A program made the translations under genes and the position numbers. DNA of 45,601 nt from Chloroflexota bacterium (GTDB lineage Bacteria > Chloroflexota > Limnocylindria > Limnocylindrales > CSP1-4), in assembly GCA_003158295.1 (NCBI GenBank), contig PMIP01000016.1, positions 210 to 45,810 on the forward strand, read 5' to 3'. Shown in pieces: positions 1 to 45,601 of the stretch (position 1 is its first letter; each line of letters begins with the position of its first letter). Below the pieces are notes generated by a model that was not told the DNA's origin, made no database searches, and saw only the letters and a list, made by a program, of their open reading frames with translations.

Positions 1-26
1 CCGGGAGCGCCGGGAGCGCCGGGAAG
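1..26. repeat. 9-bp tandem repeat at window edge
   Basis: The unit ccgggagcg occurs almost three times in a row. The pyrC reading frame stays open through it and would read it as Gly-Ser-Ala repeats, so it may encode a flexible N-terminal tail or lie in the junction with an upstream gene. The window edge prevents a decision. Confidence 0.6.
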
Positions 27-89
27 AGGGCTGCGGCTGGGCCCAGGGTCGGTCAGACCGTCGGCCGGTTCGAAGTCGAGAAAGCCTGG

Positions 90-1487
90 TTGGTCGACCC
101 GGTTTTGGGTCGCGAAGGCCCGGGCGAGATCGTGGTTGCGGACGGGATCCTCGAGTCGGTCGTGTGGCTGAAGGGGGCCGAGGCCGCGGGGTTGGACGAC
201 AAGGGTGTCGTCGTAGCGCCCGGCTTCTTCGACCTCCACGCCCACTTCCGCGAGCCCGGTTTCGAGGACGCGGAGACGATCGCCAGCGGGTCCGCCGCGG
301 CGGCCCACGGCGGCTACACGAGCGTGGCGCTGATGCCGAACACGTCTCCGGCCCTGGACGAGCCGGGCGTGATCGAGCGCATTCGAGCTGCCGTCCGGGC
401 CGGCGGCTCGCCCGTCGAGATTCTTGCCTTCGGGGCCGTTTCGGCGGGAAGGGCGGGGGAACAGCTTTCGGCCATGGGTGAACTGGCCGATGCCGGCGTG
501 CTCGGTTTCTCGGACGACGGCGCACCGGTGCGAACGCCCAAGCTGCTCCGAAGCGCCTTGTTGTACGCGGGTATGTTCGGGCTGCCGGTGGTGGACCATG
601 CCGAGGACCTGGAGCTGTCCGAGGGCGCCGAAGCTCACGAGGGTTACGTCGCTTCGATCCTCGGCCTGGCGGGCTGGCCGGTCGCCGGCGAGGTGAACGC
701 GGTCTCGCGGGACCTGGCCGTTCTGGAGGATGTTCTGCGCGATGAGCCGCGGGCTCGGCTCCACCTGACTCACGTCTCCACGTCCGCCGCGCTGGACCTG
801 GTTCGCCGGGCGAAGGCCGCGGGACTGCCCGTTACCTGCGACGTGACGCCGCACCACCTGGCTCTTGCCGACGAGTGGATCGCCGGTGCGCGGCGCTGGT
901 CGTGGGAGGCGCTCGGCGCCGACGGCACGTCGCGCGACCCGTGGGCGGATGGAGTGCTCGTCGCTACTCCCTACGACACCGCGCTTCGGGTCAACCCGCC
1001 TCTGCGCACCCCTGCCGACGCCGCCGCGTGCCTGGCCGCGCTCCTGGACGGTACCGCCGACGCGGTCGCCACGGACCACGCCCCGCATACGGTCGTGGAC
1101 AAGGAAGTCGAATTCGGCCGGGCCAGCAACGGAATCAGCGGCATGGAGACGGCGTTGGGCGTGCTGCTGGCGATGGTGGACGCGGACCGGTTGCCGCTGG
1201 CCCGGGCCATCGCGGCCCTGACTGCGGGGCCAGCCGGCATCGTGGCCCGCTGGCCGGGCGTAGCCGCCACTCCCGTGGCTCGCCCCCGCGGCCTGACCGA
1301 AGGCGCACCGGCGGATCTCGTGGTCTTCGATCGCGCCGATCGCTGGCGGGTGACTCCGGAGACACTGCGCTCGAAGGGCAAGAACTCGCCTCTCCTCGGC
1401 CGCGAGCTGTCCGGCCGCGTACTACTCACCATCGCCGGCGGACGGCTGGCCTACGAAGACCCCGAGGCGGCTTCGACGGAGGGCTGA
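90..1487 (+). CDS. pyrC: Dihydroorotase, type I
   Basis: Cyclises N-carbamoyl-L-aspartate to dihydroorotate, the third step of UMP synthesis in the cytosol. From the TTG at 90 it is 465 residues, normal for the amidohydrolase-fold class I family. Metal ligands are visible: DLHAHFREPG supplies His50 and His52, FSDDG near 141-144 supplies the Asp used by type I enzymes instead of a carboxylated Lys, DHAED gives His170, LTHVS gives His228, and ATDHAPH (327-333) is the second family signature with Asp329. The TTG at 90 is the only ATG/GTG/TTG in frame inside the window, but the frame is open back to base 3 with no stop, so the true start may lie upstream; family members usually have about ten residues before the LVDP equivalent. 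It heads a pyrimidine operon, and pyrB is a likely upstream neighbour outside the window. A loop of about 30 residues (262-292) separates the TPHH motif from the NPPLR motif. Confidence 0.95.
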   Translation: MVDPVLGREGPGEIVVADGILESVVWLKGAEAAGLDDKGVVVAPGFFDLHAHFREPGFEDAETIASGSAAAAHGGYTSVALMPNTSPALDEPGVIERIRAAVRAGGSPVEILAFGAVSAGRAGEQLSAMGELADAGVLGFSDDGAPVRTPKLLRSALLYAGMFGLPVVDHAEDLELSEGAEAHEGYVASILGLAGWPVAGEVNAVSRDLAVLEDVLRDEPRARLHLTHVSTSAALDLVRRAKAAGLPVTCDVTPHHLALADEWIAGARRWSWEALGADGTSRDPWADGVLVATPYDTALRVNPPLRTPADAAACLAALLDGTADAVATDHAPHTVVDKEVEFGRASNGISGMETALGVLLAMVDADRLPLARAIAALTAGPAGIVARWPGVAATPVARPRGLTEGAPADLVVFDRADRWRVTPETLRSKGKNSPLLGRELSGRVLLTIAGGRLAYEDPEAASTEG

Positions 1488-1686
1488 GCGGGAGGACGAA
1501 CCTCCCGAGCGCCGCCGCACACCGCCGCGACCGCCGCGCGCCGCCGCGCGCCTCGGCACCGCCGAGCGGCAGGCCTGAGCGCCGCCGACGTTGGGCCCCG
1601 GCGTGCGAGAATAGGAGTCCGCGCGCCGGGCGGCCGTACTGCGACGGCTACCGACGCCGCTTCGAAGTCAGGAGAGAGCAGAGCCA

Positions 1687-2025
1687 GTGCCAGTCCTTGC
1701 GACCTTCTTCCAGGTTCGACGCGGGCGCGACCCGTTCTTCAAGTTCTACATGAAGACGATCATGCCGCGTCAGATGAAGGAGTACGAGGCGAAGTTCGGG
1801 ATCAGGTTCATGGGCTGGTACAACGTGGCCTACGGCTGGGACTACGACAACGTCATCCTGCTCGAACTGCCCGACTACGGGACGCTCGACAAGCTCGAAG
1901 CCGATGAGGCGACCCGCGCTCTGGGCCACCGCGCCGGGGAGTGGATCATGTCGCGGGCTCATTCGATGTTCCTCCGGGAGCGGATCGGCCCGGATCTCGA
2001 GTACAAGAAGCTGGGGAGGCCATAG
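1687..2025 (+). CDS. Small unknown protein, possible dimeric alpha/beta-barrel fold
   Basis: A 112-residue soluble protein starting at GTG with GGAG at 1671-1674. It has no signal peptide or membrane segment. It is rich in Phe, Tyr and Trp, with conserved-looking blocks YMKTIMPRQMKEYEAKFG and GWYNVAYGWDYDNVILLELP. The pattern of one strand, helix and a late hydrophobic strand resembles small stress-responsive or NIPSNAP-like dimeric alpha/beta barrels, but this is only a fold guess and no catalytic residue is evident. It sits between pyrC and the next unknown gene, two bases from the latter's start, so it is cotranscribed with pyrimidine genes. The 199 bases before it are very rich in CCG and GCC triplets and hold no other gene. 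No function is assigned. Confidence 0.75.
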   Translation: MPVLATFFQVRRGRDPFFKFYMKTIMPRQMKEYEAKFGIRFMGWYNVAYGWDYDNVILLELPDYGTLDKLEADEATRALGHRAGEWIMSRAHSMFLRERIGPDLEYKKLGRP

Positions 2026-2027
2026 CG

Positions 2028-2993
2028 ATGGATGCGAGCCGCAAGGATCAGCTCGGCGAACTCGCCGCGGACGCCTCTCTCGAGCGATCCGACTTCCTGG
2101 TTCAGGCTTCCGCGCAGCTGCGCAAGTTCCTCGAGGGCAACGCCGAGCGGATCTCCGATCTGGGCGGCCTGGTCCTCATCGACGACGAGGTGGACTACCT
2201 GGCCGTCGCCGCCGATCTCTCGTTCCGCAGCCGCAGCCGCTATCTGGACGAGGCGACCGGCAAGTGGGTCAGCGAGACCGAGGTCATCGAGAACCCGTCC
2301 GAGCTGGTGGAGCTGTACAACCTGGCCGACGTCTTCGCCGCGTTCGCGGAGGCGACCAAGACCGAGGCCGGGCTCGACGAGGAGCCCACGGCCGTAGGTG
2401 ACCTGCTCAGATCGGCCGACATCGCGCCCGAGGAGACGGTGGCTCTGGGCGCCGAGAATCCGTATGCCGAAGCGGCGGACGAATGGGCTGCCGCCGGCCA
2501 CGATGTCGACGAACCTCCGGAGAGCGAGGGGGAGGCGGCCGAGCGGCTCTACGACCTGGCGCTCGCTTTCCAGGAGCGGAGCCAGCAGACCGAGGCCCAC
2601 CTTCTCGAGCAGTTCGAGTCCGCGGCAGGCAGCCTGACATCCGTCCTGGGGGACCTCACCATCATCGACGACGAGGACGAGCGGCTGACCCTCCGTGCCT
2701 CCGGCTCATTCACGGCTGAGGTGGTCCCGGAGGCCGAGGTCGAGGCGGGCACGTGGCGAAAGCTCGACGGGCCGGACGACATCGTCGAGTTCTACGACCC
2801 GACCGACATATTCGGGGACCTGGCCGACACCCTGGCCGAGGCCTTCCCGGCGCTCGGCGGAGACGGAAGACCTGACGAAGACGTCGAGGACGTCGAGGAC
2901 GTCGAGGACCAGGTAAGCGACGAAGACGGGGAGGCAGAAGCCGCCGGCCCCGAGCCCGAGAAGCCCGAGAAACCCAAGACCAAGCGCAAGTAG
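2028..2993 (+). CDS. Acidic unknown protein with internally duplicated module
   Basis: 321 residues from ATG at 2028, which follows the previous stop by two bases and has GGGGAGG at 2013-2019. Two modules are visibly related. Module one (about 22-108) contains ISDLGGLVLIDDE, a strand-rich middle, then ELVELYNLADVFAAFAEA. Module two (about 180-273) contains LTSVLGDLTIIDDE, a similar middle and DIVEFYDPTDIFGDLADTLAEA. They are joined by an acidic linker. The C-terminus is a low-complexity tail: three EDV repeats from a 9-bp DNA repeat near 2880-2909, then Glu/Pro and a Lys/Arg end. There is no signal peptide or membrane segment. The family is not recognised. The gene lies 14 bases before pyrK in the pyr operon. 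An earlier in-frame start (1941) would overlap the previous gene and lacks a ribosome site. Confidence 0.8.
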   Translation: MDASRKDQLGELAADASLERSDFLVQASAQLRKFLEGNAERISDLGGLVLIDDEVDYLAVAADLSFRSRSRYLDEATGKWVSETEVIENPSELVELYNLADVFAAFAEATKTEAGLDEEPTAVGDLLRSADIAPEETVALGAENPYAEAADEWAAAGHDVDEPPESEGEAAERLYDLALAFQERSQQTEAHLLEQFESAAGSLTSVLGDLTIIDDEDERLTLRASGSFTAEVVPEAEVEAGTWRKLDGPDDIVEFYDPTDIFGDLADTLAEAFPALGGDGRPDEDVEDVEDVEDQVSDEDGEAEAAGPEPEKPEKPKTKRK

Positions 2994-3007
2994 GGCGGCG
3001 ACCGCCG

Positions 3008-3871
3008 GTGACGATGCGCCTCGTTGCGGCCGAACTGGTCGAGAGCCGGCAGATACTGCCCGGGCAGTGGCTTCAGTCGTTCCATGCCCCGGAGCTTGCC
3101 AGCGGCTCTCGCGCCGGGCAATTCGTCCATGTCCGCACCGGCGACTATTCCGGCCTCGTCCTGCGACGGCCGTTCTCCATCAACACCGCGGATCCGGCGA
3201 CGGGGATCGTCACGCTCCACTTCCGAACCGTCGGCCGCGGCACCGAATGGATGGCCCGCGTCCGTGAGGGCGAGAACCTGGACATGCTCGGACCGCTGGG
3301 CCGGCCCTTCGAGGTCGACCCGCGCAGTCACCACCTGCTCCTGGTCGCCGGCGGCCTCGGGATGGCGGGGATCCGCATGCTCGCCGACGAGGCGGTTCGC
3401 GACGGGCGCCAGGTGACGATCCTGTTCGGGGCACTGAGCGCGAGCCACGTGTATCCGTCCAACCTGCTGCCGGACGAGGTCGAGTACGTCGTGGCCACCG
3501 ACGATGGGTCGCTCGGCCACCACTCCCTGGTGACCGAGCTGCTGCCCGACTACGAGGCCTGGGCCGATCAGGCGTTCGCGTGCGGGCCCTATCCGATGCT
3601 TGCTCGCCTGGCCCAGCTCGCGGCCGGCCGGCGCGCCCGAATGGGCGTGGCCAAGCTCGGTCGGAAGCGAGGCGCCGGAAGGGCGGACCCGCTCGGTTCT
3701 ACCGCGGCGCGCCGCAAGGCCTTCCTGCAGGTTTCCATGGAGCAGACGATGGGCTGCGCGGTCGGCGCCTGCCTGGGGTGTTCGGTCATCGGCGTAGAGG
3801 GTCCCGTCCGCGTCTGCCGGGAAGGCCCCGTCTTCGCGGCCGAGGAGATCGCATGGCCGGCGAGCGCGTGA
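3008..3871 (+). CDS. pyrK: Dihydroorotate dehydrogenase electron-transfer subunit
   Basis: FAD and [2Fe-2S] subunit that passes electrons from PyrD to NAD+ in class 1B dihydroorotate dehydrogenase. 287 residues from GTG 3008. Visible parts in order: an FAD-binding barrel with RRPFSI (53-58), an NAD-binding Rossmann region with LLVAGGLGMAGI (111-122) and ACGPYPML (191-198), and a C-terminal cluster with Cys250, 255, 258 and 270 in the family spacing (MGCAVGACLGC then VRVCREGP). Between the last two parts is an unusual basic insert of about 25 residues (210-236). It lies seven bases upstream of pyrD, the obligate partner, which supports the assignment over a generic ferredoxin reductase. Confidence 0.93.
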   Translation: MTMRLVAAELVESRQILPGQWLQSFHAPELASGSRAGQFVHVRTGDYSGLVLRRPFSINTADPATGIVTLHFRTVGRGTEWMARVREGENLDMLGPLGRPFEVDPRSHHLLLVAGGLGMAGIRMLADEAVRDGRQVTILFGALSASHVYPSNLLPDEVEYVVATDDGSLGHHSLVTELLPDYEAWADQAFACGPYPMLARLAQLAAGRRARMGVAKLGRKRGAGRADPLGSTAARRKAFLQVSMEQTMGCAVGACLGCSVIGVEGPVRVCREGPVFAAEEIAWPASA

Positions 3872-3878
3872 GGTCGGC

Positions 3879-5087
3879 GTGGTGAAGGCGAAGAAGCAGG
3901 TCATCATCTTCGGCGACATGCGGGTCGGGAAGGACTCGCCCAACAGGTCAAAGCGCACGCCGACGGTCCGAAAGGTCAAGAGCGCCATCGTGCCCGTCGA
4001 TCGGACCAAAGGCCCGCCGGCCGGACGACCTCGCGTAGAGACCGGTGGCGCGGCCGTAGCCGACCTGGGTGCCCCGACGGCCCCGCAGCCCACGCTGGCC
4101 GAGCAGGCGGCCCTCGATCGCGTCGACCTGTCGGTCGACCTGGCGCCGGAGCACGGCGGCCTTCGGCTGGCGAACCCGATCCTGGTCGCTTCGGGGACGT
4201 TCGGTTACGGGATCGAATACGGCGAGGTGGTGGACGTCGGGCGCCTCGGTGCGATCTGCTGCAAGGGGACGACGCTGCGGCCCCGCGCCGGGAATCCGCC
4301 GCCGCGCGTCACCGAGACGCCCGGCGGGATGCTCAACTCCATCGGGCTCCAGAACCCAGGAGTGGATGCCGTCATCGAGAAGTACGGCCCGATCTGGCAG
4401 GGCTGGAAGGTGCCGGTCATCGTCAACGTCGCGGGAGAATCGATCGAGGACTACGTCGAGGTGGCCCGCCGCCTGGACGGCGTCCCCGGCGTGGCGGGGA
4501 TAGAGCTGAACATAAGCTGCCCCAACGTCGGCAAGGGCGGGCTGCAGTTCGCCATAGATCGCGACGCGGCCCGAGCCGTCACGGCCGCGGTCCGGCGCGC
4601 CACCGAGCTGCCGCTGCTGGTCAAGCTGTCGCCCAACGTCGCCGACGTCCGGCCGATCGCGCGGGCCATCGAAGAAGCGGGGGCGGACGCCATCTCCGCC
4701 ATCAACACCCTCTCCGGTCTGGCCGTCGCTCCGGATCGGACGCGCGCCTTCCTGGGGAATGTCTACGGCGGGCTATCGGGCCCGGCCATCAAGCCCGTGG
4801 CGCTGCGGATCGTCTACGAGGTGGCGCAGGTCGTCTCGATCCCGATCGTCGCCATCGGCGGCGTCACTTCCATCGAAGACGTGCTCGACTTCCTGGCCTG
4901 CGGTGCGGTGGCGGTACAGGTCGGGACCGCGATATTCGCCGACCCGGAACTGCCGGTCCGCCTCGCGGACGATCTTCGGGCCGAGTGCGTGCGCCGCGGT
5001 CTCGACTCGTACCGGCCGCTGATCGGGACGGCCCTGCCGAAGCGAATGGGCGCCTCCTCCGCCAAGGGTGCGGAGTATCGACCGTGA
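3879..5087 (+). CDS. pyrD: Dihydroorotate dehydrogenase, class 1B catalytic subunit
   Basis: Oxidises dihydroorotate to orotate using FMN; the class 1B type works with PyrK. Diagnostic sites: KGTT (Lys129) near the FMN, NSIGLQNPG (153-161), and NISCPN with the catalytic base Cys214, which marks class 1 rather than membrane-bound class 2 (Ser). AIGGV and VQVGTA near the end bind the FMN phosphate. At 402 residues from GTG 3879 it is roughly 85-90 longer than the usual 305-315, because the first ~85 residues are a basic, low-complexity extension before the conserved LSVDLAP start. No internal ATG or strong ribosome site closer to the domain was obvious, so the extension may be real. The stop overlaps the start of the next small gene (GTGA). 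Confidence 0.94.
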   Translation: MVKAKKQVIIFGDMRVGKDSPNRSKRTPTVRKVKSAIVPVDRTKGPPAGRPRVETGGAAVADLGAPTAPQPTLAEQAALDRVDLSVDLAPEHGGLRLANPILVASGTFGYGIEYGEVVDVGRLGAICCKGTTLRPRAGNPPPRVTETPGGMLNSIGLQNPGVDAVIEKYGPIWQGWKVPVIVNVAGESIEDYVEVARRLDGVPGVAGIELNISCPNVGKGGLQFAIDRDAARAVTAAVRRATELPLLVKLSPNVADVRPIARAIEEAGADAISAINTLSGLAVAPDRTRAFLGNVYGGLSGPAIKPVALRIVYEVAQVVSIPIVAIGGVTSIEDVLDFLACGAVAVQVGTAIFADPELPVRLADDLRAECVRRGLDSYRPLIGTALPKRMGASSAKGAEYRP

Positions 5088-5173
5088 CGCTCATCCTCGG
5101 GGTCGCGCTCATCATCGTCATCCTGGTGCTCTGGCTCATCGACGCCGCAAGCAGCAACTGGAGACGCCGGTGA
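5084..5173 (+). CDS. 29-residue single-pass membrane peptide in the pyr operon
   Basis: A tiny gene whose GTG overlaps the pyrD stop (GTGA, 5084-5087) and whose TGA overlaps the pyrE start (GTGA, 5170-5173). It has its own GGAG at 5072-5075. The peptide is one hydrophobic helix, VTLILGVALIIVILVLWL, followed by a short polar, positively charged end (IDAASSNWRRR), so it would sit in the inner membrane with Arg residues in the cytosol. No family is recognised. Its two couplings mean it would be made together with PyrD and PyrE. It could be a real microprotein or a translated spacer that keeps ribosomes moving to pyrE; the strongly biased membrane composition favours a real peptide. Confidence 0.6.
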   Translation: MTLILGVALIIVILVLWLIDAASSNWRRR

Positions 5174-5847
5174 CGACTGTCCGATCGGCCGCCGAACTTG
5201 CCGCGGCACACGCGATAGCCGCGCGGACGGAGGAGCTCTTCCGGCGCTCCGGAGCCCTGAAGGAAGGCCACTTCCTGCTCAAGAGCGGCAAGCACTCCGA
5301 GCGCTACCTCGAGAAGTTCCTGGTCCTGCAGGATCCGGCCGCTACGAGCGAGCTGTGCGCCTTCTGGGCGGCTCGTCATCGGAGCCCGGACGGGACGCCG
5401 ATCGTAGACGTCGTCGCCGGGCCGACGACCGGTGGCGTCGTGCTGGCCTTCGAGACGGCCCGTCAGCTGGGCGTTCGGGCTATCTTCGCCGAAGAGGTGA
5501 AGGACGCCGACGGCACCACGCGGCGCGAGTTTCGGCGAGGCTTCACCATCGCCGCCGGGGAGCGGGTGCTGCTGGTGGACGACATCCTGACGACCGGCGG
5601 TTCGCTACTCGCGATGCTGCCCGCCGTGGAGGCCTTCGGCGGCGAGATCGTCACATGCGCCGTCCTGGCGGATCGCTCCGGCGGCCTGGCATCGCTCGAG
5701 TCACGCAGGACCGGGCGGAGATACCCGCTCCGCGCCCTATGGCAGCTCCAGCTTCCTACCTACGATCCCGGGCCGGAGACCTGCCCGGCCTGCGCGGCCG
5801 GGATCCCGCTCCACGCCCCGGGCAGCACGGGAACCGCGGCCGGGTAG
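5170..5847 (+). CDS. pyrE: Orotate phosphoribosyltransferase
   Basis: Joins orotate and PRPP to give OMP in UMP synthesis. 225 residues from GTG 5170, the start favoured by the GTGA overlap with the upstream peptide and by GGAG at 5160-5163. The PRPP-binding motif VLLVDDILTTGGS is clear, with the Asp-Asp pair contacting the ribose. KSGKHSERY near the N-terminus matches the orotate loop, and VVAGPTTGGVVLA forms the phosphate-side loop. The C-terminal ETCPACAAG block with a Cys pair is typical of the longer OPRTases of thermophile-like and Chloroflexi-type lineages. It is the last gene of the operon; convergent with the next gene. Confidence 0.94.
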   Translation: MTTVRSAAELAAAHAIAARTEELFRRSGALKEGHFLLKSGKHSERYLEKFLVLQDPAATSELCAFWAARHRSPDGTPIVDVVAGPTTGGVVLAFETARQLGVRAIFAEEVKDADGTTRREFRRGFTIAAGERVLLVDDILTTGGSLLAMLPAVEAFGGEIVTCAVLADRSGGLASLESRRTGRRYPLRALWQLQLPTYDPGPETCPACAAGIPLHAPGSTGTAAG

Positions 5848-5880
5848 CCGAGTAGCCGTCGTAGGGCACGGCAACGCCGC

Positions 5881-7614
5881 TTAGTCGAGGACGACTCGCT
5901 GGTGCCAATGAGGGGCCATCGTCGGCAGGCCGAGAGCCTGGATCTTGGGTTCGATGGCCTGCTGGGCTTCGGCGTCGCCATGGACGATGAAGACGCGCCT
6001 CGGCACGCCCGCGTCGCCGGCCTTGCGACCGTCGATGAAATGGCCCAGCCAGTCCAGGATCTGCGACTCGTCGGCGTGGGCCGAGAAGCCGCTGATGGAT
6101 CGCACGGCGCAGCGGACCGTGTACTCCTGGCCGTCGATCCGGGCCGTCTTTCCGCCGGCTTGGAGATGGGCGCCCATCGTCGCTTCGCCCTGATAGCCCA
6201 CGAACAGGATGATCGCCTTCGTGTCGCCGATCAGGGTACGGAGGTGGTTCAGGACGCGGCCGCCCGTGAGCATGCCGTTGGAGGCGACGAGGACGTATGG
6301 CCGCTTGCTCCGATCGATCAGTTCAGATTGAGCCGCAAGGGGCGTCTCTTTCGCGGCCGGGAAATCGATCGGCCCTTCGCCTTTGGCCAGAAGCGCGAGC
6401 GTGTCGGCGTCGTAGTAGTCGGTGTGCTCGCGGTAGATGGTCGAGGCCTTGGAGGCCATCGGTGAGTCCAGGTAAAGCTTGATCTGGGGGATTCGGCCGG
6501 CGTCGAGCAGGTGCTGCAGAGCCCAGACGACCTCCTGGGTTCGGCCGATCGCGAAGGAAGGGATGAGGAGCACGCCACCTTCGGCGACGATGTCTTTGAC
6601 GGCCTGCGCCAGCTGATCGAGCGACTCGTCCTCGGGCTCGTGCTCGCGGCCGCCGTAGGTCGACTCGACGAGGACATAGTCCGCCTGGCTCAGGACGGTG
6701 GGCTCGCGCAGGATCGGGGCGTGCGAGCGGCCCAGATCGCCCGAGAAGACGAGTGTCCGGGCCGGGACGTCCTTCTGGGCGTCGACGTGCAGCTCCACGA
6801 TCGAGGAACCGAGGATGTGGCCGGCATCGTGGTAGACGGCGGTGATCCCGGGCGCCACGACGACCGAGGTTTCGTACTCCACGGGCCTGAACAGGGCCAG
6901 TGAGGTCTGGGCCTGGGCCAGGTCGTACAGCGGCTCCTCGAGGACGAGGTTCGGGTTGACGGGGCTGCCGGCCATGGCGGCATCGTGATTGGGGTGTCCG
7001 ACCGGCGGGAAGCCCAGCCGTGTGCCCATGCCCTGCTCGTCGTGGAAGGCCAGCTCGTCGATCCCGGAGGCCACGACATGTCCGTCCGGCGTGAGGTCAC
7101 CGGGGTGCAGAACCGCGGTGGACGAGGCTGCGACCGAGGGGGCCGCGGCTGTCGAAGAAGCCGGCGAAGCCGAGCCCGAGGCGACCTCTTCCTGCTCGGC
7201 GATCTGCTCCTGCGCCTGGATCTTCTCGAGATCGCGCTGGTCTTCGACCGCCGCCTTGTCCGGATTCTTGGCGGCCCAGTGGCGGTGGCGCTTGGCGTAC
7301 TCCTCCTGGAGCTTGCCCGAGTCCAGAAGCACGAGAGCGGCCAGCTCGATCGTGCCCCGAGTGGCGTAGATAGGTCCGTTGAAGCCCTGGGCCACGATGT
7401 GCGGGATAAGGCCGCAGTGGTCCAGGTGGGCGTGGGTGAGGACGATTGCGTCCAGGCTCGCCGGGTCGTAGGCCAGCGGAACGTGGTTGCGCACCACCTC
7501 TTGCGGGCTGCCCTGGAACATCCCGCAATCGATGAGAACCCTGGCTCGCTCGGTGATCAGCAGGAACTGGGATCCGGTTACGGTGTTGGCGGCGCCGAGG
7601 AAGTGGATTTCCAT
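5881..7614 (-). CDS. Beta-CASP metallo-beta-lactamase, RNase-like
   Basis: A CPSF73/YSH1-type metal-dependent hydrolase, likely an RNA endonuclease or exonuclease in the cytosol. 577 residues from the ATG at 7614, where the domain begins MEIHFLGAANTVTGS; further upstream codons are low-complexity. Zinc ligands: HAHLDHCG (61-68), HDAGHILGSS, FSGDLGR, SGFSAHAD and VHGD toward the end. The beta-CASP part with SPMAS and ASNGMLTGGR follows. Between the first metal motif region and HDAGH there is an Ala/Ser/Glu-rich insert of about 100 residues (about 155-255), making the protein longer than typical members of about 450-470. It stands alone on the minus strand between the pyr operon and a LysM gene. 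Substrate cannot be read from sequence. Confidence 0.9.
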   Translation of the reverse strand: MEIHFLGAANTVTGSQFLLITERARVLIDCGMFQGSPQEVVRNHVPLAYDPASLDAIVLTHAHLDHCGLIPHIVAQGFNGPIYATRGTIELAALVLLDSGKLQEEYAKRHRHWAAKNPDKAAVEDQRDLEKIQAQEQIAEQEEVASGSASPASSTAAAPSVAASSTAVLHPGDLTPDGHVVASGIDELAFHDEQGMGTRLGFPPVGHPNHDAAMAGSPVNPNLVLEEPLYDLAQAQTSLALFRPVEYETSVVVAPGITAVYHDAGHILGSSIVELHVDAQKDVPARTLVFSGDLGRSHAPILREPTVLSQADYVLVESTYGGREHEPEDESLDQLAQAVKDIVAEGGVLLIPSFAIGRTQEVVWALQHLLDAGRIPQIKLYLDSPMASKASTIYREHTDYYDADTLALLAKGEGPIDFPAAKETPLAAQSELIDRSKRPYVLVASNGMLTGGRVLNHLRTLIGDTKAIILFVGYQGEATMGAHLQAGGKTARIDGQEYTVRCAVRSISGFSAHADESQILDWLGHFIDGRKAGDAGVPRRVFIVHGDAEAQQAIEPKIQALGLPTMAPHWHQRVVLD

Positions 7615-7947
7615 GCGCCCATACTGCCATCTCGCCGCCGAAAGCGTTTGCGGTTTCGCCGCCGGCGGCCGAGCCTTCCGGCCCCAGGCCAGGTCCGGTG
7701 TCACTGGAGCCCTCGCTGTCGGTCGCCGGCTCGTCGCCGGCTGCTTGGAACGGCCTCTCGGAAGCGGCCTCGCCGGTCCTCTTGTGGTATCGCTGCTGAA
7801 GGCAGCGGCGTCACGCCTGAACCCTCCAGACTCGTCTGGTCTACCCTAGTCGCAGACCGGTGTTGCCACTCGGACCGTCTCCAGCGAGCAACAAGGCCAC
7901 ACCGCCACCGGGCTTGGGACCCGGAGGCGCCGCCACGATGAGGATGA
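7615..7947. other. Divergent intergenic region, 333 bp
   Basis: Separates the minus-strand beta-CASP gene from the plus-strand LysM gene. No plausible gene is seen. It holds a short inverted repeat (ccagac/gtctgg, about 7826-7839) followed by TACCCT at 7842-7847, which resembles the TAnnnT elements seen before other genes in this window and could be the promoter of the LysM gene with a leader of about 95 bases. Confidence 0.35.
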
Positions 7948-8658
7948 ATGGTGAATCCCGACGATAAGCACGTGACCCGCAAACGGCGCCCGCCGGCCGG
8001 CGATCGGCTTCGTTCCGAGTCCCTGGGTGCATCTGATTCCGACGAGAGCACATCCCGCGAGCATTCGGCATTCCGGCCCGTGACGCAGTCGGGCGAGGGA
8101 CAGAGTCAGAGCGCGCCGCCACCCTTCTTCAGGATCGCCAACGGTTCGGGGACGCGCCGCGGCCCCAGCTATCCCGCCTGGGAAAAGCCGCCCACGCCTT
8201 ACGACTACCCGCGACTGCGGAGCCGCGAACGACGTAAGCCGATATGGATCATGTGGCCCCCGATCTTTGCGGCCATCGGCGTCGGCCTGGTCCTGTTCGT
8301 GGTGGTGGTCCTGTCCGCCTTCTCGGGCCACCGGGGGACCGCCGTCGCGAGCCCTTCGTCCTCGCCGGGCGCCAGCCATTCCGTGAGGCCGTCGCAGATT
8401 CCGGTCGTCTCGCCGTCGGGCGTCAACGGCACGAGCGCGTCGCCGTCGGGCTTCAACGGCTCGCCCGCGCCCCAGGCGAGCTACGCGCAGTACAAGGTCC
8501 AGCCGGGCGACAGCGTGACCAAGATCGCGAAGGCCAAAGGGCTCAAATCCTGGGAGCTACTGCTGGCAAACCCGAATCTCACGCCCCCGTACACCCTCAA
8601 GATAGGCTCGTACCTCAACCTCCCGGTGCCCGGCCAGCTGACGCCATCGCCATCGTGA
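7948..8658 (+). CDS. LysM-domain single-pass membrane protein
   Basis: 236 residues. The first ~100 residues are polar and disordered, ending in a juxtamembrane block RRGPSYPAWEKPP then PRLRSRERR (70-96). One membrane helix follows (about 99-123), then a Ser/Pro/Gly linker with two SPSGxNG repeats (155-171) and a C-terminal LysM domain (about 181-226: YKVQPGDSVTKIAKAKG, LLLANPNL, LKIGSYLNLP). The topology implies a cytosolic N-terminus and a LysM outside that binds peptidoglycan or another glycan. No enzyme domain is present. The same juxtamembrane block and order of parts recur in the protein at 18973-19965. Start chosen at ATG 7948; a GTG directly follows. Confidence 0.85.
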   Translation: MVNPDDKHVTRKRRPPAGDRLRSESLGASDSDESTSREHSAFRPVTQSGEGQSQSAPPPFFRIANGSGTRRGPSYPAWEKPPTPYDYPRLRSRERRKPIWIMWPPIFAAIGVGLVLFVVVVLSAFSGHRGTAVASPSSSPGASHSVRPSQIPVVSPSGVNGTSASPSGFNGSPAPQASYAQYKVQPGDSVTKIAKAKGLKSWELLLANPNLTPPYTLKIGSYLNLPVPGQLTPSPS

Positions 8659-8712
8659 CGTCTACGGACTCTCTGGAGGCTGGCTGACCCTCCATTCTGG
8701 CCGCGAGATCCG

Positions 8713-9252
8713 ATGGGGCCATATCGAGGATCCACGTTGAACAGAGCCAGGCTCAGCAATGCCGCTGCCGTCTTCGTGACGCCCGACATTCGGGCCACGG
8801 CTCGCTACTACCGTGAGGTTTTCGGCTTTACGGTCGTTGAGCACTACGACGCAGAGGAGGCGTTCGCGACGATCTACCGCGACAGCGTCGAGGTCGTGCT
8901 GGTCGAGGCCAGGGGTGGCGAGGTCGAGTCCAATCGAGCCCGCTACGGGGCCGGCTTCGACATCTACTTCGATCCGGACACCCTCGAAGGCGTGGATGCC
9001 TTGCACGCCGAACTGAGGGCGAAGGGTGCTCGAATCCTGGGCCAGCCGGCGATGACGCCGTACGGCAGCTACGAGTTCGTTGTGGAGGATGTCGACGGCA
9101 GGCTGATCGGTATCGGGCGGATCAGCGATCGAGAGACCTTCTTCCGGGCGCCTTCGGCTGACGGATCGGGGCGAGGCCCGGCCGGGCCGGCCGCGGTTCG
9201 GCGAAGACCCGCCTTCAGTCCGCCCGGCTCTCAGTCGGCCAGGTCGATGTAG
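8713..9252 (+). CDS. VOC-fold (glyoxalase/bleomycin-resistance-like) protein
   Basis: Up to 179 residues from ATG 8713; a TTG at 8737 (LNRARLS) is an alternative closer to the domain. One VOC module of about 115 residues is seen: AAVFVTPDIRATARYYREVFGF, a central DIYFDPDTLEGVDALHAELRAKG and a late YGSYEFVVEDVDGRLIGIG. The family includes metal enzymes and binding proteins; GYEFVVEDxDG-like ends are common, but a full metal triad (His/Glu) is not obvious, so substrate is unknown. The last ~35 residues are low complexity and read into the convergent xth gene, overlapping its 3' end by 22 bases. Confidence 0.8.
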   Translation: MGPYRGSTLNRARLSNAAAVFVTPDIRATARYYREVFGFTVVEHYDAEEAFATIYRDSVEVVLVEARGGEVESNRARYGAGFDIYFDPDTLEGVDALHAELRAKGARILGQPAMTPYGSYEFVVEDVDGRLIGIGRISDRETFFRAPSADGSGRGPAGPAAVRRRPAFSPPGSQSARSM

Positions 9253-10076
9253 ACCGGGGCGTGGTCGGAGGGGAGCTTTCCCTTGCGGGCATCGCGGTCG
9301 ATCTCCGCGGCCGTGCAGCGGTCGGCCACGGAGCGGGTCACGTACAGGTGGTCGATGCGCATCCCCAGGCCCTTATGGAAGTTGCCGGCCCGGTAGTCCC
9401 ACCACGAGAACTTGCCGGGTTCGGGGCGGTGCAGCCGGTAGGCGTCCACAAGGCCCCAGTCGCGCAGCGCGGCCACGGCCGCCCGCTCGGGCTCCGAGAC
9501 GTGCGTGCCGCCGGCGAAGAAGGCCATGTCGTAGACGTCCGCATCCTCTGGAGCGACATTGAAGTCGCCGCCGATCACGAGCGGTTGGGCCGGATCGCAG
9601 TCCTCCCGCAGCCAGCGAGCCAGTCGCTCGAACCAGGCCAGCTTGGCTCGATAGAAGGGCGTGTCCAGGGCTCGACCGTTCGGGGCGTAGATGCTGACGA
9701 CGCGAATGCCGCCGCAGACCGCCGAGACCATACGGGCCTCGTCGGCCGTGGCTTCGGACGCCTCGGCCTCCAGTGCCTCGGCCATGGGGGCCGAGCCGGT
9801 CTCGGGGCCCGGGGAGCGCCGGACCGGACCGTCGCCGAAGTTCGTGACGATCTCCGCGATCCCGACCCGGCTCGCGATGGCGACGCCGTTCCAGCGCCCT
9901 TCGCCGTGGTGGGCCAGCTCGTAGCCTGCCATCCGGAACGGCATCTCGGGCGCGGCTTCGTCGGAGAGTTTGGTCTCCTGCATCAGCAGCACGTCCGGCT
10001 CGCGCTGGGCAAGCCACTCCTCGACCCGCTCCATACGGGCCTTGAGCGAGTTCACGTTCCAGGTTGCGATGCGCAT
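9231..10076 (-). CDS. xth: Exodeoxyribonuclease III / AP endonuclease
   Basis: Cuts DNA 5' to abasic sites and degrades 3' ends in base-excision repair. 281 residues, starting MRIATWNVNSLKAR. Catalytic motifs are in place: Asn7, Glu34 in LMQETKL, IYAPNG, GGDFNVAP and the terminal SDHAPV with the Asp-His pair. An Ala/Glu-rich insert of about 30 residues lies before the VVSIYAPNG strand. It is the last gene of a minus-strand cluster, 11 bases after the DUF3788 gene, and its 3' end overlaps the convergent VOC gene. Confidence 0.94.
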   Translation of the reverse strand: MRIATWNVNSLKARMERVEEWLAQREPDVLLMQETKLSDEAAPEMPFRMAGYELAHHGEGRWNGVAIASRVGIAEIVTNFGDGPVRRSPGPETGSAPMAEALEAEASEATADEARMVSAVCGGIRVVSIYAPNGRALDTPFYRAKLAWFERLARWLREDCDPAQPLVIGGDFNVAPEDADVYDMAFFAGGTHVSEPERAAVAALRDWGLVDAYRLHRPEPGKFSWWDYRAGNFHKGLGMRIDHLYVTRSVADRCTAAEIDRDARKGKLPSDHAPVYIDLAD

Positions 10077-10087
10077 CGATCGTGCTC

Positions 10088-10498
10088 CTACGCCCGTTCC
10101 GCGATGAGCTTCGTGATCAGCAACTCAGCCGGCCCGATCGCCGACTGGCCGCCCACTTCGAACGCGAGGGCGAAGCCTTCCGGGTACTTCCTGGCCGAAG
10201 AGAGCGCCTCATGCACGGAGACGAGCTCCGGGTCGCGAAGCATGTCCTCGCGCTCTCTTTCGCGAATGGCCATGCTCATTCTGAAGCCCTGGTTCAGTGG
10301 TATCAGGTAGAGCAACGCCTTCTTTCGATCGTGGATCTTGAGTATCCATCCGCCGGTCCTGGTGAAGGTCCAGTCCCGGACGAACGCCGTCGTGTGGCCG
10401 AGTATCGCCCGATAGTCGCCGTACGCGGGTCCGAGCGCTGCCTGGAGCGATTCGTCGTTCGGCTTGCTCGATTGGGCCAGAAACGGCCGCTCGGCCAT
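10088..10498 (-). CDS. DUF3788-family protein
   Basis: 136 residues starting at ATG 10498 with GGGGAG five bases upstream. It shows the pattern of the DUF3788 family: an N-terminal helix region with LGPAYGDYRAIL, then WTFTRTGGWILKIHDRKKALLYLIPLNQGFRMSMAI, a Lys-rich strand hairpin, and a C-terminal helix. Members are small cytosolic proteins of unknown function with a DUF1801/YdhG-like look. No catalytic residues are known. It sits between the ACT-DUF5612 gene and xth, with gaps of 19 and 11 bases, so it is probably cotranscribed with both. Confidence 0.75.
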   Translation of the reverse strand: MAERPFLAQSSKPNDESLQAALGPAYGDYRAILGHTTAFVRDWTFTRTGGWILKIHDRKKALLYLIPLNQGFRMSMAIREREREDMLRDPELVSVHEALSSARKYPEGFALAFEVGGQSAIGPAELLITKLIAERA

Positions 10499-10517
10499 TG
10501 TTCTCCCCGGCGTCGAT

Positions 10518-11201
10518 CTAGTAGCGGCGGCCCTTCTGGCGGGCGAAGTCGAACTTGGCGGTGTCGGCGATCCCCATGACCGCCATCGTGCCGGCCTGAA
10601 CCGGATCGGTGACCACGAGGTCCGCCACGTCCGTGACCGATCCGACCATGTTGAGGGCGACTACCGGGATACCGAGCGCCTGGATCTCCCGGACGGCCCT
10701 GGTGATGTCGCCGCCCATGATCGAGCCGGCAAGCAGGAGGGCGCGCGCTCGGTCGAGGTCGGCCACGGCGCGCACCGCCGCCGCCAGGTTTTCCTCGCCG
10801 ACGAGCGGGATCGTGTCGACCGAGATCTTCTCGCCGCGGATGTTGTGCCGGTCAGCCTCGCTGACGGCGCCGAGGACGGCCTGGGCGATCTGCGCGCCGC
10901 CGCCCACGACGATGAGCCGCTTGCCGAAAACCTTGTCGAGGGCTTTGGTCTTCCGGCAGCCTCTGAGCGCCGGCATGTGATCGAGGACGCCGGTGACCTC
11001 CTCCTCCGTCAGCCCCTCGACCTCCAGCTCGATCTCGACCAGCGGACCTGCTTCGGCCTCCGCCCAGCGGCGGACGGTACTGAGCGTCCGGACCGTACCG
11101 CCGGCCGCGGCCACCTGCGCCGCGATCTGGCCAATTGCCGCGGGCCGGTCGGCGAAGTCGAGGCGGACGGCGACGGTGGGGGCGTGCTCCGGGCGCGGCA
11201 T
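10518..11201 (-). CDS. ACT domain plus DUF5612-like protein
   Basis: 227 residues. The first ~75 residues form an ACT-like domain ([26 protein letters not shown]), usually a small-ligand sensor. The rest contains [41 protein letters not shown] and an end with [24 protein letters not shown], which resembles the DUF5612 region known mainly from methanogenic archaea. The GGGAQIAQA loop suggests nucleotide or phosphate binding. Starts at ATG 11201, five bases after the ACT gene stop. Function is unknown; the double ACT arrangement with its neighbour suggests amino-acid-responsive regulation, which is inference. Confidence 0.7.
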
Positions 11202-11206
11202 CTCGT

Positions 11207-11488
11207 CTAGCTCCCGGCGCTCATGTCGCGATCGGTCAGCCCGGTGGCGCGAGACATGTCGTCCAGGGTCAGGCTCTCCTCGGGATCGTGCTCCTCGAAG
11301 GCGAGCTTGAGCCCGTCAAAGGCGGCTCGGGTTCCGGTCGCGTCGTTGGTGGAGAGCATGAGGGCACCCTCCGTGTCCTCGGCGATTCCGACGATGGCGG
11401 TGATGTTGATGCCTCGCTCGCCGAGGGCGGCCGCCATCCTCGCCAGCGAACCCGGCTTGTCATCGAGCTGAACTGTGAACCAGACCAC
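11207..11488 (-). CDS. Small ACT-domain protein
   Basis: 93 residues from GTG 11488, chosen because a perfect AGGAGG lies six bases upstream; longer forms would have a low-complexity N-terminus. A single ACT domain is seen: [33 protein letters not shown], with the Asp-Lys-Pro-Gly loop that binds amino acids in ACT regulators. The tail ([18 protein letters not shown]) is acidic. It is the first gene of the cluster ACT, ACT-DUF5612, DUF3788, xth. It is likely a ligand-binding regulatory subunit; the partner is not known. Confidence 0.8.
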
Positions 11489-11494
11489 GCCGCA

Positions 11495-11500
11495 CCTCCT
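11495..11500 (-). promoter_or_regulatory. Consensus ribosome binding site
   Basis: AGGAGG on the minus strand, six bases before GTG 11488. It decides the start of the ACT gene and is the best match to the anti-Shine-Dalgarno sequence in this window, where many other genes have weak sites or none. Confidence 0.7.
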
Positions 11501-11638
11501 ACACGGATGGTACCCGCCGCCGCGGGTTGAGGGGAGGGGAGTAGGCAGTTCAGGGCCGTCTTCCGGCACAACGGCGCCCCAGCTCTCCCGGCGCGATTCG
11601 CGTGCACCGCCGGGCTCGTGCAACGGCAACGTTGGCGC

Positions 11639-11644
11639 TAGCCT
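11639..11644 (+). promoter_or_regulatory. -10 element TAGCCT, leaderless start
   Basis: TAGCCT lies six bases before ATG 11651. With transcription starting about 6-7 bases downstream of a -10 box, the mRNA would begin at the start codon. No ribosome site is possible in the remaining space beyond cctcc. Confidence 0.45.
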
Positions 11645-11650
11645 TCCTCC

Positions 11651-12025
11651 ATGGCCGCTCCCGCCGCGCTCAGAGTCCAGATCTTCGGCCTCGCCGACTC
11701 GCGGCCCACGCAGGCCTCGTTGCGCTTCTTCAAGGAGCGCCGCGTGGATGTCACCTTCGTGGACCTGCGCAAGCGGCCGATCGCGCCGGGGGAGCTGCGC
11801 CGGTTCGCGGAGCGGCTCGGCGCGGCAGCCCTGCTGGATACGGACGGCCGCGAGTACAAGGACCTGGGACTCGGCTACATGCGGTTGGGCGACGACGAGA
11901 TCGTGGATCGATTGCTCTCCAGCAACCGGCTGCTTCGGTTGCCTCTGGTCCGATTCGGCGAGTCTGTGACGGCCGGCCCGGCGGACGCGACCTGGAAGGC
12001 CTGGCTGGCGGCGACTCCGAAGTAG
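11651..12025 (+). CDS. ArsC/Spx-fold protein lacking cysteine
   Basis: 124 residues with the thioredoxin-like ArsC/Spx arrangement: a first strand LRVQIFGLADSRPTQASLRFF, then VDVTFVDLRKRPIAPGELRRF, a helix region, and the late LPLVRFGESVTAG that matches the family RPLL strand. The usual Cys (CxxC in Spx, CGTC-like in YffB/ArsC) is replaced by Leu-Ala-Asp-Ser, and the whole protein contains no Cys at all. It therefore cannot carry out the thiol chemistry of arsenate reductases. More likely it is a binding or regulatory protein, for example Spx-like contact with RNA polymerase, but that is inference. Confidence 0.75.
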   Translation: MAAPAALRVQIFGLADSRPTQASLRFFKERRVDVTFVDLRKRPIAPGELRRFAERLGAAALLDTDGREYKDLGLGYMRLGDDEIVDRLLSSNRLLRLPLVRFGESVTAGPADATWKAWLAATPK

Positions 12026-12140
12026 GCCCAGGCCCGGACGATCGGCCGTGCCCCACCCGAGAACCGGCCGGCCCTCCGCGTCTCACCGGACCCTCGGCCA
12101 CCGGCCGGTCCGGCATCGGGTCGACAGCCGGGGAGTCGCC

Positions 12141-12173
12141 CGCACGGCGGACCGCACGGCGGACCGCACGGCG
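12141..12173. repeat. 12-bp tandem repeat
   Basis: The unit cgcacggcggac is present twice in full and once in part, just upstream of the LOG gene. It lies outside coding sequence and may be slippage-derived. Confidence 0.6.
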
Positions 12174-12208
12174 TGGCATCCTCTATCGGTAACGATCAGG
12201 AGAGACCG

Positions 12209-13210
12209 ATGCCTCGCTCGCCACACAAGAAAGACAAGGACGGTACGAGACCGTCCCAGAAGACCAGGCCGTCGCATCCGCGGACCTCACTCATGCCGGA
12301 GCCGCCTGCCGCCCCTCCAGCCGAAGCCTCCGGCGCGACTCTTCCGGCGCGGCCGAGCATCGCTGCCGGCGGCGCCGGCAGCGGAGTGGTGATCCCCTCG
12401 GACTCATACAGTGACCACGGCCGCCGCCGGGCCGGCCGGGTGACGTACCAGCCCAAGGCCGCGGCGATTCTGACGACTCACGCCCGAACGGAGGACGAGC
12501 GTCTCCTCGACACGGGAGCCCGGCCGGACTTCCGCGACTCGGATCCATGGCGCTCGCTGCGCATCCTGGCCGAGTTCGTGGAAGGTTTCGATGCCCTGGC
12601 CAGCATCGGCAAGGCGATAACCATCTTCGGTTCGGCGCGCATCGGGGAGGGCGATCCGTACTACGCCAAGGCCCGGAAGCTGGCAGGCCTGCTCGCCAAG
12701 GACGGCTTTGCCGTCATCACCGGCGGTGGCCCCGGCATCATGGAAGCGGCCAACCGCGGATGCCACGACGCGGGTGGGCTTTCGATCGGCTGCAACATCG
12801 AGCTGCCGCACGAGCAGGCGATCAATCGGTACGTGGATCTCGGCGTCGAGTTCCGCTACTTCTTCGCCCGCAAGATGATGTTCGTGAAGTACGCCGACGG
12901 GTTCGCCATCTTTCCCGGCGGGTTCGGCACTCTCGACGAGCTTTTCGAGTCGCTGACACTGATCCAGACGGGCAAGATCAAGCACTTCCCCGTCGTGCTG
13001 GTCGGAACGGAGTACTGGTCCGGTTTGCTCGATTGGCTCAGGACTGAAGCCGTTGCCCGCGGCGCCATCGAGATGGCGGACATGGATCTGCTCCAGTGCA
13101 CGGACGACATGGACGAGGCTTGCCGGATGCTCACGGCGGGCGTCACGGAACGAGCACAGGAGGTCGAAGAGCCGGCACGAACGCGCGGCCGGACCGCGCC
13201 GCATCGGTAG
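12209..13210 (+). CDS. LOG-family (TIGR00730-like) nucleoside phosphoribohydrolase
   Basis: 333 residues from ATG 12209, which has AGGAGA at 12198-12203. The N-terminal ~110 residues are basic, Pro-rich and disordered. The Rossmann-fold LOG domain follows (about 115-310) with both signature motifs: GGGPGIMEAANRG (172-184) and PGGFGTLDE (236-244), the second holding the catalytic Glu. Family members hydrolyse cytokinin or purine nucleoside 5'-monophosphates to base and ribose 5-phosphate. The domain length and LSIGCNIELPHEQ stretch suit the longer bacterial type. It stands alone; a role in nucleotide salvage or stress is possible. Confidence 0.9.
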   Translation: MPRSPHKKDKDGTRPSQKTRPSHPRTSLMPEPPAAPPAEASGATLPARPSIAAGGAGSGVVIPSDSYSDHGRRRAGRVTYQPKAAAILTTHARTEDERLLDTGARPDFRDSDPWRSLRILAEFVEGFDALASIGKAITIFGSARIGEGDPYYAKARKLAGLLAKDGFAVITGGGPGIMEAANRGCHDAGGLSIGCNIELPHEQAINRYVDLGVEFRYFFARKMMFVKYADGFAIFPGGFGTLDELFESLTLIQTGKIKHFPVVLVGTEYWSGLLDWLRTEAVARGAIEMADMDLLQCTDDMDEACRMLTAGVTERAQEVEEPARTRGRTAPHR

Positions 13211-13245
13211 CCTGGCCCGCGGCTGGGGCGAGCGGGTAGCCGACG

Positions 13246-14361
13246 CTACTCCGGCAGGATCGGGAGCTGCGCTTCCAGGTGCCCCTCGCGGATACGAGCC
13301 GGGTAGTAGCGGGGCCGGTTGACGCGGGTCAGGCGGCGCGCCGCGAGTTTCTTGGTGGGCGGCTCCGGCTTCAGCTCCATCCCCGACGGAGACCACGGCG
13401 AGTGGTACCGGCCGTCGGCGTCCAGACCGCCGGTCGTCGGCATCCGGACGGTCTCGCCGGAACGAAGGTCGAAGCGTCCCTCGTGGAGCGGGCAGGCGAC
13501 CACGCAGCCCTCGAGCTCCCCGATCGAGAGTGGCGCGGACATGTGCGGGCAGCGATCGTCGCTGACCACGATCCCGTCGTCCGTCCAGGCCACCAGCAGG
13601 TCGAGATCCGCCCGCGTGACCCGGCGCATGCTCCCGGGCTCCAGGTCCGATACGGCGGCGATCTCGACGAACGGCGCCGCCCGTGTCCCGGGCGCTCGGA
13701 GCTCGCGCGGGAAGCGGGCAATGGGCGGAGCGGCGGAGGTCCGGCCCGATGGCGCCGACGGGCGACCCGGCTCTGGCGGGGCTCCTGTCGCGGCGAGGTC
13801 GTCGGCCAGGTCCGCTGGTGTCATGGAGAACATGACGACATCGACGGGCCGGTTGTCGCGGTCCGAGTCCCAGTTCCGGACCAGTCCCTCGTAGCGGAAG
13901 CCGGCCTTCTCGGCCACGGCCTGAGACGCAACGTTGCCGGGAAGGGTCCATAGGGCCAGGCGCTCGATGGCCAGCGATTCGAAAGCCCAGCGCGTGATGA
14001 GGCGGACGGCCCTCGTGGCCACACCGCGGCCTCGAGCCTCGGATGCCACCATGTAGCCGATAGCGTGGCGCCGTGAGTTGGGCCCCACGTGCAGCCCGAC
14101 CGAGCCTATGTACCGGTCGGACGCGGCGTCAGCTATCGCGAACTCGTACCCTGTTCCGTCGCGCCAGGATTGCAGCGCCATGAGGATGAAGCGTCGCGCG
14201 TCGGCCTCGGCGTAGGGCGCCGGGATGACCGGGATCCAGCGCTGGACGGCCGGGTCCTGGCAGGCGGCCGTGATGTCGAGCGCGTCGTCCGCACGGAAGG
14301 GCCGCAGCGATATCACGCCGTCGCTGAGCGGAGGATTCGGTGGGCTTAGCTTCTCGGGCAT
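13246..14361 (-). CDS. GNAT acetyltransferase fused to a Rieske [2Fe-2S] domain
   Basis: 371 residues. Residues 15-180 are a RimJ/RimL-type N-acetyltransferase: VISLRPFRADDALDI, the acetyl-CoA loop ARGRGVAT (109-116), and ERLALWTLPGNVASQAVAEKAGF (133-155). A Pro/Ala linker (185-228) leads to a Rieske domain (about 230-325): Cys271 and His273 in DRCPHMSAPL, and Cys290 and His293 in VACPLHEGRFD, the exact CxH...CxxH cluster pattern, followed by a typical ferredoxin-like strand region. The C-terminal ~45 residues are basic. No stop or frameshift lies between the halves. GNAT plus Rieske in one chain is not an arrangement I recognise. The acceptor of the acetyl group and the electron partner are unknown. 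Confidence 0.88.
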   Translation of the reverse strand: MPEKLSPPNPPLSDGVISLRPFRADDALDITAACQDPAVQRWIPVIPAPYAEADARRFILMALQSWRDGTGYEFAIADAASDRYIGSVGLHVGPNSRRHAIGYMVASEARGRGVATRAVRLITRWAFESLAIERLALWTLPGNVASQAVAEKAGFRYEGLVRNWDSDRDNRPVDVVMFSMTPADLADDLAATGAPPEPGRPSAPSGRTSAAPPIARFPRELRAPGTRAAPFVEIAAVSDLEPGSMRRVTRADLDLLVAWTDDGIVVSDDRCPHMSAPLSIGELEGCVVACPLHEGRFDLRSGETVRMPTTGGLDADGRYHSPWSPSGMELKPEPPTKKLAARRLTRVNRPRYYPARIREGHLEAQLPILPE

Positions 14362-14368
14362 GATCGGA

Positions 14369-14374
14369 AGTATG
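14369..14374 (-). promoter_or_regulatory. -10 element CATACT, leaderless start
   Basis: CATACT on the minus strand is seven bases before ATG 14361 of the GNAT-Rieske gene, the same spacing as other putative leaderless starts in this window. The first base departs from TAnnnT. Confidence 0.3.
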
Positions 14375-14421
14375 CCGGTTCCCTGGCCGGAGGCCGCCTT
14401 CCTCGATGTTGTGAGAAAGGG

Positions 14422-14455
14422 AAGGCGGGCCGGTGAGGGGGGGCCGGCCCGCCTT
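14422..14455 (+). other. Perfect 12-bp inverted repeat with G-rich loop
   Basis: Arms aaggcgggccgg (14422-14433) and ccggcccgcctt (14444-14455) are perfectly complementary around a 10-base loop tgaggggggg. It lacks a following T-run and lies between divergent genes, so it is not placed like a normal terminator. It could be the first hairpin of a structured leader for the gene at 14639, or an operator. Confidence 0.6.
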
Positions 14456-14525
14456 AGGTGTGAGCAGTGGCAGGGTCGTCGGGACAGGCCATCGGGCCCC
14501 TGACCGACGGACGCGCCAAATTCTA

Positions 14526-14555
14526 CCGGGCGACAGAGCTTCCTGCATCGCCCGG
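14526..14555 (+). other. Second hairpin of the 14422-14638 leader
   Basis: Arms ccgggcga (14526-14533) and tcgcccgg (14548-14555) are perfect, with a 14-base loop. A further potential stem (cagggtc... with ...gcccctg, about 14471-14502) lies between this and the first hairpin. Together they give the next gene a folded 5' region of about 200 bases. Confidence 0.5.
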
Positions 14556-14638
14556 ATGTGCTTTTCGGCGAGGAGAGGGATCATTCACCTGCCGACAGCC
14601 GAGGTCGGTGAAACTGCCCATGCTGCCCGGAGGTCGCG

Positions 14639-15592
14639 ATGCGATTCGCACTGATGATCGAGCCCCAACAGGGACTCTCCTACGCCGAGCAGCTCGAGAT
14701 TGCCCGGCTGGCCGAACGCCTTGGATTCGAGGCTTTCTTCCGATCGGACCACTACCGCAGCTTTCCGGGCCCGGACGACAGGCCCACCACGGATGCCTGG
14801 ACGGTCCTGGCCGGAATCGCCCGTGAGACGACGCGCATCCGGCTCGGCACGCTGGTCTCGCCCGTGACGTTCCGCCATCCCGGGTCCTTTGCCAAGGTCG
14901 TGACCACGGCGGATGAGATGAGCGGCGGTCGAATCGAGGTCGGGGTGGGAGCCGGCTGGAATGAGCCGGAGCACACGCGACTCGGCTTGGCCTTCCCGGA
15001 GATCGTCGAACGGGCCGATCTCATGGAGGACGAGCTGGCGATCCTCCACGGCCTGTGGGAGGAGCCGGACGGCTGGTCGTTCCAGGGCAAGAAGGTTCGG
15101 ATCGAGTCGGCGTCGTTCGCTCCCAAGCCGGTCCAGCGCCCCCATCCGCCGATCATCGTCGGCGGGGAGGGGAGTCCCCGTTCGCTGCGCCTGGCCGCTC
15201 GCTACGCCGACGAGTACAACATGTCCAGCAGCGATCCGGATACCTGCGCAGGGGCCTTCGCCCGGCTGGACGAGCAGTGCCGCAAGATCGGTAGAGACCC
15301 CGCCGCCGTGACGCACTCGGTCATGGCGGGCCTGCTGATCGGCCGAGACGAGGCCGACCTGGCCGGCCGGGCGCAGGCTCAGCTGGCCTTCGTTGGTGAA
15401 GCCGGCACGGATGCCGGGGCCTGGCTGGAGGCTCGCCGGAAGCGCTGGATTGCCGGCATTCCGACCGAGGCTCGGGCGATGGTCGCGCGCTTCGAAGCGG
15501 CGGGTGCGCAACGGATCATGCTGCAGGACATGCTGCCCCGCGACCACGGAATGATCGAGCTGGCGGCGGGCGAACTGCTAGGGAGAGGCTGA
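14639..15592 (+). CDS. Luciferase-like (LLM) F420/FMN-dependent oxidoreductase
   Basis: 317 residues from ATG 14639 with GGAGG at 14629-14633. The TIM-barrel luciferase-like fold shows MRFALMIEPQ, the FFRSDHYRSF strand, TTRIRLGTLVSPVTFRHP, GGRIEVGVGAGWNEPEH and HPPIIVGGEGSPRSLRLAARYADEYN. The VGAGW and SPVTFRHP elements are those of F420-dependent rather than bacterial-luciferase members, so F420 is the likelier cofactor, which would fit a Chloroflexota or actinobacterial host. The substrate is unknown. It follows a hairpin-rich leader and is convergent with sodX. Confidence 0.9.
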   Translation: MRFALMIEPQQGLSYAEQLEIARLAERLGFEAFFRSDHYRSFPGPDDRPTTDAWTVLAGIARETTRIRLGTLVSPVTFRHPGSFAKVVTTADEMSGGRIEVGVGAGWNEPEHTRLGLAFPEIVERADLMEDELAILHGLWEEPDGWSFQGKKVRIESASFAPKPVQRPHPPIIVGGEGSPRSLRLAARYADEYNMSSSDPDTCAGAFARLDEQCRKIGRDPAAVTHSVMAGLLIGRDEADLAGRAQAQLAFVGEAGTDAGAWLEARRKRWIAGIPTEARAMVARFEAAGAQRIMLQDMLPRDHGMIELAAGELLGRG

Positions 15593-15615
15593 CCCGAACG
15601 GCGGAGCTCGGTCTA

Positions 15616-15689
15616 GGAGCACGCCCTGGAAGGCGGTTCAGGAGCGCGCCTGAGACGGCGGTCTGGAGCGCGCCCTGGAAGGCGGTTCA
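15616..15689. repeat. Three tandem 24-25 bp repeats
   Basis: Units at 15616-15640, 15641-15664 and 15665-15689 all begin ggagc; the first and third are nearly identical and each contains a small hairpin (cgcc/ggcg). The last unit covers the sodX stop codon. They lie in the convergent gap between the LLM gene and sodX and may act as a two-way transcription end. Confidence 0.6.
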
Positions 15690-16181
15690 GGCGCGCGGTT
15701 CGGCTCGAGCTCGCCGCGGGCCTTGCGGGCCGCGCGGGATCAGACCGACACGTGAGGCTGGAGCGTAGCGGAACCATGCCCGCCCAACCAGCGCCTCCAA
15801 TTCCACCGGGCCGTAGCGGCGCGAGTCGATCGACGAGGCGTTGTTGTCGCCGAGCAGCCAGGCCTGTTCCGGGCCCAGGTGGAGTATCCCCGCCGAGATG
15901 CGGATGTGATCGCCCGGACCGGCGGCCACCCTCTTGATGGCCAGGAGGCCGCTCTCGGGCTCGTGGAATACGACCACGCTGCCGCGCCGCGGCCAGCGTC
16001 TCGGCGTGGGGTCAAGGAGCAGCCAATCCCCGGCGGCGAGGGCAGGAGCCATGCTCTCCTCGGCCACGGCGACGCGCCAAACGCCGCTGCGCGCGCGCCC
16101 TAACGCGTCCGCAAGAGGGGACAGCGAAACGCCGGAGGATGTACCTCCGGCGCTCGACTCGTCCGACGGCTCGAACGTCAC
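15687..16181 (-). CDS. sodX: Nickel superoxide dismutase maturation protease (S26)
   Basis: Signal-peptidase-like serine protease that trims the Ni-SOD propeptide to free the His1 ligand. 164 residues from GTG 16181, whose GTGA overlaps the sodN stop. Catalytic Ser43 in EESMAPAL and Lys83 in LLAIKRVA give the Ser-Lys dyad; GDNNASSIDSRRYGPV (111-126) is the conserved box E. There is no clear membrane helix, unlike true signal peptidase I, which fits SodX acting in the cytosol. The C-terminal ~20 residues are basic low complexity. The stop lies in a tandem repeat. Genetic coupling with sodN makes the assignment firm. Confidence 0.92.
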   Translation of the reverse strand: MTFEPSDESSAGGTSSGVSLSPLADALGRARSGVWRVAVAEESMAPALAAGDWLLLDPTPRRWPRRGSVVVFHEPESGLLAIKRVAAGPGDHIRISAGILHLGPEQAWLLGDNNASSIDSRRYGPVELEALVGRAWFRYAPASRVGLIPRGPQGPRRARAEPRA

Positions 16182-16597
16182 TTCTTGGTGGACCAGAAGA
16201 TGTCGGCATACTCCTTGACCGCGGCCTCGAGCTCGGCGGCAGCCGCGGCGTCGATGTTCTGCTTGTTCTTGCCCGCGAGCTTGAGGATCTTCCACGTTCG
16301 ATCGTGGAGATCCGGGTAACGCTCCACGTGCTCGGGCTTGAAGTAGTCGGCCCAGATGACCGCGATCTCGTGCTTCACGATCTCGGCGTGCTGCTCCTTC
16401 ACCGCGACGCAGCGGATCAACTTGTTGCGGTCGGCAAGATCGGTGGTTCCTGCCGGGATCTGGCCGATCAGCTCGACCATTCGGGCGACGGTGCGAGCGG
16501 CAAGCTCGGCAGCGTGCGGGTCGTAGATGCCGCACGGAACGTCGCAGTGTGCGTAGGCGGTTGTGGGCGGGCGAAGCCAGCCGGTTGCTCGGAACAT
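16178..16597 (-). CDS. sodN: Nickel superoxide dismutase precursor
   Basis: Converts superoxide to oxygen and hydrogen peroxide. 139 residues. The nickel hook HCDVPCGIYDP is diagnostic: His17, Cys18 and Cys22 in the precursor become His1, Cys2 and Cys6 after removal of the 16-residue propeptide. The rest is the four-helix bundle (TVARMVELIGQ, LADRNKLIRCVAVKEQHAEIVKHEI, WADYFKP, DLHDRTWKILKLAGKNKQ). AGGAG lies six bases before ATG 16597. It is followed by its protease in an overlapping pair, a standard layout in actinobacteria and cyanobacteria. Confidence 0.96.
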   Translation of the reverse strand: MFRATGWLRPPTTAYAHCDVPCGIYDPHAAELAARTVARMVELIGQIPAGTTDLADRNKLIRCVAVKEQHAEIVKHEIAVIWADYFKPEHVERYPDLHDRTWKILKLAGKNKQNIDAAAAAELEAAVKEYADIFWSTKK

Positions 16598-16944
16598 CGG
16601 TCTCCTCTCGGGAGGTCAGGCGAGGCAGGGACGAGCAGGCAGCTTCGCTGGGCCTCAGCCTCCTCCAGTGTTGGAGCCACCGCCCCTCGTGTCAAATGCG
16701 GGCCCCGGTGCGATGCGCCGGCCGCGTCCGTCACCGGCTGGCAGTCCTGTCGCCTCGTCGGTCGTGCGGGATTCTCCACGTCGTCTCCACGGGAAATCCA
16801 TAGATAGTCCGCGAAGTCTTCAGCCTGGTGTCAGGATCCAACTCGTAGATTCGTGTCAGCAGTTCCCTGCGGGGATACCGCGAGCCAGATGTACGCTGGT
16901 CGCGGGTCCACCCACCAGGCAGCCGGAGATTCGAGACCGCCCCA
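16598..16944. other. Divergent intergenic region, 347 bp
   Basis: Lies between sodN (minus) and the flavocytochrome gene (plus). No convincing gene is seen. It should hold the promoters of both, but no clear Nur- or Fur-type AT-rich palindrome is visible by eye. TAGATA near 16801-16806 and TACGCT near 16893-16898 are the only -10-like hexamers noticed. Confidence 0.4.
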
Positions 16945-18354
16945 ATGAATGGCAGTTACGTGGCCGAAACCCGGGTCAGGGCCGCGGCCCCCACCCGCAA
17001 GGTACGTCGTGTGCCGATCCCGCGCGTCTGGCCCGTCAAGGCCAGCGACTTCTACGCGCTCCTGGGCGGCAATGCGCTGCTGATCGCCGGCATGTGGATC
17101 CGCCACGGCAATCTCCGCGAGCTCACGACGCCCGCCGGCATCTTCACCGCGATCGGAGAGCTGTGCGCCCTGTACGGGACGTACCTCGTCCTGATCCAGC
17201 TGATCCTGATGTCGCGCAATCCGTGGCTCGATCAGGTATTCGGCCAGGACCGCATCACCGACGCCCACCGCTGGGTCGGGTTCGGCGCGATCTGGCTCCT
17301 GGTCTTCCACGCCATCTTCACCACGGTCGGGTTCGGGATGGGAGTGAATACCTCCCCCGTGGACGAGGCGATCGCGCTCCTGACGACGTACCCGTACGTC
17401 CTCTGGTCGGCGGCTGCGCTGGGGCTTTTCATCTTCGTGGGGGTCAGCTCGGTCAGGGCGGCACGCCGCCGAGTCTCGTACGAGACCTGGTATGCGATCC
17501 ATCTCTACACGTACCTCGCCATCGCCCTCGGCTTCCTGCACCAGATCTTCGTCGGAGTCGACTTCACCACCGATCAGCTCGCGACGCTTTACTGGATCGC
17601 GTTGTACGTGGTCGCCTTCGGCATCCTGCTGGCGTTCCGTTTCGGCCAGCCGATCGCCGTCACCTCGCGGCATCGCTTCCGCGTCGCCAACGTCGTCGAG
17701 GAGGCGCCTGGAGTCACGTCCATCTACCTGACCGGTCGCGACCTCGACCTGCTCCCGGTTCGCGCCGGCCAGTGGTTCCGCCTTCGATTCCTGACCTCCG
17801 GGGACTGGTACAAGGCGCATCCGTTCTCGATCTCGGCGGCGCCAAACGGCCGCTATCTCCGGTTCACCGTCAAGGACCTGGGCGATCACACCGGCAGGTT
17901 GCAGCGCATTCGAGTCGGTACTCAGGTGATGCTCGAAGGCCCGTATGGCGCCTTCACCGGTCTGGCTCGCAGGAAGGCCCGCGTGCTGATGATCGCGGGC
18001 GGAATCGGCATCACGCCTCTCCGGGCGCTCCTCGAGGAGTTGCCGGCATCACGGGGCAACCTGACCCTGATCTACCGCGCGAGCAGCCCCCAGGAGGTCG
18101 TCTTCCGTGAAGAGCTCGATCAGCTGGCCAGCCTCCGCGGCGCCACCGTCCACTACCTCGTGGGGCGGCGTGGATCGCGGGAGATGCCGACCGATCCGCT
18201 CGAGCCGCGAGCCCTCCGCCGCCTCGTTCCCGATCTTCACGAACGTGACATCTACATCTGCGGGCCGGCCGGGATGATGGAACGCGTCCTGAGCGGATTG
18301 CGCTGGCTGCGCATCCCGTCCGCGCAGATCCACTACGAACGGTTCTCGTTCTGA
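16945..18354 (+). CDS. Ferric-reductase-like bis-heme flavocytochrome
   Basis: 469 residues. The N-terminal half has about six membrane helices (about 38-235) with two His pairs, His108/His122 and His186/His199, spaced as in the bis-heme ferric reductase/NOX domain. The C-terminal half is a ferredoxin-NADP reductase module: FAD site HPFSIS, NAD(P) site GGIGITPLRALL and terminal CGPAGMMERV, ending in the aromatic FSF. It would move electrons from cytosolic NAD(P)H through FAD and two hemes to an acceptor outside. The next gene, an exported FMN-binding protein 20 bases downstream, is the likely acceptor. Confidence 0.9.
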   Translation: MNGSYVAETRVRAAAPTRKVRRVPIPRVWPVKASDFYALLGGNALLIAGMWIRHGNLRELTTPAGIFTAIGELCALYGTYLVLIQLILMSRNPWLDQVFGQDRITDAHRWVGFGAIWLLVFHAIFTTVGFGMGVNTSPVDEAIALLTTYPYVLWSAAALGLFIFVGVSSVRAARRRVSYETWYAIHLYTYLAIALGFLHQIFVGVDFTTDQLATLYWIALYVVAFGILLAFRFGQPIAVTSRHRFRVANVVEEAPGVTSIYLTGRDLDLLPVRAGQWFRLRFLTSGDWYKAHPFSISAAPNGRYLRFTVKDLGDHTGRLQRIRVGTQVMLEGPYGAFTGLARRKARVLMIAGGIGITPLRALLEELPASRGNLTLIYRASSPQEVVFREELDQLASLRGATVHYLVGRRGSREMPTDPLEPRALRRLVPDLHERDIYICGPAGMMERVLSGLRWLRIPSAQIHYERFSF

Positions 18355-18374
18355 AGCCGAGGAGAGATAGAAGA

Positions 18375-18845
18375 ATGCCAATGAGAGCCGTAATCGGCAC
18401 CTTCCTGACAGCCGTCGCGCTGGCCCTGCTCTTGAGCTTCAAGACGCCGGCCACAGCCGGACTCAGCGCTCCTGCGGCCGTGAACGGCCCGGCCGGCTCC
18501 CCGGCGGCGGCCGGTTCCCCGGCGGCGGGCGGCGTGCCGGCGGCGGGCAGCACTCCGGCGCCGAAGGGTTCATACACCGGTCAGCTGACCGGCTCCACCG
18601 TCCAGACCCCGTTCGGTAACGTCCAGGTGCAGGTAACCCTGCAGGGCGGGAAGATAACCGACGTCCAGACATTGCAGCTCCCCAGCGGCGGGCACTCGTC
18701 GCAGGTCAGCCGGTACGCCGCGCCGCAGCTGCGCAGTGAGGTCCTCCAGGCTCAGAGCGCCCAGGTGGACAGTGTCAGCGGCGCCACGTACACCAGCCAG
18801 GCTTATCAGCAATCCCTTCAGTCGGCCCTGGATCAGGCCGCCTAG
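18375..18845 (+). CDS. Exported FMN-binding (flavinylated) protein
   Basis: 156 residues with an N-terminal signal or anchor helix (5-21), an Ala/Gly/Pro/Ser linker (25-63), and one FMN_bind domain (about 66-154). DSVSGAT (132-138) matches the DxxSGAT flavinylation motif; Thr138 would carry FMN by a phosphoester bond. The ribosome site GAGGAGA precedes ATG 18375. It directly follows the flavocytochrome gene. Such pairs act in extracytosolic electron transfer. The FMN transferase ApbE needed for attachment is not encoded nearby, so it must be elsewhere if this is real flavinylation. Confidence 0.88.
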   Translation: MPMRAVIGTFLTAVALALLLSFKTPATAGLSAPAAVNGPAGSPAAAGSPAAGGVPAAGSTPAPKGSYTGQLTGSTVQTPFGNVQVQVTLQGGKITDVQTLQLPSGGHSSQVSRYAAPQLRSEVLQAQSAQVDSVSGATYTSQAYQQSLQSALDQAA

Positions 18846-18959
18846 CAGGCGGTTGCCGCCCGGCAGCATCAACCCGCGGCGGCGCGGCACAGTCGGGATC
18901 GGCGAGACTGTGGGTGCGGCGCGAACTCGTCCGCACGCCACAAGACCTTCCCGTCAAGC

Positions 18960-18965
18960 TATGAT
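18960..18965 (+). promoter_or_regulatory. -10 element TATGAT, leaderless start
   Basis: TATGAT ends seven bases before GTG 18973. Transcription would begin at about the start codon. No good -35 TTGACA-like hexamer is seen at the normal distance. Confidence 0.5.
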
Positions 18966-18972
18966 CTGAGAC

Positions 18973-19965
18973 GTGATTGAGGAGACGCCAGCACCGTTCG
19001 ACGGGGGCCCGAGCGCCTGTCCGTTCGTCGCCTTTGAGGAAGATCGCGATCACAGGTCGAGCGTCCCCGACCCCCGCCATCGCTGTTTCGCGGCGGCCGA
19101 ACCGGAGCCGCGTGCCTTCCCTCATCAGGAGCGTTACTGCCTGGCCGCGGACTTCCCCCAGTGCCCGATCTTCCTCGACTGGGCACGACAGGAAGCCGCC
19201 GGGGTCACGAAGCCGGGCGCCGCGTCGGCAACGGGGACGACGATCGGGCCGGAAGGCACCGGCATTGCCGCCGCCGGGGCAGCCGGAGAGGAGGAAGTCA
19301 CGCCGCCCTTCCTCGCCGGGCGTTCCCGGCCCACTCCGGGTGCGGCAGTGGCCGCCACGGCGCCACGGTCGGTTGAGGCGGGAGCCGGCCTATGGAGCTA
19401 CGAGGGCGAGACCAAGCGCGCCTCATCTCCGTCCGCTCCGGTAGCCCCTTCATCGCTGGGGACCCCGGCCGTGGCGATGGCTCGACGGGGACCGAGTCAC
19501 CCCGGCTGGGAGAATCCTCCGCGCCTCGAGAGCTTTCCGAGGCTTCGGAGCCGTGACGATCGGCGCGCCAATCAGCCGCTGTTGATGTTCGCCGTCGCGA
19601 TCTCGATTCTCATGGTCGCTCTGATCGCCTTGCCCGTCATCTTGAGCCAGAAGGGCACGACGGCCGTCGTCAGCCCCGGCTCGCTGCCGCCCGCTTCGGG
19701 CGCCTCTCAAACCGGTTCGAGCCCGAACCCCTCGGCGTCCCAGCCCGCCACGCCCCTGCCCTCGGGCGCCTGCCCGGGCCAGATCCATCGCGTCGTCTCC
19801 GGCGACTCTCTGGCCGGCATCGCCGGCGGCAACGGCTTGCAGATATGGGAGATCATCGCCGCCAACCCGAGCGTGGCTCCGCGCCCCGACCACCTGGAGA
19901 TCGGCTGGAGGATTTGCGTCCCGCCGGCCGGTTTCGAGCCGACCCCGGCGCCGTCGTCCTCGTAG
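18973..19965 (+). CDS. LysM membrane protein with N-terminal Cys-rich domain
   Basis: 330 residues. The N-terminus (1-68) carries a four-Cys pattern: SACPFVAFEED, HRCFAAAEPEP, HQERYCLAADFPQCPIF (Cys16, 38, 56, 64), probably a small metal-binding module in the cytosol. A long Ala/Gly/Glu-rich region follows (75-168), then the juxtamembrane block RRGPSHPGWENPP and PRLRSRDDRR (171-198), one membrane helix (about 202-225), a Ser/Pro linker and a C-terminal LysM domain (about 270-317: HRVVSGDSLAGIAGGNG, EIIAANPSV, LEIGWRICVP). Two Cys in the LysM (267, 315) could form a disulfide. It is a larger relative of the 7948-8658 protein and suggests a cell-wall-linked sensor or scaffold. Confidence 0.85.
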   Translation: MIEETPAPFDGGPSACPFVAFEEDRDHRSSVPDPRHRCFAAAEPEPRAFPHQERYCLAADFPQCPIFLDWARQEAAGVTKPGAASATGTTIGPEGTGIAAAGAAGEEEVTPPFLAGRSRPTPGAAVAATAPRSVEAGAGLWSYEGETKRASSPSAPVAPSSLGTPAVAMARRGPSHPGWENPPRLESFPRLRSRDDRRANQPLLMFAVAISILMVALIALPVILSQKGTTAVVSPGSLPPASGASQTGSSPNPSASQPATPLPSGACPGQIHRVVSGDSLAGIAGGNGLQIWEIIAANPSVAPRPDHLEIGWRICVPPAGFEPTPAPSSS

Positions 19966-20063
19966 AGACCTGGTTCTGAGCGCGATCGCCGCAGGCGAAA
20001 CCGATCCCCGTCATGCTCAGATTGATCCCCTCAGCCCCGCCGTGGGCGCCGCGGGTGCCGCGA

Positions 20064-20393
20064 TCAGCGCGGCGTGAGGTTGATCGCCGTGATCTTGCCC
20101 GTTTCCACGCGGAAACTGGCGTCCAATTCCTGCGTCGGCGCACCGGGACGGACCACGAGCAGAGTGGCCTGGTAGGTGTTGCCCATGTCGCGCACGTCGC
20201 CCGGGATCATCCGGAAGCCCGGTTCCGCGCGCAGGAACCAGCCGCCCACCTCTCGCAGGCCGCGCAGGGTGCGAGCGTTGCCGCCGATGTGGACGCGCAA
20301 CTCCGCCTTCTCGTCCATCAGCGCCACGGCAGCCTCGCGGTTGCCGGCATTCAGCAGGTCGAAGAACTCTTCCATAGTGTCGACTGCGCCCAT
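20064..20393 (-). CDS. NTF2/SnoaL-like protein
   Basis: 109 residues from ATG 20393. The alpha+beta NTF2-like pattern is clear: EEFFDLLNAGNREAAVALMDEKAELRVH, a middle helix GLREVGGWF, then strands TYQATLLVVRP and ASFRVETGKITAIN. The family includes small-ligand enzymes and binding proteins; no catalytic pair is certain. A frame extension upstream would read Arg-rich sequence that is the antisense of neighbouring DNA, so it was rejected. TACACT at 20400-20405 lies six bases upstream. Confidence 0.82.
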   Translation of the reverse strand: MGAVDTMEEFFDLLNAGNREAAVALMDEKAELRVHIGGNARTLRGLREVGGWFLRAEPGFRMIPGDVRDMGNTYQATLLVVRPGAPTQELDASFRVETGKITAINLTPR

Positions 20394-20399
20394 GGCGCG

Positions 20400-20405
20400 A
20401 GTGTA
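20400..20405 (-). promoter_or_regulatory. -10 element TACACT, leaderless start
   Basis: TACACT (minus strand) is six bases before ATG 20393. It fits the TAnnnT consensus and the spacing of leaderless genes. Confidence 0.5.
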
Positions 20406-20488
20406 GCGGACCGGGAGGATCGCACGTCGGCCTTCAGACCTCGCATGCTGGTGCCATCCCAGCCGATCTTGCCGGCATCCGGCAGGAC

Positions 20489-22324
20489 TCAGAAGCCGCC
20501 GCCTGCGCCTCCGCCCCCTCCTCCGCCTCCGCCGCCGAAGCCGCCGCCGCTGAAGGTGCTTCCACCCGAACTGCTGCCGCTGCTTGGGGTGTATGGCGGC
20601 GAGGCGTGAGTGATCGACCCGAGCGCAGCCATGAGCGCTCCTGGATCGGGTATGCGTGAGGCAGAGAAGAGGCCGCCCTGGCCGGGCGAGCTGATCAGGC
20701 TGCCCTCCGAGGAGCGGGTGCTCACGAGCCACCAGGATGGATGCCAGACCGGCGCTGTGGGTTGCAGGTCATCCCACTTGCCGAATGAGCGGGCCATCAG
20801 CCCCTCGATCCCGCTGTCCAGGCCGAAGGCGATGCCCCAGGCCATAGTCTCGTCCGGCGTCGTAACCCAGGGCAAGGGCCGTTTCTCAACGACTTCGCCC
20901 ATCGAGTGGGCCTCGGCAAGGGTCCGGTCCATCGTTCGTCGATAGGCCGCGAGCATGGCGTACAACATGGCTCCCTGGCCGGTACGGGCAGGCATGAACC
21001 TCGCCACCACCAGGGTCACGACCCCGGCCACCCCCAGCGCAACCGCGACGGAGAGAAGCCCGCTGGCCTCGAGCAGGAACCAGAAGGCGGCCACGAAGCC
21101 TGCCGCCACGATCTCGAGCCCACCGATCTCATGCCATCGAAAGAGGACGTCGCTCGGCTTGGCGGTCAACCAGCCCCGCTCCACCGCGGCGATCTCCAGC
21201 CGGTCGCGGAACTGGTCGAACGCCGGGCCGAGCTCGTAGAGCCGGGCCGGGCTGATGTAGCCGTGATGGCTCCGAGATTGCTCGTCGACGGCCTGGCAAA
21301 CGGCGGCTTCGGGCCCGGGCAGCGCTTCCTTGCCGGGGCCGAGGAAACGGACGCCCGTCCGGGTCGAGTCGTCGGGACCGGCCGAGTCCGAATCGGAGTC
21401 CTCCGCGCCACTCGCGCGTACCTCGAAGGCAATGCATCCGCGCGCCGCCAGATCGACCACGCCCGCCGTGACTGTGCGATCCGTCGCCTTGTCGGCCAGC
21501 AAGACCGTGGCCATCGCCGGCGTAAGGTCCGGCGGCGGCGCCGCCATTAGGATCGAGGTGTCGTCGATGTAGACAGGGTCGCGTCCGTGGCGGAGCCAGG
21601 CAAAGATGACGTAGATGATGAGGAGCAGACCGAGCAGCAGCCCGGCCAGGGCGACCACGGCGTTGATCTGGCGGCCCTGTTCCAGAGTCGCAGCGTGCTC
21701 GGGCGTCGCGTTGGCGTCGATGTCATGCAGAGCCACGAGAAGCCCGCCATCGAGATCGCCGTCAGCGAGAAGAGGCTTCATGTCCTCCTCGAAGACGGCC
21801 TGGCGATCGGAGTCGCTGAGGAAGGCGGCCCGGTAGCCGCTGCCGGCATAGAGCGAGACCTGACCGTGCCGGAGATTGGTCTGCATATCGAAGAGGATGA
21901 CCAGGCCGTCATCAAAGCCTTTGCGGCCAACGCCCCACTGGTTCATCAACGCCAGTGCATCGGCATTTGCCTTGTCGAGGTCGTCGCTCGCCGGCTTGAC
22001 CTGGGTGTAAACGGCGACCTGGGCGCCGGTCCGGATCTCGATGCCGGAGATGATCGACCTGGCCTCCGCGATGGTCTCTGACGAGAAGATGCCGGCGTAG
22101 TCGTAGACGCGCTCCCCGGTGACCGCGTCCGGATAGGGTGGACCGGCCGGCGGCGTGGCCGCTGCGGCAACTCCGGCCACGGCCAGCCATACGCCGAGGA
22201 GGGCTCCGGTCAGGCCAACGGCGACTCGCCGGATCCGACGATCGAGGGCCGATGGGGCCGCCGCCGGCCTCGCGATGGAAGACACGGTCCGGGGTGCGCG
22301 CGCGAGCCTCTCGTCCGTGCCCAC
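20489..22324 (-). CDS. TPM-domain/DUF2207-like membrane protein, second copy
   Basis: 611 residues from GTG 22324, one base after the stop of the upstream paralog; an ATG at 22387 would overlap that gene's Gly-rich tail and seems less likely. A membrane helix near the N-terminus (about 30-55) precedes a TPM domain: YDYAGIFSSETIAEARSII, GAQVAVYTQVKP, VGRKGFDDGLVILFDM, RHGQVSLYAGSGYRAAFL. Further membrane helices occur near 225-250 and around 420-445. The C-terminal cytosolic part contains MLYAMLAAYRRTM and AMAWGIAFGLDSGI, as in DUF2207. The chain ends in a Ser- and Gly-rich tail, GGFGGGGGGGGGGAGGGF. TPM proteins act outside the membrane, in some cases on photosystem or protein-quality control. 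This is a tandem copy of the next gene. Confidence 0.85.
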   Translation of the reverse strand: MGTDERLARAPRTVSSIARPAAAPSALDRRIRRVAVGLTGALLGVWLAVAGVAAAATPPAGPPYPDAVTGERVYDYAGIFSSETIAEARSIISGIEIRTGAQVAVYTQVKPASDDLDKANADALALMNQWGVGRKGFDDGLVILFDMQTNLRHGQVSLYAGSGYRAAFLSDSDRQAVFEEDMKPLLADGDLDGGLLVALHDIDANATPEHAATLEQGRQINAVVALAGLLLGLLLIIYVIFAWLRHGRDPVYIDDTSILMAAPPPDLTPAMATVLLADKATDRTVTAGVVDLAARGCIAFEVRASGAEDSDSDSAGPDDSTRTGVRFLGPGKEALPGPEAAVCQAVDEQSRSHHGYISPARLYELGPAFDQFRDRLEIAAVERGWLTAKPSDVLFRWHEIGGLEIVAAGFVAAFWFLLEASGLLSVAVALGVAGVVTLVVARFMPARTGQGAMLYAMLAAYRRTMDRTLAEAHSMGEVVEKRPLPWVTTPDETMAWGIAFGLDSGIEGLMARSFGKWDDLQPTAPVWHPSWWLVSTRSSEGSLISSPGQGGLFSASRIPDPGALMAALGSITHASPPYTPSSGSSSGGSTFSGGGFGGGGGGGGGGAGGGF

Positions 22325-22325
22325 G

Positions 22326-24005
22326 TCAGAAGCCTCCGCCGGCGCCGCCGCCTCCTCCGCCTCCGCCACCGCCGAAGCCACCGCCACCCGAGTGGGATGT
22401 CGAGGCGCCGATCGAGCCGATCGCAGACATCATCGATCCGACGTTCGGGATGGCACTCGCCGAGAAGGCTCCGCCGGCGGATGCCCCTCCCCCTCCGCCG
22501 GCCAACGACGTCCCGCCGACTGGGACCCACCACATCGGGTACCAGCCGGCGGCTCGACCTGTGGCCGCGGACGTCTCGACACTCCGCCGCAGGACCCCAT
22601 CGATCTCAGCGTTCAGCCCAAACGCGACGCCCCAGGCCATGGCTTCGTCGGGCGTGGAGACCCACGGCAGGGCCTTGCTCGCCACGACCTGGTCCATCGT
22701 CTGAGCCTGGGCCATGGTGTACTGGAGGGTCCTCCGGTAGGCCGCGAGCATGGCCCGAAGCATCGCCCCGAGCTGGGTACGGGACGGCATGAACCACGCC
22801 GTGACGCCGGTTATCGCCGCCGCGACGATCAGGGCGGCGCCGCCCAGCAGCCCGCCGCTCGCCTCGACGCTGAGCGTCCAGAAGATGAGCGGGGCTGCCG
22901 CCAATCCCTCGGCGACGGCGACCACGATCCAGAGGCCGACTACCCTCGATGGCTTGCCGGCCAGCCAACCCTTCTGGACCGAGAGCGCCTCCAGATCGCT
23001 CTTGAGCGTGCTCACCGAGGTCGCAAGCTGTGGCATGGACTCCGTCTCGACGAATCCGTCCGGCCCCACCCATGTGCAGATGGCCGAGTACAGGCCCGCT
23101 TCCGGAGTGCCGATCGTGGCCGTCTTGCCGGTCACCCCCACCGTCGTCTTCTTAGCGAGGAACGCCGTTTCCTGGCGAAACTGGATCAGGCCGCGGGCAG
23201 CCAGGTCGACCATGGCCGCCGAGACGGTCCGGCTCGACGTCCGGTCGTCCATGAGAAGCGTGGCCATTGCCGGCGTGAGGCCGTCCGGCGGCGCGGGCAT
23301 GAGGACGGATTTGTCGTCCACGTAGATCGGGTCGCGCCCGTGGGTGTACCAGCGGATGAGCACAAACGCGACGAGCCAGATTGACAGGACGAGGGCTCCC
23401 AGGCCCACTATGGCGTTGAGGATTCGAGCCCGATTGAGCTGGTCGGCATGCGCCGGCGTCGCGGCAGCGTCGATGCCGTTGATGGCGGCCTTCAGTGCCC
23501 CGTCGAAGTCTCCGGCCTTGAGCAGCGGCATCATGTCGTCGTCGAAGATCGACTGGCGATCCGAGTCGGTCAGGAACGCGGACCGGAAACCGCTGCCGGC
23601 ATACAGGCTCACCTGGCCATGCTGGCGGTTGTCCTGCATGTCGAAGAGGATTACCAGCCCGTCGTCGAAGCCCTTTCGACCAACGCCCCACTGGTCCATC
23701 AGGGCCCGCGCGTCGGTGTTGGCCTTGTCGAGCGTGTCGCTCTGCGGCTTGACCTGGGTGTAGACCGCGACCTGGGCGCCGGTCCGCTGCTCGATCGCCA
23801 GAATCGTCTGCTCAGTCTGCGAGATCGCGGCCGACGAGAAGATGCCGGCGTAGTCGTACACGCGGATGCCGGTCACGGCGTCCGGATAGGGTGGGCCGGC
23901 CGGCGGCGCGGTCGTCGCGGCCGCGGCGATCGAGGCGATAGCCAGCCACGTCCCGACGGCCACTGCCGCGAAGCCGATGGCCACGAGTCTCCCGCGTGCC
24001 CTCAT
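22326..24005 (-). CDS. TPM-domain/DUF2207-like membrane protein, first copy
   Basis: 559 residues from ATG 24005, whose ATGA overlaps the stop of the metF fusion. A signal or anchor helix (about 7-30) is followed by the TPM domain: RVYDYAGIFSSAAISQTEQTI, GAQVAVYTQVKP, VGRKGFDDGLVILFDM, GSGFRSAFLTDSDR. Membrane helices lie near 205-225 and two around 350-400. The cytosolic end has AMLAAYRRTLQYTMAQAQTM and DEAMAWGVAFGLN, then a Gly tail identical in its last 18 residues to the second copy. The order of parts matches DUF2207 proteins, with the outside domain replaced by TPM. Function is unknown. Confidence 0.85.
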   Translation of the reverse strand: MRARGRLVAIGFAAVAVGTWLAIASIAAAATTAPPAGPPYPDAVTGIRVYDYAGIFSSAAISQTEQTILAIEQRTGAQVAVYTQVKPQSDTLDKANTDARALMDQWGVGRKGFDDGLVILFDMQDNRQHGQVSLYAGSGFRSAFLTDSDRQSIFDDDMMPLLKAGDFDGALKAAINGIDAAATPAHADQLNRARILNAIVGLGALVLSIWLVAFVLIRWYTHGRDPIYVDDKSVLMPAPPDGLTPAMATLLMDDRTSSRTVSAAMVDLAARGLIQFRQETAFLAKKTTVGVTGKTATIGTPEAGLYSAICTWVGPDGFVETESMPQLATSVSTLKSDLEALSVQKGWLAGKPSRVVGLWIVVAVAEGLAAAPLIFWTLSVEASGGLLGGAALIVAAAITGVTAWFMPSRTQLGAMLRAMLAAYRRTLQYTMAQAQTMDQVVASKALPWVSTPDEAMAWGVAFGLNAEIDGVLRRSVETSAATGRAAGWYPMWWVPVGGTSLAGGGGGASAGGAFSASAIPNVGSMMSAIGSIGASTSHSGGGGFGGGGGGGGGGAGGGF

Positions 24006-26098
24006 CCCACTCTCCTCCAGCCCTGGCCCGTCTTCCTGGCCGCCTGACGGGCACGCACGCGGCGGACCAGTTCAGCGGCCAGCTCATAGCGGCCGAAGCT
24101 CGGCATCACGTACGTTCCCTTGACCTGACCCTCGCACTGCTCCAGAAGGTTCATCGACATCTCGAGGCCGACTTCCGCGCCCCGCTCGCCGGCGGCGTGC
24201 ATTGCCGCCCGCTGCTCGTCGGGGATTGTGATGCCGGGCACTTCGTTGTGCAGGAACTCGGCGTGGCGAGCGCTATGGAGCGGCAGCACGCCCAGCAGCA
24301 CAGGGACGGGGAAACCATCATCCCCGAAGGTCCGGCGGGCCCGGGACAGCATTGCCTCCACCTGGGCCATCGAATAAAGCGGCTGGGTCATGATCAGGTC
24401 CGCACCGGCAGCAAGCTTACGTTCCAGCCTGGCCCATTCCTTGTCCTGGTCCCCGGCCGTCGGGTCCAGCGCGCAGGCGATCGTGAAGCCGGCCGGCTGC
24501 CCGATCGAGCCGCCCGCGGCGTCCTCGCCCCGGTTGAGCCGGTGAATGATCTCGATCAGCCCGATCGCGTCCACGTCCCAGACGGCCGTGGCGGCGGGCA
24601 GGTCCGCGACCCGCGGCGGATCGCCGGTCAAGGCGAGGATGTTCCGGAGCCCCAGGGCGTGAGCGCCGAGCAGCTCGGCCTCGAGGGCCATCAGGTTGCG
24701 GTCGCGGGTTGTCAGGTGGACGAGGCACTCCAGCTTCAGGGCTTGCTGGATGCCGAAAGCCACGGCCGTCGAACTCATCCGAACGCGGCCGGTCGCGGAG
24801 TCGCTCACGTTCACGAGATCCACCCCGGCCTCCTGGAGCAGGCGCGCTGCCTCGACCGTCCGGTCGATCCGGATGGATCGGGGCGGGTCGATCTCCACCG
24901 AGATCACGAAAGCGTCCTCCCGGAGCTTCCGCGCCAGGCCCGACGGCGGTGTGGCGTGGCCACTCCCCGTCGCCTCGGCGGTGGGCGTCCGCGGGGCTGC
25001 AGCGGCGGCGGGATCCGCGTCGGGGTCCGCGGCGGGGTCCGCGGCGGGGTCCCGCCGGCCGGGCGACGATTCGTCGCCGGGTTGCGTGGCCGCGATGACC
25101 GATGGTCCGGACTCTCCCGAGTTCAACGCGTCGATGGCTTCACGCATGGCCCTGGTGTGTTGTGGGGTCGTGCCGCAACAGCCTCCGACGATGCGCGCCC
25201 CGGCCGCGAGCATCTGCGGGACCGTCTCACCGAAGTACTCCGGTCCCGCCGAGTAGACGAACTGGCCTTCCACGCGTCGAGGCAGCCCTGCGTTCGGGAC
25301 GATCGAGCGAGCCACTGTAGGGGTCGGCGGCCCGGTCCGGGCGAGCGCTTCCAGACAGACGAGCGGGCCGGCTCCGCAGTTTACCCCGACCGCATCCACG
25401 CCCGCGTCGACCAGCGCCGCCGTGGCCACCTCCGGGGTCGTCCCGTCGCCGGTGACCAGGTCCTCGCCGAAGGTCATCTGGGCAACCACCGGCAGGTCGC
25501 AGGCGCGGCGCGCCTCCTCGATCGCCGCCAGCAGCATCTCGAGACGCTCGAATGTCTCGAAGACGAAGAGGTCGGCGCCGCCCTCCAACAGCCCCTCGAT
25601 CTGTTCCCGGAAGGCGGCCCTCGCAAGGCCCGGGTGCGGCCGCGCCGGCATTCGACCGGTCGGGCCGAGGGGCCCGATCGATCCGGCGATCATCGCCTCG
25701 CGGCCGGATCTTTCCCTGGCTTCTCGAGCCAGCTGGGCGGCACGACGGTTAAGGAGTCCGGCCTGCTTCTCCAGGCCGTAGTCGGCCAGCCGGAAGCGAT
25801 TCGCACCGAAGGTGTTCGTCTCGATCGCGTCCGCCCCCGCCTCGAGGTATTCGAGGTGGATGGTCGAAATGACGTCCGGCCTGGTCAAGACCAGCTCGTC
25901 GAGGCACGCTCTCTGGGGAACGCCGCGGCTGTACAGGAGCGTTCCCATCGCTCCGTCGAGCAGGAGCGGTCGGCGTCGCAACCGGATCCTGAACCGCTCG
26001 CGCTCCGTCAGTGTCCCCGGGACGCCGGTAGCCGCGGCTCCCACGGCCTCGGATGCGGCGAACAGGCTGGCGAGCGTCTGGCTCTGAAGAACCGGCAT
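24002..26098 (-). CDS. Bifunctional homocysteine S-methyltransferase / methylenetetrahydrofolate reductase
   Basis: 698 residues. Residues about 35-325 are a homocysteine S-methyltransferase (MetH N-terminal/BHMT type): LLLDGAMGTLL, and Zn ligands Cys241 (GVNCGAGP) and Cys307/Cys308 (GGCCGTTPQH). A low-complexity linker of Asp/Pro/Ala repeats from a 12-bp DNA repeat (345-370) joins a MetF domain (about 395-685): VSVEIDPPRS, DLVNVSDSA, NILALTGDPPR, DLIMTQPLY and LLGVLPLHSARHAEFLHNEVPGI. The fusion resembles Bacillus YitJ. It makes methyl-THF and may use it or another donor to form methionine. It starts the operon with two TPM genes (ATGA overlap). Confidence 0.92.
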   Translation of the reverse strand: MPVLQSQTLASLFAASEAVGAAATGVPGTLTERERFRIRLRRRPLLLDGAMGTLLYSRGVPQRACLDELVLTRPDVISTIHLEYLEAGADAIETNTFGANRFRLADYGLEKQAGLLNRRAAQLAREARERSGREAMIAGSIGPLGPTGRMPARPHPGLARAAFREQIEGLLEGGADLFVFETFERLEMLLAAIEEARRACDLPVVAQMTFGEDLVTGDGTTPEVATAALVDAGVDAVGVNCGAGPLVCLEALARTGPPTPTVARSIVPNAGLPRRVEGQFVYSAGPEYFGETVPQMLAAGARIVGGCCGTTPQHTRAMREAIDALNSGESGPSVIAATQPGDESSPGRRDPAADPAADPDADPAAAAAPRTPTAEATGSGHATPPSGLARKLREDAFVISVEIDPPRSIRIDRTVEAARLLQEAGVDLVNVSDSATGRVRMSSTAVAFGIQQALKLECLVHLTTRDRNLMALEAELLGAHALGLRNILALTGDPPRVADLPAATAVWDVDAIGLIEIIHRLNRGEDAAGGSIGQPAGFTIACALDPTAGDQDKEWARLERKLAAGADLIMTQPLYSMAQVEAMLSRARRTFGDDGFPVPVLLGVLPLHSARHAEFLHNEVPGITIPDEQRAAMHAAGERGAEVGLEMSMNLLEQCEGQVKGTYVMPSFGRYELAAELVRRVRARQAARKTGQGWRRVG
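25010..25064. repeat. 12-bp tandem repeat inside the fusion linker
   Basis: About four copies of a ggcggggtccgc-like unit encode the DPAA repeats of the linker between the methyltransferase and MetF domains. In-frame unit size (12 bp) means copy changes would not break the gene. Confidence 0.6.
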
Positions 26099-26105
26099 AC
26101 GAGAA

Positions 26106-26111
26106 AGCCTA
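26106..26111 (-). promoter_or_regulatory. -10 element TAGGCT, leaderless start
   Basis: TAGGCT (minus strand) is seven bases before ATG 26098 of the metF fusion and would drive the metF-TPM-TPM operon with no leader. Confidence 0.5.
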
Positions 26112-26230
26112 GCCGGTCCGCGGATCAGTTGAGAGACGTGGAGGCCTGCAGCGACGAGCGCCGCAGGGACGAGCGCCGCGGAGACGGTGTGCGGTTGTCC
26201 CGCGTCCGCCCGGCTAGGCCGTGGCCCGAG

Positions 26231-26671
26231 CTACAGCCCGACGACCCTGCGCGGCACCAGTACCAGATCCAGGACGGTGGCCACGATGCTGATCACGATC
26301 GAGGCGACCACTGCCGCACCGATGGCCTCGTAGCCCCAAGTGGGCGGATAGCCGCCGACCTGAAACTTGAACCCGGTGTTCACCAGGTCCTTGACCTGGC
26401 TCAGGTTGACCAGCCAGGCCGTGCCAAGAAGCATCACGGCATTGATGACGAAGGCGATCATGCCCATCGTCAGCAGACCGACCGGCATGGCCAGGGCCTT
26501 GAGGATCGGCTTGAGATACGTGTTGACCAGGGCGAAGACCAGGGCAATCAGGAGGATCATCGCCCAGTCTTCGAGCTTGTCGCGAGGATCCAGGCGAACT
26601 CCGGGAACGAACGTCGCCGCAGCCACGAGCGCAACGGCGTTCACGGCGACCTTGATCAGCAGGTCGAGCAT
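26231..26671 (-). CDS. Small four-helix membrane protein, phage-holin-4_2/YvlD-like
   Basis: 146 residues from ATG 26671, with GGAGG eight to nine bases upstream. Four hydrophobic helices are visible: about 5-22, 34-52, 63-84 and 117-140. FALVNTYLKPILKALAMPV with the Asn-Lys-Pro turn is typical of the widespread YvlD/phage_holin_4_2 family, which despite its name is mostly chromosomal. The loop before helix 4 is longer than usual (KDLVNTGFKFQVGGYPPTWGYE). No phage genes are nearby, so a lysis role is unlikely; function is unknown. Confidence 0.85.
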   Translation of the reverse strand: MLDLLIKVAVNAVALVAAATFVPGVRLDPRDKLEDWAMILLIALVFALVNTYLKPILKALAMPVGLLTMGMIAFVINAVMLLGTAWLVNLSQVKDLVNTGFKFQVGGYPPTWGYEAIGAAVVASIVISIVATVLDLVLVPRRVVGL

Positions 26672-26800
26672 GAGCTGTTCCTCCGAGGACCGAGCGCCGC
26701 CTGCGGCGACGGCTCCGCATGGGGGGATGCTAGCGCGCCCGATGGCGACGTGCGTGGATTCTTCGACTCCTTGGGCCGAGGTCCGCATGCCGAAGCGCGC

Positions 26801-26806
26801 TAGACT
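26801..26806 (+). promoter_or_regulatory. -10 element TAGACT
   Basis: GCTAGACTCGG in front of the DUF885 gene; the same eleven bases, apart from the flanks, recur before the GH13-like gene at 32299-32304 on the minus strand. The leader here would be about 35 bases. Confidence 0.4.
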
Positions 26807-26846
26807 CGGCCCAAATACAAGACGGGCAATGCCGAATGGGAGACCA

Positions 26847-28631
26847 ATGTCGCAGTTCGCCGGGCGCGTCGACGCATTTCTGGACGAATTCTTCCGCATG
26901 TACCCCGTTTCGGCCACAGCCACGGGGATGCACGAGGTAGATGGCGAGTGGCCCGATCTGAGCGAGGCCGGCCGCGCGGCCCGACTCGCCTTCGCCGGCC
27001 GCTGGGAGGCCGAACTGCGGGCGATGCCGGACGGCGCCCTGTCGGCGGACGAGCGGATCGACCGAGACCTGCTGCTCTCCGAGCTGGCCGAGCTGCTGTT
27101 CGACGAGACGGACCTGCGCGAGGGGGCATGGGATGCGCTGGGCTACGTGTATCTGCTGGGAAGCGGCATCTTCCCGCTGCTGGCCCGCGACTTCGCTCCG
27201 CTCGAGACGAGGCTGGCGTCCGTCGCCGCGCGCCTGGAGGGCGTACCGGCCGTTCTCGCGGCGGCACGAGCGGAGCTGGGCAGCCTGCCGGGGCGGCCGG
27301 CGTCGAGGCTGCATACCGAGATCGCCATCAAGCAGCTCTCGGGGATCGCGGCCCTTGCCGGCGACGCGGTTGCTCAGGCGGAGGCTGCGGCGGATCGGCC
27401 AGGCGTAGCCTCGGTCACGCCACGTCTTGGCGCGGCCGCGGGGGTCGCTCGCGGCGCGATTGGGGAGTTCGAGGCATTCCTGCGCGACGACCTGCTGCCG
27501 CGTTCCTCGGGCGACGGGCGACTCGGGGCTGACCTGTTCGCGCGCAAGCTGCGCCACACCTTCCGGTCCGGTCTGACCGCCGACGAGATCCTCGCCCAGG
27601 CCCGAGTGGAGTACGAGGCGGTCCGCGGAGAGATGGTCAGGATCGCCCGGGGGATCTGGAGCGAGTGGGTCCCCGGGGAACCACTCCCCACGGCCGCCGG
27701 CGACGGCAGCCAGGAGGCGGCGGACCAGCGCACCGTCTCCGCCGTCACCGCGGCGATCGGCCGGGCCCACCATGCTGCCGACGATCTCGTCGAGTACTGC
27801 CGCGAGAGCTACCGGGGCATCGTCGACTTCTGCCGGGCGAATGACCTGATCACCGTCCCCGACGAGCCCCTCGAGGTCGACTGGACGCCGCCGTTCCTGC
27901 GCGAGTTCGCCGGCGCGATGCTCGACGCTCCGGGCCCGCTGGACAGGGGACAGAAGACGTTCTACTTCGTGACCCCACCGCCGGATGATTGGACGGCGGC
28001 CCAGGTGGAGTCGTACCTGGCTGAGGAGAACGACCGCCAGATCGATCTGACGACCATCCACGAGGGAACGCCCGGCCACTACCTGCAGCTGGTCTACTCC
28101 AACCGTTGCCCGTCGATCGTGCGGGCGGTCTTCTCCAGCGGGGTCTTCGTAGAGGGATGGGCCGTCTACGTCACCCAGGTCATGATGGACGTGGGCTTCC
28201 ACGCCGGCGACGCGGCCTTGCGACTGATCCACTGGAAGTTCTACCTGCGCGCCATCACCAACGCCATGATCGACGTCGGGATCCATGCCGGGTCGATGAC
28301 CGAGGCCGAGGCGATGGACCTGATGGTCCGAGGCGGATTCCAGGAGGAATCGGAAGCCAGCAAGAAATGGGACCGTGCCCGACTCACCTCGACACAGCTG
28401 TCCACGTACTTCGTGGGTTCGATGGAGATGTGGAGCCTGGAGCGTGAGCAACGCCGGCGAGCGGCCGTGGCGAGCGGCGATCCGCGGGCGGCGGCTGCCG
28501 TTCCGGAGCCGCGCGTCGTTGGCGGCTTTGGCGAGACGCCGGGGTTCGTCTACCAGGAGCACCTGGAATCGGTCATCGCACACGGGTCGCCCCCGATCCC
28601 GCTGCTGAGGCGAATCCTCCTGGGGGAGTAG
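26847..28631 (+). CDS. DUF885-family peptidase-like protein
   Basis: 594 residues from ATG 26847, with GGGAG just upstream; another in-frame ATG lies at 26829. It is a mostly helical protein without a signal peptide. The family begins AFLDEFFRMYPVSATATGMHE and holds the zinc-peptidase-like motif HEGTPGHYLQL (about 409-419) followed by EGWAVYVTQVMMD. DUF885 enzymes are distant M3/M32-like metallopeptidases with HExGH-like His ligands; here the sequence is HEGTPGH, the family-normal form. The downstream Glu in VEGWAVY is the likely third ligand. The substrate is probably short peptides. It is divergent from the holin-like gene and convergent with the GH13 gene. Confidence 0.9.
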   Translation: MSQFAGRVDAFLDEFFRMYPVSATATGMHEVDGEWPDLSEAGRAARLAFAGRWEAELRAMPDGALSADERIDRDLLLSELAELLFDETDLREGAWDALGYVYLLGSGIFPLLARDFAPLETRLASVAARLEGVPAVLAAARAELGSLPGRPASRLHTEIAIKQLSGIAALAGDAVAQAEAAADRPGVASVTPRLGAAAGVARGAIGEFEAFLRDDLLPRSSGDGRLGADLFARKLRHTFRSGLTADEILAQARVEYEAVRGEMVRIARGIWSEWVPGEPLPTAAGDGSQEAADQRTVSAVTAAIGRAHHAADDLVEYCRESYRGIVDFCRANDLITVPDEPLEVDWTPPFLREFAGAMLDAPGPLDRGQKTFYFVTPPPDDWTAAQVESYLAEENDRQIDLTTIHEGTPGHYLQLVYSNRCPSIVRAVFSSGVFVEGWAVYVTQVMMDVGFHAGDAALRLIHWKFYLRAITNAMIDVGIHAGSMTEAEAMDLMVRGGFQEESEASKKWDRARLTSTQLSTYFVGSMEMWSLEREQRRRAAVASGDPRAAAAVPEPRVVGGFGETPGFVYQEHLESVIAHGSPPIPLLRRILLGE

Positions 28632-28673
28632 CGGCGGCCGCGAACCGGTCCGGGTTCAGGCAGGCTTCGGGCG

Positions 28674-31600
28674 TTATCGGCCGGGGCTCTTGCCCCTCGC
28701 CGCGTCCTCGAGCTTGTCGAGCTGGTATCCGGCGACTTCACCGGCGCGGGCCACCACGGCGGTGACGCGTTTCGCCTGGGCGAGTCGCGACGCCAGGCGC
28801 GTCTTGGAGAGCCCGGGCGTGGCGGTGGCCTGCAGCGCGTCGAGCGCGAACATCCACCACAACGCCTGCCCGAAAGACTCGCGGTTGAACCAGCTGACGC
28901 CTTCCCAGATGTTTACGCGGAGATAGGCCCGAACGGCCTCATCCGTCAGGAGGGTTCGAATCAGCGTCGGGGCTCGGTCGGCAGCCGGCAGCTCCGAGAC
29001 GGAGCTCGGGAGCGGCAGGCGCCCGAAGACTCGCATGAGCGCCACCAGGCCCCAGGCGGCGCCCTCATCCAGCCCAAGGTCGGAGAAGACGCCGGCGATC
29101 GCCGGCCCCAGCTTCAGCTCGTCGAGCGAGCTGCCCCGCGCCGATTCCGTCCCGGCAGCGGAGGCGATCGCCTGGCTGATGAGCCAGCCGATGATCGCAA
29201 CCCATGCCCACTCGTCCATCAAGCCGGCGCACAGGCGCTCCTGGCCGAGCTCCGGCAGACGCAGAGCGGCTTCGGCGCCGGCGCGGAAGTCGGCCAGTGC
29301 GCGGTCCACGTCGCCACCTGGTCCGGTCGTCTCCACGAGGACGTTGAGGGACTTCGCCAGGATGGCCTGGGCATCGTCGAGCACGGCATGAAGTTCGCGA
29401 GGCGCGGGCTGCGCGTGGGCCGGCTGCGAGACGCGAGCTGCCTCCTGGCCCTGGGAATTCGGGCCGCGGAGTCCCAGGTCCAACCCGACCGTGCCGATCG
29501 GACAGGCGGCGGCCGCTCGCATCGCCCCTATCTCGGTGAGCCGCCGCAGCGATCCATCCGCTGCCAGGCCGCGAACGGCCTCTTGCAGTGGGGCCAGCTG
29601 CGTCTCCCGCAGAGCCACGCTGATGCTCGGGACACCCGCGCCGCCGAGGCGGTCGGCCAGTCGGCGCAACTGCCCGGATGGCTCGTCCTGCACTTCGCGG
29701 ATGTCGAGGAAGACGTGGCAGCCGTAGGCGTTCAGCTCCACGAAGAGCCCGTCGCGGCACAGGTCGGCGCTGCGCCGGACGAACTCCAACCCGGAGCGCT
29801 GCTCACGCATCAGCGTGAACCACTCACCCTCGGGATGCAGTCCCAACCCTTCGCCCAGGGATCGCCTGATGAGCTGCCGGCCGCCCGATCCGTCGGGCAC
29901 GGAGGAGGCCGCCGACATCCTGATCCAGCCCTTCGCCTCGGCGGAGCGGTTGTTGTAGACGACCATGGCGCGCTCGTCGCCGTGGCGGTTGGAGTAGGCA
30001 AAGATGTCCTCGTTGACCCAGCCGCCCGAATCGAAGACATCGAAGAAGAGGAAGTCGGTCACTTCGGCGAATAGGTAGCGACGGTGCAGGAGCGGGAATA
30101 TCTCACGCTCGTGCCGCTCCACCAGCCAGCCGTCCGGTTGCTCGCGGCGGTGAGCCCGGCGGTACTCCATGCCGTACTTCTCCGCGAAGCCCTCTACCTG
30201 GCCGTGGCCCATCATCGGGAGTCCCGGCATCGTGGCCAGGAGGGTGCAGACGCCGAAGTACTTGTCGCCCTTGCCGAACTGGTCGACGGCGGTCTGCTCG
30301 TCCGGGTTGGTCATGAAGTTGACGAATCGCTTCAGGACCTCCGGGTCGAGCTCGATCGTGTCCTTGATGACCTGCCGGTAGCTGGCATTCTCCTCGTCGC
30401 TGAGCATGTGCATGAAGGCGCTGTTGTAGACGCGGTGCATGCCGAGGGTTCGGACGAAATAGCTCTCCATGAGCCAGAAGGCTTCGGCCAGGAGCAGTGT
30501 GTCCGGAGCTTCGGCTGCCACCCGATCGACGACTTCCCGCCAGAACTCGTTGGGCATGTGCTCGTCGAAATACTCCCGGGGCGTTGGGTAGTCCTCGCGC
30601 GAAGGGATGGCGCCGGTCTGCCCGGCCTCCGGGAACCACAGGCGCTGGATGTGGCGGCGGGCGAGAGTCATCGCCGCGTCGCAGCGGATGATCGGGAACT
30701 CACGCGCAACCCGGAGGATCGTCTGTATGACGGCTTCACGGAGGTCCGCGTTGAGGTAGTCCAGCTGCGCGGTGTCGTTCCAGGGCATGCTGGTCCCGTC
30801 GTTGCCGTGGTAGATGTAGCGAACCTCGCCGGTCTTGTTGTCGGTCCATTTGAAGACCACGGCGGCCCCGGTCGAGTCCCAGTAGCCGTCCTCGATCTGG
30901 ATGGTGACCCGGTCGTCTTCGCTCAGGTTGGGACCCATGAACGTGTAGTGCGAGTAGGGGGGTTGGGGCAGCTGCACGAACCAGTCCGGATGCTCGATGA
31001 CCCAGCGTGCGTCGATGCCCATGTGGTTGGGCACCATGTCCGCGCTGAGGCGGATGCCGCGGCCGGCACAACGGTCGCGGAGTCGGTCCAGTGCCGCCTC
31101 GCCGCCCAGCTCGTCGGCGATCCGGTACTCCATCAGCGAATAGGCCGATGCCGCCGCGTCCGGGTTGCCGCGCAGCTCCTTGATCCGCCGGCTGGCCCGG
31201 CTCCGTTCCCACAGGCCGATCAGCCACAAGGCGGTGAACCCGCGCCGGGCCAACGCCTCGATCTCCTCGTCGGGGATGTCGTCAAGCCGGCGGATCTCAC
31301 GGCCGTAGCGCTGGGAGAGCTGATCGAGCCAGACGAACGTGGTGCGGGCGATGATCACGACCCGAGGCATCCACTCGCGATCCTGGCTGAAGCGCTCGTA
31401 CTCGTTCTCGAGGCCTCGGCGGCCGCGAGTGTGGATCGCCGACTCGAGCCCCGGCCCGGACTGGCCCGTCATCCAGGGGGCGACCTCTTCTTCGTGTAGC
31501 ACGTCCAGGGTGATGCCCAGGCGGTCCAGGAACGGTGTCAGGACGAGCCCCCAGCGAGATCGGATGTAGCGGAGCTGCCCGGCCAGGGAGTTCGGCTCGG

Positions 31601-32234
31601 CGAGCGCGGGGGTCCGCAGGAAGGCGATCAGTGGCAGGCTCATCGGCCCGTAGCCGGGCTGGGCCTCGAAGTACTTGCTCAAGCCGGCGATGACTTCATC
31701 GTAGGGCGTTCGCTCGCTCAGTTCGGAGTCGTCGAAGAGCTCCTCAAAGGGGGCGAAGGCCGGGTTGACGTTGGCCAGCCACAGCATCAGCAGTTCCTCG
31801 AGGGCCACCTCGCGGTTCGGGATGCCCCCGGTGGAGCCGGACAGGTAGGCGATGGGATCGACTCGGCCGCGGTGAACCGCCAGCGGCGGGTACTGCTCGA
31901 CGAATTGGGCAAGAACCTGGTCGAACCGATCGGGGTGGAGCTGGGCCACGACCGCGGCCAGTGCGCCGGCCATGGCGCTCGGGTTGACGGTCCGGCGGTA
32001 GATCTCGACGGCGTGGTGGAGGATCTCGTCGATCAGCCCCATGGCGTTGAGCTCGGCGGGGCGCACGACGCGATCGGGCTCGCGCTCCGGGTCCCCTCGC
32101 TCGTTCATCAAGCTGGCGAAGCGGCGCGCCGCGGGGAAGTTGGGGATGATGACGTTGCCGCTCGATTCGAAGAGCGCCTCGTCGAACTCGTAGCGTTCGC
32201 GGGCCGCCCTCGAGACGTGGAACTCGAATGCCAC
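28674..32234 (-). CDS. Very large GH13-like alpha-glucan enzyme
   Basis: 1186 residues from GTG 32234 with GGGAG upstream; a longer start is possible but reads low-complexity sequence. A GH13 barrel occupies roughly 300-740: EIEALARRGFTALWLIGLWERS, SADMVPNHMG (region I), PIIRCDAAMT (region II, nucleophile Asp519), LLLAEAFW (region III, acid Glu584), and FMTNPDEQT in place of the region IV NHD, so the transition-state His is absent, as in the GlgE maltosyltransferase group (NTPD). The first ~300 residues and the last ~250 have no recognised domain; the end is helical and Ala/Leu-rich. Last gene of the glucan operon. It may be an amylase, a glucanotransferase or a maltosyltransferase relative. 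Confidence 0.85.
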   Translation of the reverse strand: MAFEFHVSRAARERYEFDEALFESSGNVIIPNFPAARRFASLMNERGDPEREPDRVVRPAELNAMGLIDEILHHAVEIYRRTVNPSAMAGALAAVVAQLHPDRFDQVLAQFVEQYPPLAVHRGRVDPIAYLSGSTGGIPNREVALEELLMLWLANVNPAFAPFEELFDDSELSERTPYDEVIAGLSKYFEAQPGYGPMSLPLIAFLRTPALAEPNSLAGQLRYIRSRWGLVLTPFLDRLGITLDVLHEEEVAPWMTGQSGPGLESAIHTRGRRGLENEYERFSQDREWMPRVVIIARTTFVWLDQLSQRYGREIRRLDDIPDEEIEALARRGFTALWLIGLWERSRASRRIKELRGNPDAAASAYSLMEYRIADELGGEAALDRLRDRCAGRGIRLSADMVPNHMGIDARWVIEHPDWFVQLPQPPYSHYTFMGPNLSEDDRVTIQIEDGYWDSTGAAVVFKWTDNKTGEVRYIYHGNDGTSMPWNDTAQLDYLNADLREAVIQTILRVAREFPIIRCDAAMTLARRHIQRLWFPEAGQTGAIPSREDYPTPREYFDEHMPNEFWREVVDRVAAEAPDTLLLAEAFWLMESYFVRTLGMHRVYNSAFMHMLSDEENASYRQVIKDTIELDPEVLKRFVNFMTNPDEQTAVDQFGKGDKYFGVCTLLATMPGLPMMGHGQVEGFAEKYGMEYRRAHRREQPDGWLVERHEREIFPLLHRRYLFAEVTDFLFFDVFDSGGWVNEDIFAYSNRHGDERAMVVYNNRSAEAKGWIRMSAASSVPDGSGGRQLIRRSLGEGLGLHPEGEWFTLMREQRSGLEFVRRSADLCRDGLFVELNAYGCHVFLDIREVQDEPSGQLRRLADRLGGAGVPSISVALRETQLAPLQEAVRGLAADGSLRRLTEIGAMRAAAACPIGTVGLDLGLRGPNSQGQEAARVSQPAHAQPAPRELHAVLDDAQAILAKSLNVLVETTGPGGDVDRALADFRAGAEAALRLPELGQERLCAGLMDEWAWVAIIGWLISQAIASAAGTESARGSSLDELKLGPAIAGVFSDLGLDEGAAWGLVALMRVFGRLPLPSSVSELPAADRAPTLIRTLLTDEAVRAYLRVNIWEGVSWFNRESFGQALWWMFALDALQATATPGLSKTRLASRLAQAKRVTAVVARAGEVAGYQLDKLEDAARGKSPGR

Positions 32235-32298
32235 GGATGCGCTCCCAGGATGCGGGTCGCCTGGACAGGAGAAGCCGGCGTGCGGATCTGCGAATCCG

Positions 32299-32304
32299 AG
32301 TCTA
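32299..32304 (-). promoter_or_regulatory. -10 element TAGACT
   Basis: TAGACT within GCTAGACTCGG on the minus strand, 65 bases before GTG 32234. It offers an internal promoter for the last gene of the glucan cluster. Confidence 0.35.
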
Positions 32305-32359
32305 GCAGGAGGCGTGCGCACGGCCGGGGCGGGAGGCCGAGGTCAGCCCGGCGGCAGGT

Positions 32360-33796
32360 TCAGCGGCTGGCCGGCGGCTGGCCGGCCTCGGAGAGGGCTC
32401 GCGAGTAGATCGCCGCGCCGTCGATGCGCTCGGAGGGCGACGTGAAGAGCGAGAGGTCGTCCATGAGCCGGCCCTCGAGGTTCGTGCCTGCCGCGCCGTC
32501 GACCATCCGCGCCGCCTTCGCGGCGCACAGCAGAACCTGCTTGGTCTCGAGGCCGACCGGATCGTCCCAGTACCAACCGTCGCTGGCGAACATCGCCAGG
32601 CGCCATCGCTCGGCCTCGAGCAGATCCAGGAAGCGCGCCTTCTGTTCGCGTGTGGCGAGGGGCAGGTGGCGTTTGGCGAAGTCCTCGGCCGGTTCGGCCC
32701 CGAACATCACGTCGACGTACTGATCTCGCGCCCCCCACAGCGCCGCCGGCTCAATGAAGTCCGCGGCAAGCCTCTCCGCCATGGTGTCTATCGCCGACGC
32801 GAGCCGCTCCAGGGCGGCGCGGAGCGGTCCCTTCCACCGGCCGTCGGGGGTGTCCGGGCATTCGCCGGTCCAGCGCAGGACTCCGTGATGGCAGCTCCAC
32901 GACGTCCGGTCCGCGACCTGGGTCGGGAGGAACTCGCTCGCGGGCGTGCCGTCGACGATCTGCCCCACGGTTGTCGTCTCGAAGCCCCACTCCGGTGCGT
33001 CCGGCCCGGGGTGTACCAGCCTCGCCAGGAAGAGGTCGCGGGATTGCTGATGGTGCCCGTACATCTCCCCGTCCGTGGCGATGACCGCCATGAGGGGCGC
33101 GCCGCCGTCGAAGCCCGGGCCGTTCAGGCGCGGCGAGACTCGTTCACGGGCGAACGAGTCTGCATCGACCGTCGCGCCCGGCTCGAACGAAGCGGCCGCG
33201 GAGAGCGCGGCATCGAGGAAGACGACGATCATGGCCCTTTCGCCCCCCAGGTCCACCCGGTAGGGGCGCCGCGTGTCAAGTCGCGAATCCTCCGCCTGCC
33301 ACGGCGCCAGGATCGTGTAGCGGACACCCTCGTCGGCCATGATGCGGAGGGAGAGTAGGTCCACGGCTGTCTCGGGCAGCCACATGCCGGTGGCGCGTCG
33401 ATTGAACCGGAGCTCGAAGTCGCGCAGGCCCCACCGGATCTCGGTCCGGCGGTCCGCCAGCGAAGCGAGCGGCAGGATGGTGTGGTGGTAGGCCTGGGCC
33501 ATGGCGTTGCCGCGTCCGGGCACGTCGATGTGGGGCGGCAGATCCGAGGCCACGAAGCCCGCATGTGTGGCCGCGTCGTTGTCCTTTAGCCACGTCGCAA
33601 GCGTGGGGCCGAGGTCGTACGAGATGTGGCGCAGGTTGCCTCGCTCCACGTTCGGCCGATAGCACTCGGCGTCGATGCGGGTATTCCAGTCGCGGTACGG
33701 GGCCGCGCCGGGTTGCGGCGGAACCTCTCCACTGAAGGGGTCGCGGCGCTCGGGCTGGTAGAAGTGGCCGTGGACGGCGAGCTTGGGCTGACTCAC
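32360..33796 (-). CDS. GH57 family protein with DUF3536
   Basis: 478 residues from GTG 33796. It begins KLAVHGHFYQPERRDPF, the GH57 first motif with the catalytic-face His. ATGMWLPETAVD carries the nucleophile-type Glu and VIATDGEMYGHH the Asp acid. Most of the C-terminal half matches DUF3536: DGRWKGPLRAALERLASAIDTMAERLA, LWGARDQYVDVMFG, LDLLEAERWRLAMFASDGWYWDDP. Family members act on alpha-glucans, but the specificity of the DUF3536 type is not established. In the operon after glgP and the GH57 glucanotransferase-like gene. Confidence 0.88.
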   Translation of the reverse strand: MSQPKLAVHGHFYQPERRDPFSGEVPPQPGAAPYRDWNTRIDAECYRPNVERGNLRHISYDLGPTLATWLKDNDAATHAGFVASDLPPHIDVPGRGNAMAQAYHHTILPLASLADRRTEIRWGLRDFELRFNRRATGMWLPETAVDLLSLRIMADEGVRYTILAPWQAEDSRLDTRRPYRVDLGGERAMIVVFLDAALSAAASFEPGATVDADSFARERVSPRLNGPGFDGGAPLMAVIATDGEMYGHHQQSRDLFLARLVHPGPDAPEWGFETTTVGQIVDGTPASEFLPTQVADRTSWSCHHGVLRWTGECPDTPDGRWKGPLRAALERLASAIDTMAERLAADFIEPAALWGARDQYVDVMFGAEPAEDFAKRHLPLATREQKARFLDLLEAERWRLAMFASDGWYWDDPVGLETKQVLLCAAKAARMVDGAAGTNLEGRLMDDLSLFTSPSERIDGAAIYSRALSEAGQPPASR

Positions 33797-33905
33797 TCGG
33801 CGGATGGTACCGGAGTGGGCGAGTCGGGGCGGGCCCTGGCCGAGGCAGGAGACCGGGCCTCGAGTTCAGGTGGTCCAATCTTCTGGATCCGAACCAGCCC
33901 CGGCT

Positions 33906-36134
33906 CTATTGACCTTCCGCCGCCGAGTGATCGATCGACTGGGCGACTTCGAAGCGGACCGTCCGCGCCTGGCGCTCGCCGGGACCCAGCGCAATGGGCC
34001 AGCGGAAGAGGAGCGAGCTGCCCTGGTAGGCGCGCTCGAAGCCGCTTTCCGAGTTGGAGACGGTCTCCACCGGGTACCAGGTCATGCGCGCGGCGGGCTC
34101 GACGACGGCGGCGACCCGGACGCCTTCGAAGTCGTTGCCGAACGCCAGGGTGGAGGCCGCGGCCAGCTCGCCGGCAGCGTCGTGGGGGCTGCGCGTGCCG
34201 TCCGGAGTCTCGTACCAGGCCGCCGGGTTGTGGCCGCCACCGAGCAGGTTGACGTTCCATTCGACCGCAAGCTCGAAGGCAGCCGGCCGGTCGCCCGGGT
34301 TGGTCATCGTGGTCGCCAGCTCGAGGATCGGGCTCATCCGATCGCCGCCGAAACGGAAGGTCTTCTCGACGATGAGCGGACCCTCGAAGCCTCCCGACCG
34401 GACCGATCCCAGCCGCCGGGTGACGACTCGGCCATCCTCGACCGTGACTGGTTCGTAGGCGCTTTCGGTGAAGTCGCCGAGCTCGTCGTACGTCGCAGTC
34501 AGGAATGCCTCGGTACCGGTCGAGCCATCGGCCGCGAGCAGGTGGATCAGGCCGCTCCGGCGCTCGTGGCGGTCGTAGTGGAGCAGAGCCACCAGCCCCG
34601 GCTCCTTGGCCGCGACGACGTCGTGGATCGTCCTGGGCGCGTCTGCGCCCGCGTTGCCGCCCGCGCCAGCATCCGCGCCGAGCGCCTTCTCCTCGGCGGC
34701 CCTCTCATGGGCCACCAGCTGCTGGTGGTAGGCCTCCGGCCGTCGCCGCATCACCGAGCCGAGCGCAACGCGACTGGCCCGCAGGTCCCAGCTCGAAATC
34801 CCCGCCCCTTCCGCCAGGTCCACCACCACGGTCTGGCCCGGAGCCGTGACCAAAACTTCGTCGATGGCGTCCAGGTCCGTGTCGGCCAGGCGGGCGCCGT
34901 AGGTGTGCGCCCCGGCCGCGGCCCCGACCGTTCTCCCGTCCTCTGCCGCGGCGGCGTCGGCCAGATCCTCGGCCGCGATGAGGTTGCCAAGGGTGGCCAT
35001 TCGCATGTGGACGATGTAGATCCCGCCGAACAGGCCGTGCCAGTAGCAGTCGTTCGACTGGCCCTGGTAGAGGTGGTCCAGCGCCCGCGAGGCGGTCGGC
35101 CCATCGGGCATGGCGGCCACTTTGTCGGAGACCCGCAGCATCTGTTTGTGCAGCTCGTTGATCTCACGGTAGCGGGCCGCGTAGTTGCGCCAGAAACCGC
35201 CGCGGAGGAATCGCGCCGCGGGATCCCCGCGCTCGCGGGCCGTCTCCAGGAGCCGGGTGAAGACCGGGGTCTCGTCCGGCGGCAGGGCCCATTCGGTCAT
35301 CTCCACGTACGAGTTCGTGGGGAAGTACGCTCGGGCCGTGGGCGGCCGCCGGTCCAGCCATTCGGATGGAGTGACGGTCGAAAGCCAGCCGGCGTTCGAC
35401 TCGATGGCCTCGAAGCAGCGGTCCACCCAGCGCTCGCGGCCCCAGCAGTATTCGTACGTGCCGGGCCAGGCCCCGAACTTCTCGCCGTCGTCGCCCATCG
35501 TCCCAACGAACCGGCCGTCCGGCGTGGCCCGCTCCCGCAGGTATGCGATCAGCTCCTCGACCGGCTTGAACGGAATCAGATAGCGCAGCCCCTGCTCCGT
35601 GCCGAAGACCGTGATCCGCTTGCCGCGATCGTCTGTCGTGAATGTCGTCCACATCCCGTCCTCGGGGATGGACGCGGCCCGCAGGTGGTTGTCGTCGAGG
35701 ACGGTCCAGCGATAGCCGGCCGTGGCGATGTCGTAGACCAGCCCCGGCTCCCAGACCCTCTCCGCCAGCCACGCCCCGGCCGGACGCTTACCGAACAGCG
35801 CCTCGAGTCCGTCGCGCATCCGGACCAGCTGGCCCTGGCGGTCGCGGTCCGGGAGCGTCACCAGGATGGGCTCGTAGTAGGCGCCGCCGACGATTTCGAC
35901 CTGGCCTCGCGAGACCAGCGACCGGATCCGGGCGATCGCGTCGGGCCGGTTGGCGGTCATCCACTTCAATAGCGGGCCCGAGTAGTGAAGGCCCAGCCGG
36001 ATCCCCGGATGTCGCTCCAGGGCGAGGAGCATCGGCGAGTAGGCGTGCTCGTAGACGTCTTCGATGACCCAGTCGAAGTTGCCTACGGGCTGATGGTTGT
36101 GGATTACCAGAGCCAGCGAGACGCGGCTGCCCAA
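33906..36134 (-). CDS. GH57 4-alpha-glucanotransferase / amylase
   Basis: 742 residues from TTG 36134, seven bases after the glgP stop; GTG 36179 is an overlapping alternative. The GH57 barrel starts LALVIHNHQPVGNFDWV. Nucleophile Glu125 lies in AWLAERVWEP and the acid Asp215/216 in GTMGDDGEKFG, positions very close to those of the Thermococcus litoralis glucanotransferase. WHGLFGGIYIVHMR and the C-terminal beta-rich DUF1925/DUF1926 regions (about 280-740) match that family, although DUF1926 here has a Gly/Ala insert around 510-530. It probably remodels linear maltodextrins released by the phosphorylase. Operon order is glgP, this gene, GH57-DUF3536, GH13-like. Confidence 0.9.
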   Translation of the reverse strand: MGSRVSLALVIHNHQPVGNFDWVIEDVYEHAYSPMLLALERHPGIRLGLHYSGPLLKWMTANRPDAIARIRSLVSRGQVEIVGGAYYEPILVTLPDRDRQGQLVRMRDGLEALFGKRPAGAWLAERVWEPGLVYDIATAGYRWTVLDDNHLRAASIPEDGMWTTFTTDDRGKRITVFGTEQGLRYLIPFKPVEELIAYLRERATPDGRFVGTMGDDGEKFGAWPGTYEYCWGRERWVDRCFEAIESNAGWLSTVTPSEWLDRRPPTARAYFPTNSYVEMTEWALPPDETPVFTRLLETARERGDPAARFLRGGFWRNYAARYREINELHKQMLRVSDKVAAMPDGPTASRALDHLYQGQSNDCYWHGLFGGIYIVHMRMATLGNLIAAEDLADAAAAEDGRTVGAAAGAHTYGARLADTDLDAIDEVLVTAPGQTVVVDLAEGAGISSWDLRASRVALGSVMRRRPEAYHQQLVAHERAAEEKALGADAGAGGNAGADAPRTIHDVVAAKEPGLVALLHYDRHERRSGLIHLLAADGSTGTEAFLTATYDELGDFTESAYEPVTVEDGRVVTRRLGSVRSGGFEGPLIVEKTFRFGGDRMSPILELATTMTNPGDRPAAFELAVEWNVNLLGGGHNPAAWYETPDGTRSPHDAAGELAAASTLAFGNDFEGVRVAAVVEPAARMTWYPVETVSNSESGFERAYQGSSLLFRWPIALGPGERQARTVRFEVAQSIDHSAAEGQ

Positions 36135-36141
36135 TCCGGCC

Positions 36142-38391
36142 TCAGCTCGCGTCTTTGGGGGCGCGATTGGCGGCAGCACGGCCCGGAGGCCGACCCGGGG
36201 CTCGGCCGTGAGGCGGGCTCGGGGGCTGCTCGGGATCGATCCCGGCCGCCGGGAGGTACATCTGCTCGACGTACTCGTGAAGCATCCGGATTGTCGAGAA
36301 CCGCCAGATCGTGCTGGCGATGGAGCGCCGCATCTCGGCCGTCCAACCCCGCGGAACGTCGTCCTTCCGCTGCCCGTAGTAGAGCGGCACGACATCTTCC
36401 TCGAGGAGTCGGTACAGGTCCTGCGAGTCGTTGAAGTCCTGCTTGCGATCGTCCAGATCCGGCTCACGCCCGCCGATGGCCCAGCCGTTGCTGCCCAGCC
36501 AGCCCTCGTCCCACCAGCCGTCCAGGACGGAGAGGTTCACGACGCCGTTGCACGAGGCCTTCATGCCGCTGGTTCCCGAGGCCTCCTGCGGGCGGCGCGG
36601 GTTGTTCAGCCACACGTCCACCCCCTGGACCATGAAGCGGGCGACGCGCATGTCGTAGTCCTCGAGGACGAAGACTCGACCGCGCAGCTCCGGCGATCGG
36701 GACTTGGTGAAGATCTCCTGGATCACGGCCTGGCCGGGACGGTCGGCCGGATGAGCCTTGCCGGCGAAGATGATCTGGACAGGGCGATCCTCGTTCCAGA
36801 GCAGCCTCGTGATCCGATCCATGTCGGTGAAGATCAGGCCGGTTCGCTTGTAGGTCGCGAATCGGCGGGCGAAGCCGATCGTCAGCGTGCCGGGGTCCAG
36901 CACGTTCTCGAGCTCCTCGAGGACGCTGGGGGCTTCGCCATGGCGGGCGAATTGATTGCGCAGGTGGTTGCGGGCGAAGATCATCAGCTCCAGCTTCTGG
37001 CGCTGGTGAGCCTCCCAGAGCTTCGTGTCGGGGATCTGGTCCGTGCGCTCCCAGAACCGGTTGGTGCGCTTGGCGGCATCGACGTTGTCCAGCTCGGCGC
37101 CGAGGTGGCGCGCGAAGAGGTCGCGCATGGGCTGGCCGATCCAGGTGGGCAGGTGGACACCGTTGGTCACGGCGATGATCTGCTTGTCGCCCAGGCCATG
37201 CCATGTGTTGTTGGCGGTGACGCCGTGGAGCTGGCTGACGGCGTTGGCCGCATTGGAGAGGCGCAGCGACATGGCCGTCATGTCGAGCTGACCGGAGTCC
37301 CCCTCCACGCCGCAGCCCAGTTCCAGGATGCGGTCTATCGGGACGCCGCCGGTCCCCTTGCGGCCGTCACCGTCGTAGAGCGGTCCCGCGACGCGCCGCA
37401 CCAGCTCCGAGTCGAAGCGCTCGTTGCCGGCTGCGACCGGGGTGTGGATCGTGAAGACGCTGTTGCGGCGGACCCGCGTCAGGGCCTCCTCCAGAGCCAC
37501 TCCCTCAGCGACCAGGGCCCGCGTGCGCTCGATCAGCAGGAAGGCGGAGTGGCCCTCGTTGAGGTGCCATACCGCCGGGGCGATGCCGAGGGCCTTGAGC
37601 GCTCGGACACCACCGGCGCCCAGCACCAATTCCTGGTGGAGGCGCGTCTCGCGTCCGCGAACGTAGAGGATGTGCGTGATCGGTCGGTCCCACTCCGCGT
37701 TGTCCGGGATGTCCGTGTCGAGCAGCAGGACCGGTACGCGCCCGACCTGAGCCCGCCATACCGCCGCGTACAGGTCGCGCCCGGGCAGCTCCACGGATAC
37801 GGTGAGCGGGTCGCCGGCCGGGTCCAGAACACGCAGTATCGGCAGCTTGGCCAGGTCGTAGTCGGGGTAGGCGTGCTCCTGATGTCCGTCCGCATCGATG
37901 GCCTGGCGGAAGTAGCCGCGCTTGTACAACAGGCCCACGCCCACGAACGGCATCGCCATGTCGCTGGCGGACTTGATGTGATCGCCGGCCAGTATGCCCA
38001 GGCCCCCGGAGTAGATGCCGAGGCTCTCATGGAAGCCGTACTCGGCGCAGAAGTAGGCGATGGGTCCACTCAGCGACGGGCTGTACTGGCGATTGAACCA
38101 GTGCTCACGACCGCCGGCCATGTAACGGTCGAAGGTCGCCAGGATCTCGGTGTACTCGGCCCTGAAGGCCGGGTCGTCGAGCAGCTCGGGCCAGGCGATA
38201 GGCTGCGAGAGCACCTCGACGGGATTGCGGTAGCGCGACCACGCCAGAGCGTCGATTCGGCTGAAGAGTGCCCTGGCCCGCGGGTTCCAGCTCCACCACA
38301 TGTTGTAGGAGAGGCGCCGGAGGCCTTCGAGCTGCGGAGGCAGCCTGAACGAGGCACCGGGGAGTGTGGGGACTTCGACCGAGAACTCCAT
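36142..38391 (-). CDS. glgP: Alpha-glucan (glycogen) phosphorylase, short type
   Basis: 749 residues. Releases glucose 1-phosphate from alpha-1,4-glucans with PLP. It is the shorter TIGR02094-type phosphorylase: starts with LRRLSYNMWWSWNPRA, then IAYFCAEYGFHESLGIYSGGLG, LNEGHSAFLLIER, TNGVHLPTWIG, ATYKRTGLI and the PLP site EASGTSGMKASCNG with Lys611. The C-terminal ~30 residues are low complexity. It begins the minus-strand glucan operon and is divergent from glgA, so degradation and synthesis could be controlled from one 169-base region. Confidence 0.94.
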   Translation of the reverse strand: MEFSVEVPTLPGASFRLPPQLEGLRRLSYNMWWSWNPRARALFSRIDALAWSRYRNPVEVLSQPIAWPELLDDPAFRAEYTEILATFDRYMAGGREHWFNRQYSPSLSGPIAYFCAEYGFHESLGIYSGGLGILAGDHIKSASDMAMPFVGVGLLYKRGYFRQAIDADGHQEHAYPDYDLAKLPILRVLDPAGDPLTVSVELPGRDLYAAVWRAQVGRVPVLLLDTDIPDNAEWDRPITHILYVRGRETRLHQELVLGAGGVRALKALGIAPAVWHLNEGHSAFLLIERTRALVAEGVALEEALTRVRRNSVFTIHTPVAAGNERFDSELVRRVAGPLYDGDGRKGTGGVPIDRILELGCGVEGDSGQLDMTAMSLRLSNAANAVSQLHGVTANNTWHGLGDKQIIAVTNGVHLPTWIGQPMRDLFARHLGAELDNVDAAKRTNRFWERTDQIPDTKLWEAHQRQKLELMIFARNHLRNQFARHGEAPSVLEELENVLDPGTLTIGFARRFATYKRTGLIFTDMDRITRLLWNEDRPVQIIFAGKAHPADRPGQAVIQEIFTKSRSPELRGRVFVLEDYDMRVARFMVQGVDVWLNNPRRPQEASGTSGMKASCNGVVNLSVLDGWWDEGWLGSNGWAIGGREPDLDDRKQDFNDSQDLYRLLEEDVVPLYYGQRKDDVPRGWTAEMRRSIASTIWRFSTIRMLHEYVEQMYLPAAGIDPEQPPSPPHGRAPGRPPGRAAANRAPKDAS

Positions 38392-38400
38392 GTGCCGCGC

Positions 38401-38406
38401 ATCATA
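38401..38406 (-). promoter_or_regulatory. -10 element TATGAT, near-leaderless start
   Basis: TATGAT (minus strand) lies nine bases before the glgP ATG at 38391. The transcript would start about two bases before the start codon. Confidence 0.45.
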
Positions 38407-38560
38407 TCCGACGTGACCCCCGGTCTCGTTAGAGTCCGGCGCGGGCGACGGGCGATTGCCAACACGATTCTCGGCGATCCGGGGTGCCTTCCGGCCCGGA
38501 GTTGACTACCATGGCGTCAACGTCCTCCGAGTCGAGGCCGGTCGCCCATAGGAGCCGGTT

Positions 38561-40135
38561 ATGCGGGTCGTTTGCATCTCCGCCGAATGCGAGCCCTGGG
38601 CCAAGACGGGCGGCCTCGGAGACGTCGTCGACGCGCTCACACGGGCGGTCGGTGCGAGGGGCCCGGGTGGTCAGGAGGTTGAGGCCGGCATACCCCACAC
38701 CGTGCAGTCGCAGGTCTGGGTTGGGACCGGCGCGGTCATGGGAGTAGGGGATATCGCGTATGCCGACCACGTTGAACGGCCCGTGGACCTGTTCCTGCCG
38801 AAGTACCGTGGCCTGGAGGCTCCCGCCGGCGCGACGTCTCGGTCCCTGACCGTTCCGGACCCGCTCGCCGAGAGCGGCGTGACGGAAGTCACCATCGTCG
38901 AGTTCGAAGCCCGCGGCTACCGAGTCCGGCTGGTCGACCACCCGCCCGCGTTCGATCGCCCCGGCTACTACGGTGACGAGAACGGCGATTACCCGGACAA
39001 CGGCTGGCGCTTCGGCTTGCTGTGCCGGGCCGCCCTAGAGGCGCTCCTGGTGGACGGGCGTCCGGTCGACGTCCTGCATCTCCACGACTGGCAGGCAATG
39101 CCGGCCGTGGTGTTGCGGGACTGTGCCTACGATGCCTACCCCCTCATCGCGAGGGCGGCGGTCATGGCCACGATCCACAACCTCGCCTACCAGGGCTGGC
39201 TGACGCGCGATCAGGCGGCCGGGCTGGCCTTCCCGGAGGAGCTGAAACGGGTGATGAAGCCCCACGCCGACGGCATCCTGCTCCTGCGGGAGGGGATCGA
39301 CCGGGCGGAGCTGGTCAATACGGTCAGCCCCGGTTACGCGCAGGAGGCTCTCACCCCGGCGTTCGGCATGGGTCTGGACCCGGCGCTCGCCGGCCTGGGC
39401 CACCGCTTCGGTGGGATCCTCAACGGGCTGGACATGACCGTCTGGGACCCGGCAACGGACGCGGACCTGCCGGCCAACTACTCACGCAGCGACATGGCGG
39501 GCAAGGCCGTCTGCCGTCGGGCTTTGCTGACGGAGCTGGGCTTTGACCCGAACGGCGATGGGCCGGTGCTCTCCATGATCGGGCGCCTCGATCCGCAGAA
39601 GGGCTTCGATCTACTTGCCGGAGCCGCCCCCGAACTGGTCGCGGCCGGAGCCCGGATCGTGGTTCTCGGGTCCGGCGACCCCAAGCGGATCGCGGGCATG
39701 CGCGAGATCGCCACTCAGCACCCTGAGTCCGTGGCGATCGTGGAGGCCTTCGACCGCGCCCTGGCCCGGCGCATCTACGCCGGGGCGGATCTGTATCTCA
39801 TGCCGTCACGCTTCGAGCCGTGTGGGCAGGGCCAGATGATCTCCCTGCGATACGGGACGCCGGCGGTGGTGCGGCGCACGGGCGGCCTGGCCGACACGAT
39901 CGTGGATGTCCGCGAGTGGCCGGGCGAAGGCACGGGCTTCCTTTTCGACACGTCGTCGCCGAAGGCGCTGGCGACTGTGTGCCGGCGGGCGATGGAGTAC
40001 TACCGGCGGGGCGGCGAGGAATGGACGGCCCTGCAGGATCGGGGCATGGCGATCGACTGGTCCTGGGAGGCCGGGCCGGCGGAGCAGTACGCGGCGTCGT
40101 ACCGGCGGGCCGTTTCTCTGCGCCGGGACAGTTGA
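38561..40135 (+). CDS. glgA: Glycogen synthase, GT5 type
   Basis: 524 residues; transfers glucose from ADP-glucose (or another NDP-glucose) to glycogen. ATG 38561 has AGGAG upstream. The N-terminal nucleotide-sugar motif AECEPWAKTGGLGDVV (8-23) is present, as are LHLHDWQA, TIHNLAYQGW, NGLDMTVWDP, SMIGRLDPQKGFDLL, and SRFEPCGQGQMISLRYGTP with the two Glu-region motif. Compared with the family, residues about 33-72 are an in-frame insertion between the first helix and the VDLFLPKYR strand, where relatives have only a few residues. Divergent from glgP. No glgC or glgB lies in the window. Confidence 0.93.
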   Translation: MRVVCISAECEPWAKTGGLGDVVDALTRAVGARGPGGQEVEAGIPHTVQSQVWVGTGAVMGVGDIAYADHVERPVDLFLPKYRGLEAPAGATSRSLTVPDPLAESGVTEVTIVEFEARGYRVRLVDHPPAFDRPGYYGDENGDYPDNGWRFGLLCRAALEALLVDGRPVDVLHLHDWQAMPAVVLRDCAYDAYPLIARAAVMATIHNLAYQGWLTRDQAAGLAFPEELKRVMKPHADGILLLREGIDRAELVNTVSPGYAQEALTPAFGMGLDPALAGLGHRFGGILNGLDMTVWDPATDADLPANYSRSDMAGKAVCRRALLTELGFDPNGDGPVLSMIGRLDPQKGFDLLAGAAPELVAAGARIVVLGSGDPKRIAGMREIATQHPESVAIVEAFDRALARRIYAGADLYLMPSRFEPCGQGQMISLRYGTPAVVRRTGGLADTIVDVREWPGEGTGFLFDTSSPKALATVCRRAMEYYRRGGEEWTALQDRGMAIDWSWEAGPAEQYAASYRRAVSLRRDS

Positions 40136-40177
40136 CCGCCGGAGGGCGGCTCCGGATGATCTACTCCCGATAGGCCG

Positions 40178-40200
40178 GCGCGGCGCGCATGAGGCCGCGC
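40178..40200. terminator. Hairpin between convergent glgA and deaminase genes
   Basis: Arms gcgcggc (40178-40184) and gccgcgc (40194-40200) with a nine-base loop. There is no T-run, but position between convergent genes suits a two-way transcription end. A smaller ccgcc/ggcgg stem lies about 40 bases upstream. Confidence 0.4.
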
Positions 40201-40214
40201 CCAGCGGTCGCGCT

Positions 40215-40793
40215 CTAGACGGGGTGGCCGATCTCGACCTGGACGGCCGGGCGCGACTCCGCCTGGGCCAGCCGGGCGAAGACGTTTCCCTTCGAACGGT
40301 AGTGGTCGACCAGCCGCCCGTACTCTTCCGCGACCCAAACGTAATCCGGGTGCCCGGCCTGCCACTCGCGCAGAAAGACGACCCCGCGCAGCCGGACCTG
40401 CATCAGCTCTTTGAGGCAGTTGAAGCAGGGCTGGAGAGTCGTGTACAGAATTGCCCCGTCGATCGCGACGCCGAACCGCGCCGCCGTCGCCATCGCGTTC
40501 TGTTCCGCGTGGACGCACAGGCAGATGTCGTAGAGCCGGCCCGATAGGCCGGCATCGGGCTGCTCTCGCCGGAGTGCGCACCGGCGGCAGCCCCGCTCCG
40601 TCTCGGTGCAGTTGGGGTAGCCCGCCGGCGTGCCGTTGTAGCCACTGCCGAGGACGCGGTCGTCGCGGACGATCACAGCGCCGACGTGGGAGCCGAGGCA
40701 CTTTGCCCCGGACTCCACGACCTCCGCAAGGCGCATGTAGAAGTCGTGGCGAGCCCAGCCCGGGTCCGTCAGCTCGATCGCGTCAACTGCCAC
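40215..40793 (-). CDS. dCMP deaminase (ComEB type)
   Basis: 192 residues from GTG 40793; a TTG 42 bases upstream is a weaker choice. Deaminates dCMP to dUMP for thymidylate synthesis. The zinc site is complete: His and Glu in CVHAEQNA and the PCFNC pair in LQPCFNCLKEL. An extra Cys-rich strip NCTETERGCRRCALR is typical of the ComEB/dCMP-deaminase group, which holds a second zinc. SGYNGTPAGYPNC contacts the nucleotide. Alone on the minus strand, convergent with glgA. Cytosolic. Confidence 0.93.
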   Translation of the reverse strand: MAVDAIELTDPGWARHDFYMRLAEVVESGAKCLGSHVGAVIVRDDRVLGSGYNGTPAGYPNCTETERGCRRCALRREQPDAGLSGRLYDICLCVHAEQNAMATAARFGVAIDGAILYTTLQPCFNCLKELMQVRLRGVVFLREWQAGHPDYVWVAEEYGRLVDHYRSKGNVFARLAQAESRPAVQVEIGHPV

Positions 40794-40959
40794 GGTCTTT
40801 CTCTCGCTCGTGCGGCCGATAGGGCCCGAGCCCAATCGAGGGGCCCAGGCCGGCCGATCGGCACGTCGAGACGGTACACGAGCGGCGGCCGGCCCGCGAC
40901 CCGCGCGTGCGGAATGATGACCAGGGTGCGATGTATGGCTCAGGCGCCCTGTGCGGGAC

Positions 40960-40965
40960 TAGAAT
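40960..40965 (+). promoter_or_regulatory. -10 element TAGAAT
   Basis: GACTAGAATGAGG, 44 bases before GTG 41009. A transcription start near 40972 would give a short leader holding the poly-G ribosome site. Confidence 0.45.
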
Positions 40966-41008
40966 GAGGGGAGCAGACGCTGCACCAGTCATTGGGGGGC
41001 CTTCGACG

Positions 41009-41650
41009 GTGATTCTTCATCTGCTGGAGTATCGGGTCGTTCCGGGCCACGAAGCGGAGGTCACGGGCTTCCTGCGCCAGCAAGCGTCGGCGGCGAGGGC
41101 GGACGAAGGTATCGTGTTCAGTTGCTTCGGCCGCCGTCTCGGCACGCAGGGGCGAGAGCACCTGGCCGCCACCGTCTGGAGTGGCTGGGACAGTTTCAGG
41201 CGCGGCACCGACGGGAAGGGTCTTCCTGGATTCCTCTCCGCGATTTCCGTACTGCTTGGCGTGGAGTCTTCGACCCGCTATCGTGTTGTCGCCTCAACCG
41301 GGTGGCGCTGCGAGGGAGCGCGAATCCTGCGCCTATACAGGACGGCAGTCGCAGCCGATGCGGTGGAGACATGGGAGCGGCGGGCTCTGGAACCCGTCGG
41401 CCGGCTCGCCTCGCGGGACGGCCTCCTCACCATCGTGGCGGGGGTTGGCAAGGATCCGGATGGATCGGTCGCGCGGGCGGATGAGGCCGGCGTCGTGATC
41501 CTGACGGCCTGGTCCGACTGGAATCTATTGCTGACGGCGACTGGAGGCCGTCTCAACGCCACACTGGCCGATTCCGAGCTCGCCGACATCGAGCGGCCGG
41601 CCAACGCCGACCATTACGAGGTCATCGGGCCGGAGCCGAGACCGAGGTAG
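41009..41650 (+). CDS. Two-module dimeric alpha/beta-barrel (ABM-like) protein
   Basis: 213 residues from GTG 41009, with GGGGGG at 40994-40999 as a weak ribosome site; earlier in-frame codons give low-complexity sequence. Module one (about 1-100): LHLLEYRVVPGHEAEVTGFLRQQAS, EGIVFSCFGRRL and the strand AATVWSGWDSF. Module two (about 105-200): ILRLYRTAVAADAVETWERRA, GLLTIVAGVGKD and VVILTAWSDWNLL. Both follow the antibiotic-biosynthesis-monooxygenase/EthD barrel plan, so one chain could make a full barrel. No catalytic residue is certain. The function is unknown; it stands alone before the mprF pair. Confidence 0.75.
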   Translation: MILHLLEYRVVPGHEAEVTGFLRQQASAARADEGIVFSCFGRRLGTQGREHLAATVWSGWDSFRRGTDGKGLPGFLSAISVLLGVESSTRYRVVASTGWRCEGARILRLYRTAVAADAVETWERRALEPVGRLASRDGLLTIVAGVGKDPDGSVARADEAGVVILTAWSDWNLLLTATGGRLNATLADSELADIERPANADHYEVIGPEPRPR

Positions 41651-41710
41651 CGGTTTCACGGGGAGATTCGTATATGGTGAGGGGAAGCTGCGCAGGCCCG
41701 CGACGGTCCG

Positions 41711-41738
41711 CCCCAGGCAAGAAGGTGGCTGCCTGGGG
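41711..41738 (+). terminator. Terminator-like hairpin with 9-bp arms
   Basis: Perfect arms ccccaggca (41711-41719) and tgcctgggg (41730-41738), ten-base loop, 60 bases after the ABM-like gene. It lacks a following T-run, as do other hairpins here. Confidence 0.5.
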
Positions 41739-41808
41739 TCAACGAGTAACTCGCGGGCTCGTTCATGCGTCTTGGGCGGCAGGAGCGGGTGCGGTCACGC
41801 CGAGCCCG

Positions 41809-41825
41809 GCCGACGACTGGTCGGC
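41809..41825. promoter_or_regulatory. Inverted repeat touching the mprF -10 box
   Basis: GCCGAC-gactg-GTCGGC, 6-bp perfect arms, ends one base before TAACAT at 41826-41831. Its placement over the spacer of a promoter suits a repressor or activator operator. Confidence 0.4.
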
Positions 41826-41831
41826 TAACAT
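41826..41831 (+). promoter_or_regulatory. -10 element TAACAT
   Basis: TAACAT lies 12 bases before ATG 41844 and 21 before ATG 41853 of the MprF-like gene. It fits the TAnnnT pattern. Confidence 0.4.
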
Positions 41832-41843
41832 CGCACCCCAAGG

Positions 41844-43583
41844 ATGGAGACCATGACAGCAGGCACGAGGGGGCAGCTCACTCACGGCCGCCTCCCGTCG
41901 CGCCTCGTTGCGGGCCTCGCTTGGTGGGCTCCCGCCCTCCTGCTGGCCGTCAGCGCCGCGGCATCGCTGGCCTACGTCTTCACGTTCCTGCGCCCGGCGA
42001 CCAAATGGCTCGACGGGTACGTGCCGATGGATCCGGCTGCCGGTGACCCGCTCCTGGCGGCGCTGTGGGCCGTCGGCCTCGGCGCCCTGGCGGTAGGGCT
42101 CATCCGCGGCAGATCCGGTGCGTGGTGGCTCGCCATCGCCATTCTCGCGGTCACGCTTGTCGGTCAGGCCCGCGAGCTGTCGCATCCGTTCGGGATCCTG
42201 ATCGTGGGCGGCCTGCTTGCCGTTCTCCTCGCGGACCGGCGTCGCTATGAGGTCGAGACCGCGGCCAGCTGGCGCCGTCGGATCGTGGCCCTGCTGATCG
42301 TCGGCGGCCTCGCCATCGGTCTCGAGGCGTCGCTGATCATCGCCGCCACCGGCACCTGGCCAACTCCTCTGGGCGCCCTCGGCGACATCACCGCGGCCCT
42401 GGGCAACGCGCTCGGCATGAGCGACGGCACGGCAACACGCGTCCTCCACCAGACGAGCCGCGACGCGCTCGTCGGCTTCCTGATCCTAGCCTCGCGCTTG
42501 CCGATAATGCTTGCCTCTCTCGGGGTCCTCAGCCGCGTACCGGAGCCACCCGCCGACCCAACCACCCGGGCCCGGGCCCGCGCCATCAGCGACAAGTACG
42601 GCTGCGGCGCACTGCTGCCGTTCCAGCTCGGCGAGGACAAGCAGGTCTTCAGCCCGCCGGACGCCGACGGCATGGTCGTCTATGGCATGGCCGGCCGCAC
42701 CGCCGTGGTCCTGGGTGACCTCATCGGTTCGCCCGATGCGGCACCGAAGGTCTTCTCCGAGTTCCTGGCTCGGTGCAGGAAACTCGATCGCTGGCCGATC
42801 GTCTACCAGGCGACCGCGGCCAGCCGGGCCGTGCTCGTGAACGCGGGATTCCGCATGTTCAAGGTCGGCGAGGAGGCGATCGTGGACCTCTCGACCTTCG
42901 ATCTCACCGGCCCGCGACGAGCCAACCTGCGCCATACCATCACCCGTTGTCGCAAGGACGGTGTCACGTTCCGCTGGTTCGCCGACGGTATGCCGGCCGA
43001 GGAGACGGCGCTGCTCGCCGATCTCGAGTCCATCGACGCGATCTGGCGCAAGGGTGCCGGCCCCCAGATGGGCTTCACGATCAGCCACTTCGACCGTGCC
43101 GCCATCTGCTGGCAGCCGATCTCGGTTGCGGTGGACGCGTCCGGGCGTGCGCTCGGCTACACCACGTTCCGCAGGACCGGCGTCGATGGCGGCTGGGTGC
43201 TGGACCTGATGCGCCGTGCCCCCGACGGCCCGCCGGGCGTTGTGGAGGCGTGCATCGCCGAGGCGGCGGTTGCCTTCCGGGCGGCGGGCGCGACTACCCT
43301 TTCGCTCGGGCTTGCTCCTCTCGCCGGTCTCGACAACAAGGTCGGAACCTGGGAAGAACGCCTCCTCGCCAACGCCGGGCGGCTCGTGGGCCGCTGGTAC
43401 GACGTTCGCGGTCTGTTCGTCTTCAAGAGGAAGTTCGACCCGTACTGGATCCCACGCTACGGAGCCATGCGCAGGCGTCGCGATCTCATCGGGTTCATGG
43501 TCGGTCTGATGCGCATCCACCTCTCCGGAGCCATCCACCTGCCCGGCCGCCATCGAACAGCGCCGCTGGCTGCCGCTGCATGA
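41844..43583 (+). CDS. MprF-like phosphatidylglycerol aminoacyltransferase (DUF2156)
   Basis: 579 residues from ATG 41844; ATG 41853, with GGATGGAG just before it, is equally possible. Five to six membrane helices fill the first ~235 residues. The cytosolic C-terminal half is the LPG_synthase_C/DUF2156 domain with a double GNAT-like fold: RAISDKYGCGALLPFQLGED, GMAGRTAVVLGDLIGSPD, FRMFKVGEEAIVDLSTFDLTG, RANLRHTITRCRKDGV and LGLAPLAGLDNK. It would move an amino acid from tRNA to phosphatidylglycerol, reducing surface negative charge. The flippase part has fewer helices than full MprF. The stop overlaps the next start (ATGA). Confidence 0.88.
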   Translation: METMTAGTRGQLTHGRLPSRLVAGLAWWAPALLLAVSAAASLAYVFTFLRPATKWLDGYVPMDPAAGDPLLAALWAVGLGALAVGLIRGRSGAWWLAIAILAVTLVGQARELSHPFGILIVGGLLAVLLADRRRYEVETAASWRRRIVALLIVGGLAIGLEASLIIAATGTWPTPLGALGDITAALGNALGMSDGTATRVLHQTSRDALVGFLILASRLPIMLASLGVLSRVPEPPADPTTRARARAISDKYGCGALLPFQLGEDKQVFSPPDADGMVVYGMAGRTAVVLGDLIGSPDAAPKVFSEFLARCRKLDRWPIVYQATAASRAVLVNAGFRMFKVGEEAIVDLSTFDLTGPRRANLRHTITRCRKDGVTFRWFADGMPAEETALLADLESIDAIWRKGAGPQMGFTISHFDRAAICWQPISVAVDASGRALGYTTFRRTGVDGGWVLDLMRRAPDGPPGVVEACIAEAAVAFRAAGATTLSLGLAPLAGLDNKVGTWEERLLANAGRLVGRWYDVRGLFVFKRKFDPYWIPRYGAMRRRRDLIGFMVGLMRIHLSGAIHLPGRHRTAPLAAAA

Positions 43584-45490
43584 AGTCGCTCCGCCGAAAA
43601 GCGGGCCCGCCTGAGAGCGGCCAGCTTGACACTACCGCTGTGAGCGAGACCGACGAGCTGCGAGCCGGCCGGCTGGGCACGATGCGCCGACTGCAGCCCG
43701 CGCCCGCCGGCGAGCCACGCCACGATCTCGTCGAGAGCCAGGCTCAGGACGGTCGACTCGAGGCCGAGACAGCCACCGTCGGCGAGCCTGCCGAGATCCC
43801 CGCCGGTCGCCCAGGCAGGATCGGCCGGCCACACATGCGTGCCTTCGCGGGTATTCGCCGGTTGCCCGGCGGCGCCCGCGCCACCGTCCGCCGGATACCC
43901 ATCGGCGTCCTCAGGAAGATCCCCCGGCCGATCACGGGTCTCGTCGTGGCGGCCCTGGTGCTGCTGGTCGCCGTCTTCTCCGGGACCGTCGAGGAGACCG
44001 ATCGCACCCTGGTGATCATGGGCTTCGACCCGGATCGGGCTCAGTTGATCACCACGCTGGTTGTCGGCGCCATAGCCGCCGTCGCAGCCACGCTCGCCAT
44101 CGATCGTCCGGCCATTGGGGCGCTGCTCGGCACATTGGCGGTGGCGGCACTCTTCGGTCAGACGTTCATCGTCGAGACGCAGAACGCTCTCTCCGCGACC
44201 GGTGCCCTGGGGTCGTTCGATCCGACCGGCTGGGTCCTCACCCTGGCCACGCTGATCGTGATCGGATTCATCTCCGCCTGGGCCGGCGCCACGCTGGCGG
44301 CCGCCGTCAGGCCACCGCTGATCGCGACCGGCGCCTCCGTCGGCGCGATGGTCAAGGCCCGCCGGCCAAGCCGCGGGGCCGCTCGCCGGCCGTTGGCCGC
44401 GGTCCTCGTCCTCGTTCTGCTGGCCGTCACCGTCCCGGCATTCGGCAGCATGGTCAACCTCGCGCCGGACGCTCTGATGCTGAACGGCGGTCACTTCGTT
44501 GCGCTGGCTCCCGGCAACTCCATCCCGGCCGAGCGCATCACGCCGACCCCGGTGCCGACGCCGACCCCGACACCGACTCCTGCCTCCTCGGCCACGGCGA
44601 GTTCCGATCTCGCGACGCCCTCGCCCTCACCCAGCCCAACCCCGCATGCCAGCCCCGGGACGAAGCCATGGCTGGTCTGGAAGCCCACGGGGGCAGGCCG
44701 CGTGACCCGGTACGATTTCCCAGCACCCTGGAAAGGTGGCACGAGCACCACTGTCGACGTGAACGTCTATACCCCGCCCGACTACGACACCTCCGGCGAT
44801 CGGCTCTACCCGGTCCTGTACGAGGCTCCCACCGGACTGGAGCTGTGGAACGGCGGCACCGGCGTCATCGGGGCGCTGGATGCCCTCATCACGTCAGGGG
44901 AGATGCCTGCCGCGTTGGTCGTCTTCATCGACTCCAGCGGGGCTCCCTTCCCGGACAGCCAGTGCGCGGACTCGACCGACAAACAGATGTGGCTCGAGAC
45001 CTTCATCTCGACAGACGTCGTGCAATACGTCGATACCCAGTTCAGAACCATCAAGGACCCGATCGCCCGCGGCATCATGGGCCAGTCCGCGGGAGGGTTC
45101 TGCGCTGCGATGCTGCTCGCTCGGCACCCCGATGTGTTCAGCACGTCGATCTCATTCTCGGGCTACTTCTACGCCGGCATCGGCTCCTCCACCGCCTCCC
45201 ATCCATACAGCGATAGTCAGGCCGAAATGGACAAGGTCTCGCCGGCTCTGCTGGTGAAGGACTTCTCCAGCGAGCAGAAGGCAAGCTCCTACTTCATCGT
45301 CGTCGCCGCACCGGCACAGGATTTCTACGGTGTTCAGGCCGACAACTTCGACAAGATCCTCACCGCGAACCACATCGGGCACGACTGGGTGAAGTCGATC
45401 TACGTGCACAGCTGGACGGAGGTTCGCAACGAGACCCCGACGGCGGTCGCGGCATGGGCGGCCCGGATGGTCGTGAACGGAGTCTGGTAG
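43580..45490 (+). CDS. Membrane-anchored alpha/beta-hydrolase esterase
   Basis: 636 residues from ATG 43580 (ATGA overlap with the MprF-like gene). A polar N-terminus (1-110) precedes four membrane helices between about 115 and 255, a further helix about 270-290, and a Thr/Pro repeat stalk (about 315-355). The C-terminal esterase-D/antigen-85-type domain lies outside: VNVYTPPDYD, PVLYEAPTG, IMGQSAGGFCAAMLLARHPD with the nucleophile Ser of GQSAGG, and late Asp (AAPAQDFYG) and His (HSWTEV) candidates. In other bacteria aminoacyl-lipid synthases are paired with hydrolases that remove the amino acid; this gene is a candidate for that role, which is inference. It could also act on other cell-envelope esters. 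Confidence 0.87.
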   Translation: MKSLRRKAGPPESGQLDTTAVSETDELRAGRLGTMRRLQPAPAGEPRHDLVESQAQDGRLEAETATVGEPAEIPAGRPGRIGRPHMRAFAGIRRLPGGARATVRRIPIGVLRKIPRPITGLVVAALVLLVAVFSGTVEETDRTLVIMGFDPDRAQLITTLVVGAIAAVAATLAIDRPAIGALLGTLAVAALFGQTFIVETQNALSATGALGSFDPTGWVLTLATLIVIGFISAWAGATLAAAVRPPLIATGASVGAMVKARRPSRGAARRPLAAVLVLVLLAVTVPAFGSMVNLAPDALMLNGGHFVALAPGNSIPAERITPTPVPTPTPTPTPASSATASSDLATPSPSPSPTPHASPGTKPWLVWKPTGAGRVTRYDFPAPWKGGTSTTVDVNVYTPPDYDTSGDRLYPVLYEAPTGLELWNGGTGVIGALDALITSGEMPAALVVFIDSSGAPFPDSQCADSTDKQMWLETFISTDVVQYVDTQFRTIKDPIARGIMGQSAGGFCAAMLLARHPDVFSTSISFSGYFYAGIGSSTASHPYSDSQAEMDKVSPALLVKDFSSEQKASSYFIVVAAPAQDFYGVQADNFDKILTANHIGHDWVKSIYVHSWTEVRNETPTAVAAWAARMVVNGVW

Positions 45491-45578
45491 GGCCGGCCGC
45501 CGTGATGCTCGTCGTGGGGCTCGTCGTCGGCTGGCGCGCGGGCGAGGCGCATGTTAGCCTCGGGCCTCTGATCCGCGG

Positions 45579-45601
45579 GCGGGAGTAGCTCAGTCGGTAG
45601 A
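45579..45601 (+). tRNA. 5' part of a tRNA, probably glycine
   Basis: The last 23 bases, starting GCGGGAG then TAGCTCAG and GGTAGA, are the acceptor strand, D-stem and D-loop of a tRNA. The acceptor GCGGGAG is common in tRNA-Gly, but the anticodon lies outside the window. Confidence 0.85.

Follow-up and report, generated by a model that had tools for sequence, protein, structure and literature searches.

The analysed window, a stretch of 45,601 nucleotides from a member of the Chloroflexota (Limnocylindrales, CSP1-4), carries at coordinates 13246..14361 on the minus strand a gene that starts with ATG and encodes a GNAT-Rieske fusion protein of 371 amino acids. The plus strand of the same interval is broken by stop codons, and the open frame lies on the minus strand only. 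The protein is composed of a RimJ/RimL-like GNAT domain (residues 10-185; 13807..14334, minus strand) with the acetyl-CoA loop R110-GRGVA, an Ala/Pro-rich variable linker (residues 186-214; 13720..13806, minus strand), whose length is 15-37 amino acids among relatives, and a Rieske-type ferredoxin domain (residues 215-371; 13249..13719, minus strand), in which the cluster ligands C271, H273, C290 and H293 are encoded at 13483..13551 on the minus strand. Both domains score well above the Pfam cut-offs: Acetyltransf_3 (PF13302) matches residues 19-156 (E 2.6e-31, 109.6 bits vs a cut-off of 25.4) over profile positions 4-138 of 138, and hence as a whole domain, and Rieske (PF00355) matches residues 232-311 (E 1.5e-15, 57.3 bits vs 20.3). 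An earlier note, made from the sequence of the window, had described one uninterrupted frame holding a RimJ/RimL-like GNAT with its acetyl-CoA loop and a Rieske domain with four ligands. This description holds, with exact coordinates, an intact R110-G-R-G-V-A loop and four intact ligands; the strand, which the note did not name, is minus.

In the window's genus the fusion gene is the only gene between an LLM oxidoreductase gene and a LOG-family gene. Farther out lie a nickel superoxide dismutase gene (16178-16597, minus strand) followed by a gene for a putative signal-peptidase-like protein, a pair found in synteny next to the LLM oxidoreductase gene across the family. A ferric-reductase-like flavocytochrome gene and a gene for a small putative FMN-binding protein (together 16945-18845, plus strand) are conserved beside the locus in the genus.

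Several conserved elements precede the fusion gene on the same strand. A -10-like hexamer, CATACT (14369..14374, minus strand), is located 7 nt before the ATG and is conserved in the genus, and the gene may be transcribed leaderless from it. An RNA-like element of about 100 nt (14414..14513, minus strand) follows a promoter-like pair, ATGCAG - 17 nt - TAGAAT (14520..14548, minus strand), likewise conserved in the genus, and contains an almost invariant 3' hairpin with a pyrimidine-rich tail, GGCGGGCCGG-YNCCCCCTCA-CCGGCCCGCC (14424-14453, minus strand). Because a simple consensus scan reported neither a promoter nor a terminator upstream of the fusion gene, the promoter-like and terminator readings are based on conservation. 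In 20 of the 21 genomes of the genus the hairpin pattern is restricted to this locus, with one occurrence per copy, so that G018, with its two loci, has two; G009, which is without the locus, is the exception. The segment of about 100 nt folds better than its shuffles (z -3.15) and has no Rfam match at the gathering score, and a covariance model derived from 12 sequences gave no match at the loci of other genera, including that of G093. Since the stem does not vary, covariation neither supports nor refutes the structure. Possible readings of the element are a small RNA whose loop is rich in C and an attenuator ahead of the fusion gene.

The fusion is not a product of assembly. An uninterrupted frame over both halves was found in 16 of the 21 congeneric genomes, in 17 copies showing 68-88% identity, which excludes the possibility, raised in the earlier note, that an assembly error had joined the two halves. 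The remaining breaks correspond to NN gaps or contig ends: NN gaps interrupt the seemingly split genes of G006 and G011, the gene of G007 runs off two contig ends, and in G019 a gap between contigs falls exactly at the fusion locus, the LLM oxidoreductase gene beginning 224 bp from the start of a contig that has the hairpin at its base 8, and the LOG-family gene ending about 110 bp before a contig end. In G009 neither of these neighbour genes was found, the locus not being assembled. With so many separate intact genomes a frame artefact can equally be ruled out, and no truly split GNAT and Rieske genes were found among the 21 genomes of the genus. Two copies of the fusion are present in G018, where two copies of the whole syntenic block lie on contigs C200 and C210 and differ in sequence, their proteins being 76% and 69% identical to that of the window; this duplication perhaps reflects a mixed bin (6% contamination).

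Pairwise dN/dS values within the genus ranged over 0.12-0.17 in the GNAT half, 0.10-0.22 in the Rieske half and 0.4-1.6 in the linker, with mean identities of 75%, 81% and about 30%, respectively. Purifying selection acts on both domains, and the linker is nearly unconstrained. There is no in-frame start codon, within the linker or close to it, that all sequences share, which speaks against an internal start from which the Rieske half would be translated by itself. Given these domain and linker values and the lack of a conserved start codon in the linker, the fusion is most simply read as one polypeptide in which two constrained domains would be joined by a loose tether. The same data bear on the redox-gated acetyltransferase suggested in the earlier note, in which the state of the [2Fe-2S] cluster would switch the GNAT domain so that acetylation follows the cellular redox state. 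In favour of such gating, both domains of a single chain held by selection keep their catalytic or ligand residues, and a gene for nickel superoxide dismutase is conserved nearby; against it, a linker of 15-37 amino acids with so little conservation gives no sign of a fixed interface, and in other genera the Rieske domain occurs without the GNAT. Hypervariability in both length and sequence is as expected of a flexible tether and lends no support to tight coupling, and we consider redox gating quite improbable. The broader proposition that acetylation is redox-controlled or redox-coupled, in its activity or its substrate, through the covalently attached Rieske cluster is also improbable, if slightly less so. 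The Rieske half had low confidence in two AlphaFold2 models built from few sequences, and these models are therefore silent on domain packing.

The GNAT half retains the R-x-x-G-x-A loop in 45 of 49 sequences, every fused one included. It shares its whole fold (residues 10-185) and this acetyl-CoA loop with RimJ/RimL-type GNATs (PF13302; PDB 2fck, 6c30, 1s7l), at 17-26% identity in the fold search; the solved RimJ/RimL-type structures found are, unlike the fusion, without a Rieske domain. Resemblance extends from RimJ, RimL and a putative ribosomal-protein-serine acetyltransferase, which are among the nearest solved structures, to polyamine acetyltransferases and to the self-immunity or antibiotic acetyltransferases MccE and bleomycin acetyltransferase, and with likenesses this varied the substrate cannot be read from the fold alone. 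The score against the equivalog for the RimL L7/L12-serine acetyltransferase (PRK10151) was 22.1 bits, far from its cut-off of 184, and the GNAT half matched none of the antibiotic acetyltransferase models at their cut-offs. The nearest structures would suit a RimJ/RimL-type protein N-terminal acetyltransferase to which a Rieske domain became attached by chance, a neutral fusion of two domains with unrelated jobs, and it fits such an accident that the halves were not seen as adjoining separate genes among the genomes examined: standalone relatives of the GNAT half (36-49% identity) occur elsewhere in the family, none of them seen next to a Rieske gene. A neutral fusion would hardly be retained in every assembled congener and in G093, though, when one mutation could split it, and we regard this explanation as doubtful.

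The Rieske half finds its best sequence and fold matches among the ferredoxins of aromatic dioxygenases. Its ligand spacing, C271-x-H273-x16-C290-x2-H293, is shared with CarAc (1vck), the naphthalene dioxygenase ferredoxin (2qpz) and the HcaC and AndAb models, and the ligand motif is present in 52 of 52 relatives. High-potential Rieske proteins carry disulfide cysteines, in C-x-H-x-x-C and C-P-C-H; these are absent from the Rieske half of the fusion, as they are from the dioxygenase ferredoxins, which places it in the ferredoxin type. It differs from the dioxygenase ferredoxins in the fused GNAT, in that no dioxygenase alpha subunit was found in the genus, and in a conserved insert of about 35 amino acids (TTGGLDADG..H..W.P) ahead of the last strands of the domain. 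The Rieske proteins of other genera possess the same insert together with T-R-V-x-R-x-R-Y motifs, and apparently form a subfamily of their own. Scores against the HcaC/AndAb-type ferredoxin-subunit equivalogs were 40-51 bits, below the cut-offs of 113-150.

The usual ferredoxin role is unlikely for this domain. Ring_hydroxyl_A (PF00848), the alpha subunit of Rieske oxygenases, was found in none of the 21 genomes of the genus, which are 69-95% complete, vs 4 of 14 controls; we thus rejected a ferredoxin serving a Rieske oxygenase, and the Rieske half probably uses a partner other than a classical oxygenase. Only one other Rieske match is present in the window's genome, in a frame adjoining an FeS-assembly protein, which from its sequence we take to be SufD-like. 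The missing alpha subunit also weighs on a two-step enzyme acting on one small molecule, the Rieske domain supplying electrons for a redox step and the GNAT acetylating the product, or in the reverse order. The protein has no mononuclear-iron oxygenase domain and no other catalytic redox partner was identified, so that this scheme appears unlikely, even with a gene context in other genera, described below, that points to small toxic molecules; the earlier note's alternative, that both domains act on one small molecule, would be compatible with that ancestral MarR and efflux setting.

Outside the genus, the fusion was found in one other genus of the family (G093, 57% identity), while in the remaining genera where the Rieske half has a match this domain stands alone (51-65% identity). 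No further fusions were present among 177 genomes of the class, nor among 400 phylum-wide genomes at E <= 1e-20. The fusion is thus confined, as found so far, to two related genera of uncultured Chloroflexota. A mobile gene is not indicated, as 72,556 plasmid records gave no match covering most of the query and 50,697 phage records gave no match at all, and a role in anti-phage defence was set aside with no PADLOC match. The earlier note had also considered that relatives might encode the halves as separate genes. This applies to the Rieske domain, a gene of its own in other genera, and to no genome within the genus, and the separate Rieske gene makes the fusion derived rather than false.

In other genera the gene order is a divergent LLM oxidoreductase gene, marR, a DHA2-type MFS exporter gene, the Rieske gene and a convergent LOG-family gene. 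A conserved MarR - DHA2 MFS exporter - Rieske cluster was seen at loci L050-L062 and L072-L089; in nearly all other-genus loci its three genes are co-directional between the LLM and LOG genes, and the exporter was not found at that place in L057, L058 and L060. The distance from the exporter to the Rieske match is about 50-500 bp in the loci measured, and in a few loci a DUF4349 gene is located between the two. Like the fusion locus, this cluster has an orthologous Rieske half in the corresponding position, flanked by LLM and LOG; it differs in having a separate Rieske gene, no GNAT, and both exporter and regulator. The order in G093 is LLM, MarR, MFS, GNAT-Rieske and LOG; MarR and MFS are missing from this place in the window's genus. 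We infer that the single-domain Rieske protein is the ancestral state, and G093, with MarR and MFS kept and the GNAT fused to the Rieske domain, is an apparent intermediate. The separate trees of the two halves are compatible with a single origin of the fusion, which the AU test does not reject (p 0.11 for the GNAT half, 0.57 for the Rieske half), without deciding for it; position and synteny favour one fusion event, after which the regulator and exporter would have been lost. That acetylation replaced efflux is kept as only a suggestion, since distant MFS relatives are present elsewhere in the window's genome.

In other genera, the company of MarR and a drug-type exporter suggests that the Rieske gene takes part in a response to small toxic molecules. 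By analogy with these neighbours, the most likely role of the fusion would be the acetylation of toxic amines, the Rieske half being an electron carrier co-localised with the GNAT, to which we assign a probability of about 40%. The fusion protein would serve the same xenobiotic or toxic-amine response as the MarR-MFS-Rieske operon. Its GNAT half would N-acetylate an amine with acetyl-CoA, carried by a toxic small molecule or, with lower likelihood, by the N-terminus of a protein, and its Rieske half would exchange single electrons with a partner other than a classical Rieske oxygenase. The flexible linker would keep the two halves in the same place, with separate chemistries and not as one allosteric switch. 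Most likely, then, the fusion is a detoxification enzyme with two tethered domains that work independently. The function is read from the neighbours of relatives, the fusion gene standing alone in the window's own genus, and the great diversity of substrates among RimJ/RimL-like GNATs counts against it.

The earlier note knew of no described GNAT-Rieske enzyme, and our literature search, with most subscription journals outside its scope, likewise found no description of such a fusion. An iron-sulfur domain and a GNAT are also joined in one chain in Elp3, a tRNA modification enzyme with a radical-SAM [4Fe-4S] domain; this domain is unrelated, without a Rieske fold, and sets Elp3 apart from the fusion, as does its action in tRNA modification. 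As a pairing of domains GNAT-Rieske is new, but it does not amount to a new kind of system. Its evolutionary route is visible in living genomes, from a separate Rieske gene, through a fusion beside the exporter, to a fusion alone, and it provides a means of testing whether N-acetylation can be linked to an iron-sulfur electron carrier. It also draws attention to a family of Rieske ferredoxin-like proteins with their own insert and no classical oxygenase partner, which accompanies MarR and efflux genes in this family of Chloroflexota.
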